Made by a program: the position numbers and the translations under genes
Notes under the pieces: model-generated
What the model saw: the letters and a program-made list of their open reading frames with translations, nothing else
What the model was told of the DNA's origin: nothing
The model's database searches: none
NCBI RefSeq assembly: GCF_007860095.1
Contig: NZ_SJPT01000006.1
Span: 186,001-250,000, forward strand
DNA from: Novipirellula galeiformis
GTDB taxonomy: Bacteria > Planctomycetota > Planctomycetia > Pirellulales > Pirellulaceae
Direction of reading: 5' to 3'
Length of the DNA stretch: 64,000 nt
Shown: positions 1-64,000 of the stretch, piece after piece
Position numbering within the stretch: the stretch's first letter is position 1
Layout: the number at the start of each line of letters is the position of its first letter

Positions 1-1
1 C

Positions 2-502
2 AACCGCTCCGTCGAAGACTTGATCGCCGACGGCACGTTTCGCGAAGATTTGTTCTATCGACTCAATGTGATCCCGATTGAAGTTCCCGCGTTGCGAGCG
101 CGGCGTGAGGATATCCCATTGTTGGTCGAACATTTTTTAGAGCATTTCTGTAAACGCTACAATCGAGAGATCAAACGACTCGCGCCCGAGGCGATGCAGA
201 CGATCGTTGCCGCTCCTTGGCCCGGTAACGTCCGGCAACTTCGCAATGTGATCGAGCGTGTCGTGGTAACGCACACCGGAAATGTGATTCACAACGTCGA
301 GCTGCCATCGGAGCTGACCCCCAAACAAAGGGACAATCGCGCATTGCCCCCTACGTTGGCCGAAGCGGTCGAAGGCTGTGAACGCGAGACGATCCAAATC
401 GCATTGGAAGCATGCGATTTGCACCGCGAGAAAACGGCCAAAGCGCTCGGTGTGAGTGTCCGTACCCTGCATTACAAGATGGGGCGTTACGGGCTGCATT
501 AG
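2..502 (+). CDS. Sigma-54 activator (NtrC family), C-terminal part
   Basis: The reading frame is open from base 2, so the gene is cut by the window edge and only the last 166 residues are seen. They cover the end of the AAA+ sigma-54 interaction domain (FREDLFYRLNVIPIEVP, then LRARREDIPLL and the WPGNVRQLRN motif) and a C-terminal Fis-type helix-turn-helix (EKTAKALGVSVRTLHYKM). The GAFTGA loop and Walker motifs lie upstream. Such proteins bind upstream sites and use ATP to open promoters held by RpoN polymerase. The gene sits just before a sigma-54 promoter and the dab operon, so that operon is a likely target. The Fis-like end and domain order are typical of NtrC-family response regulators, but the receiver is not visible. 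Confidence 0.93.
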   Translation, partial: NRSVEDLIADGTFREDLFYRLNVIPIEVPALRARREDIPLLVEHFLEHFCKRYNREIKRLAPEAMQTIVAAPWPGNVRQLRNVIERVVVTHTGNVIHNVELPSELTPKQRDNRALPPTLAEAVEGCERETIQIALEACDLHREKTAKALGVSVRTLHYKMGRYGLH

Positions 503-866
503 GTCGCTATTGTGGGGTCACCCCAAGCGAGGGTTGTTTCACGCCATTGGCATCTCGAGGCGGAACGCCCCCTCGCAATGATGATCAAACTACGGTGTCA
601 CGCTTACCGTTTTTGCAGCCCAATTTAGTCCCCCACCGCGTGCATAGCTCGCCGAGACGTTGCCGGGACCGTGGCCGCGGTTGGGGCAAAAACTTGGCCT
701 CGCACGGATCTGCAAAAAATTGCATGCCTCCTGCACTACTCTGCATGATGTTGCTTTCGATTCTGACCCTCGCTTGAATTTTCGGAAAAAGGACATTTTT
801 TATCTGCGGTTTTTTGCGGCGTGATATCCCTGTTTGAGTGATAGCCACAGGATCGCGACTTTGGGT
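503..866. other. Intergenic region upstream of the dab operon
   Basis: No convincing gene is present; overlapping short frames on both strands lack ribosome sites and family motifs. The stretch contains repeated TGCATG motifs near 720-750 and an imperfect dyad, ATCCCTGT at 826-833 and ACAGGAT at 847-853. It is where enhancer sites for the neighbouring sigma-54 activator would be expected, but no specific activator site can be assigned. Confidence 0.4.
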
Positions 867-883
867 TTGGCATCCCCCTTGCT
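867..883 (+). promoter_or_regulatory. Sigma-54 (RpoN) -24/-12 promoter for dabA
   Basis: The sequence TTGGCATCCCCCTTGCT matches the RpoN consensus (TGGCAC, five bases, TTGCA/T) with the required GG-N10-GC spacing: GG at 869-870 and GC at 881-882. Transcription would start near 893-895, giving a leader of about 34 bases with an AGGAG ribosome site at 916-920 before the ATG at 928. A sigma-54 activator gene lies directly upstream. Confidence 0.75.
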
Positions 884-927
884 CTTCCACTCCTGACATC
901 GTCCCCACCTCGACCAGGAGCCAGTCC

Positions 928-3900
928 ATGCAAGATGCCGTCGCGAGTCTTGTCCCCAGCCAGGATGCCCCCACCGATCATTCAAGCAATCGACAAGACA
1001 AGCTGCGATCGGCGATCGAGCATGCGGCTCATTACCTGCCGTCGCAAGGTCCGATCTCCATCTTCGTGCACCACAATACGCTCCATTCGTTCGAGGAGAT
1101 GCCCTTTGATGAGGCGGTCGTTGAAGGTGGAAAGCTTTATGGTTGCGAACCTTACCTCAGCGAGGGACGTTACCGAGACGAGCTCAATCGTGGCCGAATT
1201 TCCGTCGACGATCTGCGCCAAGTTCTGATGGATCATCTCGAGGAAGAGGCAGACGAATTGGTCGCCAGTTTCGGGACGCGTTACACCTTGCGATTGGCGA
1301 TGTTGCAGATGACATTGCATTCGGTCCCGGATGCCGAACTGCGTTGGCTGCTAGCGGAAACGGACATGCTGCGTCATTTCCGCGATGACATTTCAGCTCC
1401 CCGTCGTGAACAAATGATCCAGCGAACGCGTGCCTGGGTGATGCGTGATCGCGAGTTAGCATCTCACCCGTCCGCTCCGGTGGCATCCGCCGCGACGTCC
1501 GAAGCCGATGCTTCGGAGCAGCTTCGAGGTACGACTGCGAGTCGATTGCCGCCGATCGTCGAAACGCTGATCGCCGAATCGGGAGGCGACAAAATCCAGT
1601 CTTGGAGCGACGCTCAATGGGAAGCGTTCGTGCTGAAATTGTTGTGGCGAATTTGCCGCGCCGGTGTCTCCACGACGAGCCTACCGTCGTCAAACGACTC
1701 GACACCGCTGCGGATCCGAGAGTTGTTGCTCGACGCGACCGGGGACGATACCGACGCGTTGGTCAACGACGTGCTGATCCGTTTCTGCGGTAGCTTCCTC
1801 GATCAAGGCTTTGCGAATTGGTCCTTGCCCCATCGTGACGAAGGGTTTGCTAGAGCGTTCGCCAAATTGTACTTGCATCGCATGACCGTCAAAGCGAGTT
1901 GGATGGAGGGGATCGTTGATGAGTTGCAAGCGATTTTAGATGGCCCGTTCGACCCGCTCGCATCGATTGCCAAGTCACTCGAAACGTTGGGCGTGGAGCC
2001 CTCGGACTTCGATTCCAAAATTGGTTTAACGTTATTGGCGCTCAAAGGTTGGGCGGGAATGATTTGGCAGGTGGAGTCGGGCGCTCCCTGGTTACCCAAC
2101 CACACCCCGGCAGGCACGCTCAATGAATACCTTGCAATTCGGTTGATGTTGGAACGTTATGCGATCGCGGAGGTCGGACACCAACAGTTCGGCACCCGTG
2201 ATTTGCCACAGATTCACAAGTTAGCCGAACAACATTCGCCGCATCGTCATGGGGCGTCGATGGAACAGCGTACTTATACGGTGTTCCAATTAGCACAAGT
2301 CAGCGGTTGGACCCCGCAACAATTGATCGACATGTCCGATCCCCAATGGAAGTGCTTGGTCGAAGAGATCGAGGCATTCTCGTCATTGGAGCGTCGCCGC
2401 ATTTTGCATGGCGCTTATGAACGACATTACCAAGTCGCAGCGCTCAACGCGATCGCTGTCCATACACAGCGCCGTCGCGAACTGAATCGCCGCGAAAAAA
2501 ATCGTCGTAACGGCAAACGACCTTCGTTCGTCGCTATTTTCTGTATCGATGATCGCGAGGAATCGTTCCGTCGACATTTGGAAGAAGTGGATCCGGAATG
2601 CGAAACCGCGTCAGCGGCTGGCTTCTTTGCCGTGGCAATGTATTACCAGGGAGCGGACCACGCCCATTTTCGCCCGCTGTGTCCCGCGATCCTGACCCCG
2701 CAGCATTACGTCCGCGAAGAACCAATGTTCTCGACGATCGATGTGAGTCAACGGCGGGCCAATCGTCGTCGTCGGATTGGACGATTGACACACCAAGTGC
2801 ATGCCAGTTCTCGCACGATGATCGGTGGCTGGGTGACCGGCGTGTTCGGAGCGATTGCGACGTTTCCGATGGTCGCTCGGATCCTGGCGCCCGGCTTGAC
2901 CTCACGAATCCGCAAGTCATTTGGCACCTTCACTCGCCCGCCCGCAACGGAATTGCAACTTGAACGCGTATCGGCAGAGCCTGGACCGACGCCCGATGCG
3001 CTCGGTTATAGCTTGGATGAGATGGCGGGAATCGTCGTGCGAATCCTACAAGACATCGGGGTGGTCGACGACTTCCCTCGAATCTTGGTTTTCTTCGGTC
3101 ATGGTTCGGCCAGTTTGAACAATCCACACGAATCCGCTTACAACTGTGGTGCTTGCAGCGGCGGACGCGGCGGCCCCAACGCGAGAGCGTTTGCGATGAT
3201 GGCGAACGATCCACGGGTGCGACGATTGACGGCCCAGCTTGGGCTGGAAATCCCCGAAGACACCCGTTTCGTCGGTGCCTACCACAACACCTGTAGTGAC
3301 AACGTCGAGTATTACGACCTCGACTTGCTCCCTCGCAGCCATCGAACGTTATTCCGACGCATTGAGAAAAGTGTCAATGAAACGCGAGCAAACGTTGCCC
3401 ACGAGCGAGCGAGACGGTTTGAGTCGGCGCCGTTGGATTTGACACCCCGTCAAGCACTTGAGCATGTGGAACAACGAGGCGAAGACTTGTCGCAAGCCCG
3501 CCCCGAATACAACCATGCGACCAACGCGTTGACCTTTGTCGGCCGACGTGAATGGAGTCGAGGGTTGTTCGCCGATCGCCGCGTGTTCTTGACTTCGTAT
3601 GATCCCAGCGTCGATGACGAGCAGGTGTCGGTGTTGTCACGAATTCTCGGTGCCGCCATTCCGGTTTGTGCCGGGATCGCGTTGGAGTATTACTTCTCGA
3701 CCGTGGACACCGAAGGCTACGGGTGTGGATCAAAACTGCCACACAACGTCGCTTCGATGTTGGGTGTCATGACGGGAGCGGCCAGCGATCTACGTCCTGG
3801 TTTGTCGCAACAAATGGTCGAGATTCACGAACCGCTGCGACATCTCTTTGTGATCGAAACGACCCCGGAGAAGATGGACTTGGTGATCGAAGGTAACCCT

Positions 3901-4122
3901 GCGATTGCTCGACTTGTCAAAGGCAATTGGGTCCAAGTCGCCCTGTTGGATCCCGAAACATCGACGTTGTTGCGATATGTCAAAGGCAAGTATGAACCGT
4001 TTGTGCCGGAGTCGACGGAGTTGGCGGAAGTGGATTCGTCGATCCAGTGGTACCGAGGTCAACGAGGGCATCTCGATTTTGCATCAATCAAGGAAACCGC
4101 TTCCAAGGAAACCGTTTCTTAA
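928..4122 (+). CDS. dabA: DabA, catalytic subunit of DAB inorganic carbon pump (UPF0753/DUF2309)
   Basis: A protein of 1064 residues from the UPF0753 family. DabA is a cytoplasmic, beta-carbonic-anhydrase-like protein that works with a DabB membrane subunit to take up CO2 and deliver bicarbonate. The zinc-site motifs are present: CIDDREESFR (Cys539, Asp541 by my count) and GHGSASLNNP...YNCGACSGG (His725, Cys740). The 15-residue His-to-Cys spacing equals that in characterised DabA. It is longer than many homologs, mainly in the N-terminal half. The ATG at 928 is preferred because AGGAG lies seven bases upstream; a GTG at 838 is in frame but would place the sigma-54 promoter inside the gene. 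It is followed 103 bases later by its membrane partner. Confidence 0.93.
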   Translation: MQDAVASLVPSQDAPTDHSSNRQDKLRSAIEHAAHYLPSQGPISIFVHHNTLHSFEEMPFDEAVVEGGKLYGCEPYLSEGRYRDELNRGRISVDDLRQVLMDHLEEEADELVASFGTRYTLRLAMLQMTLHSVPDAELRWLLAETDMLRHFRDDISAPRREQMIQRTRAWVMRDRELASHPSAPVASAATSEADASEQLRGTTASRLPPIVETLIAESGGDKIQSWSDAQWEAFVLKLLWRICRAGVSTTSLPSSNDSTPLRIRELLLDATGDDTDALVNDVLIRFCGSFLDQGFANWSLPHRDEGFARAFAKLYLHRMTVKASWMEGIVDELQAILDGPFDPLASIAKSLETLGVEPSDFDSKIGLTLLALKGWAGMIWQVESGAPWLPNHTPAGTLNEYLAIRLMLERYAIAEVGHQQFGTRDLPQIHKLAEQHSPHRHGASMEQRTYTVFQLAQVSGWTPQQLIDMSDPQWKCLVEEIEAFSSLERRRILHGAYERHYQVAALNAIAVHTQRRRELNRREKNRRNGKRPSFVAIFCIDDREESFRRHLEEVDPECETASAAGFFAVAMYYQGADHAHFRPLCPAILTPQHYVREEPMFSTIDVSQRRANRRRRIGRLTHQVHASSRTMIGGWVTGVFGAIATFPMVARILAPGLTSRIRKSFGTFTRPPATELQLERVSAEPGPTPDALGYSLDEMAGIVVRILQDIGVVDDFPRILVFFGHGSASLNNPHESAYNCGACSGGRGGPNARAFAMMANDPRVRRLTAQLGLEIPEDTRFVGAYHNTCSDNVEYYDLDLLPRSHRTLFRRIEKSVNETRANVAHERARRFESAPLDLTPRQALEHVEQRGEDLSQARPEYNHATNALTFVGRREWSRGLFADRRVFLTSYDPSVDDEQVSVLSRILGAAIPVCAGIALEYYFSTVDTEGYGCGSKLPHNVASMLGVMTGAASDLRPGLSQQMVEIHEPLRHLFVIETTPEKMDLVIEGNPAIARLVKGNWVQVALLDPETSTLLRYVKGKYEPFVPESTELAEVDSSIQWYRGQRGHLDFASIKETASKETVS

Positions 4123-4225
4123 CCGTCGCAGCAGCCGATTCGAGTGGTGCTGCGATTCCCGAGACTGACATGAAGACTGAAACGCCTAGCGAGTTGTCGC
4201 TCCCCAGGACAACAGGAAACCTTTG

Positions 4226-5620
4226 ATGAACTTAACTGATACCGCTTTCCAATTTTTCGGCACCGTCGTGGTGGCGAGCCCCGCCATGTTGTTGGCGATC
4301 CTGGGGCTATCCGCGTTGTTGAACCGCCCGTTAAGCGAAGCAAACATCTCGCGACTCACTCAAGTCGCCGTGCTGTTCACGATGGTACCTGGGATCATCA
4401 TCCTCGCTTTGATGTTGATTGTGGACACGCGTTACGTCCCGGTGGAATTGGGCGATTGGGTGACGATTCCCGAGCAAGAGTTTCACTTTAATTTGAAATT
4501 TGTCTTCGATCGACTGAGCATCCCCTTCTTGCTTTTGTCATGCGTTTTGTGCGGTGTCGTGGGCGCGTTCACTCGCCGCTACCTGCATCGCGAAGAGGGC
4601 TATGGGCGTTTCTTTCTCTACTATGCGATGTTCTTCTGCGGGATGGTCACCTCCTCGTTGGCGGGCACGATTGAAACCTTGTTTGTCGGCTGGGAAATGG
4701 TTGGACTTTCCTCGGCGTTGTTGGTCGCCTACTTCCACGAACGCAAAAACCCGGTTCGCAACGGGCAACGCGTTTGGTCGGTCTATCGCTTGGCGGACGC
4801 TGCCTTTTTGATCGCGGCGATCACCATGCACAGCATGACGGGTGAAGGCGATTTGGGCGGCTTGATGAGTTCTGGCGTCTGGCCCGAAGGGGTCGCGGCA
4901 ATCTCGTCCCAACAAGCGTTGTTGGTCGGGACGCTACTGCTGATCGCGGCCGCGGGTAAATCAGCACTGTTTCCATTTTCCGGTTGGTTGCCGCGAGCGA
5001 TGGAAGGGCCGACTCCGTCGAGCGCAATTTTTTACGGAGCGTTGTCGGTCCACTTGGGCGCCTACCTGTTGTTGCGAGTGAGTCCGATTTTGGAGGCTTC
5101 GCTATTGTTGCAAATGATGGTCATTACCCTGGGTTTGGTTTCCGCCGGTTGTGGGGCGTTGATGTCACGCGTGCAAAATGACGTCAAGGTTTCGTTGGCC
5201 TACGCGTCCTTGACCCAGGTTGGCATCATCGTGGTCGAAATTGGACTCGGGCTGCGTTATTTGGCGCTCATTCACATCATCGGTCACGCTTGTTTGCGAA
5301 CGATGCAATTGTTGCGTGCTCCGACGTTACTGCGTGATTACAACGAACTTGAAAACGCGATAGGGATGCGGCTCCCCGAAGGCTCATCGCCCTGGACCCG
5401 ATATCTCCCGGTGAGTTTGCAAGGTTGGTTTTATCGATTTGGCTTCGAGCGTGGATTCATGGATATCGCCTTAGACCAATGGGTGGTGCGGCCGTTCATG
5501 AGTCTGTTTCGTTGGTGTGACCGGATGGAACATCGCACCACAGATTGGTTGTCCCGCGATCAGTCTCGCGAATCGGACAAGATTGAATTGCATCCCGAAT
5601 CGACGGGACGCGCGGCCTAA
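4226..5620 (+). CDS. dabB: DabB, NuoL-like membrane subunit of DAB carbon pump
   Basis: A polytopic membrane protein of 464 residues of the proton-translocating NADH dehydrogenase ND5/NuoL type. Core motifs are visible: [17 protein letters not shown] in the middle and [23 protein letters not shown], the family's lysine-bearing helix loop. Size and position after dabA fit DabB, thought to couple cation flow to CO2 hydration by DabA. The last 100 residues are hydrophilic and amphipathic. ATG 4226 is chosen over the in-frame TTG at 4223; an AGGAAAC site lies just upstream. Gene order A then B is the reverse of many proteobacterial dab operons. Confidence 0.9.
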
Positions 5621-5730
5621 CTTCCCCGCGTTCTAGACCAACATCGAGTCGCATCATCGCCCCGGCGAAAACGGGGCCCAGCATGGCGACTCCCACGAAT
5701 ACACCCCCTCACGATAGGAACCCGGCTTCC

Positions 5731-7263
5731 ATGCCTGAACTTCACTTCCCTTGGATCGAAGTCTCCATCCTCGTCCCGTTGCTCGGGGCGATCTGGATCC
5801 ACTTTATGGGCCAACGAGAGAATCTGCTTCGCCACGCCATCGTGATCTGTGCAATCACGTTTGTGTTGACGGTGGGGGAATTAATCGACTTTGTCATCAT
5901 CGGCGCGTTTGAAGCGCACGATCACTGGTTGTTTCTCGATTGGTTATTCGACCGCGACATTTTTGTCGTCGATGAGCTCAGCGCATTCCAATTGCCGTTG
6001 GCCGCGTTGATCTTTTTGGTCACCATCATGTCGACGCTGCGAACCAAAACCCCTCGCTTTTCTTTGAAGTTGGCGCTCGTATCCGAATCGTTGTTGTTGG
6101 CGACCTTTAGTTGCCGCACCTCGTGGACCTTGGTGGCTTTGTTGGCGGCATCGACGATCCCTCCCTATTTGGAACTGCGTCAACGTGGCCGATGCACTCG
6201 CATCTACACCCTACACATGGGATTGTTCGTCGCCCTGATGGTGAGCGGTTGGGCGTGGTTATCGAGGGTCGATGCGACCTCCTCCGCCGCGTTGATCCCG
6301 GGAGCGTTGTTAACGGCCGCCGCGCTGCTGCGTAGTGGAATCGCCCCGTTCCATCTGTGGATCGCCGATCTATTCGAAAAAGGAACCTTCGGGACCGCGA
6401 TCCTGTTTACGACCCCGTTGGTTGGCGCCTACGCCGTGATGCGATTGGTATTACCGATCGCCCCTTCATGGGCGTTGCAGAGCATTGCAATCCTGTCGCT
6501 AGTGACAGCGGTTTACGCTGGAGGAATGGCGTTGGTGCAACGCGAAGCACGCCGTATGTTCTGTTACATCCTGCTTAGCCAATCGTCGTTGGTGCTCGTG
6601 GGCCTCGAATTGGTCACCCCGATCGGTTTGACCGGAGCATTATGCCTGTGGTTGTCCGTCGGCTTGTCGTTGACGGGATTCGGAATCACGTTGCGTAGTA
6701 TTGAGTCACGGATCTCGCGTATTTCATTAGCGGATTACCACGGCTTGTATCGCCAGATGCCCATCTTCTCAGGTTTCTTCCTGTTGACGGGATTAGCGTC
6801 GATCGGATTCCCCGCAACGGTCGGTTTCGTTGGCATGGAATTGCTGATCGAAGGTGCCGTGGACGTCTACCCCTTGGTCGGCACGATGGTGGTAATCGCT
6901 GCGGCACTCAACGGGATCGCCGTCTTATGGGCCTACTTTCGCATCTTCACCGGGCGGCACAATCCAACGTTAATTCCGATGCATGCACGGCTGAGCGAAA
7001 ATGTCGCCGTGCTGATCCTGAGCTTGCTCATTCTTGGTGGCGGATTGGTTCCGCAACCGGGCGTTGCGTCGCGGTACCACGCCGCTAAAGAACTCACGCG
7101 ACAACGCCAAGGTAATCCAATGACCGAAGACGCGGATCACTCTCCCGATCACGCGCCAGCACATGTAGAAGTCTCCACGTCCGCTCTGCCTGCTACGAAT
7201 ATTGTCACGCCTTTGGCGAACAAGCGACTCGCCTCCTCTAAAGCTAAGGATCCAACCCAATGA
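5731..7263 (+). CDS. Second NuoL/NuoM-like membrane subunit of the dab operon
   Basis: A membrane protein of 510 residues related to NADH-quinone oxidoreductase chain 5 and multisubunit antiporter subunits. It has many helices and motifs such as [20 protein letters not shown] and [14 protein letters not shown], which correspond to the ND5/MrpA-D core. It is not a duplicate of the preceding subunit: the conserved loop differs and a hydrophilic, His-containing tail of about 60 residues follows the last helix. An AGGAA site precedes ATG 5731; an upstream in-frame ATG at 5683 lacks a good site and would add a polar, poorly ordered extension. Its stop overlaps the start of the SulP gene, so the two are probably translationally coupled. 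Its role beside DabA/DabB is inferred. Confidence 0.82.
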
Positions 7264-9290
7264 GCAACTCGGTTCCCGATTCCCTGGAAAAACCACGCGG
7301 TAATCTCAGCGGATTTACGAAGTACTTTAAATACGATTTCATCTCCGGTTTGCTCGTCTTTTTGATCGCATTGCCGTTGTGTCTGGGAATCTCGATCGCC
7401 AGTGGGTATCCGCCGATCGCGGGGATTTTCACCGCGATTATCGGATCGTTGCTAACCACCTTCATTAGCGACTCGGAACTAACCATCAAAGGGCCCGCAG
7501 CCGGTTTGATCGTGATTGCGATTGGATGCATCGGTGAATTTGGCGGCGACGGCATGGTGGGCGGGTGGACGGAAAGTGACGTTACCGCCTATCAAGCGGC
7601 ATTGGCCGTCGGGGTTGCTGCGGCGGTGCTGCAAATCTTCTTCGGCGTTTTCCGGGCTGGGATTCTGGGCGAGTTCTTCCCGATTTCTGCGGTACACGGA
7701 ATGTTGGCGGCCATCGGGGTGATCATTATCGCCAAGCAAATCCCAGTTGCCCTAGGCGTCAGCGCGTCCGGTGGCCCGATCGAGATGCTCAGGGAGATTC
7801 CGACGTTTATCGCGTCCGCGAATCCGGCGATCGCCGCGATTGGATTGACGAGTGTGTTGATCATGTTTTTGTGGCCGGTGGTGATCGGCAAATTTCCTCG
7901 ACTAAAAGTATTGCCCTCGCCGTTAATCGTGTTGATCGTTGCGATTCCGATGGGGATGGGATTCGACCTGATGCACCCGCATTCTTACACGCTTCAAAAT
8001 CACCAATACCAACTTGGCGAGAACTACCTCGTTGCGATGCCAGACCGCGTTTTCGGCATGTTCGATTCCTTGACGGCCCCTGATTTCTCGGCGTTACAGC
8101 AACCCAAAGCATGGAAATGGGTGTTCATGTTCTTTATCATCGGCAGTCTCGAGTCGTTGCTCAGTGCGAAGGCGATCGACATCATCGACCCCTGGAAACG
8201 CAAAAGCAGCATGGACCGCGACATGGTCGCCGTCGGTGCTGGGAACCTGTGCTGTGCGTTTGTTGGTGGCCTACCGATGATCTCCGAGATCGTGCGAAGT
8301 AAAGCGAACATCGACAACGGTGCTCGCACGCGTTTCGCAGATCTTTGGCACGGAATTTTCCTATTGGTCTGCGTCGCATTGATCCCCATGGTGCTGCACC
8401 GCATCCCAATGGCCGCGCTCGCTGCGATGCTGATCTATACCGGCTTCCGTCTCGCCCACCCCAGCGAGTTCATGAATGTGTGGAGAATCGGACGCGAACA
8501 ACTTGTCATTTTCACCGTCACACTAGTATCGGTGTTGGCAACTGATTTGCTGATTGGGATCGCGATCGGGATTGCGACGAAGGCGGTCATCCACTTGGCA
8601 AACGGCGTCTCGCTGCGAGCCTTGTTCAAACCCGAGATCGCGGTTACCGAAGACGACGGAACGACGGTGCATTTGACCGCTTACCAATCTGCGGTGTTCA
8701 GCAACTGGATTCCCATCCGCCGCCAGATCGAGCGAGTGGGCTTAGTGGAACGCAAGAACGTCGAACTCGATCTGTCGGAAACGAAGCTCGTTGACCATAG
8801 CGTGATGGATAAATTACACGAGATGGAAAACGACTTCGAACAACAAGGATTGCGTTTCACGGTCGTCGGACTCGACTCGCATCAGCCGTTTGCGGGGCAC
8901 GCCCAATCAGCGCGACGCAAGGGACTTTGCACGGTCCAGCGTCTGACGATTATCACCGACCCCGATTTGGAGCAACAAATCCAACGCCATGTGGTACGGC
9001 TCGGTGCTAGCGGGTACACGTCAATCCCTTGCTACGGCGTAGGACGCCAACAATTGCAATTGGCAACCGAGGAACCGAATCCACAAGTTCGGATCGAGGT
9101 GATCGCGCCAAAAGAATCCGCCACGCTGATGATGGATTTTCTGCGACGCGAATTGCAACCCGACCACCGTTTGACCTTCTGTCTCGAAACGGTGCAAGTC
9201 GAACGGCTCGATGCCTTCCTTCCCAATCCGAATCGAAGCCAGCAAAGCGTGGATTCGGGCAGCGAGCGTTTGGACGCGGTCGCCCACTAA
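7260..9290 (+). CDS. SulP-family anion transporter with STAS and C-terminal P-II-like domain
   Basis: A protein of 676 residues. Residues 20-445 form a SulP transporter core ([35 protein letters not shown], and [16 protein letters not shown]). Residues 460-555 form a STAS domain with [17 protein letters not shown]. Residues 560-655 read like a P-II signalling fold: [30 protein letters not shown], then [11 protein letters not shown] and [11 protein letters not shown], with a short T-loop lacking a uridylylation tyrosine. SulP proteins include bicarbonate and sulfate carriers; the link to dabA-dabB favours bicarbonate. The ATG overlaps the preceding stop in an ATGA junction. The P-II assignment is by motif reading and needs structural confirmation. 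Confidence 0.88.
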
Positions 9291-9333
9291 GGCGATCGAT
9301 GCACCTCATCGCGGCTCGCTTGGAACGCCGCAA

Positions 9334-9359
9334 CTTGCCGCCGATCACTCGGCGGCAAG
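9334..9359. terminator. Strong hairpin between convergent genes
   Basis: An 11-bp perfect stem (CTTGCCGCCGA / TCGGCGGCAAG) with a TCAC loop lies between the end of the SulP gene and the end of the convergent His-rich gene. No U-run follows on either strand, so termination is plausible but not of the classic type. Confidence 0.45.
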
Positions 9360-9379
9360 CTGCGAAGAGAGGCTTGTCG

Positions 9380-10114
9380 TTAGCGCGAGTGATGTGTCTC
9401 GAAACCGTTCTGATTGAGCCAACCGATCAATTGCTCTGCCGCCATAGGATCGGCCAAGTGGACCGCTCGCCATGTCGGCGCGCGGTAGGCGATGTCGGAA
9501 TGTCCATCATGGGAGTTCAAACGGACTTCACAACCGATCTGGCGAAGCGCCGTGACGAATTGTTGTTCGTTGGCCGCTCCGTTACCGTGCGTTTTTTTCC
9601 AGTTCAGCATGCGAAACTCCACCGCTTCGGGGCCGCTGAAGTAAGCCGGGTCGGCGTGGCTGTGTGATACGTCAAAGCCAGATTGGGAGAGCCAAGTCGC
9701 CCATTGCTGAGCCATGTTGTGATCTTTCACCTTCAGCTCTTTCCACATCGCAGCGCGAAAGGTCACGTCAATGTGCCCCGCATGGCTGCCTTGCTTGACC
9801 TCGCATCCGAGTTGCTTGAGCGTCGCAGCATGTTGAGCCGCTTTGTTGGCATCGTCGAAGTGCATCGAATTCCACTCGGGTAAATAGAATGCCAAGCCTT
9901 CGCCAGCGTGCCCATGATCAGAATGCCCATGATCAGCGTGCTCATGTTCAGAATGCCCGTGATCAGCGTGCCCGTGATCAGCGTGCCCGTGACCGCTGTG
10001 ATCATGAGCGGTTTGACCGGTGCCTTGAGCGAAGGTCCGGTCGTCTGAAAGCGACATAGCGCCACAAACGGCAAAGGCGAAGAAGGTTTGAGTGAGTCTG
10101 AGAGTCTTAGTCAT
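9380..10114 (-). CDS. Exported His-rich protein with duplicated domain
   Basis: An unrecognised protein of 244 residues. It begins with a signal peptide (MTKTLRLTQTFFAFAVCGAMS), followed by a histidine-rich stretch built of HADHGH-type repeats likely to bind zinc, nickel or copper. The rest is two copies of a domain of about 75 residues: AFYLPEWNSMHFDD...GCEVKQGSHAGHIDVTFRAAMW and VEFRMLNWKKTHGN...GCEVRLNSHDGHSDIAYRAPTW. The copies share the order (L/M)xW, LxxxGCEV, SHxGHxD, (F/Y)RAxxW. An AAGGA site precedes ATG 10114; an in-frame start at 10174 would give no signal peptide at its end. Function unknown; a periplasmic metal-binding role is inferred from composition. Confidence 0.85.
   Translation of the reverse strand: MTKTLRLTQTFFAFAVCGAMSLSDDRTFAQGTGQTAHDHSGHGHADHGHADHGHSEHEHADHGHSDHGHAGEGLAFYLPEWNSMHFDDANKAAQHAATLKQLGCEVKQGSHAGHIDVTFRAAMWKELKVKDHNMAQQWATWLSQSGFDVSHSHADPAYFSGPEAVEFRMLNWKKTHGNGAANEQQFVTALRQIGCEVRLNSHDGHSDIAYRAPTWRAVHLADPMAAEQLIGWLNQNGFETHHSR
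9900..10010 (-). repeat. Short repeats encoding the HADHGH stretch
   Basis: Imperfect 12-18 base repeats (cores such as ATGATCAGCGTG on the plus strand) encode the histidine-rich region of the exported protein. Copy number could change in frame by slippage. Confidence 0.7.
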
Positions 10115-10367
10115 ACTGAATTCCTTAGATCGGGTTATTGCATTGGGGACCGTACGCCGCAGCGACCGAGACAAACGGACTTTCTTACGCGCAGCAGCGA
10201 AACAGTTTTAGAGCGTGTGGAGGCGACAGCCGAGCGATAAAAATGCGCAGTCACCGCTCCATTTAAGCCTCATCCGACTTGGGATTCTGGCATGCTTGTG
10301 AAGCGACAAACCAAGGCAATTTCACCCGTGGCTGAGCGTAGATTAACGCGGGTTAACGCGAGTCCCA

Positions 10368-10757
10368 TTAAAGCTGCCAGGATTGCAGCAGGGCGCAACG
10401 CGACTTCGCAGTGGTGTAACGATCGATGCCGTTGGACACCCAATAGCGAGACGCATTCGATTCCACAGCAAACTCGAGACGGTCACTCGCAAAACCAGAG
10501 CTTGTGATTTCCGTGAAATCTGGGGACGCGATGAATTTCGCAAGCTTGAACGCACACGCCGTTTCGTTGCAAAAAGGTGAATGCCCGCAAAGAGATTCCA
10601 CCTTTGTGAGCGACCCGAACTCTGATTCCTTACTGTGACACAACTCATCGTGAACGTGAGTTCGATGCTCATGATGATGATGCAGATCACACCAGCCCAA
10701 CACCCCATGCGCTGAAAACGCCACGAAGGTTAGGAGATGGATCATGGCATTCAACAT
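10368..10757 (-). CDS. Small Cys/His-rich exported protein (hypothetical)
   Basis: The open frame could begin at 10826, but ATG 10757 gives a hydrophobic start (MLNAMIHLLTFVAFSAHGVLG) that looks like a signal peptide. It is followed by WCDLHHHHEHRTHVHDELC and a second cysteine group (CGHSPFCNETAC). The product would be about 129 residues. The spacing of cysteines and histidines suggests metal binding. It lies on the same strand and upstream of the His-rich exported protein, which supports a shared metal theme. No ribosome site is obvious and the family was not recognised, so this is a moderate call. Confidence 0.55.
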   Translation of the reverse strand: MLNAMIHLLTFVAFSAHGVLGWCDLHHHHEHRTHVHDELCHSKESEFGSLTKVESLCGHSPFCNETACAFKLAKFIASPDFTEITSSGFASDRLEFAVESNASRYWVSNGIDRYTTAKSRCALLQSWQL

Positions 10758-11221
10758 GGTAGGTTTATCCACCGGCAATGAGTTGGGGAATCGAGCGATT
10801 GTTTCCATCGTTGTCCGGAGAGTCAAGTGCGAAACGAGTGATCAAGAGCAGCCTACAAGGATTGCCGATTGCAGGACTGAGACGCGTCAAAGGTCTCGAA
10901 ACGCTACTTTTGACGCGACGCGGGGCCTGTTCCGTGGCTCATTGACCTTCGGATAACGGAATCAGAAATCGCTCGAAAATGACTACGACAGCAGGTCGTA
11001 GAGGCAGATTCACGGTCGCACGCCGCAAGCAACTTGAAATATGTTTTCCCGTGTCATTCGCGGTTCCCTTGACGCTCGAGGGCTCCGTGGTGCTGGTGGA
11101 GTTGGGGAAAATTGCGAAGGACGGTTCAGTAACGCGACGTTGGCTCGTGAAACGCATCGGGGGGCATGAGAGCGCTGCGATGCACGACATCCAAGCGGGA
11201 GTGCGATGGTCAAGCACATGG
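10758..11221. other. Intergenic region without recognised gene
   Basis: A stretch of about 460 bases. Two overlapping frames of about 90-125 codons exist on opposite strands, but neither has a ribosome site, a hydrophobic leader or recognisable motifs. Nothing else was seen. Confidence 0.35.
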
Positions 11222-12379
11222 TCAAGCAACACCCTCGGCGTTTTTCTTCGACGCTCTGAGTAGTAACGCCGTGCAATCATCACGTTCGGTGCCGATGCCG
11301 TGGATGTTTTCAAACAAACAGTCGATCACATCCTGCAGCGACGCTGTGATGCAACCTGCCGCTTTAGCGACGACCTCTTCAAACGTATGGTACGAACCGC
11401 CCGGCGAGATGGAATCAAGAACGCCGTCGGTGAACAATAGCAAGGTGGAATCCGCAAACTCCTTGGCCACTTGATGAGTCGGATAGGTGATGGTTTCGAG
11501 GATTCCCAAGGGCGGTTCCATTGAGGACAACACTCGCACGGTTTTGTCGGGGCGAATCAAATAGCCGGGATGTCCAGCGCTGGCGTATTGAATCGTCTGG
11601 CGTTCACGAGACAAAAAACCAAGAAACATCGTAACGAAATACCGCAGATGAACATCGCGACATAAAATTTTGTTGGCGTTGCTCAAAATCGTTCCTGGAT
11701 CGTCACAGGTCATCGCCATCGCTCGCAGAATCGCTCGGGTTTCCATCATCACCATCGCCGGCACCAAGCCATGTCCGCTGACATCGGCGATCACGAATAC
11801 CAGCCGTCCATCGGGTAATTCCATTAGGTCGTAGAAGTCGCCGCCGGCTTGCTCGGCCGGTTCGCATCGGCCACACCACTGCACCTCTGCGAAACGCTGC
11901 ATCGGATTGGGCAACAGCATTTGTTGAATGCGATGCGCCAGTGCAAGCTGATTTTGAAAGCCCAGCAGCGACTTTTCCGCGGTTTGTCGTCGGCAACGTT
12001 CAATCGCCAAATCGAGTGGCCGGGTAAGATGCTCGGGACTGGAAACTTCGTCCTTCAAGACATAATCTTCCGCTCCTGAACGAACCGCAAGAATGGCAAT
12101 CGACCGATCGGCATAGCCACTAAAAACAACGATGGGCAATGCATCTGCGACGGCACGAATTTGGGCAAGACCTTCAAGCCCATGCGAATCGGGGAGATTC
12201 AAATCCAGCAAGATCAGGTCGTAGTCATGTGCACCAATCGCATTGATTGCGGCACCTAGTGTTTCAACGACCTGCAATTCGTACGACGTTTCGCTTCGTG
12301 CTAACCAACGACGGACCGCTTCCGCATCGTCGCGATTGTCTTCCACCATCAAGATGCACCGAGCGGGGCCGTCCTTCAC
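11222..12379 (-). CDS. Response regulator with PP2C-type (SpoIIE/RsbU) phosphatase output
   Basis: A protein of 385 residues. The N-terminal receiver has the acidic pair MVEDNRDD, phospho-acceptor region LILLDLNLPDSHG and lysine in YVLKDE. The C-terminal half is a PPM phosphatase of the SpoIIE/RsbU class, with metal-binding motifs GGDFYDLM and ADVSGHGLVPAMVM and LLLFTDGVLD near the end. Such proteins dephosphorylate a STAS-domain antagonist in response to a sensor kinase. The start overlaps by four bases (ATGA) the stop of the upstream regulator-kinase gene, and a STAS gene lies one further upstream, so all three probably form one operon. The terminal sequence LLLRASKKNAEGVA is polar. Confidence 0.93.
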   Translation of the reverse strand: MKDGPARCILMVEDNRDDAEAVRRWLARSETSYELQVVETLGAAINAIGAHDYDLILLDLNLPDSHGLEGLAQIRAVADALPIVVFSGYADRSIAILAVRSGAEDYVLKDEVSSPEHLTRPLDLAIERCRRQTAEKSLLGFQNQLALAHRIQQMLLPNPMQRFAEVQWCGRCEPAEQAGGDFYDLMELPDGRLVFVIADVSGHGLVPAMVMMETRAILRAMAMTCDDPGTILSNANKILCRDVHLRYFVTMFLGFLSRERQTIQYASAGHPGYLIRPDKTVRVLSSMEPPLGILETITYPTHQVAKEFADSTLLLFTDGVLDSISPGGSYHTFEEVVAKAAGCITASLQDVIDCLFENIHGIGTERDDCTALLLRASKKNAEGVA

Positions 12380-13323
12380 ATTGATGACTCCTCGTCCATC
12401 TGCTCGTCCATCTGCTCGACGGGCGAATCATTGACGCAAAGCTTGACCATCGTGATTTCGTTGCCTTTTTCGTTGTGCTTGACCTCATCCATGAACGTAT
12501 TGATCAACAACAACCCACGGCCCCCTTCTTTGTCGAGATTGCTGGGGTCGGTGGGATCGGGAACGTCGCTCAAGTTAAACCCAGGACCTTCATCGCGAAT
12601 CGTGAAGACGGCCCCATGGCGGTCCGCACGCAAGGAAAAATGTACGCGACGATTGCTGTAAGCAGGGTCGGCTAATCGCTCCTGGATCTTATCGAGATAC
12701 GGTTGCCCGTCTTCGATGCATTTGAGTTCCGAGGCGATTTCAAGATTGCCATGCACCATGGCGTTGACAATTGCTTCGTCTAGCGCCATCGCAATCTGCA
12801 TGTGTTGCCCGGGGTCGTAGTCGGACATTTGGTTGAGGATTGACTCCACGCTACCGATTAAATCCGGCACCAGCGATTGGTCATTGACGAGCGCCCAAGT
12901 CACCTCCGTTTGATGCAAGCAACTCGCAAGTAGTTGGTTGGTTTGCGCGGATACTTGCAACTCAAGCACCCGTCGAACCGTCGGCAACAAGATGGTTGCG
13001 ATCGCGCTTTTGGGAACGTAGCTGGCCGCTCCCGCATGTAACGCTTGGGCCGCGATCAATTCGCTGCCCGCAGCGGTGGTTAGGATCACAGGAACCGGCA
13101 ATTGTTGCAACGTGATCTCACGCACCAACTCCAAACCATCCATGTTTGGCATTTGCAAGTCCGTGAGGACCAAATCGGGTAAACGCTCTTTCACACTTGC
13201 CAGTGCTTGCACCCCATCGGAGGCGACGCTGACTTCGTAACCCGAAGATTCTAAGAGCATCCGAATCTGGGTTAACTGTGTCGCGCTATCGTCGACAACG
13301 AGAATACGGTGCTGGTCTTTCAC
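12376..13323 (-). CDS. Response regulator with RsbW-like anti-sigma kinase domain
   Basis: A protein of 315 residues from a GTG start. The receiver (residues 5-120) shows ILVVDDS, LVLTDLQMPNMDG and the conserved lysine in YVPKSA. The C-terminal domain is an HATPase of the RsbW type: N-box MALDEAIVNAMVHGN, G-box IRDEGPGFN and GGRGLLLI. GTG 13323 is preferred because TAGGATC lies six to seven bases upstream; the in-frame extension to 13449 is arginine-rich and unlike a receiver leader. The tail EQMDEQMDEE comes from a 12-base tandem repeat. Serine-kinase activity on the neighbouring STAS protein is the expected role. Confidence 0.92.
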   Translation of the reverse strand: MKDQHRILVVDDSATQLTQIRMLLESSGYEVSVASDGVQALASVKERLPDLVLTDLQMPNMDGLELVREITLQQLPVPVILTTAAGSELIAAQALHAGAASYVPKSAIATILLPTVRRVLELQVSAQTNQLLASCLHQTEVTWALVNDQSLVPDLIGSVESILNQMSDYDPGQHMQIAMALDEAIVNAMVHGNLEIASELKCIEDGQPYLDKIQERLADPAYSNRRVHFSLRADRHGAVFTIRDEGPGFNLSDVPDPTDPSNLDKEGGRGLLLINTFMDEVKHNEKGNEITMVKLCVNDSPVEQMDEQMDEESSM

Positions 13324-13372
13324 GGGCGATCCTACGAGAAAGTGTGTCACATGGAAGCGTCGTGCTCGACGG

Positions 13373-13750
13373 CTAACGTGACGATGGCTTGGGGGTGAAC
13401 GACAAGATGGCTTTGGGAGTCGAGTCCATGATCTGCAGCAGGGTTCCATCCAGATTCGTGACCTGAAATGCCATCCGCACCATCGGGCTCATGTTGCAAA
13501 GACGCAACTCGCCATTCTCGCTCTGCACATAATCGTTGCAGCGCAGCATGGTGGTAATGAACTCTGATGAAATTGCATTGACGTCCTTGAAATTAATCAC
13601 CATCCGCGCCGGTTTAGCTGACTTGATGTACGCGATTAATTCTTGCTGCGTCTGCTGAATCAATTCTCGATCAAGGAACTTCGTTGAGGCAAGGAATACA
13701 ACGGGCACCCCCTCCGATGCGCTCGTCCGAATATGTTTGTAAAGATTCAT
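13373..13750 (-). CDS. STAS-domain anti-sigma factor antagonist (RsbV/SpoIIAA-like)
   Basis: A single-domain protein of 125 residues. The STAS core is seen in VVFLASTKFLDRELIQ, MVINFKDVNAISSEFITTML (the ISS serines are the candidate phosphorylation site) and GELRLCNMSPMVRMAFQVTNLDG. It is the expected substrate of the downstream RsbW-like kinase and PP2C phosphatase. ATG 13750 is chosen over an in-frame GTG at 13762; neither has a strong ribosome site. About 50 bases separate it from the kinase gene. No sigma factor gene is nearby. Confidence 0.88.
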   Translation of the reverse strand: MNLYKHIRTSASEGVPVVFLASTKFLDRELIQQTQQELIAYIKSAKPARMVINFKDVNAISSEFITTMLRCNDYVQSENGELRLCNMSPMVRMAFQVTNLDGTLLQIMDSTPKAILSFTPKPSSR

Positions 13751-13762
13751 CGGTTTGTTCAC

Positions 13763-14203
13763 GTCAATCGAAATGGGTTGAATGAGAGTTTGAAACGCAT
13801 CCCAAAATCACGATCACCTCTCCAACACTCAGTATAGGCGATGCTCCGGATGCCAGGGGAATCCAAGCTCGTAGGGGAACCGAAAAAAACATGGCGACCG
13901 CGATCGACAAGTCGACGATGTTCGGTCGCCCCGATTCGCGTGAATAAAGCCGCAAGCCCCCGCGCACGTTGATCTAACGCATTCTTCATGTTGATGTCGC
14001 TACGGTCGCCCGACGGCGGAGCACGTGCGGGTCAACGCAGCAATGGCTTGAATTCCACGTCATTTGCCACAGAACGCTAGCTGACAGAACGCTAGCTGCT
14101 GGCGTAACCGGTGTGCGGTGCCGCGTCCCACGTTGACGAGGAAGCGGGGCGAAGTTTCGCTCGGAGAGCCCCCCAGAGCACCGAATCATTTTCGCCCAAT
14201 GGT
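13763..14203. other. Intergenic region with a small direct repeat
   Basis: No gene is supported. A 15-base direct repeat, ACAGAACGCTAGCTG, occurs twice in tandem near 14071-14100. The region should contain the promoter of the leftward partner-switching operon. Confidence 0.35.
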
Positions 14204-15826
14204 TTAGAGCGGAAAGGCTTCGATCTCGGCATACAACGGTAAGTACCGGTAGTAGACTTCAAGAATCATGGCGGCCATTGCGGTTGTATAAAGCCGCCCA
14301 CCGACATCGCCGTATTCGTCTTTGAAATGCCAACTGCCCGCTTCGTGGCCGCGGGTCGCTTGCGTGCGCACAAGGTGATCCCGAAGTTGGGTGTTCCAAC
14401 GCGTCCAGCCCGGATGACGCGAATGATGCAGCGCTAGGGTGCCGTAGTAGTCGTGGTAGACATTGGTCAGCAACGGACCACGCTTGGCCATCGCCGTGAG
14501 CGCCCTGTCCATCGGTAACTCGCTGGGCGGTTTGCCCAAGTACAGCAACATCGTCAGCCCGATCGCGGTGTTGGTTGCATCGGGCTTTCGGTCGCTCTGG
14601 TAGGCGAAGGTGTATTGCGAATCGGGCGAGGTCGAAAGGATAAAGTCCCTTGCCTTAGGGAGGGTGGAGTAGGAAAGCGGGATGCCGTTTCGCCGCGTTG
14701 CAACCAACGACAACACCTGCCATCCCGTTAGCGTTGTGTCACCTGGCTTTCCGGGCAGGTAGCCCCAGGAACCGTTTGGATGCTGAGCATAGGTGGTAAA
14801 CCATTTGCCGAGCGTGGCGAGTTCACGTAAGTCGGAGTCGCCGTTTTCGTTACTTTCGTTCCGCGACATGTAGAGTGCTTCGGCGACCGCCATCAACGCG
14901 ATTCCATGACCATACATACTGCCCTGTTGCCAATCGACGCCCGTTTCCGTATCGGCCGCGGCGGTACGCAGGTAGTAGAGTCCATCGCGCACGACGTTGT
15001 CATACTTGCCGGTTTGGTGGGTGTACCCCGCCCCCAGAAAGGCAAGTAATGCCAAGCCGGTTGCACCGGTCGACGGGGTGGCGGCGTCCGACGATGCTTT
15101 GCTATGGCGACATCGCCCATTGCAGGGATCGAGCTCGAGATTGAACGACCACGAGCCGTTGGGACGCTGGTGATTGGCAAGCCATTGCAGTGCATTTTCA
15201 ACGGCATTCTCACTTGCTGCTGTCGCACCAAACCGTTCGCCGAACTGCTTGCGCCCCTGTGACGTTCGCCCCAATAGCCCCCCGCCGCTGGGCAGCCGAC
15301 GGAGTGACTCCATCGCGTCGCGCGCATTAGCGATGGTGAACGACGATGTCATTTCACTCGGCGACGAAGCGGAACTCTTGGGCTGGCTTAGCGGCGAAGT
15401 GATTGCATTCGGCTTCGCCGGGGCGACGGTGATCGAGGTGGGCCGCTCGGCAAGCGAAGCCTCGGTCGTGGCGCGGTCGTCTTGTTGAGGAAACTGCTCT
15501 AAATGCACGACCGGCGAAGCCGTGGTTTGCCGAGCACGCAGCGAAAACGTTTGCTTCGTTTGCAGCGGCAGTGTGAACAGCGCAAAGGCGATCAACAACA
15601 AAGTATGCAGGATCGTGCTGATCAATCCCGGAATAATGCGGGGGTCACGCGTGAAACGATTTTTGGAAGCCGCGTTCGATGAGACTGATTGTAACGATTG
15701 CTCTTGCTCCGGCCCGGAATCAATCTCAATCGGAGGAGCGGCGCACGTCGCGTCCTGCAACACCTGCACCGCAGGCGCAGTCGTATTGAGAGGGGATGTG
15801 CCGGTCATATCAGTTTCGCTGGCCAA
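14204..15826 (-). CDS. Membrane-anchored squalene-cyclase-like repeat protein
   Basis: A protein of 540 residues. One transmembrane helix lies near residues 65-88 (GLISTILHTLLLIAFALF), followed by a Ser/Thr/Pro-rich linker and a C-terminal domain of about 340 residues with prenyltransferase/squalene-oxidase type alpha-alpha repeats: LQWLANHQRPNGSWSFN, TGLALLAFLGAGYTHQTGKY, HPNGSWGYLPGKPGDTTLTGWQV. The order matches the paralog at 52200-53774, including the shared end YYRYLPLY...FPL. Conserved CNGRC recalls CNNRC in the paralog. No DXDD cyclase motif is visible, so it is probably not an active terpene cyclase. The role is unknown; an extracytoplasmic binding or scaffold role is possible. Confidence 0.85.
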   Translation of the reverse strand: MASETDMTGTSPLNTTAPAVQVLQDATCAAPPIEIDSGPEQEQSLQSVSSNAASKNRFTRDPRIIPGLISTILHTLLLIAFALFTLPLQTKQTFSLRARQTTASPVVHLEQFPQQDDRATTEASLAERPTSITVAPAKPNAITSPLSQPKSSASSPSEMTSSFTIANARDAMESLRRLPSGGGLLGRTSQGRKQFGERFGATAASENAVENALQWLANHQRPNGSWSFNLELDPCNGRCRHSKASSDAATPSTGATGLALLAFLGAGYTHQTGKYDNVVRDGLYYLRTAAADTETGVDWQQGSMYGHGIALMAVAEALYMSRNESNENGDSDLRELATLGKWFTTYAQHPNGSWGYLPGKPGDTTLTGWQVLSLVATRRNGIPLSYSTLPKARDFILSTSPDSQYTFAYQSDRKPDATNTAIGLTMLLYLGKPPSELPMDRALTAMAKRGPLLTNVYHDYYGTLALHHSRHPGWTRWNTQLRDHLVRTQATRGHEAGSWHFKDEYGDVGGRLYTTAMAAMILEVYYRYLPLYAEIEAFPL

Positions 15827-15842
15827 GATGAGAGATCCTTAT

Positions 15843-15890
15843 CTCTCGAATATAGCTCAGCGGTAGAGTGGCCGATCATAATTCCGTCGT
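15843..15890 (+). pseudogene. tRNA-like remnant (5' half, Met-like)
   Basis: The segment TATAGCTCAGCGGTAGAGTG reproduces the position-8/9 and D-arm signature of a tRNA, with a D stem GCTC/GAGT. It is followed by GGCCGATCATAATTCCG, which resembles a CAU anticodon arm but has mismatches in the stem. No T-arm (GGTTCGA) or closing acceptor follows, so it cannot be a functional tRNA. It lies just upstream of the squalene-cyclase-like gene. Confidence 0.4.
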
Positions 15891-15910
15891 CACCATCAAC
15901 CGACAATCCC

Positions 15911-17329
15911 CTAAGTTGCCACTTGATAGGCACGCGATCGGAACAAAAAGTCAATCAAGTTTCCTTCATGCGGCTGTAGCCAATTCAACCGATTCGTGGG
16001 AATCGGGCCGATGTTCAAACGATCGATATCGACACTATTGCCTGCGGCGTTAATGAAATCGCTGTCGCGCGTTAACACGGTGCCCACCAAGGTGGGGCCG
16101 ATGCGGTTCAACATCTCCGCTTGCGGACACTCGACCACCGACACGAAGGGGAACATGTATTCCTTGGCAGCCACTTGACGATCGGGGGAATCAGCCAGCA
16201 CCACCATCGGACGCAAGTAGGCGCAATGGTCTCGCTCGATCAACTTTTCACCAAACTCAGCCGTCAAGTCCGTCACGCCCGATTCGGCAAGATCTTGTTG
16301 GACCATCGCATAGGTGCCCGTCGCCATCGCCGGCACCGTGAATGCGGCGAGTTGGGCGTCGGGATCCGCAGGCGGACGCACGTCCACCGGACCAATTCGT
16401 TTGGCAATCGCTTCGCCGATTTCACGCGTGTGCCGACTCGCCCAAATGCCGGAGCAATTGATACAGCTGCGGCCCGAATTGCTGAGCACGCTTTCGACCA
16501 TCAAGTCCAAATAATCTTCCCAATCGTCGACGACATCGTCGCCCAGCAAAATTTTCGAGAACCCAGGTCCATGCGCTTGCACCCGTGGATTGCCCGCATG
16601 TTGAGCCAGCGTTTGGGCACTTCCAAAAATCATGCTGCGTGACGTCTTGGCCATGATCGCCCCGCCGACATCATGGTCACCGGGGTAAAGCGAAAATGCT
16701 TCGGCGGGAATCCCCGCGGCCATAAACGCAGAGACCATACGGTATGGCGTCCAAGGCTCTTGCGATCCCGGCTTGAGTGCCAAACCGATTTGCAATGCCA
16801 CCGCAGGCAACCACAGCGTGTGCACGCCGGGGGAGTTGTTGGGAAGCACGGCACCCAGCACAGGAGTTTGCACCTGATAGCTGACAATCACTCCACGGCC
16901 TTCCTCGCCGTAACCACGCGACAGAATCGAAAGATCTAATCCTCGCGTCAAGCAATCAAGGATCTCGCCCATCCGGCTGAGAACGAAACTGTTCTTGGCC
17001 ATGTTCGAGCGGCACATGTGCTCGGGCAATCCCGTACTGGCCGATTGCTGATGCACGAAGTCATCGACACTTTGCAGTGAGTCCCCAACCTTCAAATCAC
17101 TTGTTTCAAACAGCTGTGCTGCCTTCTTGCAACGCGCGATCAAATCATCGGTTGAGAATTGCAACAGCGCTTCGCGTGCCAGATGCGATTTTCGCATATC
17201 GCGACCGACGATCCCGCTGCCCACCGTTCCGACACGAGCGATCGGCTCGCCAGTATCAAAGTGAACGACTTCCTTCGAATCGAGCGACTCGTACGGTTTT
17301 CCCCAACGCAATGGACTGAGCGTGATCAT
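15911..17329 (-). CDS. Aldehyde dehydrogenase superfamily protein (LuxC-like role possible)
   Basis: A protein of 472 residues with the ALDH fold. The cofactor region contains PNNSPGVHTLWLPAVAL, and the catalytic cysteine lies in SGRSCINCSG (Cys289 by my count). A late motif, EYMFPFVSVVEC, corresponds to the conserved ALDH substrate region. The adjacent gene on the same strand encodes a short acyl-activating ligase. Together they resemble a two-step carboxylic acid reduction pair (acid to acyl adenylate or thioester to aldehyde), as with LuxE and LuxC, though sequence assignment to LuxC itself is not claimed. A 17-base tandem repeat lies in the 267-base gap upstream of its start. Confidence 0.85.
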   Translation of the reverse strand: MITLSPLRWGKPYESLDSKEVVHFDTGEPIARVGTVGSGIVGRDMRKSHLAREALLQFSTDDLIARCKKAAQLFETSDLKVGDSLQSVDDFVHQQSASTGLPEHMCRSNMAKNSFVLSRMGEILDCLTRGLDLSILSRGYGEEGRGVIVSYQVQTPVLGAVLPNNSPGVHTLWLPAVALQIGLALKPGSQEPWTPYRMVSAFMAAGIPAEAFSLYPGDHDVGGAIMAKTSRSMIFGSAQTLAQHAGNPRVQAHGPGFSKILLGDDVVDDWEDYLDLMVESVLSNSGRSCINCSGIWASRHTREIGEAIAKRIGPVDVRPPADPDAQLAAFTVPAMATGTYAMVQQDLAESGVTDLTAEFGEKLIERDHCAYLRPMVVLADSPDRQVAAKEYMFPFVSVVECPQAEMLNRIGPTLVGTVLTRDSDFINAAGNSVDIDRLNIGPIPTNRLNWLQPHEGNLIDFLFRSRAYQVAT

Positions 17330-17380
17330 GTGCTTGAACTTTTGGTGATTTCGTTTGGTTTGAATTTCGCGTGAACGTAC

Positions 17381-17440
17381 TCACGTGTTCCTGCAGTTCA
17401 CGTGTTCCTGCAGTTCACGTGTTCCTGCAACTCACGTGTC
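17381..17440. repeat. 17-bp tandem repeat (about 3.4 copies) with CACGTG boxes
   Basis: Units TCACGTGTTCCTGCAGT at 17381 and 17398, a variant ending CAAC at 17415, and a partial unit at 17432. Each copy contains the palindrome CACGTG, and two contain CTGCAG. It lies 50 bases upstream of the aldehyde dehydrogenase start. Confidence 0.9.
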
Positions 17441-17596
17441 ACATTTGACATTGCGTGTTTTCATCACCCGAAGTGTCAGCGAAAGAAAATCGATCTTGAT
17501 TCGTTCCCACGCTGACGCGTCGAGTTGTGATTTCTTGAGAAACCGACGATCACGCCACTTAAAACGTATAACCGAAGGCGAGCTCGCGGGCGTTGA

Positions 17597-18730
17597 CTAG
17601 TAAACACCCACGGTGGTTGCACCGGCGAGCTCATGAAAGGGGCGAACGCCACTGACGCCATCCCACGGATAAAGGTCGAACGGAGCTTCACGCTCCCCTT
17701 CATCGCGTTCCATAAATCCAGGCACAAAGAACTCATCGGTCAGCGTATAAAGCTTGACCCGTCCCGTTGCTCCGAAAGGGACGACTTGGTTGTAGTCATC
17801 GAAGCTAACCACTTCCGTTGCCGCTCGCGGTTGGGGAGCGTAGTAGGAAATCTTGTACCCATCGGCCGCCGTGATCGGTTTGCTACAGGCCAGCCCCATC
17901 AAGGTATTGCCGTAGGTGGGGGTCATGTAAACACCGCTCTCTTCCGGTGGGCCGCCGAGCAACTCCTCCACACAGAATCGTGTCCATTGGGGAGTGAACT
18001 CGGTTCCTCCCGAAAAAATACCGGTGATACCAACCTCGGCGAGACTGGTGCCTCGCTCTTCAAGCGCTTCGCCAAGCGACTCGATCAACTTGGGAGTCCC
18101 GAACATGCACTTTACATCATGACCTGCGGTCAGAATCGTGATGGCTTGATCGATGCAATGCTTCTTGTATTCCTCGAGGTGTTCCATCCAACCTTTCTTG
18201 ATCAACTTAACGACCCAGCGGGGGTCGAGGTCGATGCAAAAACAGATTCCCTCACGATGCTGGGCGAGATGCTCGACCGCCAAACGCAGGCGACGAGGCC
18301 CGCTTGGGCCCAACATCAACCAATTCGCCCCTTTGGGGAAATACTTCTCTGGAAGCGTGTCGCTGAATAACTCGTAGTCCTTCCAGTGATCCTCGATCAC
18401 CATCCGGCTTTTAGGAACTCCCGTGGTCCCGCCCGTCTCAAAAACATAGACCGGTTTGCCCGCGTGTCCCTGGGGAACCCAGCGACGAATCGGCCCGCCG
18501 CGAAGCCAATCGTCTTCAAAGAGTGGAAACTTTTTCAAGTCGTCAAACGATTTGATCTCGGTCAACGGATCAAAATTCAACTCCCGCTTTTTCTCGAGCC
18601 AAAAGGGGCTGCCGGTGTCGTCGCTGAAATGCCAATGAACGGTTTTTAAGGTGTGCTCGTTCAGTTGATCCCGAGCCTCCGTTGCTTTCTGGGCGACTTG
18701 CTCGTTCATGGGGTTATCCACAGCTGACAT
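17597..18730 (-). CDS. Short AMP-forming acyl ligase (PaaK/LuxE-like)
   Basis: A protein of 377 residues with the adenylate-forming signature ETGGTTGVPKSRM and the second core motif YGNTLMGLAC. It ends near RVKLYTLTDEFFVPGF and lacks the usual C-terminal ANL subdomain, making it as short as LuxE acyl-protein synthetases. It probably activates a carboxylic acid for the aldehyde dehydrogenase encoded 267 bases downstream. ATG 18730 is preferred; ATG 18709 has a GGATAACCCC sequence upstream and is an alternative, while the open frame extends to a TTG at 18754. The substrate cannot be predicted. Confidence 0.82.
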   Translation of the reverse strand: MSAVDNPMNEQVAQKATEARDQLNEHTLKTVHWHFSDDTGSPFWLEKKRELNFDPLTEIKSFDDLKKFPLFEDDWLRGGPIRRWVPQGHAGKPVYVFETGGTTGVPKSRMVIEDHWKDYELFSDTLPEKYFPKGANWLMLGPSGPRRLRLAVEHLAQHREGICFCIDLDPRWVVKLIKKGWMEHLEEYKKHCIDQAITILTAGHDVKCMFGTPKLIESLGEALEERGTSLAEVGITGIFSGGTEFTPQWTRFCVEELLGGPPEESGVYMTPTYGNTLMGLACSKPITAADGYKISYYAPQPRAATEVVSFDDYNQVVPFGATGRVKLYTLTDEFFVPGFMERDEGEREAPFDLYPWDGVSGVRPFHELAGATTVGVY

Positions 18731-18921
18731 GAGACATCTCGTGAAGGAAATCAAGAAAGTGAGGGTTGGAAAGCCTCAGCCTATTTTCGCTGACGCAACT
18801 CAACGGCGGGAGCCACATCATATCAACATTCGCGGGTCCCGTAATCCGGTGGCGGCAGGCAAGGCCTATTTCGATTGCCAGCGTTTCTTGGGCGTGGCAA
18901 GGCTCGTTGCATGGGGGCATG

Positions 18922-18948
18922 AAAAAACCACGGCCGAGACCGTGGTTT
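18922..18948 (-). terminator. Rho-independent terminator of the CNA-B/carboxypeptidase-regulatory-like gene
   Basis: A nine-base stem (AAACCACGG / CCGTGGTTT) with a six-base loop is followed on the minus strand by six U residues. It lies 70 bases past the stop of the minus-strand gene ending at 19016. Confidence 0.8.
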
Positions 18949-19015
18949 GAGGATCCATTGGATCGATTAAATTTTCCGTTCCGCTCGCAAAAAACGCGTT
19001 CGGGAACGAGGTTTC

Positions 19016-20251
19016 TTAAAAGCCGTATGGGCTGGATTGATACGAGCTGGATTGATATGGGTTGGATTGATAATTGTACGACCCGTAATACGACGAATCG
19101 TGCTTGATCGGGCTGATCGCATGGGGCGGTTTGATCTTGTGATCTTTGTCATCATCATCATCGTCCAATGCGACTGCGATCAGACCACCGATTCCCGCTA
19201 GAGCCGCAATGCCACCCAAGCCGCCATGGCCTCCACCGCCACCGCCGCCATAACCACCGCCTGAGCTGCAGCAACCATCAAGAGGCGTACCGTAGCCATC
19301 GGCCACGATCTCTTCTTCAACGACGATCTCTTCCTCAACGATCACCTCTTCCTCGACACAATGGATCACTTCGGGACACGGCGCCACTTGCATTTCAAAG
19401 TAATTGCAGTAGGGAGCACCGTGGCCATGGAGACCAATTAATTTCTGCTTGTCGTCGCCCTTTGCCGCTTTTTGCTGGGCTTCATCGACCAACTCAAACC
19501 CTACCAAGCCAACCCCGGCGGCTCCCACAGCAAGCAGCGAATACTCGTCCGCGGCGAGTGCATCCACGCGAAAATTGCCGGTTTCATCCGTCACGGCTCG
19601 CGCGATTGTCTTACCGTCCTTCACGATGAATACGTTCGTTAGATTTGCGGCATCCAACACCGAGCCATTCGCACCGGCAAGACGAAGCATGCCATTCATC
19701 CCACCATCGCTCTGCATGACACGGAGAAAATGATCGTTGCAAACTCGCTCAGATACTTCGCTTAACTTTTCGGTCGGCAAAGAAACCACCGAGCCCGATA
19801 GCTTGGCTGGCAAATAGCGAGTCACCGCCATCTTCACCATCGTGAAATCGATGTTCGCAGCTGCGATTTCCAGTTCGCCGGGGAAGTGGGTGCCAGCAGT
19901 GGTTTCCGCATCAAGCACATGCGTTGCAAAGCATGCAAACACGTCCTTGGCCTTCGCGGTTAACGAGTAAACGCCAGGCTTGACATTTTCAATCGCAAAT
20001 TCGCCAGCGTCGTTGGAGGTGCCTCGCAACACGTTTCCATCGTTATCAAGCAGGGTGATTTTTGCGTCGGCGACCGCCTTTGCTTCCCCATTGACCGACG
20101 GCAGAATGACTCGCCCCGTCAACGTTTCCGCCTTCGAAGGCGCAACCCACTGACTAACGGTGAGGTGACTAGCCCCCACCTCAGCCCTTAGCGGTGCACT
20201 AGTCAAGGTCGACGCGAGAAGAACGGCAAGTCCTGCTAAGTGGAGTCTCAT
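19016..20251 (-). CDS. Exported protein with carboxypeptidase-regulatory-like domain and Gly/acidic tail
   Basis: A protein of 411 residues. A signal peptide (MRLHLAGLAVLLASTLTSAP) is followed by a beta-sandwich of the carboxypeptidase-regulatory type (GRVILPSVNGEAKAVADAKI, GEFAIENVKPGVYSLTAKA) and a second, weaker copy (TIARAVTDETGNFRVDALAA). The C-terminal third is low complexity: EEEVIVEEEIVVEEE, a glycine-rich run, a glycine-zipper-like hydrophobic segment followed by six aspartates, and a Tyr/Ser/Gln-rich end. ATG 20251 has AAGG upstream; the open frame to 20311 adds a non-signal extension. Proteins of this plan are common in planctomycete envelopes; the specific role is unknown. A terminator follows. 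Confidence 0.85.
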   Translation of the reverse strand: MRLHLAGLAVLLASTLTSAPLRAEVGASHLTVSQWVAPSKAETLTGRVILPSVNGEAKAVADAKITLLDNDGNVLRGTSNDAGEFAIENVKPGVYSLTAKAKDVFACFATHVLDAETTAGTHFPGELEIAAANIDFTMVKMAVTRYLPAKLSGSVVSLPTEKLSEVSERVCNDHFLRVMQSDGGMNGMLRLAGANGSVLDAANLTNVFIVKDGKTIARAVTDETGNFRVDALAADEYSLLAVGAAGVGLVGFELVDEAQQKAAKGDDKQKLIGLHGHGAPYCNYFEMQVAPCPEVIHCVEEEVIVEEEIVVEEEIVADGYGTPLDGCCSSGGGYGGGGGGGHGGLGGIAALAGIGGLIAVALDDDDDDKDHKIKPPHAISPIKHDSSYYGSYNYQSNPYQSSSYQSSPYGF

Positions 20252-20686
20252 TTCTGATTGCCTTGGTGTTTTAATGGGTGAGACACAACCAGCCCGACGG
20301 ATGCATTTCATTCAAGGGGGGCTGGGCAACTTATACGACACTCATCGTAAGCATTTCCAACACCGTGAACAAGCACATAATCGCTACATTTAACATTGCT
20401 ATCAAATTCCGTTCGATCGCCTGAGGCCCTGAACTGACGACGTTTCAGTCCCAGCAAAACAGCTCTACAGAGGGGAATCAGCTAAATTACCGATCACACC
20501 CCGACCAGCCAGACCGACACCCACCCTCAGAAGGGCCGTAAATAACGAGGAAAAGCCAAATTCTCTTTTGCAGGCGAACTTGGCGGATTTTTTCAAGACA
20601 CTTATGATTCTGGAGCTCCTCGGTCGGTAATTCTCTCCATCATCGCCGCGTGGCAAGCGGTATTTTTTTTCTCCACGAGGGATTCC
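20252..20686. other. Intergenic region between divergent genes
   Basis: A 435-base spacer, somewhat A+T-richer than the genes around it. It must hold promoters for the leftward surface-protein gene and the rightward small gene. No RNA gene, repeat or conserved frame was seen. Confidence 0.35.
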
Positions 20687-21151
20687 TTGTCCAGCCCTTT
20701 TCGCCCCCCCGCCCCCTTAGCCGCGGAAAAAGGCGTCTTCGGAGACCACGCAACCCTGCGAACAAGACGGTTTCTGTATCGCGTGATCGAGTTCCGGCGG
20801 CCCTTGCTTGGGACTTTGGTCTACAGCGGTTGGTGGTTCCGCCAGAAGATCGAGATCAATGGCAAACAGGTCTGGTGGAAGGTCAGTTGGTTGAACCTCA
20901 GCCGAGACGTCTCGTTTTCCATTCCGGCGAGCGCCTACGCTCAAGAAGCGACGGCTCGCGCGGGCGACAGCGTGCCTGCGCTCAACGCATCGCAGGCCCC
21001 CCCATTGCAGTCCCCCCCATCGCAGGACCATGGCACCGCAACGAACGGACCGATCCAAGGGCGAATCGAGATCCAGTTCACACGTGGATTACGAATTCGA
21101 CGTTTCCGGATTTGGTTTGACGGGACGATTGCCTATGACGAAATCGACTGA
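20687..21151 (+). CDS. Hypothetical protein, 154 aa
   Basis: A TTG start preceded by GAGGGA begins a frame of 154 residues. The core RFLYRVIEFRRPLLGTLVYS and WWFRQKIEINGKQVWWKVSW, followed by RIEIQFTRGLRIRRFRIWFD, has the alternating pattern of a beta-sheet protein, separated by an Ala/Gln/Pro-rich linker. No signal peptide or known motif was seen. An overlapping frame starting at 20650 shows no such pattern and is treated as its shadow. Function unknown. Confidence 0.6.
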   Translation: MSSPFRPPAPLAAEKGVFGDHATLRTRRFLYRVIEFRRPLLGTLVYSGWWFRQKIEINGKQVWWKVSWLNLSRDVSFSIPASAYAQEATARAGDSVPALNASQAPPLQSPPSQDHGTATNGPIQGRIEIQFTRGLRIRRFRIWFDGTIAYDEID

Positions 21152-21253
21152 CCGCCCCCCACGTTGCAGTAAAGCGTCAACCAAAAGGCGTGCTCGCCAT
21201 TTGGTTTTTCGTTTTCCCAATTGAATTTCGCTGTTTCTATTGGATTTCGACTT

Positions 21254-21856
21254 CTATTGGATTTCGACAATCACTCCAGCCGGTCCTGCGTTGAGCACCA
21301 ACGAGTTGCCAATCATCACCTGTTTCTCCCAATCGCTATGGATGTGACCGCAGACCACCAATCGCGGATTTCGCGTTTCAACGATGCTGCGAATGGATTG
21401 GCTGCCGCGAATGCGCCCTTCGCTATCGTGGTCAACGCTGTCGATCGGAGGTGAGTGGACAACGAGCACCCCTTGATGGGGACAGTCCGCGAGTAGTTCA
21501 GCGGCCTGCGTCTCATCGAAGTCGTAGCTCCAATCCCCAAACGGGGTTACAGGAATACCGCCGCCGACTCCCCAGAAATCGATGCCCTTGATCGAGCAGC
21601 CATTGCCATGCAAAACCGTGGCACGGTTCCAGCCTTTTGCCGCAGCGGTCAATTCCTCAGCGGTCTCGCCATTTCCCGGGACCAACACGGCTGGTTTTTC
21701 GATCTTGGACAAGATGTCGAGCGTGTCGGAGATCCCACGGTGCTGTCGGGCAAAGTCACCTGCGCCGATCACAACATCGACCCTTTCGGCCATCGCTACC
21801 AATTTTTCGGCCGCGACGGTATCACAATGAAGGTCGCTAAAGCAAAGGTATTTCAT
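21254..21856 (-). CDS. Calcineurin-like metallophosphoesterase
   Basis: A 200-residue member of the metallophosphoesterase superfamily. Metal-binding motifs occur in the usual order: CFSDLHCD, IGAGDFAR (in place of GDxx), VPGNGE (GNxx), VVHSPP, and VVCGHIHSDWEKQV (GHxH). The GNG replaces the GNH core, as in a subset of small phosphoesterases. ATG 21856 with AAGGA seven bases upstream is preferred over the longer frame from 21907. Likely a cytoplasmic phosphodiesterase; the substrate is unknown. It stands alone. Confidence 0.88.
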   Translation of the reverse strand: MKYLCFSDLHCDTVAAEKLVAMAERVDVVIGAGDFARQHRGISDTLDILSKIEKPAVLVPGNGETAEELTAAAKGWNRATVLHGNGCSIKGIDFWGVGGGIPVTPFGDWSYDFDETQAAELLADCPHQGVLVVHSPPIDSVDHDSEGRIRGSQSIRSIVETRNPRLVVCGHIHSDWEKQVMIGNSLVLNAGPAGVIVEIQ

Positions 21857-22293
21857 CGTATTTTCCTTGGTCATTGCGTCGCCACGCGATTCTCGTGGCC
21901 TGATCAATCAAACGTCGCCACTCGCAAACACGACGAGGGTGGGCGTGTCGAAACCAACCTTGGCCTAAGCTTGATCGGCTGTCGATGGCCAACTTCTTCG
22001 CTTTCGTGTGACCGATGATCAATGCTTTTCCGCGTGAGGCGTTTTTCCGGCGAAGGCGCTTTTCGGGCAAAGGCGTTATTCCGGCGAAGACAATGTCTGG
22101 CAGGTCATTTTTCCAGCGTATGCGTTTCGAGTGCATGTTTTTTCCGGCGCATGGGAGCAATGGGGCGAGTTCGCTGCCGCCGGTGCCGCCACCGTCGATG
22201 ATTTCCGGTTTGCCCGAACAGCAAGGTTACCGAATGCCGTCACAGCAACTAAAGTGACGGTTGAACAAATTCGACTGTGATTTTTGAGTTGGC
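21857..22293. other. Intergenic region with a 17-bp repeat
   Basis: No gene is supported in this 437-base spacer. It contains three imperfect 17-base units and nothing else recognisable. Confidence 0.35.
22038..22088. repeat. 17-bp imperfect tandem repeat, 3 copies
   Basis: Units at 22038, 22055 and 22072: GGCGTTTTTCCGGCGAA, GGCGCTTTTCGGGCAAA and GGCGTTATTCCGGCGAA. Confidence 0.75.
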
Positions 22294-22644
22294 ATGCCTG
22301 AACCTCTTTCCGCTAATTTCCGCCGCCCCCTGTTATTGCTGATCGCGATTGCGCTGTTGGTGGGGAGTGCTGCGGTATGGTGGTGGGGTGACGAAAGTAG
22401 CGCTCGCTTTGCGGCGGCGGCAATGGGACGGGTCGGGCTCGTGCTCGCTGCGCTGTGGTTAGCGTGGCCTTCGCTTCGTCGCCCGGCGCGATGGTTTCCA
22501 CCGGCGGTGGCGGTTATCGGGGTGATCTCGTTAATGGTCTTGGCGGCACAGCCGAGATTGATTTTTGCGGTAGTGCCAGCGGCCGGAACGTTGATCACAA
22601 TCACCATGTTGGTGCGAAGCTTTCGCGGGCCCCCCAAACGCTGA
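22294..22644 (+). CDS. Small membrane protein, hypothetical
   Basis: A frame of 116 residues with three hydrophobic segments: PLLLLIAIALLVGSAAVWWW, VGLVLAALWLAWP and AVAVIGVISLMVLAA with a following FAVVPAAGTLITITML stretch. It has a basic tail (RSFRGPPKR). The pattern is of a small integral membrane protein with three or four helices. No family was recognised. Codon pattern and hydrophobicity support expression, but no neighbours give a functional hint. Confidence 0.68.
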   Translation: MPEPLSANFRRPLLLLIAIALLVGSAAVWWWGDESSARFAAAAMGRVGLVLAALWLAWPSLRRPARWFPPAVAVIGVISLMVLAAQPRLIFAVVPAAGTLITITMLVRSFRGPPKR

Positions 22645-23162
22645 GCGTCCCCTCCACCTCATTTCTATCCGCAGAGAAATCGCGGCACACCGTCCCGTTG
22701 GAGGACACCTTCCCGTTGGAGGACGCCGTTTTTCCGGGCCCATCACAACTCGACGCGTCAGCGAGGCACCGAGCCGAGTGCGAGGCGTTCCGTCGGACAG
22801 AGGCGTTCCCCCGGACAAGCGCGCGAGGCAGGGCGATTGGGGGATTGTCTTTTTTCTGGGGGGGCCACTGTTTCACACTACTTTCGTTCGGTTTCACACT
22901 ACTTTCGTTCGGTTTCACGCTGTCTAGAGCTCTAAATACGCTGCCTCGAGCACTGAATAATCGGAATCGGCGCCAAAATTGGAAAAAACCTACCTGACCC
23001 GCTGCGAAATAGCCGAAACAACCAGCAACACCGGTCTGATCAGATCGGTCGGAGGATCAGTTACCAGTGACGGTGACATCCTATTCCTTGTCGCATCGGG
23101 CGACTGGGCCTCCGGCTGGTTATTCGCATCGGAGCGATTTAGCACTGTAGGGAGGCATTTCC
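22645..23162. other. Intergenic region with short direct repeats
   Basis: A 518-base spacer without a convincing gene. It has a duplicated CCCGTTGGAGGAC motif near 22701-22730 and a 21-base repeat at 22870-22920. It ends in the ribosome site (GGGAGG) of the BON-domain gene. Confidence 0.4.
22870..22920. repeat. 21-bp tandem repeat, 2.4 copies
   Basis: Two identical 21-base units at 22870-22890 and 22891-22911 (core TTTCACACTACTTTCGTTCG) and a partial third unit. Confidence 0.85.
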
Positions 23163-24440
23163 ATGCGACGGACGTATTTCGGATTGGCGATTGCCACGAT
23201 AGCAGCCTTGGGACCAATGCAGGTCTTTGGCGGCGATCGAGAAATCGCTCAGCAAATTATTCAACGGTTGAAAGTTAACCGTGACTCAGGAGCGTTGAAG
23301 GATTTCTCGCTCGACATGAAGGTCGAACAAGGCGTCGTGTTGTTTCGCGGCAACGTCAGCCAGTCGGCCCAAAAAGATCTCGTATTGATGACCGCTTCGG
23401 GCATCCAGGGGATCAACGACATCGTGGATGAAGTGACCATCAATGGTCAAACGGTGTCGGCAGAAACGACGACGGCAAAAGTCGTCAAACCAGTCAAAAA
23501 CGTTGCCATTGTGGCAACGGAACCGGTGATCGAAGCGGGTGCAAAGGATTCGAAACCGGCTGTAGCCGCGAAATCGAATCCCAAGCCTGCGAGCGAATCG
23601 AATTTCTCGTTCAGCAAGGCGTTGGCGGCAAAAGCAGCCACGATTCGCGAAGCGACTCAACGCGAAGAGACGGTCGTTCAAGCCGACTTGCCTCGCTTTG
23701 AGGCCCCAGAGCAGATGCCGGGCGAGGTTCGTCCCACCGCCGCGGTGGAATTGAACGCTTCGCCGTTGCCAAGCGGCGACGAGCAAATTGTTTCGTCGGT
23801 CGTCAGTGCACTCGGCCAGGCCCAGAAATCGGGCCAGCTACGTGGCTTTGGCGTTGATGTAACGAGCAACGGTGGGATCGTCCAACTCAAGGGACGCGCC
23901 GCTTCGGATGCACAACGCGATGCAATCGTCCAGATTGCCGAATCCACTCCAGGCGTCACGGGAGTCCGCGATGCGATTGAAGTCGCCGCAACGCTGCCGC
24001 GTCTTCCCAAGCCCACCGTGGCTCAAGCCGCACCGGTCGCGCCAGCCGCTCCCATGCAGACTCGTATGGTTGCAAACCAAGGGCATGCCCCCGCGATGGC
24101 AGTCCCCTATCGCATGAACCCGCAACAACAGGTTCATGCGGCACAAGTGGGTTACGGTGCAATGCAGGGAGCCCCGACCATGGGACAACCCGTTCCCATG
24201 GCTCCGTATACCGGTGGAGGAGCACCTCGCTATGACTCGCCGAACTTGCCAAATTACGCTTGGCCAGGCTACGCAGCTCACCCAAACTACGCTGCATTGA
24301 CTTATCCACAGCAGTACAGCCCATCGGCATGGCCGTACATCGGACCGTTCTACCCTTATCCGCAAGTTCCTCTTGGATGGCGTAAGGTCAGCCTTGAATG
24401 GGACGACGGCTGGTGGTTCCTGGACTTCACCGATCGCTAA
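23163..24440 (+). CDS. Exported BON-domain protein
   Basis: A protein of 425 residues with a signal peptide (RRTYFGLAIATIAALGPMQV). It has two BON domains: residues about 25-95 (IAQQIIQRLKVNRDSGALKD, VEQGVVLFRGNVSQSAQKD) and about 205-275 (IVSSVVSALGQAQKSGQLRG, SNGGIVQLKGRAASDAQRDA). These are joined by an Ala/Lys/Glu-rich linker and followed by a Pro/Gln/Tyr-rich tail ending KVSLEWDDGWWFLDFTD. BON domains bind membranes or phospholipid and occur in OsmY-like periplasmic proteins. GGGAGG lies eight bases upstream of the ATG. A strong terminator follows. Confidence 0.88.
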   Translation: MRRTYFGLAIATIAALGPMQVFGGDREIAQQIIQRLKVNRDSGALKDFSLDMKVEQGVVLFRGNVSQSAQKDLVLMTASGIQGINDIVDEVTINGQTVSAETTTAKVVKPVKNVAIVATEPVIEAGAKDSKPAVAAKSNPKPASESNFSFSKALAAKAATIREATQREETVVQADLPRFEAPEQMPGEVRPTAAVELNASPLPSGDEQIVSSVVSALGQAQKSGQLRGFGVDVTSNGGIVQLKGRAASDAQRDAIVQIAESTPGVTGVRDAIEVAATLPRLPKPTVAQAAPVAPAAPMQTRMVANQGHAPAMAVPYRMNPQQQVHAAQVGYGAMQGAPTMGQPVPMAPYTGGGAPRYDSPNLPNYAWPGYAAHPNYAALTYPQQYSPSAWPYIGPFYPYPQVPLGWRKVSLEWDDGWWFLDFTDR

Positions 24441-24489
24441 GCCGATCGACCGCTGGGCATGGAACGCCTCGCCCATCGCACTTGCAAAG

Positions 24490-24526
24490 AAGCTCGTGAA
24501 ACAGTTCGCTGTTCACGAGCTTTTTT
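24490..24526 (+). terminator. Rho-independent terminator after the BON-domain gene
   Basis: An 11-base stem AAGCTCGTGAA / TTCACGAGCTT encloses an 11-base loop and runs into six T residues. Confidence 0.88.
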
Positions 24527-24986
24527 CGTTTAAATATCGCTGACTTTTACAGGTACTCATTCCGCCTTCGCGGTGGTGCAGCTCCGAATCCTGCGTCGAT
24601 CGCCCCCGCAGCGTTCGAGAGCGCGCGACCGAGGCGTATCGTTTCGGGACGCTCCGCCCCCGCCTCTGCTTTCTAGGTGCCGTTTTCTAAGCTCGGGCTG
24701 CTCGATTGAGGGCTGCTCGATTGAGGGCTGCTCGATCCGGGGCAGCTGGCCCTTCGTTTTCGATCGTGGAGAGAGCCGCAGCTTGTTTTCAGACGTTTTA
24801 AAGGGGATTAACGGACCGGATACGCCTGATCACTCGACTCCCAATCCTTGCGGACGCGTTTCTTTTTGTCCGATTTTCGGATCTTTCGGATTTACCCGCA
24901 AGATCCTCCCAAGTTCACACGATACTACCATTACGCAGATCGCTAGTTGCGATCGATCGTAAAGGAAACCACGGAAGGTTGCTCGG
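24527..24986. other. Intergenic region with a 15-bp repeat
   Basis: About 460 bases without a supported gene. It includes the three-copy repeat at 24695-24739 and presumably the promoter of the lipoprotein gene at 24987. Confidence 0.35.
24695..24739. repeat. 15-bp tandem repeat, 3 copies
   Basis: Units GGGCTGCTCGATTGA at 24695 and 24710 and GGGCTGCTCGATCCG at 24725. Confidence 0.88.
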
Positions 24987-25631
24987 ATGAAGACTCCTAA
25001 TTCAACACGCGTACGCACCACAAACGGCGATGTCGATCGTGTGGCAAGTGTTGCCAAGAAAACGCACGCCCCATCTATCGCATTGGGGCTGATCGCAATG
25101 ATGGCGATCAGTTCAACCGGATGCTACGGAATTGGAGGCACCAACTATAACCTTGGCTTCTTGGCCTATCCAATCCCGGTGAGTCCTTACTTCCAACACA
25201 AGCAAGAAGAGAAGTTTTGGAAGAAGGAGCGTTACGACCGCGTTCCGATCCTGGGACCAACCACATCGGGTGGCACCCCCGTGGCGCTTGACCCGCCTAG
25301 CGACGACGAAGTGATGCACGCACTCGAGTCGGCCCGTCCGGCTCAAGGTGGCGTTCCCCTGCTGTGGGAAACCCAACGCAACAATGTGCGGATCATCAAA
25401 GAAAAGATCGCCGATTACATCGATCCGCCCCGTTTCTATCCGCTGATCGGTCCAGCACAACTGCACCACGCCCACTACAAGTGCTCGATCTACTTCGACG
25501 AAAAGACCATCGTCGGATACCCGGTTCCCCACACGCTGCATGACCGAGAAGTGATCGAAGTGGTCTACATTGACCACAACCACTTCCACATGGTGGGCGA
25601 CGTCGAACCCTACACGACTCCCAACTTGTAA
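24987..25631 (+). CDS. Predicted lipoprotein, hypothetical
   Basis: A protein of 214 residues. A basic N-terminus of about 30 residues precedes a hydrophobic segment ending in a lipobox-like ISSTGC, so the mature protein probably starts at Cys47. The remainder includes YPIPVSPYFQHKQEEKFWKK, a Pro-rich patch and a His-rich end (HHAHYKCSIYFDE, YIDHNHFHMVGD). A GGAAGG site lies upstream and a perfect terminator downstream, marking a single-gene unit. The family was not recognised; such proteins appear typical of planctomycetes. The long pre-lipobox leader is unusual. Confidence 0.82.
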   Translation: MKTPNSTRVRTTNGDVDRVASVAKKTHAPSIALGLIAMMAISSTGCYGIGGTNYNLGFLAYPIPVSPYFQHKQEEKFWKKERYDRVPILGPTTSGGTPVALDPPSDDEVMHALESARPAQGGVPLLWETQRNNVRIIKEKIADYIDPPRFYPLIGPAQLHHAHYKCSIYFDEKTIVGYPVPHTLHDREVIEVVYIDHNHFHMVGDVEPYTTPNL

Positions 25632-25658
25632 GCGTCCCCTCGCCGACGCAACCACTCC

Positions 25659-25688
25659 AAAAGGCTAGCCACACGGCTAGCCTTTTTT
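25659..25688 (+). terminator. Rho-independent terminator after the lipoprotein gene
   Basis: The perfect stem AAAAGGCTAGCC / GGCTAGCCTTTT with an ACAC loop is followed by further T residues. Confidence 0.9.
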
Positions 25689-25692
25689 CGTT

Positions 25693-25756
25693 TGGAGCCC
25701 CAGCGAACTGGAGACCCAGCGAATTGGAGCCCCAGGCAATCGGAGCCCCGGGCAAT
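25693..25756. repeat. 16-bp tandem repeat, 4 copies
   Basis: Four adjacent units of the type TGGAGCCCCAGCGAAT at 25693, 25709, 25725 and 25741, diverging to CGGAGCCCCGGGCAAT in the last. The repeat begins five bases after the terminator. Confidence 0.88.
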
Positions 25757-25850
25757 ACGAAAACGCGATCCCGCTAGCGGAAAACCTCCTCCGCACCTTC
25801 CGCATGACACGGTTAAAAACCAAGCAGGACGGAATTGACGAATTCTCGCA

Positions 25851-26660
25851 TCAGCGATCGTAACGGCGATTCCATCCGCCATTGACTTCGATCACTTGGC
25901 TGGTCACGAACGTGTTTTCAGGAGCGGAGACAAATGCGATGGCTCGGGCAATGTCAGCGGGAGCCCCCCAGCGGTTCATCAACGATTCGTTGCGTGCCCG
26001 GGCATCCCAATACTCGCTGGTGGTATGTCCCCAGGACGTTTGGATCCATCCCGGGGCAACCACATTGACCCGAATTTTGGGCGCGACGGTCTGAGCCAAA
26101 CTTTGGGCGAATGCGGTGATCGCAGCTTTGACCGGGCCGAACATTTGCCCGGCGTCACCCTCCATGCCCGCGGAGGATTGATCCCAACCGATGAATGCCA
26201 TCGAAGCGGGCAACTCAAGCGTTTGCTCGGACATTCTTGAAACCACCAAGCGGCTGAGATGGATCGTGCCAATCACATCCACCTGCAGCAATTGGTTGAG
26301 TTTCTCGCCAAAATCCAACGCGGCGAACTCACCTGTCAAAACATCCACACCGGCATTGTTCACCCAGCTGTGAATCACGCCAAGTTCGTTCCAACATTGA
26401 TTGGCAAACGCTTCGATGGCGGTGAAATCCCCCAAGTCGGCAGCCAATAGCACCGGCTGAGCACCGAGCTCGCCGCATTCACGCGCGGTTTGCTTGGCCC
26501 CTTCGAGGTTGCGTCGATAGTGAATCACGATGCGATCGACACCGCGGCGCGAGAGCTCAAGGGCTGTCGCACGCCCAATACCACTGGAGGCCCCAGTGAC
26601 CACTGCGTTGGTACCACAAAATTCTCGATTCCGCTCCACGACCCCTCGCTGCCTTTTCAT
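25851..26660 (-). CDS. SDR-family protein with Phe in place of the catalytic Tyr
   Basis: A 269-residue short-chain dehydrogenase/reductase. The cofactor motif TGASSGIGRA, the NNAG motif (VNNAGVD) and the C-terminal VIEVNGGWN are intact. The YxxxK motif reads FGPVK (Phe174, Lys178 by my count), with codon TTC where tyrosine is expected, and no other tyrosine lies nearby. YRRN after the first Rossmann strand suggests NADP preference. Loss of the tyrosine would be expected to cripple standard redox chemistry. It stands alone on the minus strand. No ribosome site is evident before the ATG. Confidence 0.88.
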   Translation of the reverse strand: MKRQRGVVERNREFCGTNAVVTGASSGIGRATALELSRRGVDRIVIHYRRNLEGAKQTARECGELGAQPVLLAADLGDFTAIEAFANQCWNELGVIHSWVNNAGVDVLTGEFAALDFGEKLNQLLQVDVIGTIHLSRLVVSRMSEQTLELPASMAFIGWDQSSAGMEGDAGQMFGPVKAAITAFAQSLAQTVAPKIRVNVVAPGWIQTSWGHTTSEYWDARARNESLMNRWGAPADIARAIAFVSAPENTFVTSQVIEVNGGWNRRYDR

Positions 26661-27359
26661 TTAGGAATTTGACAAACTCACGTCGATGCGGTTGTGGATC
26701 GGATAGCTGCGTGATGCTGAGATCCTACGACAATGCCTCGTGTCCCTTTCGCCACAGCTGCCCCTTTGAATCCCCCCGGCTAATGAATCCCCCCGGCTAA
26801 ACGCCTCCGCGATTTCCACGCTTCCCTTGGTTGGCGTTGGAGGTGGTTGGCATTGGAGATCATTGGAGTAGCTCGAGAATTCGAACACGGCAACCGAGTG
26901 GTACGTTAGTCATGGGGACGATCCGTTGTCAGGGGGGGGGCGAGTTGAGAAGCACCAAAGCGTCTCCCCGGCTGCCGCAAATCGGATGGCACATCGCCCA
27001 GGGGTGACCAAGTTTTCAGGCCGCTGCCAGCGGATTGCCAGCCCTTGGTTGCTGGCTCTAAGGTGCCTTGACCGCGACGTTTCTCTGTTTGCAGCGAGAG
27101 GGGATCGAGCGTAAAACTCGCCCTAAAACCGGGACACCAACGGTTGGGTGAACAGCCATACACACCCGAATTCCCCTTGCTAGCTTGCACGGTAAAAGTT
27201 GACGCCAATATCAGCTCGCCCTTGCCGTATTTACCCTAATCCGGCTAATCTTCTGAGATAGACGAATCATTATGGACTCGCACGAAAACATTGACGCACG
27301 AAATTAGCGGTGCGATTACGGGTTTGCCCAGTAATAGAGTAATAGAAAGAGAATTGAAT
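26661..27359. other. Long intergenic region upstream of aceE
   Basis: About 700 bases with no supported gene. It holds a 17-base direct duplication (TGAATCCCCCCGGCTAA at 26767 and 26784) and a run of nine G near 26931. A weak sigma-70-like pair (TTGACG at 27291-27296 and GATTAC at 27314-27319, 17-base spacer) could drive aceE. Confidence 0.35.
26767..26800. repeat. 17-bp direct duplication
   Basis: TGAATCCCCCCGGCTAA occurs twice head to tail with no mismatch. Confidence 0.9.
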
Positions 27360-30092
27360 ATGTCGGACTCAAAAACAGTCGCCCAGGCCGAAGTCGATCA
27401 GCAGCTCGGTGAATTGGTTCCTCCGGAGACCGAGATGGATATGGATACGGCGGAGACCCAAGAGTGGCTCTCGTCACTCGACTATGTGCTGAAGAGCAAG
27501 GGTGCCGATCGCGTTCGTTTCTTGATCGAGCAACTTCGCGACCGAGCTGCCGAGGAAGGCATCCAATCGGCCCAGGACACCAACACCCCTTACGTCAACA
27601 CGATTCCGGTCAAAGACCAACCGGCCTTCCCGGGCAACCGAGAGCTGGAACGCCGCATCAAGTCGATCGTTCGCTGGAACGCGATGGCGATGGTCGTGCG
27701 AGCGAACAAGCGTCCCGGCGGCGTTGGCGGACACATCAGCACCTTTGCATCGAGTGCGACGCTTTACGAAATCGCCTTCAACCATTTCTTCAAAGGTCGT
27801 GGTGAAGACGGTTACTCGGGTGACACGGTTTACTTTCAAGGGCACGCTTCACCTGGGATGTACAGCCGTGCGTTCGTCGAAGGTCGATTGACCGAAGAGC
27901 ATCTTGAGAACTTCCGTCGCGAGCTCGCGCCCGGGGGCGGCTTGTCAAGTTATCCACATCCCTGGTTGATGCCCGGATTTTGGGAATACCCAACCGTCTC
28001 GATGGGACTCGGTCCGATCATGGCGATCTACCAAGCGAGATTCAACGAATACCTTCGCGACCGCGGCATCAAAGACACCTCGGGGCAACGCGTCTGGGCG
28101 TTCTTGGGTGACGGGGAATGCGACGAACCCGAGACGCTCGGGGCGATCGGTCTAGCGGCGCGTGAGAAACTCGACAACTTGATCTTTGTCATCAATTGCA
28201 ACCTGCAACGTCTCGATGGCCCGGTGCGAGGAAACGGCAAAGTCATTCAAGAGCTCGAGTCGATCTTCCGCGGTGCGGGGTGGAACGTCATCAAAGTCGT
28301 TTGGGGTGACGATTGGGATCAATTGTTAGCCAAAGACTCGACTGGCTTGCTCGCCAAACGCATGAACGAAGTGGTCGATGGCCAGTACCAGAAGTACACC
28401 GGCATGCCCGGCAGCTACATTCGTGAACACTTCTTCGGCAAATACCCAGAGCTGTTGAAGTTGGTCGAGAACTACTCCGACGAACGCCTTGAAAAGATGC
28501 GTCGCGGTGGGCACGATCCTGAAAAGGTTTACGCGGCCTACAAGATGGCGACCGATCTGAAGAACGGGAAACCGACCGTCGTGTTGGCCAAGACGGTCAA
28601 GGGCTACGGACTGGGCGAGGCGGGCGAGGGACGCAACGTTGCTCATAACCAAAAGAAAATGAACGAAGAGGAGCTGCTCGAATTCCGCACGCGGTTCGGC
28701 ATTCCGATCAGCGATGAAGAGGTCGGCAAGGCGCCGTTCTACAAGCCACCGGCGAACAGCCAAGAATTGAAATACATGCAAGAGCGTCGCAAGATGCTCG
28801 GCGGCCCTGTGCCAAGTCGTCCCACCGAGCACCCCAAGATGGAAGTGCCGACGCTGGACGACTACAAAAAGCTAATCGGCCGACTCGAGGACAAGAGCTG
28901 TAGCACGACGTTTGCAGTGGTGCAAACCTTGATCGCGCTGTGCCGCGACAAGAAGATCGGCAAGTACATGGTGCCCATCGTTCCCGATGAATCGCGGACC
29001 TTTGGGATGGAAGGGATGTTCACCCAGTTCAAGATCTACGCTCACGCCGGTCAATTGTACGAGCCCGTGGACTCCGAGATCCTCGCCTCGTACAAGGAGT
29101 CTCAAGACGGCCAAATTCTCGAGGAAGGGATCACCGAAGCGGGCTCGATGAGCAGCTTCAACGCTGCCGGAACGGCTTATAGCGCCCACGGCGTCAACAT
29201 GATCCCGTTCTTTATCTACTACAGCATGTTCGGCTTCCAACGGATCGGCGATTTGATCTGGGCCGCCGCGGACATGCGAGCCAAGGGATTCCTAGTCGGT
29301 GGAACCGCCGGTCGCACCACGCTTAATGGCGAAGGGCTTCAGCACCAAGACGGACACAGTCTGCTCAATGCCATCGCGTTCCCGACCGTGCGTGCTTACG
29401 ATCCCGCGTTTGCCTACGAGGCGGTCGTGATCATCCTGGAAGGTCTGAAGCGGATGTACCAGGATGGCGAAGAGTGCATGTACTACTTGATGAGCGAAAA
29501 TGAAGAGTACTTGCACCCCGCGATGCCCGCAGGTTGCGAAGAAGGCATCATCAAAGGAATCTACAAATTCCGCAGCCGTGATGTGCAAGACGCCAAGGCA
29601 CGTGTGCAATTGTTCGGCAGCGGTGCCATTCTCAACTGCGTGTTGAAGGCACAAGAGGTGCTGGCCGAAAAGTACAACATCGCCAGCGATGTCTGGAGCG
29701 TGACCAGCTACACCCAATTGCGTCGCGAAGCGGCCGATTGCAGTCGCTGGAATATGTTGCACCCGACCGAGACACCACGCAAAAGCTACCTGGAAGAACA
29801 ACTCGAGGGCGTCGAAGGCCCCTTCATCTCGGCAAGCGATTACGTGCGAGCGTTGGGCGAACAACTGCAACCTTGGATCCCAGGCGACTACTTCGTGTTG
29901 GGGACCGATGGCATGGGACGCAGCGAAACGCGGGAATCCCTGCGTCGACATTTCGAAGTCGATGCGGAATGCATTACCTTCTCAACCCTCAGCCGACTTG
30001 CCAAAGCAGGCCTGTTCACTCCTGCGGAACTCGCCGATGCGATCAAGGACCTGGGCATCGACCCTGACAAACCCAACCCCTACTTTGCCTAG
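27360..30092 (+). CDS. aceE: Pyruvate dehydrogenase E1 component, homodimeric type
   Basis: A protein of 910 residues, the size of the single-chain AceE found in proteobacteria (E. coli 887). It decarboxylates pyruvate with thiamine diphosphate and loads the acetyl group on the E2 lipoyl arm. The thiamine site is clear: GDGECDEPETLGAIGLA, then NLIFVINCNLQRLDGPVRGN. HASPGMYSRAF and the C-terminal TSYTQLRREA also match AceE. ATG 27360 is preferred; the upstream TTG at 27291 would add 23 residues without a ribosome site. The E2 gene follows 98 bases later. No E3 gene is present in the window. Confidence 0.97.
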   Translation: MSDSKTVAQAEVDQQLGELVPPETEMDMDTAETQEWLSSLDYVLKSKGADRVRFLIEQLRDRAAEEGIQSAQDTNTPYVNTIPVKDQPAFPGNRELERRIKSIVRWNAMAMVVRANKRPGGVGGHISTFASSATLYEIAFNHFFKGRGEDGYSGDTVYFQGHASPGMYSRAFVEGRLTEEHLENFRRELAPGGGLSSYPHPWLMPGFWEYPTVSMGLGPIMAIYQARFNEYLRDRGIKDTSGQRVWAFLGDGECDEPETLGAIGLAAREKLDNLIFVINCNLQRLDGPVRGNGKVIQELESIFRGAGWNVIKVVWGDDWDQLLAKDSTGLLAKRMNEVVDGQYQKYTGMPGSYIREHFFGKYPELLKLVENYSDERLEKMRRGGHDPEKVYAAYKMATDLKNGKPTVVLAKTVKGYGLGEAGEGRNVAHNQKKMNEEELLEFRTRFGIPISDEEVGKAPFYKPPANSQELKYMQERRKMLGGPVPSRPTEHPKMEVPTLDDYKKLIGRLEDKSCSTTFAVVQTLIALCRDKKIGKYMVPIVPDESRTFGMEGMFTQFKIYAHAGQLYEPVDSEILASYKESQDGQILEEGITEAGSMSSFNAAGTAYSAHGVNMIPFFIYYSMFGFQRIGDLIWAAADMRAKGFLVGGTAGRTTLNGEGLQHQDGHSLLNAIAFPTVRAYDPAFAYEAVVIILEGLKRMYQDGEECMYYLMSENEEYLHPAMPAGCEEGIIKGIYKFRSRDVQDAKARVQLFGSGAILNCVLKAQEVLAEKYNIASDVWSVTSYTQLRREAADCSRWNMLHPTETPRKSYLEEQLEGVEGPFISASDYVRALGEQLQPWIPGDYFVLGTDGMGRSETRESLRRHFEVDAECITFSTLSRLAKAGLFTPAELADAIKDLGIDPDKPNPYFA

Positions 30093-30190
30093 TCCGAGGC
30101 GCCGAGCCCGCGGCAACGCGCCGCGGCGACGTGCCGGAGGTAGCATTCGTTACAAACATCCCACTGAAATCTGCTTACAGAAACTCTTTT

Positions 30191-31618
30191 ATGGCTACTG
30201 AAGTAAAACTTCCCGAACTGGGCGACGGCATCGAATCTGGTGACGTTCTGGAAATTTTTGTGTCGGTCGGCGACGTGATCAGCAAAGGGCAAGACATTGT
30301 CGAAATGGAAACTGACAAGGCGACCGTTCCGGTGCCCGCGTCCGTCGGCGGCAAGGTCACCAAGATCGTTGTCAGCGAAGGCGACTCGGTAGCGATCGGA
30401 GGCGTGCTGCTGGAAGTCGAAGCGGAAGCCGGAGCAGCCGAACCCGCTCCGCCGGCTGCAGCCCCAGCACCCCAAGCAAAGACGCCCGAAGCAAAACCAG
30501 CCGCTACACCGGAACCGAAAGCGGAGACCCCGCCACGGGCCGCTCCAGAAAAACCGGCTGCCCCGGCTCCAGCATCAGCCCCAGCTCCAGCATCAGCCCC
30601 AGCTCCCGTTCAAGCCCCCGTGGCGGCTGCCAGCCCCGCGGCTCCGGTTGCTCCGGCATCAACGAATGAAATCATCCCCGCCGGCCCCGCCATTCGTCGC
30701 TTCGCTCGCGAAGTGGGAGTGGACTTGAGTGCCGTTCGTGGATCCGGAGATGCGGGACGCATCACACGCGAGGACGTCTTGGCGGTCGTGCGTCAAGCCA
30801 ACCAAGCGGCGCGCAGCACCGGCAACTCCGCTCCCGCTTCCCCAGCAGCAGAGAGCAAGTCTGCTTCGAGCGGACAACCCTCGGTCGCTGGCGACGCAAG
30901 CTCCGATGACTTCGGCAGTGTGCGTGTCGAACGCATGAGCAAGATTCGCAAGACGATTGCCCGCCAAATGCACACCAGTTGGTCGACCGTGCCGCGCGTC
31001 ACCAATTTTGATGACGCCGACATCACCGACCTCGAGCGGCTCCGCCAATCGAGCAAGGATGATTACGCGGCTCAAGGTCTGAAGCTGACCACGATGCCCT
31101 TCTTGATCAAGGCAGTAGCGACCGCACTTCGCCATCATCCCGGAATCAACGCCGTGATTGACGAAGAAAACGAGCAAATCATCTACAAAGACTATGTCAA
31201 CGTTGGCGTCGCCGTAGACACCGACCGAGGCTTGGTCGTCCCAGTGATGCAGAACACTGACCAACGAGGCATTCCTGAGATCACTCGCGGACTAGCCGAA
31301 ATGGCGGGCAAAGTCCGCGGTGGACAATTTGCCGTCAGCGACTTACGCGGCGGCACGTTCACGATCAGCAATCTCGGAGCCATCGGTGGCCAATACTCCA
31401 CCCCGATCGTCAACGTTCCTGAAGTGGCGATCTTGTTGGTGGGCCGCAGTCGCAAGATGCCTGTCGTCATGCCCGACGACAGCATCAAGCCCCGTTTGAT
31501 GATGCCACTAAGTCTGTCCTATGACCATCGACTCGTCGACGGCGGTACCGCCGCACGATTCTTGAACGATGTGATCGGATACCTCGAAGCACCGAGTCGC
31601 TTGCTATTGGCACTCTAA
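30191..31618 (+). CDS. aceF: Pyruvate dehydrogenase E2 (dihydrolipoamide acetyltransferase)
   Basis: A protein of 475 residues with one lipoyl domain (lysine in METDKATVPV), a long Ala/Pro linker made of short repeats, an E3-binding domain (GPAIRRFAREVGVDLSAVRG...GRITREDVLAVV) and the C-terminal acyltransferase with DHRLVDGGTAARF. It transfers the acetyl group from AceE to CoA. ATG 30191 (MATEVKLPELGDGIE) gives the standard E2 N-terminus; the frame extends to 30131 but that extension is not lipoyl-like. It forms an operon with aceE. A single lipoyl domain contrasts with the three of E. coli. Confidence 0.96.
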   Translation: MATEVKLPELGDGIESGDVLEIFVSVGDVISKGQDIVEMETDKATVPVPASVGGKVTKIVVSEGDSVAIGGVLLEVEAEAGAAEPAPPAAAPAPQAKTPEAKPAATPEPKAETPPRAAPEKPAAPAPASAPAPASAPAPVQAPVAAASPAAPVAPASTNEIIPAGPAIRRFAREVGVDLSAVRGSGDAGRITREDVLAVVRQANQAARSTGNSAPASPAAESKSASSGQPSVAGDASSDDFGSVRVERMSKIRKTIARQMHTSWSTVPRVTNFDDADITDLERLRQSSKDDYAAQGLKLTTMPFLIKAVATALRHHPGINAVIDEENEQIIYKDYVNVGVAVDTDRGLVVPVMQNTDQRGIPEITRGLAEMAGKVRGGQFAVSDLRGGTFTISNLGAIGGQYSTPIVNVPEVAILLVGRSRKMPVVMPDDSIKPRLMMPLSLSYDHRLVDGGTAARFLNDVIGYLEAPSRLLLAL

Positions 31619-31998
31619 CGCCATTGGCACCCTAGCGTTATTGACGTCTGTAGAGTCAGCATGGGGACGCTTCCCCGTGCCGGCACCGGTTGCGATCCAA
31701 CCCATCGACTTTTTAGCGGCGCGAGCCGCCCGGTGGGCAGCGAGTAAAAAGAAGTTCAAAAACACCGAGCGGTTTGCGGCACACCGCTACAAACGCCGCC
31801 CGGTTCGCGTCCCAAAGCAGATAGCACTGAGCACGAGGCCCGGTGCAGAGCCCACGCTCGACCCCGCTTGCCGGTTCGGGCGACAAGCTTGCCGGTTCGG
31901 GCCACCCGTGCCGGTTCGGGCGACACGCTGCAGCGAGGCGACGGCGTCCCCGAGGGGGGATCGCCATTTCCGGCGTGTTGGCTGACGGGCCCGCTTGG
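31619..31998. other. Intergenic region with a 21-bp repeat
   Basis: A 380-base spacer between convergent genes with no supported gene. It contains the three-copy repeat at 31866-31927; no clear terminator was seen. Confidence 0.35.
31866..31927. repeat. 21-bp tandem repeat, 3 copies
   Basis: Three units sharing the core TTGCCGGTTCGGGCGACA (second unit ends CCACCC, third lacks one base) at 31866, 31887 and 31908. Confidence 0.85.
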
Positions 31999-33102
31999 CT
32001 ACTCGCTGGCGACGTTCACGAAGACCTTCAACGCGTCCTTGTCCTCGACCAACAACCGCATCATTTCCTTGTAGTTATCGAGCCCATCGACAGGATTGGT
32101 GAGGATTTTTTCCAGTACGCCTGGGTACATCATCTCACCCAAGGCCAGGTCGCGAATCCCCATCTCAAAGTGATTTCGGTTCGCATTGACGCTGCCGAGC
32201 AACAGCTTGTTCCCGAGCACGAACTGCAGGTTGATACTATCCGATGGGACTTCGATTGTTTTGTCGCCACCGGTAATGCCGGTCCACACCACCACTCCGT
32301 TATGCCCCAAGTGCTGCATCGACTCGAATGCCAATTGGCTACTGCCGGTCGCGTCGACGATCAAGTCGGGCTTGCCGGTAACCTTGACAAGCTCTCCCAT
32401 CGATGTCTGGCGAGTGCTAACGTAGCTTGCTTCGAGTCCCGAAACGATATCTGCTTTTAGGTTCGGCGTTTCGCCACGGGCGAGCGTGTAAACCTCCAAG
32501 CCACGCAGCTTCAGGATCAAGGTCGTCAACAATCCGATCTGGCCCGCCCCGAGGACATAAGCAACCTGGGGACGCCAGACCTTCATCCGATGCTGAGCCT
32601 CGTAAGCTTGGTGGACCGCCTTTGCTGCACAACTCATCGGCTCTTGCAAAACATGCAAATGCTTCAGTCCTTGCGGGACACGAACGATGTACTCCTCTTC
32701 GTCGACGAAGTACTCCGTTAGGTAGCCGTGCCGCAGGTTGATGCCGCGCTCGTAGTATTCTTCCTCGCTGGTCATGTCGTTGGTGCCGATCATGTCGTAG
32801 ATCGAACCGCCGGGACGGCGCACCGTTGCGGTCACATAGTCGCCTGGTTTAACGCGCCGCACATTTTCACCGACGGCTTCGACGATGCCGAAGCATTCGT
32901 GGCCGATGACAAGGTGCTTGTCACCGGTAGGCGCATTGCCGTACAACGCGTCATTGATTTCGCGGTCCGTTGCATCGACGCCGACCTTTAGGACTTTCAC
33001 TAGGACTCCTAGCCCATCGGGAATTTGGTCCAAGCTCGGTTTCGCGATTTCTTCGAGATGCACGCTATTAGGGGTGCCTGGCGTGACTGCAACAGCCTTC
33101 AT
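31999..33102 (-). CDS. Glucose 1-dehydrogenase-like zinc MDR enzyme
   Basis: A protein of 367 residues of the medium-chain dehydrogenase family, closest in motif to archaeal-type glucose dehydrogenases. Catalytic zinc ligands are Asp43 (GVDATDREI), His68/Glu69 (VIGHECFG) and a glutamate in LQEPMSCAA; aspartate at the first position is known from halophilic archaeal enzymes. The Rossmann motif is [10 protein letters not shown]. The usual four-cysteine structural zinc loop after RRPG is absent here ([15 protein letters not shown]). It would oxidise glucose or a related sugar with NAD(P). It is transcribed divergently from the SufR-like gene. Confidence 0.87.
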
Positions 33103-33421
33103 GATTGACTCGATCAGAGAGGATAGGGTTCAGGAGGGTATGCGACGTGCGATAGCATTTGTATGCTTTATCGCTTTTCCAAGCGACAAATCGTAACAGT
33201 ATCCGACAACATTGCTTAGGGGACTCGGGTCGGATAACGCTTCCTTCTTTGCTCTCAAAGCGACCCCCAAAAAGGCTTTGACGACCTTTAAATCCCCCTT
33301 GGATCCATTTTTCGCAACGGTGGTTGTCAAAAATGCGTTTCCCTCTAATAATGAGAGCGTCGCAGCGGCACTCCGTGCTGGCCGTGAACCCCCGGTCGAT
33401 GTTCCCTTATTCAAGTATTTC
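33103..33421. promoter_or_regulatory. Divergent promoter region, gdh-like gene / sufR
   Basis: A 319-base spacer between divergent genes. At 33149-33174 lies a near-perfect dyad, GCGATAGCAT followed by TTGT and ATGCTTTATCGC, with a two-base bulge. A smaller dyad, CAAC-GGTG-GTTG, lies at 33315-33326, about 96 bases before the SufR-like start. Either could be an operator; the second resembles the CAAC...GTTG type of site described for cyanobacterial SufR, but the assignment is tentative. Confidence 0.35.
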
Positions 33422-34111
33422 ATGACATCCCCTTCCTCCTCCTCGTTCCAGATCGGCGATCTTCGGTCGGTGGATCGAGAATTGCTGATGGCGATGCGAA
33501 GTGGGGATACCTTTGGAATCGGTGATTTAACGGAGCAGCTTGGCGTGACGGCGACCGCGATTCGTCAACGTATCGAACGGCTACTTGAATCGGGCATGCT
33601 CGAGCGAGAGAAGATCGTTGCGGGACGCGGACGGCCGACGTACCAGTATCGATTGACCGTGCGAGGGCATCGTCGAGCGGGTGCAAACCCGACCGAACTG
33701 GCCGAAGCGATGTGGCAAGAGATCTTAGCGATTCAAGACGCCAACGTTCGAGAGCAGTTGCTCACGTCCGTTGCCAATCGGTTAGGTCGTCAATTTGCGT
33801 CGCAGGTCGGCCGTGATGGCAGCGAGGATCAATCGTTCGAATCACGCATGCAAAAATTATCAGAGATGTTAACGGATCGGCAAATCACCAGCGAGATTTC
33901 GCATGCGGGTGATCTACCGGTGCTCGACATCTGTGCTTGCCCTTATCCATCGCTGACTGACACATCGGACGAACGTGCGATGTGCCGACTTGAAGAACAA
34001 ATGATTTCCGAGGCGCTCGGTCGCCCGGTCCACCTCAGCAGTTGCCGACTTGATGGCGATCAATGTTGTCAATTTGCCGCCTCGACGCCCTCGTCGGACT
34101 CGGCAACTTAG
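33422..34111 (+). CDS. sufR: SufR-like iron-sulfur regulator of the suf operon
   Basis: A protein of 229 residues. The N-terminal winged helix (FGIGDLTEQLGVTATAIRQR, then EREKIVAGRGRPTYQY) is followed by a dimer helix and a C-terminal cysteine region: CACPYPSL, MCRLEEQMI, SSCRLDGDQCCQF. Wing and cysteine layout match SufR, a [4Fe-4S]-sensing repressor of suf operons. The suf genes begin 69 bases downstream. ATG 33422 is preferred; the frame stays open back to 33212, but the added sequence has no domain and would fill the promoter region. No clear ribosome site is visible. Confidence 0.85.
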   Translation: MTSPSSSSFQIGDLRSVDRELLMAMRSGDTFGIGDLTEQLGVTATAIRQRIERLLESGMLEREKIVAGRGRPTYQYRLTVRGHRRAGANPTELAEAMWQEILAIQDANVREQLLTSVANRLGRQFASQVGRDGSEDQSFESRMQKLSEMLTDRQITSEISHAGDLPVLDICACPYPSLTDTSDERAMCRLEEQMISEALGRPVHLSSCRLDGDQCCQFAASTPSSDSAT

Positions 34112-34180
34112 CCAACAACGCGACCTCCATTTTGCTCGACAACGTTTTCCTTTCTCCCCTTTGAACTTTTGCAACCAAGC

Positions 34181-34996
34181 ATGACACACGTACTGCAAAT
34201 CAAAAACCTTCACGTTTCCGTTGGCGACAAACCGATCCTTCGAGGCGTCAATCTGACCATCAATCACGGTGAAACTCACGCGTTGATGGGGCCCAACGGC
34301 AGCGGCAAAAGTACGCTTGGTTTGGCGATCATGGGGCACCCCGGATACACCGTCACCGAAGGCTCGATCACGCTGGATGGCGAAGATGTATTGGCGATGG
34401 CGCCGGACGAGCGAGCTCGCGCGGGGATCTTCATGGCGTTCCAGCGTCCGATGGCAGTCCCAGGTGTGAAAATGGCCGACTTCCTGCGTCACGCCACCAC
34501 CAACGTCCGACGCCCTGACCGCAAGGAAGGCGAAGAGCTGATCCCGATGCGTGAGTTCCGTAAAGAGCTGAAGGAAAAGATGGCTCATTTGCGGATGGAC
34601 GAAGAGTTCGCCCGCCGTTATGTCAACGACGGTTTTTCCGGTGGCGAAATGAAGCGTGCCGAGATCTTGCAACTCGCCATGCTCCAGCCCAAGTTCGCGG
34701 TCTTGGATGAAACCGACAGCGGGTTGGACGCCGATGCGGTCCGCTTGGCGAGCGAATCGATTGCCGAAATCGGGCACAAGAAAATGGGCCTCTTGATCAT
34801 CACTCACCACGACAAGTTGCTTGAGCACAACCCGCCTCAATACACCCACGTGATGCTCGGTGGACGCTTGGTGGAAACCGGCGGCAGCGAACTCGCCGAG
34901 GAACTGCATCAACACGGTTACGACCGTATCCGCAAAGCCTATCCCGAAGCGGAAGCGGCGAACCAAGAAATGCTGGCTGAAGAAACCGCGGTCTAA
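34181..34996 (+). CDS. sufC: SufC, Fe-S assembly ATPase
   Basis: A 271-residue ABC-type ATPase with Walker A GPNGSGKST, signature FSGGEMKRAEI, Walker B FAVLDETDSGLD and the switch histidine in IITHHDK. SufC pairs with SufB and SufD to assemble iron-sulfur clusters in the cytoplasm. ATG 34181 is chosen over TTG 34169. Gene order sufR-sufC-sufB-sufD places C first, unlike the E. coli order (sufABCDSE). No sufS or sufU lies in the window. Confidence 0.97.
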   Translation: MTHVLQIKNLHVSVGDKPILRGVNLTINHGETHALMGPNGSGKSTLGLAIMGHPGYTVTEGSITLDGEDVLAMAPDERARAGIFMAFQRPMAVPGVKMADFLRHATTNVRRPDRKEGEELIPMREFRKELKEKMAHLRMDEEFARRYVNDGFSGGEMKRAEILQLAMLQPKFAVLDETDSGLDADAVRLASESIAEIGHKKMGLLIITHHDKLLEHNPPQYTHVMLGGRLVETGGSELAEELHQHGYDRIRKAYPEAEAANQEMLAEETAV

Positions 34997-35065
34997 TCGC
35001 AGCTTCGCGGCGCGGCCTGAACGACAAAACTCAACTCTGAAATCTGAATAACGTTAGGAAATACG

Positions 35066-36472
35066 ATGTCCACTGATGTGACCGAAAAGTCTGACATTGG
35101 CGAAATCAATAAGTACAACTTCCGCACCGAAACGACCGGGGTCTTTCGTGCCGAGAAGGGATTGAGCGCGGATGTCGTGAATCAAATTTCCGACATCAAG
35201 AACGAACCCGACTGGATGCGTGAGTTCCGTTTAAAGTCGCTGGCGACGTTCGAAGCACGCCCGATGCCCAAATGGGGCGGGGCGATCGACATCGACTTTC
35301 AAGATATCTACTACTACCTCAAACCGACCGATCACCAGGGCAAGACCTGGGATGACGTTCCGCAGGAAATCAAGGATACCTTTGACAAGCTGGGGATCCC
35401 CGAAGCGGAGAAGAAATTCTTGGCGGGGGTGAAGGCTCAATTCGAAAGCGAAGTGATCTACGGATCGCTCGAAGAAGACCTTGCCAAACAGGGCGTGATC
35501 TTCACCGACACCGACACCGCGGTTCGCGAACATCCCGATTTGCTCCGCGAATACTTCGGGAAAATCATTCCTCCGGAAGACAACAAGTTCGCCGCGCTCA
35601 ACAGCGCAGTATGGTCCGGTGGTTCATTCATCTATATCCCCAAGGGCGTTCACATCGAATTCCCGTTGCAGGCGTATTTCCGCATCAACGCCGAGAGCAT
35701 GGGCCAGTTCGAACGAACCTTGATCATCGTCGATGAAGGCGCCAGCGTGCATTATGTCGAGGGCTGCACCGCTCCGATGTACAGCACCGAAAGCCTACAC
35801 AGCGCGGTCGTTGAAGTGGTCGTTAAACGCAACGCGCGTTGCCGTTACACGACGATCCAAAACTGGGCCAACAACATTTACAACTTGGTCACCAAGCGTG
35901 CCTATGCTTACGGCGATGCCACGATGGAATGGGTCGACGGTAACTTGGGCAGCAAGTTGACGATGAAGTACCCCGCGGTCCATATGATGGAACCTGGTGC
36001 TCGCGGAGAAATCCTATCGATTGCGTTCTCCAGCGCCGGCCAACATCAAGACGCAGGGGCCAAACTGGTCCACTGTGCTCCTAACACCACTGGCCAAATC
36101 ATCAGCAAGAGCATCAGCAAGAACGGCGGCCGCAGCAGCTACCGCGGCCTCGTTCGCGTCGAACCCGGAGCACACAACAGCAAAAACAGCGTTGTTTGTG
36201 ATGCCTTGATTTTGGATCCGGAAAGCCGAAGTGATACGTATCCGTACATCGAGGTTGCCGAACAAGATGTTCAAATCGGTCACGAAGCCAGCGTTTCGCG
36301 GATCGGCGAAGAGCAAATGTTCTACCTGCTCAGCCGCGGGCTGACCGAACAAGAAGCGAGCACCATGATCGTCAACGGTTTCATCGAGCCTCTCGTCAAA
36401 GAGTTGCCGATGGAATACGCGATCGAAATGAACCGCTTGATTCAACTTCAAATGGAAGGCAGTGTCGGTTAA
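35066..36472 (+). CDS. sufB: SufB, Fe-S scaffold subunit
   Basis: A protein of 468 residues with the SufB core: [40 protein letters not shown] and [19 protein letters not shown], then the late [20 protein letters not shown]. SufB is the main cluster scaffold of SufBC2D. A TAGGAAATACG ribosome site precedes the ATG. The length is typical of the family. It shares its fold with the next gene, sufD, as expected. Confidence 0.97.
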
Positions 36473-36621
36473 CACGCACTTGCGAACCTCGTCGTAGCCG
36501 AACTCGCCCGCCATTGAGTTTCCCCCGCGACACTCCCTCGGCGGGCGTAGCGAGCTACATCGCTCTCATTCCACCATGCGGACTCTTGTTTATCGATCCG
36601 CTACAAGCCAACTTAATTCTG

Positions 36622-37926
36622 ATGACGCAAACGACAACAATGACTTTCGATCAAGCCGGTTTTGATTCCTTTCTGGCTTCGCAAAATGAGCCTGATTGGT
36701 TGACCGGACTCCGGCGTGATGCGTGGCAGCACTTCAGCGCGATGAACTGGCCCGATCGACGTCACGAAGAATGGATTCGCACGGACATTCGTGCCTTCCA
36801 AATCGGGAAATACGGATTACCCGCAACCGAAGCACGCCCGGTGCCAGCCAACGCACAACTGCTCAGTGGCGTTGACCTGGGTGGGGCGATTGAAACCGTT
36901 GATAGCTATATCGTCTCCGAAACCCTGGACGAAGAACTGGCTCAAAAAGGAGTCGTCTTTGGAAGCTTGGCGCGAATCTGCGCTGAGCATCCCGAATTAG
37001 TGCGACCGCACTTGTTCACGGCATTCGATCCCGACTACGACAAATTCGCGGCATTGCACGCGGCATTTTGGTCGGGAGGCCAATTTCTATATGTCCCACG
37101 CGGAGTGGTGCTCGACAAACCGTTGCATATCGGTTCAATGCTGACCGATGGCGGTACCGATACGACCCACACCTTGATTGTGCTTGATGAGGGCGCCGAA
37201 GCGACCGTGTTGCACGAATCCAATGGAGCGACCGAAGAGTCCGGTGGGTTGCAGATCGGAGCGGTCGAGGTGATCCAAAAAGCGAACTCACACCTTCGCT
37301 ACGTCAACCTACAAGAATGGGGGTACGGAACGTATCAATTTGGACACCAAAAAGCGTTGGTCGGAAAAGACGCGACGCTACAGTGGACGCTCGCCGCGAT
37401 GGGATCGCTGTTGTCAAAGGTGAATCAGTCGGTCGACTTGGTTGGCCCGGGTGCCAATAGCCAAGTCAACGGAGTGATGTTCACCCAACGTCGTCAACAC
37501 CTGGCCTACCACACCCTGCAACACCACCGCGCGCCAAGTTGCCATAGCGACTTTTTGTACAAGTCCGCCCAACAGGACAAGAGCCGCACGGTTTGGCGTG
37601 GCATGATCAAGGTCGATCCGATCGCCCAGAAGACCGATGGATATCAACGAAACGATAACCTCGTCTTATCGGAATCTTCGCGTGCCGACTCGATCCCAGG
37701 ACTCGAAATCGAAGCGGATGACGTTCGTTGTACTCACGGTAGCACGACCGCCAAGGTCGACGAAGAACAGATTTTCTACGCCCTTTGCCGTGGTTTCACC
37801 CGCAAGGAAGCGACACGGATGATCGTCAGTGGATTTTTCCAGCAGATTTTTGATCGCATCACGATTGAGAGCGTTCGCGATGCTCTAGGAGCTGCAATCG
37901 CACGCCAAGTTCGTGAATACGAATAG
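36622..37926 (+). CDS. sufD: SufD, Fe-S assembly subunit
   Basis: A protein of 434 residues homologous to SufB. Family motifs include FLYVPRGVVLDKPLHI, the VWRGMIKVDPIAQKTDGYQRN segment and HGSTTAKVDEEQIFYALCRG. It contributes the histidine and surface that close the SufB-SufD interface. ATG 36622 (MTQTTTMTFDQ) is preferred; the frame opens at a TTG at 36514, but that stretch (LIPPCGLLFIDPLQ) is not SufD-like. ATG 36640 is an alternative. Confidence 0.94.
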   Translation: MTQTTTMTFDQAGFDSFLASQNEPDWLTGLRRDAWQHFSAMNWPDRRHEEWIRTDIRAFQIGKYGLPATEARPVPANAQLLSGVDLGGAIETVDSYIVSETLDEELAQKGVVFGSLARICAEHPELVRPHLFTAFDPDYDKFAALHAAFWSGGQFLYVPRGVVLDKPLHIGSMLTDGGTDTTHTLIVLDEGAEATVLHESNGATEESGGLQIGAVEVIQKANSHLRYVNLQEWGYGTYQFGHQKALVGKDATLQWTLAAMGSLLSKVNQSVDLVGPGANSQVNGVMFTQRRQHLAYHTLQHHRAPSCHSDFLYKSAQQDKSRTVWRGMIKVDPIAQKTDGYQRNDNLVLSESSRADSIPGLEIEADDVRCTHGSTTAKVDEEQIFYALCRGFTRKEATRMIVSGFFQQIFDRITIESVRDALGAAIARQVREYE

Positions 37927-38038
37927 TCTACAAAATCCGCTGCGTCTGGTACAATTCGTGGCGGCTTGACGGCGCAAGACTGCTGATCAATTGTCCACCC
38001 GCTTGTTTAAAACTTTCTTCGAATAGGTAGCGATCCCC

Positions 38039-38359
38039 ATGGCATTGGCTGAAGACAAAGTTCGCGAAGCACTCAAACAGGTCATTGACCCTGAGCTTTA
38101 CGTGAACATTGTGGACCTCGGATTGATTTACGAAGTTCGCATCGGTGACGAGAAAGAAGATGGTCGTCACGATGTCGAAATCGACATGACGATGACCAGT
38201 CCGATGTGCCCAGCCGGCCCTCAGTTGGTCGCGGGAACCAAAGGGGCAGCCGAAGGGTTGGACGAAGTGGAGACGGCCGAAGTCAAGGTTGTCATGGATC
38301 CGCCTTGGTCACCTGACAAGATGACCGATGACGCGCGAGACCATCTTGGCATTTTCTAG
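38039..38359 (+). CDS. SufT/MIP18-like (DUF59) Fe-S assembly factor
   Basis: A small protein of 106 residues of the DUF59 family. The motifs IDPELYVNIVDLGLIYEV and MTSPMCPAGPQ, with the conserved cysteine, are diagnostic. Members help deliver iron-sulfur clusters to apoproteins; in suf operons they are called SufT. AGGTAG lies about 10 bases before the ATG. It closes the suf set, 112 bases after sufD. The related PaaD of phenylacetate pathways is less likely in this context. Confidence 0.9.
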   Translation: MALAEDKVREALKQVIDPELYVNIVDLGLIYEVRIGDEKEDGRHDVEIDMTMTSPMCPAGPQLVAGTKGAAEGLDEVETAEVKVVMDPPWSPDKMTDDARDHLGIF

Positions 38360-38484
38360 TCGATCGAGCGAGCAGCGAGCCTACGGTTTCCATCCTCATC
38401 GGGCGGTGCATCTCCGATGCGTTGTCGCGATAGGGCCGAAATCGTCTCCCTCTCATTGATCACGCCACTCATCCGAGCATTAGC

Positions 38485-39507
38485 ATGCGAATTTTTGTGG
38501 GCGAGTTTGTCAGCGGTGGCGGTCTCGCGGAAAAAGATATCCATAAAATCCCAGCCTCGTTGCGCCACGAGGGGGCCGCAATGCTGCGCTCAATCGTAAG
38601 CGATCTTTCAGAGTTTGCGAGCGTTACGGTCCCATTGGATCCCCGTTTCGACATCGAAGTGGATGCGACGGAAATTGTTCCGATGCGTGCCAATGATTCG
38701 TTTTACGGCCAATGGGTCTCGGCTGCTGAGAACTGTGATGCCGCATTGATTGTCGCACCCGAAAGCGATGGGATCTTGGCGAAGTCCGTCGCGATGCTTC
38801 GCGCCGGAGGCATTGACGTGGTTGCGGGCAGCGGCGATTTCCTGCGCGTGGCCAGCGACAAAATGCAGACCGCAAAGTGCTTGTTGGCGGCCGGAGTCGC
38901 ACACCCGCTGTTCGTCACCGTGGCAGATGATCGCTACGAACAAGAACTGCAGCAATTCGATCGTTTTGTGCTGAAGCCACGCGATGGGTGTGGAACGCAG
39001 AAAATTCGCACCTTTGACTCCTACGACGAAGCACGGGCGGAGTTGACCGATAACCTGATCCTACAACCTTGGATGCCGGGTCGTGCGGTCTCGATTGCGC
39101 TGATTGCATCGGGTACCCAGTTGACGCTGTTGCCCGCCGTCAGCCAGGACCTCGACCGCAATACTTGCGAATACGCTGGAGGCCAAGGCCCCTTGGACGG
39201 CGAGTCCCAGCGACGCGCCGCGGTATTGGCCTCACGCGCGATCGCTGCGATGCCTCCCACCGCGCGGGGATTCGTTGGCCTCGATTTGCTGCTGGGCAAC
39301 TATTCCAGTGAAGACTATGTCATCGAGATCAATTCTCGTTTGACGACATCTTATGTGGGATTGCGTCAGATCATTCATGGCAACCTGGCGGCTCGCTTGT
39401 TTGAGTTAGAAACGGGCCCCGTCTCTTGCAATGCTGCGGTGGACTCCGTGCGTTGGACTCCATCGGGAACCGTTTGGATCAACGACTTGGTGACGGAGCA
39501 AGCGTGA
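38485..39507 (+). CDS. ATP-grasp ligase, MfnD-like (tyramine-glutamate ligase)
   Basis: A protein of 340 residues. The N-terminus MRIFVGEFVSGGGL and the later ATP-grasp elements (SDKMQTAKCLLAAGVAHP, FVLKPRDGCGTQKI, LQPWMPGRAVSI, VEIN-like VIEINSRLTTSY) match the ligase family that includes archaeal MfnD, which joins glutamate to tyramine in methanofuran synthesis. The next two genes match MfnF and MfnE, which strengthens the assignment. The stop overlaps the next start in a GTGA junction. Function in planctomycetes is inferred from archaeal and methylotroph homologs. Confidence 0.85.
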   Translation: MRIFVGEFVSGGGLAEKDIHKIPASLRHEGAAMLRSIVSDLSEFASVTVPLDPRFDIEVDATEIVPMRANDSFYGQWVSAAENCDAALIVAPESDGILAKSVAMLRAGGIDVVAGSGDFLRVASDKMQTAKCLLAAGVAHPLFVTVADDRYEQELQQFDRFVLKPRDGCGTQKIRTFDSYDEARAELTDNLILQPWMPGRAVSIALIASGTQLTLLPAVSQDLDRNTCEYAGGQGPLDGESQRRAAVLASRAIAAMPPTARGFVGLDLLLGNYSSEDYVIEINSRLTTSYVGLRQIIHGNLAARLFELETGPVSCNAAVDSVRWTPSGTVWINDLVTEQA

Positions 39508-40526
39508 TCGTCGGGGTCGACATCGGCGGCGCCAACCTTAAATTTGCGGACGAATCCCAACGTGCCCGATCGCGTTTCTTCCCAATTTGGCGGCAGCCCG
39601 AATTGTTGAAGGATGCACTTCGCGAATCACTGGCGGCCTTTCCCGAGGTGACTGCGCTCGCCATCGTGATGACCGGCGAGTTGGCGGATTGCTTTGTTGA
39701 TCGCGCTGAGGGAGTCGATCACATCACCGCCCATGTTCATCAAGCCGCCGCCCAGCTCGGCATCAAATCCTGTTACTTCTACGGTGTCGACGGAGCGTTT
39801 CGCCAACGCGTCGGGGTCGAGGACGTTGACTTGTTAGCAGCCGCCAATTGGCACGCATTGGCGAGCTTTGTTGGACGGACGATTACGGCCGATGCGTTAT
39901 TGATTGACGTCGGTTCCACCACCACCGATATCGTTCCGATTCGCGATCGAGTCGTCGCTACCAAAGCAATGACGGACTACGACCGTTTAGGCGAAGGGTC
40001 GCTTGCCTATATCGGTTGCCAACGCACACCGGTTTGTGCGCTGTGTTCGTCGCTGCGGTTTCAAGACCGTTCGGTTCCGGTCATGAACGAAGTGTTTGCT
40101 ACGATCGATGACGCGCGAATCGTACTTGGGTTCGAGCTAGAGTCGCCAACGGATTTCCAAACCGCGGACGGCAAACCACGCACCAAAGAATTCGCCGCAA
40201 ATCGGTTGGCGAGAATGCTCGGACTCGATCGCCGCCGTGTCTCGCTGCAGCAAGCGACTCACATTGCCGACCAAGTCATTCACGCCGCTCGAGAGAGGAT
40301 CGCGGACTCAATCCAACGCTTACTCGCAACGCAGTCGTTTAGGCCCCAGGCGTATGTGATCAGCGGTCATGGAAACGATCTCTTAAGATTGCCTGATGAT
40401 CAGGAGGTGATTTCCTTGGCTGAGCGTTTGGGACCCGATGTCTCTCGATGCGCTCCTTCGTATGCGGTCGCAATGCAGCTAAGCCACGGTTTTGATCAAC
40501 GACCTACGGCCCCCTTCCATGCGTAG
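39504..40526 (+). CDS. MfnF-like H4MPT-linked C1 pathway protein (hydantoinase/oxoprolinase-like)
   Basis: A protein of 340 residues from a GTG start, beginning VGVDIGGANLKFAD and containing LLIDVGSTTTDIVPI, the ASKHA-fold phosphate motifs. The family is annotated as the H4MPT-linked C1 transfer pathway protein and includes archaeal MfnF, which condenses tyramine-glutamate with aminomethylfuran phosphate. A cysteine pair (CQRTPVCALC) lies mid-protein. The GTG at 39504 overlaps the previous stop by four bases and has GGAG five bases upstream; the longer frame from 39426 lies inside the ligase gene. Confidence 0.88.
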   Translation: MIVGVDIGGANLKFADESQRARSRFFPIWRQPELLKDALRESLAAFPEVTALAIVMTGELADCFVDRAEGVDHITAHVHQAAAQLGIKSCYFYGVDGAFRQRVGVEDVDLLAAANWHALASFVGRTITADALLIDVGSTTTDIVPIRDRVVATKAMTDYDRLGEGSLAYIGCQRTPVCALCSSLRFQDRSVPVMNEVFATIDDARIVLGFELESPTDFQTADGKPRTKEFAANRLARMLGLDRRRVSLQQATHIADQVIHAARERIADSIQRLLATQSFRPQAYVISGHGNDLLRLPDDQEVISLAERLGPDVSRCAPSYAVAMQLSHGFDQRPTAPFHA

Positions 40527-40535
40527 AGCCATTCC

Positions 40536-41123
40536 ATGCGACGAGTGATCAAAATCGGTGGTAGCCTGATGACGCATGAGGACTTGGTCGAGCAGTTACC
40601 GCGATGGCTCGATGCGATTGCCCAAGAGGATCGTTGCGATGCGGGGCCGACCGAAACTCTGTTGATCGTCGGTGGCGGCAATTTGATTGAAGCCATTCGC
40701 GAATGGGATCGTCTGCGACCTTCAGATCTCGTGAAGACACACTGGCGATGCATCGAATTGCTGCAGCACACGTTTGAAATCATTGGGGAATGGTTCCCAT
40801 CATGGCCGCAAATCGATTCGCGACATGGCTTTGATGACACCCTCAAAAATGGATTCTCCAACACCGTGCCAACGCTGGTGGCGGTCCGCAGCTTCTACAC
40901 TCCCGAGCATGACGGTGGGTTGCCGCAAGATTGGCGAACCACTAGCGATTCGTTAGCAGGAATGCTTGCCAATGAATCAGCCGCCGACGAATTGGTTTTA
41001 CTGAAGTCGTGTGTGATTGATCCCACATGGAACATTGCGGAGATGGTGGATCGCGGCGTGGTTGACCCTGCTTTTTGCCTCTTCACCAATCATCCGTGGA
41101 AGCTGCGCGTCGTGTCGTTTTGA
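40536..41123 (+). CDS. MfnE-like amino acid kinase family protein
   Basis: A protein of 195 residues starting VIKIGGSLM, with LLIVGGGNLIEAIREWDRL and DELVLLKSCVI. These are the phosphate- and nucleotide-binding motifs of the amino acid kinase fold. It is short for the fold and matches the size and motifs of MfnE, which phosphorylates aminomethylfuran in methanofuran synthesis. It follows the MfnF-like gene by nine bases and is the last gene of the run. Confidence 0.83.
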   Translation: MRRVIKIGGSLMTHEDLVEQLPRWLDAIAQEDRCDAGPTETLLIVGGGNLIEAIREWDRLRPSDLVKTHWRCIELLQHTFEIIGEWFPSWPQIDSRHGFDDTLKNGFSNTVPTLVAVRSFYTPEHDGGLPQDWRTTSDSLAGMLANESAADELVLLKSCVIDPTWNIAEMVDRGVVDPAFCLFTNHPWKLRVVSF

Positions 41124-41261
41124 GCTTCACGGCCGTGGCGCCAACCCGCCAAGGCTTGCGGCGTAAACCGCTTCACCAAACAATGACCGTTGCGGAGCTT
41201 CCCTCCCCTGAGGAATGATTCAAAAACAACCTCCTCCTCCCCTTTCAGAATCGCGAGATTG

Positions 41262-41672
41262 ATGATGCCCGATTTCAACGAATTGACTCCCGAAGAAGCC
41301 TACGTTTTGCTGCAAAAAGGAACGGAGCGTCCTGGGACCGGTAAATTACTTGATACCGAAGCCGAGGGAACCTACATCTGCCGCCGCTGCAATGCGCCGC
41401 TGTATCGCTCGGAAGACAAATTCCATTCGGGTTGCGGGTGGCCCAGCTTCGATGATGAAATCGAAGGTGCCGTACGACACGAAACCGATGCCGACGGACG
41501 CCGCACCGAGATTCTATGTCAAAATTGTGGCGGTCACCTTGGCCACGTCTTTCAAGGTGAACGATTGACGGAGAAGAACACTCGGCACTGCGTCAACTCG
41601 CTATCGATGCGTTTCATCGATGCCCACCAAGAGGTCCCTGCAACAATCAAAGCTGATGACGGGCGTGCCTAG
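41262..41672 (+). CDS. msrB: Peptide-methionine (R)-S-oxide reductase
   Basis: A protein of 136 residues. It has both zinc CxxC pairs (CRRCNAPL and [12 protein letters not shown]), the substrate motif [10 protein letters not shown] and the catalytic cysteine in [11 protein letters not shown]. MsrB repairs the R form of methionine sulfoxide in proteins. Two adjacent ATGs at 41262 and 41265 are the likely start; a frame opening at 41190 adds a non-conserved leader. No signal peptide is seen, so it is probably cytoplasmic. Confidence 0.95.
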
Positions 41673-41779
41673 CGAAGGACTTGCCAAGCGGCGGCGTCGC
41701 TGTCACGCGGCGCGTCTGTCAAGCAACGGGCGCACCTGATGAGGAGCGGGTTCGACATCCGCGGAAATTGAATCGCCCA

Positions 41780-43612
41780 TCAATCGGCTTCGGATTTTAA
41801 AAGCAGCCGAGCGCGGATGCGGTTACCGTGTTCCTGGATGTCACCCGAGGTCTTATAGAGTTCGACGGCTTGCTCTTGTTCATCGAGATGTTCGATCGTC
41901 CGGCCCAGGTTGTAGCGAGCCGCGGGGACCCAATGCGACAATTGCGAATCATCGAGAACGCGTTTTCGAAACCACGTTTCGGCGGTGTCGTAACGGCCGT
42001 CGTCATACTGAATCAAACTTAACCAATAGGTTGCCGTCTGCTTGCCCAGCCGGATCATGTTTTGAGCTTGTTGTACTTGTCGATCATAGAGCTCGGTAGG
42101 CATCCCCAGTTCTCGCCGAATACCGTAGGCCATTTGAAGGTTAACGTCGATCCGTAGATCCGCGATCTCAAATTCCGGTTTGCGTTGGCTTAAGTAAAGC
42201 GGTCTCGCACCTTCAATATGATTTTCATCGTCGCTGTCGAACTCTCCGTGTAGATGCCGCCAACGGGCCAAGGAAAACAAACGAGACGACTCGACATTCG
42301 CATCCATGATCGCCCAACGCGAGTAGTACCAAAACCCGAGCATGGGATCACGCTGCGCAGCCTGCTCAAGCGCCGTGTGATAGACCTCAGCAAGCAGCGG
42401 CACGTCCCAGATGCGGACGCCGGCGATACCGGAGGCCGCGTCAAGCTTGTGGGCAATTTCGTCAACGTCACTGTAGACGGTCATCCGCCGATCGCCGGTC
42501 AGCCGCGACTCTAAATGCTGCATCCGTGAACTCATCCCAACCGGCAACACATTCAGCAGTGCAATATTTTGCTGAACCTCTTGTTTGCTAAACGGGTAAT
42601 CAAAAAATCCGGGGATATTCAATCGACGCATCACCGAAGCATCGGTACGCGCGTCGGCCAACGTGGCAATTCCCACTTGATTCGGTCCCGGCACAAAAAC
42701 CCCCAGTGCCGGTTCGAACAGGTAAACGTCGGAACCGATCAAAACGCCAACCGCCCAAGGAGCAAGTTCACCGGTCTCCGCCGAAGGAACGGCCAAAAGT
42801 GCGGCGGTGACCCCCGCTTGTCGACATAATTGAGTAAACACCCCGGTCCGCTGGAGTGCGTCTCCGGTTCCGCGCCAAACCGTCTCGTAATCGGTTTGGC
42901 GATAACCGGCACCTTGAAAAACCATCCCCAGTGGCATTTCGGGAGGGGTGAGTTGCATTCCTGGGGTCGCCATGAACGGCTCAAGTGCGACGTTGCGCAC
43001 TGTCCAGTCAAAGAAACGACATGCGCTACGCAACTGATTCGCGTGGCTTTCCCCGAGTTTGGTTTGTTGTTCGGCCAACCAATTTTCCAGCAGCGGATCG
43101 TCGCTTCGCGGAGAATCGATCCACTTTGCAATCGCGCCAAACAAATAGGCGTCGCGCAAATGGCTGATATCCGAACGCACAAAGCGATCGCTCAAAAGAA
43201 GCTCATCACGACTCGCTACGGGCAACCGATCGGCAATCGTTTTAAAGAGTGCTGGCTTCGTCGCTTGCTCAGGCAACGGTGCCGATTCGAGCCAGCGATT
43301 CAAATGGTAGCTGATTTGACGCTGTGACTCATCTGGATTCAGTTCGATCAAGCGGGTCAACAAACGGTGGACTTCGCCAAGATGGTCCTGCTTGGTTTCG
43401 GTTTGCAAGCGAGCTTGTCGCTGAACCTGGATCTCTTTGACGACCGACGCATCGTCGCCACACCCCGCGACGCCCAGCAGCACTGTGCCCAACAGCACTG
43501 TGCCCAACAGCACCGTGCCCAGCAGCCCTAACGATGTCGCGTCTGAATGCACGGCCCAGAGGGTGAACGGGAGAGTTCTGGATCGCAGAGGCGAGCGATT
43601 TCGTGAGGCCAT
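41780..43612 (-). CDS. Predicted lipoprotein with TPR-like C-terminus
   Basis: An unrecognised protein of 610 residues. The leader ends in LLGVAGCGDD, a lipobox, and its hydrophobic core is built from LLGTV repeats. The middle contains a domain with VFTQLCRQAGVTAALLAVP and VGVLIGSDVYLFEPALGVFV, a layout like transglutaminase-type cysteine/acid regions. The C-terminus (YWLSLIQYDDGRYDTAETWF, AARYNLGRTIEHLDEQEQAV) looks like TPR repeats. ATG 43612 is preferred to TTG 43627. The gene begins 24 bases after kdsA ends on the same strand and is likely cotranscribed. Function unknown. Confidence 0.8.
   Translation of the reverse strand: MASRNRSPLRSRTLPFTLWAVHSDATSLGLLGTVLLGTVLLGTVLLGVAGCGDDASVVKEIQVQRQARLQTETKQDHLGEVHRLLTRLIELNPDESQRQISYHLNRWLESAPLPEQATKPALFKTIADRLPVASRDELLLSDRFVRSDISHLRDAYLFGAIAKWIDSPRSDDPLLENWLAEQQTKLGESHANQLRSACRFFDWTVRNVALEPFMATPGMQLTPPEMPLGMVFQGAGYRQTDYETVWRGTGDALQRTGVFTQLCRQAGVTAALLAVPSAETGELAPWAVGVLIGSDVYLFEPALGVFVPGPNQVGIATLADARTDASVMRRLNIPGFFDYPFSKQEVQQNIALLNVLPVGMSSRMQHLESRLTGDRRMTVYSDVDEIAHKLDAASGIAGVRIWDVPLLAEVYHTALEQAAQRDPMLGFWYYSRWAIMDANVESSRLFSLARWRHLHGEFDSDDENHIEGARPLYLSQRKPEFEIADLRIDVNLQMAYGIRRELGMPTELYDRQVQQAQNMIRLGKQTATYWLSLIQYDDGRYDTAETWFRKRVLDDSQLSHWVPAARYNLGRTIEHLDEQEQAVELYKTSGDIQEHGNRIRARLLLKSEAD
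43478..43522 (-). repeat. 15-bp tandem repeat inside a signal peptide
   Basis: Three units of CAGCACTGTGCCCAA (plus-strand reading; the last has two changes) encode LLGTV repeats in the hydrophobic core of the lipoprotein leader. Confidence 0.88.
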
Positions 43613-43635
43613 AGGAGTATCGAGCAAGGGATGCG

Positions 43636-44490
43636 TCAGGCCATGATTTCACCACAGGCTGCACGGAGCCTGAGCAAACGATCCACCATTGGCTCAAAAG
43701 CGTCCAAAGGAATCATATTTGGCCCGTCACTGGGCGAAGTTTCGGGATCAGGATGCGTCTCAAAAAAGACCGCGTCGATACCGATTGCTACGGCCGCACG
43801 CGCCAATGGTTCGACCATTTCTCGATTTCCGCCCGTCGCCCCGCCCAAACCTCCCGGTCGCTGGACGCTGTGGGTGGCATCAAACACCACCGGCACCCCA
43901 AGCGACCGCATGATCGGCAACGATTGCATGTCATTGACCAAGCGTCCGTAGCCGAAGAACGTACCGCGTTCGCAAAGCATCACTCCGCCGGTGCCGCTGG
44001 CGTGCACCTTTTCGACGACGTATTGCATGTCTTCGGGAGCCATGAACTGCCCCTTTTTCACGTTCAGGGGGCGTCCGGTCTTGGCCGCAGCGACAACGAG
44101 ATCGGTTTGCCGGGCCAAAAAAGCCGGGATTTGAAGCAGTGCACAAACGCTGGCGACCGCCTCGGCTTGATCCGGCAGATGGACGTCGGTCGTGACCGGC
44201 AAGCCACAGTAACGGTGAACCTCTTCGAGCATCCGCAGCCCCTCTTGGAGCCCCGGGCCCCGTTTTGCACTGACGCTAGTCCGGTTCGCTTTGTCAAAGG
44301 AGGCCTTAAAGACCACGTTGACGTCCGCTCGCTCGTTGATGGCGGCCAATCGATCGGCGATCGAAAACGCCAAATCCTGGCTCTGCAAGACACAGGGTCC
44401 CGCGATCAGCAGCAAGGGCTGCTGAGGTCCGCAGGCGTAAGGGCCAACCGTGACGGTGGCGACGTGATGGGTTTGCGATGGAGTGCTCAT
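43636..44490 (-). CDS. kdsA: 3-deoxy-8-phosphooctulonate (KDO8P) synthase
   Basis: A protein of 284 residues, the usual size. It condenses phosphoenolpyruvate with arabinose 5-phosphate for lipopolysaccharide core synthesis. Motifs include [50 protein letters not shown] and [17 protein letters not shown] 44490 (MSTPSQTHH) sits right after GATGAGGGG; the longer frame overlaps the upstream kinase gene. It lies between a lipid-kinase gene and a lipoprotein gene on the same strand. Its presence supports a lipopolysaccharide-bearing outer membrane. Confidence 0.96.
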
Positions 44491-44507
44491 CCCCTCATCA
44501 TCGGCAA

Positions 44508-45515
44508 TCAAGATTGATTCGACAATCGCCCCGAAAAAGTTGTTCCGACCGGCAACCGCAGACAAACCCGCCCCGGCAACGTCTCGATCTTCAATGGCAA
44601 TCGCCCCACATAGTCACCGTCCAATTGATAGGGCACTCGCGTTGGAGCCGAAAGAAAGACCCGACTCGCTCGCCGCCGCGTGACGTCGGTAAAACCGAGA
44701 TGCCGCCGCATCAAAATGCCGGCAACGTAGCGAAGCCCACTCCACAATGTTCCTTGCTCAAACGTGATCACGTCGAGCAAATGATCGTCTCCCACGGCAT
44801 CGGGCTCGATGTGCAGTCCACCGCCATAGCAGGGAAAATTAAAAATCATGGCCCAACACGGTTGCCACGAGGATGACGACGATTCGGTCGCACCGGGGTC
44901 GCCCTCGCTAAGCGGATCGCGCGCAACCTGATCGCACTCGATACGCAAATCAATCTTGGGGAATCGATAGCGCGCGATCCCACGCAGGATCGGCCGCAGG
45001 TAACTCAGTCGGTGAATGTGCCCCCGTCTTCGTAAATGCACATCCCGAACCACCTCGGCATCAAACCCACATGTTGCCATCACCAAGAACAAACGCCCGT
45101 TTGCCGAACCGGCATCGATCCGGTGGTCGCATCCGTCGGCGATGGTCTGGAAAACCTGTTCCGCGTCGGCCGAGTAGCCGAAGTGTCGCGCCAGCAGATT
45201 TTCGGTTCCCATCGGCATCGGAACGATCGGAATTTCGGGAGTGGCAAGATCCGCTAACAAGCTAACCGTACCATCACCGCCACAGGCAACGATCACGAGT
45301 CGCTGATTCTCAGCCGATTGGAATCGATCGATACGCTCTCGAATCGTGGCAAGCGAATCGGTCTGGGTCGCCAAGTATCCCGCTTGCGTTAACCGCTCGA
45401 GGAGGATGGGAACCTGTTCGCGAGCTTGTCCACGTCCCGCCTTGGGGCTGGTGCAAATCAGCACCGTGATGGGTTGGGAGCCGGCATTCCGCGATTGGTT
45501 TGGCGTCAAACTCAT
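44508..45515 (-). CDS. Diacylglycerol kinase-family lipid kinase
   Basis: A protein of 335 residues. The DAGK catalytic motif [12 protein letters not shown] and the following [15 protein letters not shown] are clear; the C-terminal half carries [19 protein letters not shown] and the late QLDGDYVG motif typical of the YegS/DgkB group. It would phosphorylate diacylglycerol or a sphingoid-type lipid at the membrane. It ends 17 bases before kdsA starts, so the two are likely one operon with an envelope-lipid theme. Confidence 0.92.
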
Positions 45516-45723
45516 ATTTTCTCAAAACGGGGGATCGGGTCACGTTTTGTAACCTATCGTTTTAATGATCGGGTGGTCAGAAAGCTGCGCAAAGCGATTC
45601 CTGCCATCAAGATCGACCTAAATGTTACGAGCCCCTCGGACGCGATCATTGCGCATGATTTCTAACCGTGGTGCCCCGAAAACTTAATTTCGATTTCCCC
45701 ATCCCCCCGCGAGAGAATAGGCC

Positions 45724-46203
45724 GTGAGCTTCCTTCGTCGATACTGGGCAGCCGGATTGATCTTAGCCATCGTCGTCGTTCACGCGTCCGTGATTGGGTA
45801 TGTACGCAGCCGCGTGGCTCGCTTGCAAACGGCGGAGTCCAACACCGTCGACATGGGACGGTATCGCTTCCAAAACGCCGCGGACAAATCGCGAGTCTAT
45901 CAATTCCAACTGCATGCGGTCCTCGACCCCCTGCGTCGACAGGTCGGTCGAGATCGGATTTCCCAGCAACAGATGGAAATCCACGAAGAGACCGAACTGC
46001 TACTGCGGCAAGTCGAAACCGCTTGGTTGCAAGACCCCGAACAGAGCCAAATACGCGACCGGATGATGGAAATCGTCGGCAAACACCTCGACGAACCGAT
46101 CGTCCAACGTCTGTTGATCACCGATTGGTTGGAATTACCGGTGCCTTCGTCTCGAATCGATATCGAGCCGTCGGCTGCCCTACGGATCTCTCAGAATCCG
46201 TAA
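45724..46203 (+). CDS. Hypothetical membrane-anchored protein
   Basis: A GTG-initiated frame of 159 residues. One N-terminal helix (WAAGLILAIVVVHASVIGYV) is followed by an extracytoplasmic region: GRYRFQNAADKSRVYQFQLHAVLDP, then a helical stretch (IHEETELLLRQVETAWL) and DRMMEIVGKHLDEPIVQRLLITDW. The layout of one helix plus an alpha/beta domain is loosely like FliL, but no diagnostic motif supports that, and no flagellar genes lie nearby. Function unknown. Confidence 0.65.
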   Translation: MSFLRRYWAAGLILAIVVVHASVIGYVRSRVARLQTAESNTVDMGRYRFQNAADKSRVYQFQLHAVLDPLRRQVGRDRISQQQMEIHEETELLLRQVETAWLQDPEQSQIRDRMMEIVGKHLDEPIVQRLLITDWLELPVPSSRIDIEPSAALRISQNP

Positions 46204-46409
46204 GTCGGCAATGCCGATCCGCTGCGAGATCTCGATAAACGAGGCTTGTCCCAAAGTGACGCGTCTCTCCCCGCGCCCGGAACGGGCCCAAAAAAAGTAG
46301 CTACGTTCACCAGAACGTGGCCCACCGCGAACGCGACGGCAGCGACATCAATGATGAAAATGTCTTAGCCGATGACGACTGACATCACTGCCTAACCAAA
46401 GCGTTGTGT

Positions 46410-47381
46410 CTAACTAAAGTTTGGCGTTGGCGGGCGGTAATCCGACAACTGAATCGATTGAAACCAATCGATTGTATGCTTGAGCCCTTCGGCCAATGGC
46501 ACCTTGGGTTGCCAGCCGAGCTTCTCTTTGGCCAACGAGATATCGGGGCGTCGACGGGTCGGGTCGTCCGACGGCAACGGCCGCTGAACCAGTTTGCTTT
46601 TCGAGCCACACAACGCCATCACGTTTTCAGCCAACTCGCGGATCGTAAACTCATCGGGATTTCCAATATTGACCGGGCCGATGAAGTCATCGTCGTTGTT
46701 CATCATCGCGATGATCACGTCGACAAGATCATCACGGTAACAGAATGATCGCGTCTGTGACCCTTCACCAAAGATCGTAATATCTTCCCCGTTTAACGCT
46801 TGGCGAATGAAGTTCGAAACGACACGGCCATCGTAGGGATGCATCCGTGGTCCGTAGGTGTTGAAAATTCGCACGATCCGAACGTCCACCTTGTTGCTGC
46901 GGTGATAGTCCATGAACAAGGTTTCCGCAGCCCGTTTACCCTCGTCGTAACACGCTCGGATGCCAATCGGGTTGACGCTACCGCGATAGTCTTCGGTTTG
47001 CGGATGGACTTCGGGATCCCCGTAAACTTCGCTCGTGCTTGCTTGCAGGATCCGTGCGCCACAGCGTTTCGCTACCCCGAGCATGTTGATGGCGCCGATC
47101 ACGCTGGTCTTCATCGTCTTGATCGGGTTGTGTTGATAATGGCCGGGAGCGGCAGGGCATGCCATGTTGTAGATTTGGTCGACCTCGAGAAAGATCGGCA
47201 GCGTGATGTCATGGCGAATCAGCTCAAAGTTGGGACGGGCTAAGAGGTGAGCGACATTGGACTTCTGGCTGGTGAAAAAGTTGTCCAAACAAATGACGTC
47301 ATGCCCTTCATTGACCAACCGTTCGCACAAATAAGAGCCGAGGAACCCCGCTCCACCGGTAACAAGAATTCGATGAATCAT
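46410..47381 (-). CDS. UDP-glucuronate decarboxylase (UDP-xylose synthase)-like epimerase
   Basis: A 323-residue extended SDR. It has the cofactor motif TGGAGFLGS, the family motif [34 protein letters not shown], the active-site serine region STSEVYGDP and the YxxxK motif ([10 protein letters not shown]). These match UDP-xylose synthases, which convert UDP-glucuronate to UDP-xylose for exopolysaccharide or glycoprotein sugars. [17 protein letters not shown] at the end is typical. It is an isolated gene; the region 46204-46409 after it holds no recognisable element. Confidence 0.93.
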
Positions 47382-47456
47382 GCTGTATATACTGTTAAAG
47401 TGAATGTTTTTTTGAAAAAGACGAGCTTAGTTTGCCCAAGCGATCCGGAACACGCG

Positions 47457-48314
47457 TTACAAAATTGCGTTGTCGATGAGTCGTGTTTGTCCAACAAAAG
47501 CAGCGATCAGTGCAACCGCAGGGCGATCAATTTTCTCCAGCGGCGCTAGTGAATCGGCCTCGACGATCACCGCATAGTCGATCTTATCGACCGCTTTACT
47601 CGCATCGCCGCCGCCGAGCAATTCACTCCGCATCGCATCCTGAACTCGATCGACCTCGACCTCTCCCGAATCAACGAGATTCTTCGCAATGCGCAGGGCC
47701 TTTGAGATCTGTAATCCGATCTGCCGTTGCTCTGGACTGAGGTAGCGATTGCGACTGCTCAGCGCGAGCCCATCGGGCTCACGCACCGTGTCACAGGGGA
47801 CCACGTTGATCCCCGCATTCAGATCGCGAACCATTGCCTGAATGACTTTGAGTTGCTGATAATCCTTGCGACCGAAAAAGGCGTGCGTGGCAGGCAGAAT
47901 TTGGAACAACTTCAACACCACGGTGGCGACCCCCCGAAAATGCCCAGGACGACAAACGCCCTCCAACGTTGCACCTACCTCGGGCGGATCCACATACGTA
48001 CTGAATCCGGCGGGATAGATCATGCTCGCTTCGGGAATAAAGACGGCCGATGCGCCATGCGACGCCAACAATTCACAATCCTGCTCGAGCGTACGCGGAT
48101 AGGATTGCAAGTCTTCGTGAGGCGCAAACTGGGTCGGGTTCACAAAGATGGTTGCAATCGTGACGTCACAATGCTTTTGTGATTCTCGCACCAACGAAAG
48201 ATGGCCTTCGTGCAGCGCTCCCATGGTGGGAACGATGCCGATATTCTCGCCCGCAATGCGAGCCTTCCACACGTATTGGCGTGCTTGGTCGGGGGTAAAC
48301 AGTCGATCCATCAT
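47457..48314 (-). CDS. panC: Pantoate-beta-alanine ligase
   Basis: A protein of 285 residues. The ATP-binding motif IVPTMGALHEGHLSLVRES, FVNPTQFAPHEDLQSYPR, RPGHFRGVATVVLKLF, FFGRKDYQQ and the KMSKS-like LALSSRNRYLS are all present. PanC makes pantothenate, the CoA precursor. The start is one of two adjacent ATGs at 48314/48311, one base after the stop of the DUF151 gene, so the two genes are tightly coupled. The frame remains open upstream to 48356, but that is inside the neighbouring gene. Confidence 0.96.
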   Translation of the reverse strand: MMDRLFTPDQARQYVWKARIAGENIGIVPTMGALHEGHLSLVRESQKHCDVTIATIFVNPTQFAPHEDLQSYPRTLEQDCELLASHGASAVFIPEASMIYPAGFSTYVDPPEVGATLEGVCRPGHFRGVATVVLKLFQILPATHAFFGRKDYQQLKVIQAMVRDLNAGINVVPCDTVREPDGLALSSRNRYLSPEQRQIGLQISKALRIAKNLVDSGEVEVDRVQDAMRSELLGGGDASKAVDKIDYAVIVEADSLAPLEKIDRPAVALIAAFVGQTRLIDNAIL

Positions 48315-48315
48315 C

Positions 48316-48732
48316 TTAGAACGGCGTCGTCGTTGCTTCTTCGAGTACTTTTTCACTCACGTAAATCGGTAGCGCCGGAGTGAAGGTCACCGCCACGGCA
48401 ATGGCATCACTTGGCCGCGAATCAATCGTGATCACTTCACCGTCTTGTTTGCGAAGACTCAGCTGAGCGTAATAGGTGTGCTCACTTAAGTCGGTGATCA
48501 CGACGCTTTCGATCTTCGCCCCCAATGATTCCGCCACGCGCACGATCAAATCATGCGTCAACGGGCGCGGCGGACGATAATCTTCCTTCACCCGACGATC
48601 GATATTCGTCGCTTCGAAGATGCCGATCAGAATCGGAAACTCACGATCCCCATCGACTTCTTGGAGATAGATCACTTGGTTTTCAGTGAGTTCGGAGATG
48701 ATGATCCGAGCTAGCTGCATTTTGACGGGCAT
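48316..48732 (-). CDS. Bifunctional nuclease family protein (DUF151)
   Basis: A 138-residue protein with the DUF151 core: VIYLQEVDGDREFPILIGIF, LTHDLIVRVAESLGAKIESV, then VITIDSRPSDAIAVAVTF, the diagnostic SRPSDAI motif. Family members are reported to have nuclease activity; their role in bacteria is poorly defined. ATG 48732 or ATG 48720 may be used. Only one base separates it from panC, an odd functional pairing. Confidence 0.92.
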   Translation of the reverse strand: MPVKMQLARIIISELTENQVIYLQEVDGDREFPILIGIFEATNIDRRVKEDYRPPRPLTHDLIVRVAESLGAKIESVVITDLSEHTYYAQLSLRKQDGEVITIDSRPSDAIAVAVTFTPALPIYVSEKVLEEATTTPF

Positions 48733-49019
48733 GGGCGGAGCACATGGAGAAGAGTGTCGAAGATGGAAAGCGAACGGTCGCCGAAGGGTCGATCAAAATC
48801 GAAGAACCAATACGAAGGGAACCTCAGCCCTCATTTTCGCACGCCGAGGTTCGCTTCTTCCTATCTTCCCGCAATATACCGTGGCAAGGGTGGGGCGTGA
48901 TACCGATCGAACATTCGAAATTGCGATTATTCGAGACACCGGGATTCAAGCCAAGAAAGCCGAGTCCACCACTAAAGAATGGAACCGCCAAAGAATGGAA
49001 CCGCCAAAGAATGGAACCA
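48733..49019. other. Intergenic region with a 16-bp repeat at its end
   Basis: No gene is supported; two overlapping frames run through but are compositionally biased by the repeat. The tandem repeat at 48974-49030 reaches into the last codons of the adjacent deacetylase gene. Confidence 0.35.
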
Positions 49020-49030
49020 CTAAAGAATGG
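48974..49030. repeat. 16-bp tandem repeat, 3.6 copies
   Basis: AAAGAATGGAACCGCC occurs at 48974 and 48990, a variant ending CACT at 49006 and a partial copy at 49022, which overlaps the 3' end of the minus-strand deacetylase gene (stop at 49020). Confidence 0.9.
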
Positions 49031-49760
49031 ATTCGAGCGAATCGAGCGCCAACGGTTCTTTCGTTGCAAACGGTTCGCCATAGCGGCGACCGATCAATCG
49101 GCCCCAATTCGACGCCTCGTCATGCAATCGATCCAACATCGTGGGAGGCTGGCTGTCACGTCCTGTGATGAACTGGCTCTCGTAAGCACGAATCGAAGCT
49201 AATTTCGCGTCCCAATGGTCGCTGATGTCAACGATCCAGCTCGGCTGCACGGCCAAGCGAAGATGAATGCAGTAGTAATAGAACACACGGTCGGGATGAA
49301 ACGGTTCGCCCGGCATGTCGGTACGACTCAATTTCGCCCAAAACCGGGCCGCTTCGATCAAATCGGTGGCGGCAACATGATCGGGGTGGGCGTCCTGCCA
49401 ATAAGGGGCGAAGACCCACTTGGGCTTCAGTATTCGAAAATAGCTGGCCACCAATTCGCGTGCTTCGAGCGTGTGTTGCAGAGAACGGTTTGGCAGTCCC
49501 GCGTTTCCTCGCCACGTCAACTTGAGAGCGTCCGAAGCGACATTCGTTTCGGTTCGGCGCAAGGTTTCCGAACCATGTGGCGTCGGTTCGCCGGTGGTCA
49601 GGTCCAAGACACCGACCCGCCAACCTCGCGAGATCATTTTCGCGATCGTGCCACCCATCCCAAGCTCGGCATCATCGGGGTGCGGAGCGACGACGAGCAT
49701 ATCCAAGGGTGAAATCGGAGCGAGATTCGCAGGGGATTCCGTGAACACAACCGCCATCAT
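49020..49760 (-). CDS. PIG-L family deacetylase, BshB1-like
   Basis: A protein of 246 residues. The metal-binding motif APHPDDAELGMGGTIA, the catalytic GEPTPHGS region and the late DAHPDHVAA motif match the LmbE/PIG-L family, and the detailed wording resembles BshB1, which deacetylates GlcNAc-malate in bacillithiol synthesis. No bshA or bshC lies in the window, so the substrate is inferred. The 3' end overlaps a tandem repeat, so the C-terminal residues (ALDSLESIL) may vary between strains. Confidence 0.9.
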   Translation of the reverse strand: MMAVVFTESPANLAPISPLDMLVVAPHPDDAELGMGGTIAKMISRGWRVGVLDLTTGEPTPHGSETLRRTETNVASDALKLTWRGNAGLPNRSLQHTLEARELVASYFRILKPKWVFAPYWQDAHPDHVAATDLIEAARFWAKLSRTDMPGEPFHPDRVFYYYCIHLRLAVQPSWIVDISDHWDAKLASIRAYESQFITGRDSQPPTMLDRLHDEASNWGRLIGRRYGEPFATKEPLALDSLESIL

Positions 49761-50128
49761 CTTGCCGTTCTAATGTAGGAGTGAGGCTGCTTGCCACCGC
49801 TGGAACCGCTTTACCGAAATGGAACCGCAGGCCCCCCTAGACCAGAGGGCAACCGGTCGCAGGGCAACCGCTCGCAGGGCAACGAGTCGCAGGGCAACGA
49901 GTCGCAGGGCAACGAGTCGCAGGGCAACGAGTCGCAGGGCAACGAGTCGCAGGGCAACGAGTCGCAGGGCAACGAGTCGCAGGGTAACCGCTCGCACCCA
50001 GCCCGCGAGTGGAAGTACGCATACAACGATCTACGCGTGCGCCTACCCAACAGGCGCACGCAAAAACGACCGAAGAAACATCCCGGTCGTTCGTTGCACG
50101 GTTTGAGCAGCGAGAACGCTAGTAAGGA
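49761..50128. other. Intergenic region dominated by a minisatellite
   Basis: The spacer between two minus-strand genes. It contains the 15-bp minisatellite and, at 50035-50061, a perfect 10-base stem (GCGTGCGCCT / AGGCGCACGC) with a seven-base loop. The hairpin lies 68 bases downstream of rpmJ but has no U-tail on the minus strand. Confidence 0.4.
49847..49996. repeat. 15-bp minisatellite, 10 copies
   Basis: Ten head-to-tail 15-base units. Seven central units (49877-49981) are identical GGGCAACGAGTCGCA; the outer ones vary (GGGCAACCGGTCGCA, GGGCAACCGCTCGCA, GGGTAACCGCTCGCA). The unit has no stop codon in any frame, so long open frames appear on both strands without being genes. Confidence 0.95.
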
Positions 50129-50281
50129 CTAGCGGCGAGCCTTTTTGACCTTCGCTCCACCTTGGCGGACCTTGAACTTTGGATTGCTTTTGCAAATCAC
50201 ATAGATTCGGCCGCGGCGTTTGACTACTTGGCAATCGGGGTGGCGGTACTTTAGGGCGCCGATACTGCTGACAACTTTCAT
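50129..50281 (-). CDS. rpmJ: 50S ribosomal protein L36 (zinc-less type)
   Basis: A 50-residue protein. The sequence begins [18 protein letters not shown], continues [20 protein letters not shown] and ends in a basic tail. This is L36, a late component of the large ribosomal subunit. The first zinc cysteine pair of the canonical form is not present (HPDC instead of CxxC), as in the alternative type B (YkgO-like) L36. It stands alone, outside a ribosomal operon. The basic C-terminal extension [10 protein letters not shown] is longer than in most homologs. Confidence 0.93.
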
Positions 50282-50609
50282 CGGATCGATCTCGTCGGAC
50301 GTTTCGTATATTTTTTACTCATCTACGCTGCACAGCAGGATGCCGGAGCGACTCTTCTTCGTTAGCGAGGGCGGAGTATAGCGGTTTCTCTATTTCCTTC
50401 AACGGCAAACCGCCCGGATCCCGAGACGACAAGCCAGGATCTTTTTATAATCCGTCGCTTGAGCCCGGCTCGCGGGTCCCATGGCAGCCCATGCGTACCC
50501 CTCTCGCCCCTTATTCTTCTGCACAAAATCCCCTAAACACAGCTGTCAACGCTTCTCCCTTCGTCCATTCAATCCTTCCATCTTTCAAAAATCTGGGAAT
50601 TCGAAATCC
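50282..50609. other. Intergenic region between rpmJ and larC
   Basis: A 328-base spacer between divergent genes. An A/T-rich stretch near 50305-50325 probably belongs to the rpmJ promoter. An in-frame upstream extension of larC (from 50481) has no LarC-like sequence. No repeat or RNA gene was seen. Confidence 0.35.
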
Positions 50610-51839
50610 ATGCCTAAAATCGCTTACTTTGACTGCCTCAGCGGCATTAGCGGTGACATGACTCTCGGGGCGCTCGTCGATTTAGGCGACCAAACAGGCG
50701 AAATCGACGCCCAGGCGATCGAAACGGCGGTGCGATCGATGGGGCTTGGCGACATCCAAATCACTTCCGAAATCGTTAAAAAGCGGGGGTTCAGGGCGGT
50801 CAAAGTGCATATCAACCACCCCCCCGAACACGCTCATCGACACCTTCATCACATCACCGAGATGATCGACCGAGCCGATGCCATCGCTCCGGAAGCCAAG
50901 CAGTTGGCGCATAAAATTTTTCTCGAACTAGCCAAGGCTGAGGCGAACGTTCACGGTTCGACCATCGAAAAAGTTCATTTTCACGAGGTCGGCGCGATCG
51001 ATTCGATTGCCGATATCGTCGGCACCGCGGTCGCCATGTGTGCGTTGGGGATCGATTCGGTCGAAGCCTCGGCCGTCCCGACCGGTTCGGGCTCCATCAC
51101 GATCGCCCACGGCCGAGTCGCCGTCCCCGCTCCGGCGACGGCTGAACTTTTAAAGGGAATTCCCATCGCGAGCAGCGATGTTCAAGCGGAGCTAACCACC
51201 CCCACGGGAGCGGCAATCCTAAAAGCCACCGCGACGCGATTTGGATCGCTCCCCTCCATGACGCTGGCGGCCGTCGGCTATGGCGCGGGAACCAAGGATC
51301 TCGAAGAACAAGCCAATCTGTTGAAGGTCATGCTCGGCCAACGCGGTGATGCCCCCGCCGGCGAATCCGCGGCGAATCGCGATTATCCGCTTGCGGCCGA
51401 TCAGGTCGTCGTGCTGGAAACCAACATCGACGATGCCACTGCTGAATTGATTGCGTTTTGCGCCACCCGTTTGCTCAGCGCCGGAGCGTTGGACGTGTTC
51501 CAGACGCCTTGTGTGATGAAAAAAGGGCGACTGGGCGTTGTGCTGACCGCGATCTCGCCGGTCGACAAAGTTGCGGATCTCGAAGCGATTCTGTTCACCC
51601 ACACCTCTTCGATTGGCATTCGACGGCACTCCTCCGATCGCCATAAATTGATTCGCCGAGCCGAATCGGTTCAGACGAGTTTCGGGTCCATTCGTGGCAA
51701 GGTGGTCGTATTGCCGGGCGGCGACGAACGTTTTACGGTCGAAGACGACGATGCCGTTGCGATGGCGAACGCACACGCCACCGACGCGACCCAGATTCGC
51801 ACTGCGGCTCAATGGGCTTGGCAAAATCGGACGCGTTGA
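50610..51839 (+). CDS. larC: LarC, nickel insertion protein for the pincer cofactor
   Basis: A protein of 409 residues. The start KIAYFDCLSGISGDMTLGAL, the histidine-rich segment HAHRHLHHI, the VHFHEVGAIDSIADIVG motif and the CTP-site region LETNIDDATAELIAF all match LarC (DUF111), which inserts nickel into the nickel-pincer nucleotide using CTP. The gene is a single uninterrupted frame, whereas some lactobacilli make LarC by ribosomal frameshift. No larB, larE or larA is in the window. ATG 50610 gives the family N-terminus. Confidence 0.94.
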   Translation: MPKIAYFDCLSGISGDMTLGALVDLGDQTGEIDAQAIETAVRSMGLGDIQITSEIVKKRGFRAVKVHINHPPEHAHRHLHHITEMIDRADAIAPEAKQLAHKIFLELAKAEANVHGSTIEKVHFHEVGAIDSIADIVGTAVAMCALGIDSVEASAVPTGSGSITIAHGRVAVPAPATAELLKGIPIASSDVQAELTTPTGAAILKATATRFGSLPSMTLAAVGYGAGTKDLEEQANLLKVMLGQRGDAPAGESAANRDYPLAADQVVVLETNIDDATAELIAFCATRLLSAGALDVFQTPCVMKKGRLGVVLTAISPVDKVADLEAILFTHTSSIGIRRHSSDRHKLIRRAESVQTSFGSIRGKVVVLPGGDERFTVEDDDAVAMANAHATDATQIRTAAQWAWQNRTR

Positions 51840-52199
51840 TCAAGTCGGTTGCCCCCAGCCCGCAACGCCCCCTTATTTCGCTTATTTCGCCAGCGATGAC
51901 GCTTGCTCGAGGGCAGGAGGGAGGAATGCTCGGCTGACTTTTCGTTTGCCCCGACTAAAAGGGGGGATTATGAGTACGTTTCTGCGATGCGAACGATTCT
52001 TGTAGCATAGGAAGCTCGCAGTCGCCCCCATCTTAATGAAGCCATTAAAAGTGCAATTGGTGGTCGATTGCACTCCCCTATCGTGCGTATACTAGAGAAG
52101 TATGCCTCCTTGAGATGCGGTGCCATCGCTGGCGCGTCTCAAACTTTTCGGCTCGATTCTGCAAGAAGTGTTTTTTGAAACATAGGAACCGCGATTTCC
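51840..52199. promoter_or_regulatory. Upstream region of the second squalene-cyclase-like gene
   Basis: A 360-base spacer. A perfect eight-base dyad, AGTGCAAT at 52050-52057 and ATTGCACT at 52067-52074, is followed by a -10-like TATACT at 52088-52093, so the dyad would overlap the -35 region and may be an operator. A hairpin CCCC-GACTAAAA-GGGG lies near 51950. No gene is supported. Confidence 0.4.
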
Positions 52200-53774
52200 A
52201 TGGCGTCTGTCAACGATCCCAATCAACAGCCAATTCAAGCTGAATTCATCCCCACCCCCGTGGTGGACGACGAAGCGTCCCAAGAGATTTCTCCGGGTCG
52301 TCGGTTTCTGTTCTTCAGCGCGATGCCGGCCTGGGCCGTGAGCACGTTTGTGCACGTGATCATCCTGCTGGTGCTGGGGCTCGTCTCGATCGCCGATCCG
52401 GTCAAGATCGTGAACGTTCTCTCCGCTTCGAGCATGTCAGAGGAAGGTCCTGAGATGGAAGAATTTGCCATCGAGCAAATCGATCCTGGGGACGTCGCTG
52501 AAATGGAAGAGGTCACGGAAACGACGGTCGACACCAGCGAACAAATCGAGATGCCCGAACCCACCACGGCGGTGGAAACGATCGAGATTGCCGAAGTGGC
52601 CATCGATATGGGCGACATGGTTTCGGACATGGCACCGTCGGCGACGTCACTGCAAACGCTTTCCTCGGTCTCAGGCGCCCCGATGAGCAGCCGCAGTACG
52701 GAGATGAAGAAAAAACTGTTGCGAGATTACGGGGGCACTGCCAGTAGTGAAGCCGCTGTGACGGAAGCGCTCAAATGGTTTTCGCGACACCAATTTCCTA
52801 ATGGAGGTTGGTCATTCCAGCACAATGTTGCTTGTAACAATCGTTGCGGCGAACCGGGCGAACCTCGACGCTCCGGGGCCGTTAACGCAGCGACGGCAAT
52901 GGCGCTGTTGCCGTTCATGGGAGCGGGGCAAACTCACAAATCCGGCGACTTTCGCGAGAACGTTTATCGCGGCCTAAAATTCCTGATCGCGAATGGAAAA
53001 TTGGGCAAAAAGAATGGTATGCCCGTTCTCGATCTCACCGAAAGCGCTGGCAACGGGATGTACTCGCATGGCTTGGCCGCAATTGCCCTGTGCGAAGCTT
53101 ACGCGATGACGGGCGACCCCGAGTTGGCAATGCCAGCTCAAGCCGCCATCAACTTCATCGTCTACGCTCAATGTCGTGACGGTGGATGGCGTTACCAACC
53201 CCAGCAAGCCGATGGGGGTGACACCTCGGTTGTCGGTTGGCAAGTCATGGCACTCAAAAGCGCCCACATGGGACACTTGATGGTCCCTCCGACCGCGGTT
53301 CAAGGCTCGATCCTATTTTTGGACAAAGTGCAATCCAACAACGGAGCTAGCTACGGATACGATCGCCCCTCAACCTCCGTGCGTCCCGCCTGTACCGCCG
53401 TCGGCGTGTTGTGCCGGATGTATACCGGTTGGGCCAAGACCGACCCGCGAACCATCGCGGGCGTCAAACAAATTGCCAAGATTGGATTCCGCAAAGACCA
53501 GATCTATTACGATTACTATGCCGCCCAAGTGTTGCGTCAATTCGGTGGCGCGGACTGGGAAAAGTTCAACAATGAAATGCGAGATTGGCTCGTCGAAACG
53601 CAGTCGCAGAGCGATGGAGCCAAAGGCAGCTGGCATTTCCCAGGTGGCGGACACGGACCGAAGGATGGTGGTCGCTTGGCAGCCACTTCGTTCGCGACGA
53701 TGATGTTGGAAGTTTATTATCGCCACATGCCGCTGTATGCGGACAACGCAGCCGACGACGACTTCCCGTTGTAA
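52200..53774 (+). CDS. Membrane-anchored squalene-cyclase-like repeat protein (paralog)
   Basis: A protein of 524 residues with the same plan as the gene at 14204-15826. A transmembrane helix (WAVSTFVHVIILLVLGLVSI) is followed by an acidic, Glu/Met-rich linker, then alpha-alpha repeats with LKWFSRHQFPNGGWSFQ, MALLPFMGAGQTHKSGDF, YAQCRDGGWRYQPQQADGGD, and the end YYRHMPLYADN. The pair CNNRC aligns with CNGRC in the paralog. No DXDD catalytic motif is seen. AGGAACC lies 12 bases upstream of the ATG. The linkers differ strongly (acidic here, Ser/Thr/Pro-rich in the paralog), suggesting distinct partners. Function unknown. Confidence 0.87.
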   Translation: MASVNDPNQQPIQAEFIPTPVVDDEASQEISPGRRFLFFSAMPAWAVSTFVHVIILLVLGLVSIADPVKIVNVLSASSMSEEGPEMEEFAIEQIDPGDVAEMEEVTETTVDTSEQIEMPEPTTAVETIEIAEVAIDMGDMVSDMAPSATSLQTLSSVSGAPMSSRSTEMKKKLLRDYGGTASSEAAVTEALKWFSRHQFPNGGWSFQHNVACNNRCGEPGEPRRSGAVNAATAMALLPFMGAGQTHKSGDFRENVYRGLKFLIANGKLGKKNGMPVLDLTESAGNGMYSHGLAAIALCEAYAMTGDPELAMPAQAAINFIVYAQCRDGGWRYQPQQADGGDTSVVGWQVMALKSAHMGHLMVPPTAVQGSILFLDKVQSNNGASYGYDRPSTSVRPACTAVGVLCRMYTGWAKTDPRTIAGVKQIAKIGFRKDQIYYDYYAAQVLRQFGGADWEKFNNEMRDWLVETQSQSDGAKGSWHFPGGGHGPKDGGRLAATSFATMMLEVYYRHMPLYADNAADDDFPL

Positions 53775-53961
53775 GCCAAACGCCACAAACCCAACAGGCA
53801 AATCGTAGCAAATGCGTCCGCCAAACGTGTTGGTAGCACGTCGAGTGGGTGACGCGTCGAGTCGTTACCTTGATGTGCCCCCAAAGTGCAGCGACTCACT
53901 CGTTCATCATCGCCGGGCACCATGCACCATGGTGCGGGTTATTAAATCCAACCGGAATAAA

Positions 53962-53995
53962 CAAAACGCGTTGCGGTCTCCCGCAACGCGTTTTG
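53962..53995. terminator. Bidirectional terminator between convergent genes
   Basis: A perfect 15-base stem (CAAAACGCGTTGCGG / CCGCAACGCGTTTTG) with a TCTC loop and T-rich flanks in both directions lies between the squalene-cyclase-like gene and the small lipoprotein gene. Confidence 0.85.
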
Positions 53996-54018
53996 CATTT
54001 CGATCGTTCGCTTGACCG

Positions 54019-54411
54019 TTATTCGGTCACCTTTACGTCGTCGTCCAGCTCTTCAAGTCGATCGGCCTTCTTCTCGCCTTCGCTCTCCGCTTGATCAGCT
54101 TTCATTTCACCGCGCTCTTCGATCGCATCTGCTTTTCGCTCGCCACGCTCTTCGATGGCATCAGCCTTCGCTTCCGCGTCGTCTTCAAGTGCAGGCTTAG
54201 CGGATTCGTAGCGATCACGCACGTTTTCCGCCGCTTGTTGGCTCTCTTCGCGGACCGCGTCGGCGGTCGCTTGCGTGCTGTCACGAACGTCCGCAGCATA
54301 CTCCTGCGTTGTTTCACGAACCGCGTCGGCTCGCTCGTCGGTCACACTGTCGTTACAGCCAACCGATGCCAAACAAACCGACAGTGCCAATGTGGAGATT
54401 GCAAGTTTCAT
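54019..54411 (-). CDS. Small charged lipoprotein
   Basis: A protein of 130 residues. The leader KLAISTLALSVCLASVGCND ends in a lipobox, giving a lipidated Cys. The mature part is a highly charged helix made of imperfect repeats (AKADAIEERGERKADAIEER, then GEMKADQAESEGEKKAD), reminiscent of apolipoprotein-like coiled coils. An AGGAAAGAGAAAG site precedes ATG 54411; the frame extends to 54564 without a signal peptide. Probably an envelope stabilising or stress protein; unproven. Confidence 0.85.
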   Translation of the reverse strand: MKLAISTLALSVCLASVGCNDSVTDERADAVRETTQEYAADVRDSTQATADAVREESQQAAENVRDRYESAKPALEDDAEAKADAIEERGERKADAIEERGEMKADQAESEGEKKADRLEELDDDVKVTE

Positions 54412-55042
54412 CTTTCTCTTTCCTAGTCGTGTAAAGGGAGCCCTGGTCTTGATCAGGTGATTGACCTTGCTCAGGACAATACGTTCCATTTCTCGCAAAC
54501 CCCGATGTTGGTCCCACCATGGAAACCATTCACTGGGCTTCGCAGTCGACTCACTGTAGAGCAAGCAGCGTGCCAGACTCGGCGATTCGTGAATGACTCG
54601 CCCTCACCGCGATGGCGAAAGGCTGGACTGCTACCTCATTGGGTTGCGGGACGCTCGCTGCTTCCCCAAGCCTTACACCTGGACAATGCGGTTAACGCCG
54701 CTGGCGTAATGAGGCGGAACGGATGGAGACGGAACAGAAACAATTGAAAATGATGAGCAAAGGACGCCGTCACGCTAACTTTTTAGCAGCCCACCCTGAT
54801 TCGAAACCACTTCGCTCACGCGAAGGTGGCGAACATGGCGTTGGTTCCCCAGCGTCAGAAGACAACGTTGGCGGGCGATTTTTCAATCGTTTCATCGCAG
54901 ATGTACCGGGGGTGGCATGAAACGCTTTGTCATCGGCATCAGCGCCCAACCTCAATACCACGCGCTGCTTGACTCATTCGTTCCACGGCTGGTCGGTTTT
55001 AGATCCCCACGAACGTAAACCCACCACAAAACGCGATCGACC
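54412..55042. other. Intergenic region without recognised gene
   Basis: About 630 bases between two minus-strand genes. Short plus-strand frames exist but lack ribosome sites and motifs. No repeat or RNA gene was recognised. Confidence 0.35.
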
Positions 55043-55534
55043 TCAGTCAATTTCTTGAGCTTGCAACATCCAGAGATGCTTCTCTAGCGACGCCGAGATC
55101 CCGATGCACATGTCTTCGCTGATCGGGTCCAAATCACCTAGTTTTTCGATCGCCGAACGGAGCGAGTCGATGGTCGTTTTAGTCGCATTGGCCACCAACT
55201 CGATCGTTTCGGGAACCTTGACGAAGTCCCGCGGGTAATCGGCGAGCTCACTCTGGCTGGCGACGGTTTCAGCACGCCCATCTGGCGCGATCCCGAGAGT
55301 TGAGATACGCTCGGCCACTTCATCACTGGCGTCGCGCACCGAGGCAATGATCTCATCCAATTGTAAATGGATGCTACGGAAATTTCGGCCCACGACGTTC
55401 CAGTGGGCCTGTTTCATCACTAACGCCAAATCGATCAGATTAACGAGGTTGCGTTGCAGCAACGACGTGACGTCATCGTTAGCATCACTTTTCAGAATGT
55501 CGCGTTTAAATTCAGTTTTGCTGGCGGTAACCAT
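55043..55534 (-). CDS. dps: Dps-family DNA-protecting ferritin-like protein
   Basis: A protein of 163 residues. The ferroxidase residues occur in VMKQAHWNVVGRNFRSIHLQLDEI and the later CIGISASLEKHLWMLQAQ matches the Dps C-terminal helix. Dps stores iron and shields DNA during oxidative and starvation stress. AAGGAAATCCC gives a strong ribosome site. The N-terminus has few lysines, so DNA binding may be weak. An SDR gene and a flavin-reductase gene follow upstream on the same strand, perhaps all stress-related. Confidence 0.95.
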   Translation of the reverse strand: MVTASKTEFKRDILKSDANDDVTSLLQRNLVNLIDLALVMKQAHWNVVGRNFRSIHLQLDEIIASVRDASDEVAERISTLGIAPDGRAETVASQSELADYPRDFVKVPETIELVANATKTTIDSLRSAIEKLGDLDPISEDMCIGISASLEKHLWMLQAQEID

Positions 55535-55659
55535 GGGATTTCCTTCTTCGGTAGGTGAGTAAAAAAACGAGGTGACGAAACAGAAATGAGGGCCCGGAAA
55601 CGAGCGAGCCGGAGAGAATGATCATGGCGAGAGCAATCACTCCACGGGAATCCTGGGGA

Positions 55660-56469
55660 TCAAGCGTGCAGATATTTTTCGCGGAACCCGCTCGCAGCGA
55701 GCGGTGCGGCCGCCTCCAACCCGCCATCGACCGTCCAACGCGACCCTGTGACGAAGCCGCTCTTGTCGCTTGCTAGAAAATCGATCACCGCTGCCACTTC
55801 ATCGGGATGACCGGCGCGGCGAACGGGAATCGCAGGACGATCGGCAGTGTCAAAATCCTCCGCTGCCATCTTGTTCATCGGGGTCGCGATCTCGCCTGGG
55901 GCGACCGCGTTGACCGTGACATTCAACGGGGATAAATCGAGTGACAAGCATTTGACCAAGCCACCTAAGGCATGCTTGGTCATCGTGTAGAGCGTATCCG
56001 AAGGATGAGCGATCACCTCATGGACACTGGTGACCACGATGATGCGACCAGGCGTCTTCCGGGGCGGCCCTTGCAAACCGTTTGGCAACAAATGAGTAAT
56101 GCTTCGCTGGATCGCCAACATCGCACCGAATGTGTTGACGTTGAAGATCTGCATTGCGGTCGCTAGATCCAGGTCGGGCATCTTTTTGTTGACCATCATC
56201 CCAGCATTGCTAACCATCACATCGAGCCCCCCTAATTCGTCCACCATTTCGTCAACGCAAGGGTTCGCAGTTTCTGGATTCGAAAGATCAAGTTGCTTGA
56301 TTACACAGCGACGCCCCACGGCTTCGATGGCGGTTGCGGTGTGGCGAGCTTCCTCTTGCTCATAAACGTAGGTGATGGCCACATCGTGCCCCGATTTTGC
56401 CAATGCAATTGCAACCGAGCGACCGATGCCCGTACTGCCGCCCGTGACAATCGCCTTTTGAAACCCCAT
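55660..56469 (-). CDS. SDR-family oxidoreductase (glucose dehydrogenase-like)
   Basis: A 269-residue classical SDR: cofactor motif TGGSTGIGRS, SNAGMMV, active-site serine in VVTSVHEV, YxxxK as YTMTKHALGG, and the PGEIATPMN and TVDGG end motifs. It is closest in appearance to sugar or 3-ketoacyl dehydrogenases. ATG 56469 has AAGGGAAGCAG upstream; the longer frame to 56505 is not needed. In contrast to the SDR at 25851-26660, its catalytic tetrad looks intact. Confidence 0.92.
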   Translation of the reverse strand: MGFQKAIVTGGSTGIGRSVAIALAKSGHDVAITYVYEQEEARHTATAIEAVGRRCVIKQLDLSNPETANPCVDEMVDELGGLDVMVSNAGMMVNKKMPDLDLATAMQIFNVNTFGAMLAIQRSITHLLPNGLQGPPRKTPGRIIVVTSVHEVIAHPSDTLYTMTKHALGGLVKCLSLDLSPLNVTVNAVAPGEIATPMNKMAAEDFDTADRPAIPVRRAGHPDEVAAVIDFLASDKSGFVTGSRWTVDGGLEAAAPLAASGFREKYLHA

Positions 56470-56605
56470 CTGCTTCCCTTTGTGAATGGATTCATCGAAT
56501 TGCATTCATTTTCCGAGTGTGTCAAGGAACGCCAACTCAACGTCGCCCGAGAAACGAGCGAGACCAGCCCCAAGCAGCAAAGACTATGCCATCGCTTCCG
56601 CCAAC

Positions 56606-56640
56606 ACGCGCCCTGCACCACGCGCCCTGCACCACGCGTG
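56606..56640. repeat. 14-bp tandem repeat, 2.4 copies
   Basis: ACGCGCCCTGCACC at 56606 and 56620, then a partial ACGCGTG. Confidence 0.8.
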
Positions 56641-56786
56641 AGACCGACGTATTGCGAAGCGACGCAACGCGAGACAACGAGTGGTCGCTGCTCAACCACA
56701 TCGTTCGTTTAGACACCACCCATTGAGAGCGTCGGCGTGATTCGCAACACCATCGAGCCCTCACGCCATCGATTCATCGTCTTCGT

Positions 56787-57536
56787 CTACTCACCTTCTT
56801 CGAACACGAGCGAATCCGGCTTGGCACCGAGTTGCTGTAATGTCTCGCGGATGTCTTGCACCATTGCCGGGGGACCACAGAGGTAAAAGGGTTGATGGAA
56901 GTCATCGACGTGTGCTTGCAACCATGCTTTATCGATGCGACCGGATTCATAATCACGATGGGCTTCGCCGGTCAGGGTGCAAATGACGCGTGTGCCGAAC
57001 GTCCGGATTAATTCACTTTGCAAGAACACATCTTCCGCATTGCGATTGCTGAAAAACATGCAATTGCCGTCAATTGCCTTGTCTTGTTCGAGTTGCCTGA
57101 GGATGGCGATAAAGGGAGTGATCCCCGCGCCGCCGGCGATGAAGACGCCTGGGCCTTTGTACTCAATCGCCCCCCAGGCATCGCTGAAGATCACGCGGTC
57201 CCCGCGTTGCAGATCGCGACCAAGATGTTCCGTCATTCCACAATGGTCGGGAAAGTCGCTCGTCGGATACGACTTGATAATGAACTCCAGACAAGGATTG
57301 TTGGGCACGCTCGTGATCGTGAACGGGTGTTTCTTATCACGCCAATTTTCTTCGTCAATCGAGAGTTCCACCGCTTGCCCTGGACGGAACACAAAACCAT
57401 TTGGTTTTTCAACCACATAACAATGCACGTTTTTAGCGAGTGGCTCACGATGCAAAATCCGCCCGCGATGTTCGCCGAAATCTCGCCAGTTTTCCGTTTC
57501 ACTCTGGGGCGACGAGACATGGGATTTGCCGTTCAT
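56787..57536 (-). CDS. FAD/NAD(P)-binding ferredoxin reductase-type oxidoreductase
   Basis: A protein of about 249 residues of the ferredoxin-NADP reductase fold. FAD-binding HPFTITSVPN replaces the usual RxYS form, the nucleotide motif is FIAGGAGITPFIAIL and the late LCGPPAMVQDI is typical. No [2Fe-2S] domain is attached, so it is a stand-alone reductase. The frame opens at 57542, but ATG 57536 sits nine bases from GGAGG, a better spacing. The electron acceptor is unknown. Confidence 0.9.
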   Translation of the reverse strand: MNGKSHVSSPQSETENWRDFGEHRGRILHREPLAKNVHCYVVEKPNGFVFRPGQAVELSIDEENWRDKKHPFTITSVPNNPCLEFIIKSYPTSDFPDHCGMTEHLGRDLQRGDRVIFSDAWGAIEYKGPGVFIAGGAGITPFIAILRQLEQDKAIDGNCMFFSNRNAEDVFLQSELIRTFGTRVICTLTGEAHRDYESGRIDKAWLQAHVDDFHQPFYLCGPPAMVQDIRETLQQLGAKPDSLVFEEGE

Positions 57537-57542
57537 GACCAT

Positions 57543-57908
57543 GGTCCTCCGTGTGTGTATGGAATACCAAGTGTGTGAAATACAAAGGAGTGAACCGGCG
57601 GCTCTCCCCCACTCGAACTGCGTTTCGTATCAAACGCCGTTTGAGTTAAGCAGGTAGGCAGGAGTCTTTCGGTAGATTAGCCGTTTTGGCGTTAGCCACG
57701 GTTCAACCGGTTCAAGCGGGGCTAATGGGTTTTCACCCAATCATTCCTGCCTCCCTGCTTAGTGCCCGCAGCCATTTTCAGTGCAATGATCACGCCAAAC
57801 CGATGGACGTTTTCTGGGCCATCCGAAAAGTCAGCGAGCGGCGGGGCGCGTACGGAGGCGACAAGAACGCTGAAGTGAACGACAACCGGAACCGGATTTC
57901 CAGCGATG
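57543..57908. other. Intergenic region with palindrome and inverted-repeat element
   Basis: A 366-base spacer between two minus-strand genes. It holds a 15-base palindrome TCAAACGCCGTTTGA at 57630-57644 and, directly after it, the inverted-repeat element at 57647-57761. No gene is supported. Confidence 0.45.
57647..57761. repeat. 115-bp inverted-repeat (MITE/REP-like) element
   Basis: Termini TAAGCAGGTAGGCAGGA (57647-57663) and TCCTGCCTCCCTGCTTA (57745-57761) are inverted copies with one mismatch in 17. Inside, TTAGCC and GGCTAA form a second inverted pair flanking ACGGTTCAACCGG. The nested symmetry suggests a folded RNA or a small non-autonomous repeat. Confidence 0.5.
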
Positions 57909-59147
57909 CTAAATTTCTTCATCCACAAAAATGATGTGTCTAAAGTAGTGCTGTGACTCAAAGCTAGCCCCAAGAGCGCCAATCAGCAGGCTCAGCGAAG
58001 CGGCAAAAAAGGCCATTACGGGCCGATCGCCCCAACCGATTTGGTAAACGTCGCTAATTCTCGACGAGGCCCAACTTGCGATCAAATCGCTCGGGAACAG
58101 GAAATGGGCGAGCACCACGCCGACTCCGAATAACGCCAACCAAGTGGTCGCCATGCCGACAAACACGATCCCAAATGCGGCGGCAGTCGTGACGACCGAT
58201 TGTTCGCTTCGCCGCTTACCCCGTCGGACCAACAATTGTTGTCGCGCGACCACGTAAACCGTGGTTGACAACAACGTCACCACCAACAGCATCCCAAGTT
58301 GAGGTATCCCTTGAGCGAGCGCCAAGTCCCACGACTCGGCAGTCATGAACAGGATCGCCAGTGCCGAAAACGAGGCGATCGTCAATCGACTGAGTCGTTT
58401 AGGAAATTCCCAGGGACGGGCCGCCCAAATCGCTTGCCAAATTTCTTTGCGATTGATCCATGCGGCGCGGAGGGCAAAGACCGGGTACGTTAAACCACGC
58501 CCGGCACCTTCCTCGAGTCGTTGATCGGCGATCTCTGCGAGCGCGACGCGTTGGCGATGCAGACTGTCCTGGTCCATCCCCGCCATCAGATCGAGCGCCT
58601 CTGCGTTAGGCGGATGAAATAAAAGATCGTTGGGATGATCACTCTTTGGCAACCCAGTGAGGTGCCCAATGCTATGTAGCATCAACCGACTCAGGCGACG
58701 AGCAATACGTTCGACCCGTTCTTGGCGATTGACCTCGATCCCCAGGGCTTGAGGATCAATCAATGACATCGAAATAATGGCCGCATCGAGTGGACGACTC
58801 AGCGCTGCAAAACAATACGGTGAATAGTTGCCGACTAATTCTGCGGCGGTCAACACAAACGCAAAGTCCCAGTGGCGAGAATCACGCGCCTCGACCGCTT
58901 GTTGCAGCAACAAACTCGGTTCAACGCGCCCATTGCCGCTGAGATTGGCCCCCGTTAACTCGGGGCGTTTGATTTCAAAAAAATCAAAGCGGAACGCCGG
59001 AAAGAGCTCCGACAATCTGGCATCGGTTTGTTCCACCGCGATCTTTGCCGCTTGGGAATCAATGACATCGAGAGGGCCAGCAACGATCACACCAATTTCG
59101 ATCAGGCTGTGAGTCGGCTTGGGCTCTGCCATTTCGATGTCGGTCAT
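57909..59147 (-). CDS. Membrane protein with degenerate archaemetzincin-like domain
   Basis: A protein of 412 residues. The first 220 residues have the archaemetzincin layout: IGVIVAGPLDVIDSQAAKIA, WDFAFVLTAAEL, SPYCFAALSRPLDAAIISMS, and MLHSIGHLTGL, where the expected catalytic HExxHxxG reads HSIGHLTG (codon AGC, serine, in place of glutamate). About 190 residues with four or five hydrophobic helices follow (SALAILFMTAESW, MLLVVTLLSTTVYVV, FGIVFVGMATTWLALFGVGV, FFAASLSLLIGALG). It may be a non-catalytic zinc-binding membrane protein. ATG 59147 is chosen; ATG 59132 is possible. Confidence 0.8.
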   Translation of the reverse strand: MTDIEMAEPKPTHSLIEIGVIVAGPLDVIDSQAAKIAVEQTDARLSELFPAFRFDFFEIKRPELTGANLSGNGRVEPSLLLQQAVEARDSRHWDFAFVLTAAELVGNYSPYCFAALSRPLDAAIISMSLIDPQALGIEVNRQERVERIARRLSRLMLHSIGHLTGLPKSDHPNDLLFHPPNAEALDLMAGMDQDSLHRQRVALAEIADQRLEEGAGRGLTYPVFALRAAWINRKEIWQAIWAARPWEFPKRLSRLTIASFSALAILFMTAESWDLALAQGIPQLGMLLVVTLLSTTVYVVARQQLLVRRGKRRSEQSVVTTAAAFGIVFVGMATTWLALFGVGVVLAHFLFPSDLIASWASSRISDVYQIGWGDRPVMAFFAASLSLLIGALGASFESQHYFRHIIFVDEEI

Positions 59148-59293
59148 AAGCACGGCAATCCACTGAGATCATCGAGGCCAACTCCCAAAATCGTTGCAAA
59201 CGATCCGAATGGGACATCGCCACGAAGCGATGCCGTTGAGATGGGCTGTGAAACGACGCACTATAACACAAGCCCTCCCATCGCTCATGACGG

Positions 59294-60718
59294 CTACGCG
59301 AGCACTTTCTTGTAGACGTGGCCTTCGTTCTCGTCGATGCGTTCGGGGCGACCTTTGTTTAAATAGATCAACTTGCGATGATCGACTCCCATCAAATACA
59401 AAATGGTGCTGTGCAAATCATGCACATGCACTCGATCCTCTACCGCATGCAAGCCCACTTCATCGGTTGCTCCGAACGCTTGGCCTGCTTTGACGCCGCC
59501 GCCCGCCATCACCATCGTGAATCCCGTCGGGTTATGGTCTCGGCCGTCCCCCTTTTCACTCATCGGCGTTCGTCCGAACTCACCGCCCCAGACGACGAGG
59601 GTTTCGTCGAGCAGTCCTCGCCGCGCCAAATCGGTTAACAAGCCCGCCACCGGTTTGTCCATGCCACGACACATTTTAGTGTGGTTCGACTCGATCTTGC
59701 TGTGTGCATCCCATTTGCTGCCCGCGCCGTGGTACAGCTGAATGAATCGGACTCCACGTTCAACCATCCGCCGGGCCAGCAAACAGTTGCGCCCAAACTC
59801 GGACGTCTCCTTATCGTCCATTCCGTACAACGATTTTGTCTCCATCGTTTCTTGCGAGAGATCGACCGCTTCGGGCGCGTGGCTTTGCATTTGAAAAGCC
59901 AACTCGTAGCTGCGAATCCGTGCTTCGAGCTCACTATTGTCGCGGCGGGTCTGCATGTGCCGATGATTAAGCGCGGCTAGATAGTCCAACTCGGTCCGCT
60001 GTTGTCTTGGATTAACGTGTTTCGGCACGGACAAGTTGGCAAACGGAGTGCCTTCGATTTGCATCTTCGTGCCCTGGTAAATCGCTGGCATGAAGCCGGT
60101 GCCCCAGTTCCGCGGCCCGTTGACCACGGTCCCTTTGTCTTGCATCACCACAAACGCAGGCAGATTCTGGTTCTCCGTCCCCAACCCATACGTCACCCAA
60201 CTGCCCAAGGACGGGCGACCCGCAAATTGAGTTCCCGTGTTCATTTGACAAACGCCACCGGAATGATTGATCCCGTTGGTCCAGCACGAACGAATCACCG
60301 CCAAATCGTCCGCTCGCGTCGCCATGTGCGGCAACCAATCCGAGATCCACAGCCCTCCTTCGCCATGCTGTTTCCATGTTCGTTTGGACTCCAACACCGG
60401 TGAATCGAATTCCCCCATCGCCGTAATGACGCGGCCGAAACTATCGGGCAATGGCTTGCCGGCCAATTTTTGGATCGCGGGTTTTGGATCAAACGTATCG
60501 ATATGACTTGGGCCGCCCTCCATGAACAAAAAGATCACACTCTTCGCCCGTGCGGGGTGATGCGTCAGCTTGGACATCAACGGCGACGGTGCAGCCGTCG
60601 ACTCTGCGGCGGAACCGACACCCCCGAGCATGCCAGCCAGCGCCAGTGCCCCGAATCCGGTTCCACTTTGCAACAACATTTCTCGTCGCGAATAGGTTGA
60701 TGTCATTGATTGTTCCAT
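59294..60718 (-). CDS. DUF1501 protein, Tat-exported
   Basis: A protein of 474 residues with a twin-arginine signal (SRREMLLQSG, then FGALALAGMLGG). Body motifs FLFMEGGPSHIDTFDPKP, SCWTNGINHSGGVCQMNTG, VWGGEFGRTPMSEKGDGRDHN and HDLHSTILYLMGVDHRKL are hallmarks of the planctomycete DUF1501 family, related to the alkaline phosphatase/sulfatase fold. It is encoded just downstream of a PSD1-type protein, the usual partner. Substrate and role are not established. ATG 60718 and ATG 60706 are both possible starts. Confidence 0.95.
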   Translation of the reverse strand: MEQSMTSTYSRREMLLQSGTGFGALALAGMLGGVGSAAESTAAPSPLMSKLTHHPARAKSVIFLFMEGGPSHIDTFDPKPAIQKLAGKPLPDSFGRVITAMGEFDSPVLESKRTWKQHGEGGLWISDWLPHMATRADDLAVIRSCWTNGINHSGGVCQMNTGTQFAGRPSLGSWVTYGLGTENQNLPAFVVMQDKGTVVNGPRNWGTGFMPAIYQGTKMQIEGTPFANLSVPKHVNPRQQRTELDYLAALNHRHMQTRRDNSELEARIRSYELAFQMQSHAPEAVDLSQETMETKSLYGMDDKETSEFGRNCLLARRMVERGVRFIQLYHGAGSKWDAHSKIESNHTKMCRGMDKPVAGLLTDLARRGLLDETLVVWGGEFGRTPMSEKGDGRDHNPTGFTMVMAGGGVKAGQAFGATDEVGLHAVEDRVHVHDLHSTILYLMGVDHRKLIYLNKGRPERIDENEGHVYKKVLA

Positions 60719-60738
60719 TTTTGAGATGCTTGATCGTC

Positions 60739-60761
60739 GTGGATCGCTCCGCGATCATCAC
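60739..60761. other. Small hairpin between the PSD1 and DUF1501 genes
   Basis: GATCGC and GCGATC form a short stem around TCC, with further partial pairing outside. There is no U-run; it may be a processing or stability element between the two cotranscribed genes. Confidence 0.3.
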
Positions 60762-60824
60762 GCCAAGTCATTGATCGTTCCGTATTGATTGCGGAGCAAT
60801 CAACGCCCCATTTTCACCCGACGA

Positions 60825-63800
60825 CTAGTCGATATAAATAAACTCGTTGGAATTGAGCAGTGCGTGCACGAGTGCGATGCGAGCACGAGTGCGGGGGGAA
60901 GCGACGTCGGACTCGTTGATGCTTGTCGACGCGTGATGTTGATGACCGGACGAATCGAAACCAATCGATTCCTTATCTTCGAACTGCCAATCCGTCACAT
61001 AGTTGGGCAATCCTTCGGCCGAATCCGCTTGCGCGACCTTGGTTAGATCGCGTGCTTTGGCTTCGATACGAATGCTGTCGATCAATCCATCCCATTGATG
61101 TTGACCAAAGCGATCCCCAATCGTCAGATCATTGTTGGGACGAATGCCTTTGGTGACGGTATGCTTTGCATGAGCAACCTGTAGCTTGGCGTCCTTCACC
61201 GACAGATCTTTTAGATAAAAGGTGATGCCATTTTCCGAGGTATCATCGAGCTTGACGCTTGCGGCAACGTAATACGGCTTATTTAATTCGGGCCTCAAAT
61301 TCGAAGCGACGACTTCATAATGAAGGGCTTCGCCTGTCGCAGTTTTGCCGACAAGTTGCAGGATTAAGTTGCGTGGTTTGTAGGAGCTTTTAGCTGACGT
61401 GACGCCCAACGACCATCCGGCCCCCGTACGGTTGCCGTTCCAATGGCCAACGATGGTGCGAACATTGGCATTTTCGTAGAGCGATCGCAAAAGGACGACC
61501 GCTTCGACGGTAAAGTCGCCGTCGGGAAGTTCCTTTGACGTGGCCAGACTCACACGCATCGGACCGCCGGGCTTCAAATCAATGGCGTGGCCGGCCACCT
61601 TCGGCATCGACACCAACGTTTCGATTTTTGGTCCTGGATCTTCGGGGGTTTCCCCAGCGTAGTGTTCGAGAAATTCCAACGCCATCTGCACTTCGTCTTG
61701 GCTCGGTTGGCGACTGAACAGGGCTTCGTAGGCATTCGCGATCAGCAGCTCATCATCGCCACGGTTCGCAATGCGTCGGACGATGGCGGTGGCACGATCG
61801 TGCGACCAACTGCCGTTGCTGAGCAGCAACGCTTGCGGCGACGTGGTCGTACGATGCCGTTTCCCCACACTACGCATGCGATCGGGTGCGTCAAATGCAG
61901 CCAACAGGGGATCAGGCGAATTGCGGCGTACCGTTTTGTAAATCGCTCGCTTCGCCGAATTCAATTCACCGCTAGCGGTCAGCACCGCATCGGTAATCTC
62001 TTCGCCGGATAACCGTCGCGGGTTCATGCGCCACAGCAATTCGTTATGGGGATCGGCGGCACTGAGCGCCTCGTCGATCGGACGCTGAGACGTTTGCCGA
62101 TAGGTGGCCGACAGCAGGATGCGCCGATGCAGCTTTTTCAAACTCCAGCCATCTTCAATGAACCGCGACGCGAGCCAGTCCAACAGCAACGGGTGCGTTG
62201 GCGGAACACCTAGTTGTCCAAAATCGCTAGACGTCTCCACCAATCCCACGCCAAAGTGTTGTTGCCAAACACGATTGACGATCACGCGAGCGGTCAGCGG
62301 GTTTTCGGGACTGGCAATCCAATCGGCCAATGCGGTGCGGCGTCCTGTCGAACGAAGCGACGCAGGCGGCGACGTAATCTCGGCGTCCCCGTCATCGAGC
62401 AAGGTAATAAAGCCAGGAGCAATCGGCGTTTTGTCACTCGCGTCGGGAATGAACGTCTCGGGCGCGACCGGCCCTACATCGCTGGCGACGAAATCAATGG
62501 CGGGAAGTGGTTCGGGTTTGATCGCGTCAAACTCCGCCAACTTTTTGTGCAGTGCTTGCCGCTCTTGTTCTTGTTCCTCACTCAACCACTTTGACAACTT
62601 GTCGTAGGGCAGATCGAATTGTCGCTCAGCGAGCGAGGCAATTTGGTGTTCATAGGGAGTCCGTTCGTGCGGCTGCTTGTGGATCATCGCCTTAATTTCC
62701 GCGATGAATTTATCCGCTTTCTCACGAGTCGCATGTTGGATCGCCACGGGATATTCGATTTCACGTAATCGCTCACGAATCTCGGATGTCGCAGCTTCCC
62801 ATTTTGCATACTCGGCTTGATAGACGCGTCGCGTTTCCGCATCGGCGACGGGATGCCCCTCAGTGGGCTGAAACGCAGCAAAGAAGGCCTTGATGCGAAA
62901 GAAGTCCTTTTGCAACAAAGGATCAAATTTATGGTCGTGGCATCGAGCACACTTCAATCCTTGCGCTAGAAAAACGTCGCTCGTCGTTTCGGTGATGTCG
63001 TTTAAGATTTCATGCCACTGTGTCTCGACATCGCGTTGATTGTGTTCGTAGATCCAATGCCTCAGGTACATCGTGGCGATGTGGGCATCACGATTACCTG
63101 GATCGATTTCGTCGCCGGCCAGTTGTTCACGAATAAAGCGGTCATACGATTTGTCTTCGTTAAATGACCGAATGACGTAGTCGCGATAGAGATGAGCGTG
63201 GGGGCGTACGTGGTCGGCGCGATAACCATCCGAGTCAGCATACCGGACAAGATCGAGCCAGTGCCGTGCTTGGCTCTCGCCGTACGCTTCACTTTGCAAC
63301 AAGCGATCGACCATCGCCTGGTAATCAAAATCAGCGGAGGAGGCTGCTTTGATTGCCGCTTCATCGGGTGGTAACCCCGTGATCGCAAAATGGACGCGGC
63401 GAACCAGCGTCAGCGGGTCGGCTTCGAAAGAGGGAGCGAGGTTTTCGCTTTCCAGACGCGTGAGAATGAAACGATCCAAATCGCCACGACACCAATCGTC
63501 ACGCACGGTCGCGGGTGGCTTGGGGTCGCGAATCGGTTGGTAACACCACCACTCGCGGTCTTGCTCGCTGATGGTCGGCGGTGGTTCGATCGTAACATCC
63601 GCAGGCCAAGGAGCTCCGGCGGCAATCCACTTTACCAAACCTGCGATCGGCTCGTCTTGGAGTGGTTCTTCGGGTGGCATTTCAAACGACTCGTACCGCA
63701 GCGCCTCCACCAACAAACTTTCGTCCGGATTGCCGACCACGATTGCGGGCCCCGATTCGCCGCCTTCGAGCAACTGCTCAAGCGTCGTGAGTTGCAGTCC

Positions 63801-63962
63801 CCCTTCTTGTTTCGTCTCGCCATGGCACTTGATACAGTGCTGAGTCAGCGTCGGCCGAACGTGGATTTCAAATAGATTACGCTCTTCGCGAGAGAGTTGC
63901 TGGCAAACAGCTTGTCCGCAAAATAGAAATCCGGCGAAGAGGGCAAGCGAAATGCGATGCAC
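60825..63962 (-). CDS. PSD1-type cytochrome c protein with DUF1549/DUF1553 and LamG-like domain
   Basis: A protein of 1045 residues from a GTG start. A signal peptide (HRISLALFAGFLFCGQAVC) precedes a PSCyt1 domain with the heme motif CIKCHG and distal MPPEEP methionine. DUF1549 (RHWLDLVRYADSDGYRAD, FIREQLAGDEIDP) and DUF1553 (NPLTARVIVNRVWQQHFGVG, LLLSNGSWSHDRA) follow, and a concanavalin/LamG-like domain at about residues 790-1000 (DFTVEAVVLLRSL, GDRFGQHQWDGLIDSIRI) closes the protein. A CxxCH-like site in CARCHDHKFDPLLQKD lies within DUF1549. Such proteins are abundant in planctomycetes and may act in periplasmic polymer breakdown; the activity is not established. Confidence 0.93.
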   Translation of the reverse strand: MHRISLALFAGFLFCGQAVCQQLSREERNLFEIHVRPTLTQHCIKCHGETKQEGGLQLTTLEQLLEGGESGPAIVVGNPDESLLVEALRYESFEMPPEEPLQDEPIAGLVKWIAAGAPWPADVTIEPPPTISEQDREWWCYQPIRDPKPPATVRDDWCRGDLDRFILTRLESENLAPSFEADPLTLVRRVHFAITGLPPDEAAIKAASSADFDYQAMVDRLLQSEAYGESQARHWLDLVRYADSDGYRADHVRPHAHLYRDYVIRSFNEDKSYDRFIREQLAGDEIDPGNRDAHIATMYLRHWIYEHNQRDVETQWHEILNDITETTSDVFLAQGLKCARCHDHKFDPLLQKDFFRIKAFFAAFQPTEGHPVADAETRRVYQAEYAKWEAATSEIRERLREIEYPVAIQHATREKADKFIAEIKAMIHKQPHERTPYEHQIASLAERQFDLPYDKLSKWLSEEQEQERQALHKKLAEFDAIKPEPLPAIDFVASDVGPVAPETFIPDASDKTPIAPGFITLLDDGDAEITSPPASLRSTGRRTALADWIASPENPLTARVIVNRVWQQHFGVGLVETSSDFGQLGVPPTHPLLLDWLASRFIEDGWSLKKLHRRILLSATYRQTSQRPIDEALSAADPHNELLWRMNPRRLSGEEITDAVLTASGELNSAKRAIYKTVRRNSPDPLLAAFDAPDRMRSVGKRHRTTTSPQALLLSNGSWSHDRATAIVRRIANRGDDELLIANAYEALFSRQPSQDEVQMALEFLEHYAGETPEDPGPKIETLVSMPKVAGHAIDLKPGGPMRVSLATSKELPDGDFTVEAVVLLRSLYENANVRTIVGHWNGNRTGAGWSLGVTSAKSSYKPRNLILQLVGKTATGEALHYEVVASNLRPELNKPYYVAASVKLDDTSENGITFYLKDLSVKDAKLQVAHAKHTVTKGIRPNNDLTIGDRFGQHQWDGLIDSIRIEAKARDLTKVAQADSAEGLPNYVTDWQFEDKESIGFDSSGHQHHASTSINESDVASPRTRARIALVHALLNSNEFIYID

Positions 63963-64000
63963 GATACGGCCGTTTTTAGGAGGGGGGGCGGGCAGGAGAG

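Follow-up and report, generated by a model that had tools for sequence, protein, structure and literature searches.

What does a SulP-type anion carrier do at the end of a dab operon, and why does it carry a P-II-like tail? The question is raised by a 64,000-nt window (the whole stretch of DNA analysed) from Novipirellula galeiformis, in which the operon has the order dabA, dabB, second antiporter-like subunit, SulP fusion gene. No such SulP-P-II fusion was listed in full-text searches of the open-licence literature.

The SulP fusion gene closes a dab operon

All genes of the operon are on the + strand. The dabA gene (838..4122, 1094 aa) matches PF10070 with 762.9 bits. In a motif comparison, made on sequence and not on structure, residues C569-x-D571-x-R573, H755 and C770 agree in order and local spacing with the zinc and Asp-Arg residues of DabA2, as given in the accessible part of PMC13144422. 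The next gene encodes a dabB-like antiporter subunit (4223..5620, 465 aa; Proton_antipo_M 125.8 bits, Proton_antipo_N 39.6 bits); its start is that of the listed ORF and the real one may differ. A second, NuoM-like antiporter-like subunit follows (5683..7263, 526 aa; Proton_antipo_M 90.6 bits), with NDH_I_M as its top NCBIfam match, under that model's cut-off. The start codon of the fusion gene (7260..9290, 676 aa; Pfam and AlphaFold2) overlaps the stop codon of the preceding gene by four bases. The first-pass annotation was therefore right to place the fusion in a dab operon with dabA upstream. Both a DabA with the zinc and Asp-Arg residues and a DabB-type antiporter-like partner (4223-5620) are present.

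The operon resembles DAB2 of Halothiobacillus, which also has a DabA with the catalytic motif and an antiporter-like DabB, but differs from it in having two antiporter-like subunits and a SulP gene in one operon. In the available text of the DAB2 paper the word PII is absent and SulP occurs twice, at least once in the reference list. In Acidithiobacillus, can2-sulP (a SulP beside or fused with a carbonic anhydrase) likewise ties a SulP to CO2/HCO3- interconversion, but with a different hydrating enzyme and with no mention of P-II in the accessible part of PMC6458275. Neither the RuBisCO large subunit nor SbtA gave a match in the host genome.

The carrier has a predicted SLC26 fold and a substrate site differing from that of BicA

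The membrane domain (7305..8600, residues ~16-447) was delimited by predicted helices (16-447) and by alignment with SLC26 proteins and BicA; Sulfate_transp (PF00916) matches residues 23-421 (191 bits, E 3e-56). A model of the full-length monomer (mean pLDDT 77.2) matched prestin with a Z of 39.8 and the BicA membrane domain with a Z of 37.6, as expected of a SulP/SLC26 fold. Behind it comes a reduced STAS domain (8625..8879, residues ~456-540), delimited by predicted secondary structure (E459-464, E469-475, H483-496, E500-504, H513-528, E533-536) and by structural alignment with SLC26 proteins. The STAS_2 match at residues 498-540 reaches 17.3 bits, below the cut-off of 29.2; since the model aligns with SLC26 structures including their STAS domain up to residue 543, the STAS assignment is based on fold and not on Pfam. 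A linker described as flexible (8880..8927, residues ~541-556), with a pLDDT below 50 at 544-555, leads to the P-II domain. In the proposed SulP-STAS-P-II order, SulP and P-II are supported by both Pfam and fold, and STAS is probable on fold, falling short of its Pfam cut-off.

The protein is like BicA, a SulP-type Na+/HCO3- symporter, in its fold, and BicA has been reported to be bound by SbtB. However, the sequence scores 109 bits with the NCBIfam BicA equivalog, whose cut-off is 880, and the Na+ site is not conserved: in a sequence alignment D258, T262, G300 and T302 of BicA, whose roles are described in the accessible part of PMC13249358, align with E298, S302, S342 and I344. These four residues are invariant in 35/35 homologues. 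No P-II domain is mentioned for BicA in the available source text.

The substrate-site residues E298, S302 and S342-E343-I344-V345-R346-S347 are invariant and differ from those of BicA, which speaks for another cargo. The SulP might carry a different anion (e.g. sulfate, chloride or an organic acid), the link to DabA then reflecting pH or ion balance and not carbon supply. Consistent with this, the fused gene of L065 is overlapped by a Na+/H+ exchanger gene, the tail-less SulP and DabA of L160 and L170 adjoin Mrp/Mbh-like antiporter genes, and the host is without RuBisCO. We nevertheless consider this alternative quite unlikely, as this SulP clade recurs in linkage with a CO2-hydrating enzyme across records that bear the names of several phyla, and the kin of the tail adjoin bicarbonate carriers.

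The tail is predicted to be a carbon-type P-II domain

The P-II domain (8928..9224, residues ~557-655) was located by Pfam, AlphaFold2, and fold and profile searches. Pfam P-II matches residues 560-648 (39.2 bits, E 9.5e-10, cut-off 25). When the host genome was scanned with the same model, four places exceeded the cut-off, the fusion tail being one of them (43.8 bits). The AlphaFold2 model of the tail monomer shows a beta-alpha-beta-beta-alpha-beta arrangement (mean pLDDT 89.2, pTM 0.80), and Foldseek ranks P-II-like proteins first among its matches (E 5.9e-9). The P-II-like tail that had been proposed is thus borne out, and the alternative, a different fold, did not occur.

Among solved structures, the best match in both fold (Z 15.7) and profile was TTHA0516 of Thermus thermophilus (2cz4), a putative P-II-like signalling protein, which is free-standing. 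A profile of 28 tail rows matched it with an E of 3.1e-18, SbtB with 1.8e-8, and GlnB-type proteins with 3.9e-5 or weaker and partially; with 41 rows the values were 7.8e-21, 6.2e-10 and 2.6e-5, respectively. In the fold search, CPII reached a Z of 14.9 and SbtB 14.1, as compared to at most 11.5 for canonical P-II proteins. CutA folds are matched as well, with Z values of at most 11.7, below those of the carbon P-II group. CPII of Thiomonas intermedia, solved with ADP and bicarbonate, is close in fold, but it is free-standing and its sequence match is weak (E 0.76 with the 28-row profile; unlisted at E 0.01 with the 41-row profile). In a tail tree, obtained by a quick search on few columns with long branches, the tails and the SbtA-linked proteins are separated by a branch with 100% SH-aLRT from the three other P-II proteins of the host. 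A canonical nitrogen P-II (GlnB/GlnK) was rejected on this branch and on the weaker profile matches. Overall, the tail is, as judged from sequence and predicted fold, a carbon-type P-II of the SbtB/CPII group and resembles TTHA0516 and SbtB more than GlnB; the comparison with P-II families that had been called for supports the first-pass annotation.

SbtB, which is paired with SbtA in cyanobacteria, is like the tail in its P-II-like fold and profile, and both are proposed to act at a bicarbonate carrier. The tail differs in being fused to SulP-STAS, in its host lacking SbtA, in having a shorter T-loop, as the first-pass annotation had noted, and in the absence from the fusion sequence of the C-terminal CGPxGC R-loop, which is conserved in some SbtB homologues according to the accessible part of PMC8352866.

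SulP proteins form dimers, whereas P-II proteins form trimers. Dimerisation of BicA is described in the accessible part of PMC13249358 and the SbtB trimer in that of PMC8352866. The mismatch fits an unlikely alternative, in which the P-II domain serves for assembly: it would trimerise and gather SulP dimers, perhaps with DAB complexes, into clusters without sensing a ligand. The short T-loop fits it as well, and so do the anammox-type tails, which in the rows compared lack the arginine or the entire G-x-G-R loop. Tails also evolved faster than the membrane domain in 9/9 pairs, one pair being nearly equal. Against this stand the closest fold relatives, which are regulators solved with adenyl nucleotides or bicarbonate, and the conservation of G582, C591, G593, R611 and E613 in 37 to 41 of 41 tails. 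By a plain Nei-Gojobori count, dN/dS of the tail was 0.03 to 0.26 in 7/9 pairs with computable dS, showing purifying selection.

Strong free-standing relatives of the tail adjoin SbtA

The strong free-standing relatives of the tail adjoin SbtA in all 35 loci examined (24/24 planctomycete loci, 8/8 in the class sample of L112, 3/3 in the phylum sample of L122). Pfam Sbt_1 was found in 7/7 neighbours scanned, and none of six control loci with weaker GlnB-like matches (<35 bits) had an adjacent SbtA. One case runs against the rule: in the 6.5 kb examined, L215 (G394) has a tail fragment of 64 aa (47 bits) but no SbtA and no SulP, and it is taken for a remnant.

Other fusion partners of P-II were also considered and rejected. 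The long frames L081-L084, L096, L100 and L209-L211 each overlap an SbtA gene, in a different reading frame save for part of L210; the two 'othfus' rows of the tail tree are therefore SbtA-linked proteins whose frames extend further upstream. In G347 (L207), a frame of 684 aa matches P-II weakly (23 bits) and matches neither SulP nor SbtA. The 41-row tail profile found nothing in G431 (L208) or G033 (L216). SbtA is present in 13/149 family genomes, and because three of these are also fused (G059, G098 and, with a fragment, G128), no pattern of exclusion between SbtA and the fusion emerges.

The fusion co-occurs with DabA in Planctomycetota

The proposed survey of co-occurrence with dabA gave a clear association. 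Among the 149 genomes of the family sample, 51 carry the fusion, a count that includes three genes with internal stop codons (G120, G094, G044). DabA was found in 51/51 of them and in 38/98 unfused genomes (Fisher p 8e-16, relatedness being ignored). In 37/51 the dabA gene lies within 15 kb of the fusion. In the phylum sample (392 genomes), where the best 10 candidates per genome were scored in one search and the best 2 in another, DabA was present in 16/20 fused genomes as compared to 45/372 others. The co-occurrence lists omit DabA fragments, the DabA rows of tail-less genomes and the weakest phylum P-II matches (below G497 except G362). Tails on SulP proteins never linked to carbon uptake, which had been named as evidence against the idea, were mostly not seen; the four remaining fused phylum-sample genomes have no DabA match.

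These numbers also bear on the idea that the DAB complex is the target of the tail, which would sense the carbon or energy state of the cell, with SulP as its membrane anchor. The presence of DabA in every fused family genome would suit it, as would the place of the fused gene immediately after the dab genes, its start overlapping the preceding stop. In 14/51 fused genomes, however, no dabA lies within 15 kb of the fused gene; G083 and G105, each a single contig, are among these. In the phylum sample, DabA gave no match in 4/20 fused genomes. A DAB-directed tail is improbable.

Around named loci, DabA was searched by blastp with the DabA of the window as query. In titled genome records 79 relatives were scored, and DabA was found within 10 kb, on either strand, at 16/40 fused and 29/39 unfused loci, 18/24 of the fused and 5/10 of the unfused misses being on short contigs. 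The anammox-type named loci lacked DabA within 10 kb in 7/8 cases, three of them on short contigs. Row set A4 contains 34/40 named fused loci, L130, L139, L140, L141, L167 and L172 being omitted for odd ends; row set A1 leaves out L012 (a near copy of L010) and L026 (internal stop), with the window sequence standing for L005.

Tail-less SulPs of the same clade occur near DabA in records named for several other phyla; Adhaeretor mobilis (L137) provides one natural tail-less homologue. Tail-less SulPs are found in the same kind of operon as the fused ones, and the tail is therefore dispensable in some lineages. The SulP tree is a quick search without mixture model, with some genomes entered twice (L066/L105, L069/L107), and gains and losses of the tail are indistinguishable on the trees. 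L131, from a record bearing the name Methylococcaceae UBA2778, falls within the planctomycete SulPs, and its genome alone among 151 in the order sample has a fused-length frame. L112, on a 4.9 kb contig of a record named Bacteroidetes, is likewise the sole one among 195 class-sample genomes. These two candidate fusions outside Planctomycetota possibly reflect transfer or mis-binning. In the phylum sample around L122 (record named Nitrospira; 245 genomes), no fused-length frame was seen among the matches listed. L182 yielded no SulP ORF.

A probable carbon carrier with a proposed built-in sensor

Overall, we favor, with a probability of about 0.6, a SulP/SLC26 carrier of inorganic carbon, most likely HCO3-, that works with DAB and carries a covalent P-II sensor of SbtB/CPII type. 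The analysis shows the domain order, the predicted P-II fold, the kinship with SbtB, the operon linkage and its conservation, and purifying selection on the tail. Bicarbonate as cargo, the direction of transport and the sense of regulation are what we infer beyond this. The solved fold relatives of the tail are regulators with AMP, ADP, ATP, cAMP, c-di-AMP or bicarbonate (structure titles), and by analogy an adenine nucleotide may be the ligand.

Several observations point away from this reading: a BicA Na+ site that is not conserved, the low BicA equivalog score, the short T-loop, a host without RuBisCO or SbtA, the trimer-dimer mismatch, loop loss in anammox-type tails and the lack of nearby DabA at most of their loci, and tail-less SulPs in the same operons.

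In the carbon-carrier mechanism, DabA and the two antiporter-like subunits would convert CO2 into intracellular HCO3- at the expense of ion-motive force, while the SulP carrier would transport this anion, or exchange it, across the same membrane. Tethered behind STAS, the P-II domain would read an adenylate and/or bicarbonate signal and set the mobility of the carrier, so that the HCO3- pool built by DAB would neither leak nor overfill. With so short a T-loop, regulation is more likely exerted via the linker and STAS than by pore plugging of the kind that the T-loop of SbtB performs in SbtA. According to the accessible part of a 2026 review (PMC13249358), SbtB physically binds SbtA, the SulP protein BicA and CmpC/D, its mode of action at BicA being called unclear.

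A bolder and rather doubtful extension would make this single-polypeptide, signal-gated bicarbonate carrier the standard third module of DAB in Planctomycetota. Its SbtB-like domain would signal adenylate or bicarbonate levels straight to the carrier, and membrane clusters arising from the trimer-dimer mismatch (e.g. three dimers on two trimers) would place both assembly and transport under the control of carbon status.

An SbtB-type domain naturally fused to a SulP and kept in many planctomycetes offers a tractable system for how SbtB acts on SulP carriers, with close relatives in the same operon without the tail as natural with/without pairs. Since the SulP clade is tied to DAB in records named for several phyla, the data suggest an anion carrier as a frequent partner of DAB. 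The kind of sensor that is a separate protein over bicarbonate uptake in cyanobacteria is here built into the transporter, which would bring carbon-type P-II control to DAB, in this case in a genome without RuBisCO.

The fusion gene closes a dab operon

The fusion gene (7260-9290, forward strand), identified by ORF and Pfam searches, encodes a 676-residue SulP-STAS-P-II protein with a Sulfate_transp domain at residues 23-421 (191 bits) and a P-II domain at residues 560-648 (39.2 bits, cut-off 25). It is the last of a run of genes on one strand, after dabA (838-4122; PF10070, 763 bits), the antiporter-like dabB (4223-5620) and a second antiporter-like, NuoM-like subunit (5683-7263), the stop of which is overlapped by 4 bases by the fusion ATG. 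A motif search in the window DabA found C569-x-D571-x-R573, H755 and C770. These zinc and Asp-Arg residues agree in order and local spacing with those of Halothiobacillus DabA2 in the excerpted text of PMC13144422. The nearest named SulP, from Roseimaritima sediminicola, is 89% identical. Across the host genome, the P-II model matched at four places, including the fusion tail (43.8 bits), and neither the RuBisCO large subunit nor SbtA gave a match.

Many planctomycete dab operons have a NuoM-like gene placed between dabB and the SulP gene, and DABs of this kind may have two antiporter-like subunits. Adjoining the fusion operon, a protein without Pfam match (9380-10174, reverse strand) shares, by eye, a repeat of about 70 residues, in LTDWKAKH-like and LPEWNSMH-like forms, with a second host protein (locus L003, 619-1056, reverse strand) near another P-II-like gene.

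The tail is predicted to fold as an SbtB-type P-II domain

The tail was modelled with AlphaFold2 from the window sequence and 40 related tails. The model (mean pLDDT 89.2, pTM 0.80) has the order strand-helix-strand-strand-helix-strand, and the leading Foldseek matches were TTHA0516, SbtB and CPII, with E values between 5.9e-9 and about 5e-7. VIA-align gave Z 15.7 with TTHA0516 (rmsd 1.8, 92 aligned), 14.9 with CPII (1.3, 93) and 14.1 with SbtB (1.8, 89); canonical P-II proteins reached at most 11.5 and CutA at most 11.7. The P-II-like fold proposed by the first-pass annotation is thus borne out by structure prediction and fold search. In the full-length model (pLDDT 77.2), an SLC26 membrane domain, a STAS-like domain, a linker and the P-II domain could be distinguished, with the linker (544-555) below pLDDT 50. 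At the place of that annotation's STAS domain, the model shows a STAS-like fold, with which SLC26 structures align up to residue 543; the Pfam STAS_2 match stayed under its cut-off (17.3 against 29.2 bits).

Profile comparison, a check proposed by the first-pass annotation, placed the tail nearer TTHA0516 and SbtB than GlnB-type proteins. A 28-tail profile matched TTHA0516 at E 3.1e-18, SbtB at 1.8e-8 and GlnB-type proteins at 3.9e-5 or weaker, the latter over part of the profile; a 41-tail profile gave 7.8e-21, 6.2e-10 and 2.6e-5, respectively. In a quick tree, a 100% branch parts the host's three other P-II proteins from the tails, and the free-standing relatives form a group of their own (94%) next to the fused tails. 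The genome context of these relatives is the strongest pointer to the tail's kinship. SbtA adjoins them in 24/24 planctomycete loci. The class sample around L112, a record named Bacteroidetes, had matches in 56 other genomes; loci from 8 of these were examined, and SbtA is the neighbour in 8/8. Of six loci fetched within the phylum sample around L122 (a record named Nitrospira), the three scoring at least 36 bits all have SbtA next to them. SbtA was absent beside six GlnB-like matches below 35 bits, three from the L122 sample and three from the order sample of L131. The weakest SbtA neighbour, at L101, has 28% identity, and Sbt_1 (Pfam) was found in 7/7 neighbours scanned. Neither SbtA nor SulP was seen near a 64-residue tail fragment (L215).

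Among 41 tails, conservation was seen at E613 (41), R611 and E643 (40 each), G582 (39), C591 and G593 (37 each); residue 641 is a cysteine in 28. C591 and C641 may have a redox role like that of the SbtB R-loop. The anammox-type tails in the rows shown are without the arginine or the whole G-x-G-R motif. Profile alignments also agree with the shortened T-loop noticed at first pass: the loop at this position is shorter than in SbtB.

The fusion co-occurs with DabA

In the host-family sample, the tail query matched in 62 of 149 genomes. Counting as fused a frame above 600 residues whose match starts by position 5 and reaches position 90, 51 were fused; eight matches ended by position 61 and four lay in short frames. 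Four of those eight (L085-L088) were read and proved to be SulPs ending before the P-II domain. DabA, present in 89/149 family genomes, was found in 51/51 fused versus 38/98 others (Fisher p 8e-16, kinship ignored), and in the phylum sample, with 20/392 genomes fused, in 16/20 versus 45/372; co-occurrence of fusion and dabA was a check proposed by the first-pass annotation. dabA lies within 15 kb of the fused gene in 37/51 family genomes, and in 36 of these upstream, on the same strand, 4.57 to 5.34 kb away. Some unlinked fused genes are on short contigs; in the one-contig genomes G083 and G105, fusion and dabA are truly unlinked. The four fused phylum-sample genomes without DabA look like anammox bacteria, since three belong to group f46, in which a further genome has the same SulP sequence as Candidatus Loosdrechtia, and the SulP of the fourth (group f95) falls among Scalindua sequences.

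A SulP clade with tailed and tail-less members

A titled genome collection was scanned with the full-length alignment. Among the best 80 of 550 relatives, 79 had a SulP ORF, 40 fused and 39 unfused; DabA lay within 10 kb of 16/40 fused and 29/39 unfused SulPs, with 18/24 and 5/10 of the misses, respectively, on contigs too short to tell. Going by record names, the tail-less SulPs near DabA among these 80 belong to Nitrospira and Nitrospirales; to Woeseia and other Proteobacteria; to Bryobacterales and another Acidobacterium; to a Deltaproteobacterium; and to planctomycetes. In the SulP tree, 51 fused rows sit with 10 unfused ones in a mostly planctomycete clade (support 93), while a second clade (support 99) consists of 30 unfused rows drawn from most of the other phyla. 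The fused or unfused label switches 8 times on the tree versus 32.7 in shuffles. One tail gain with several losses would be the simplest reading. Searches 3′ of seven tail-less planctomycete SulPs (L085-L088, L137, L146, L150; about 300 downstream bases for L088) gave no remnant past profile position 15 at E <0.1.

The tails are under purifying selection, because dN/dS was 0.03 to 0.26 in 7/9 near pairs and, in the two with saturated dS, tail pN was 0.25 to 0.28 of pS. Tail dN exceeded membrane-domain dN in 9/9 pairs, L140/L141 being almost equal.

In L087 (1-9600, genome G129), the tail-less SulP is on the strand opposite dabA/dabB and is separated from them by two unassigned ORFs. The other tail-less operons inspected in planctomycetes (e.g. 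L085, L086, L137) have their gene order intact. Two records named as Proteobacteria (L160, 10001-20430; L170, 10004-20365) show a tail-less SulP, DabA directly after, and Mrp/Mbh-like antiporter genes a few genes on (MbhD/E and two Proton_antipo_M proteins in L160, MNHE in L170), perhaps a cation-linked DAB system. A locus in a record named Brocadiaceae (L110, 9953-18631), without DabA match, has a fused SulP followed by Proton_antipo_M, NADHdh (NuoH-like), a weak NuoK-like protein, a second Proton_antipo_M and a hydrogenase-like protein of the complex-I 49/30 kDa type. In L065 (7062-11599), there is a 4-base overlap between the fused gene and the listed start of another gene, which encodes an 846-residue Na+/H+ exchanger-domain protein.

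Implications for transport and control

Site residues were located by aligning the fusion with the membrane domain of BicA (6ki1), the roles of the BicA residues being taken from the excerpted text of PMC13249358. BicA D258, T262, G300, A301 and T302 align with fusion E298, S302, S342, E343 and I344. These five fusion residues, as well as R346 and S347, are invariant in 35/35 homologues. Because this SulP group differs from BicA at the site, the alignment gives no support for BicA-like Na+ coupling.

SulP proteins are dimers and P-II proteins trimers, which poses a symmetry question for the fusion. The parts of the system (SulP, SbtB-type P-II, DAB) are already known. What appears new is the covalent SulP-P-II combination, conserved beside dabA, and the DAB-linked SulP clade, neither of which was found in the text returned by full-text search of the open-licence literature. 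The excerpted text of PMC13249358 reports that SbtB binds BicA as well as SbtA and calls its mode of action on BicA unclear; in that of PMC8352866, the T-loop of SbtB goes into SbtA. Given the short T-loop of the tail, control would more likely pass through the linker and the STAS domain than work in the SbtA-SbtB manner. We infer the cargo, the ligand, the direction of transport and the sense of control. The best-supported reading is that the SulP part would carry a carbon anion alongside DAB and that the built-in SbtB-type tail would act as the sensor that sets this carrier.
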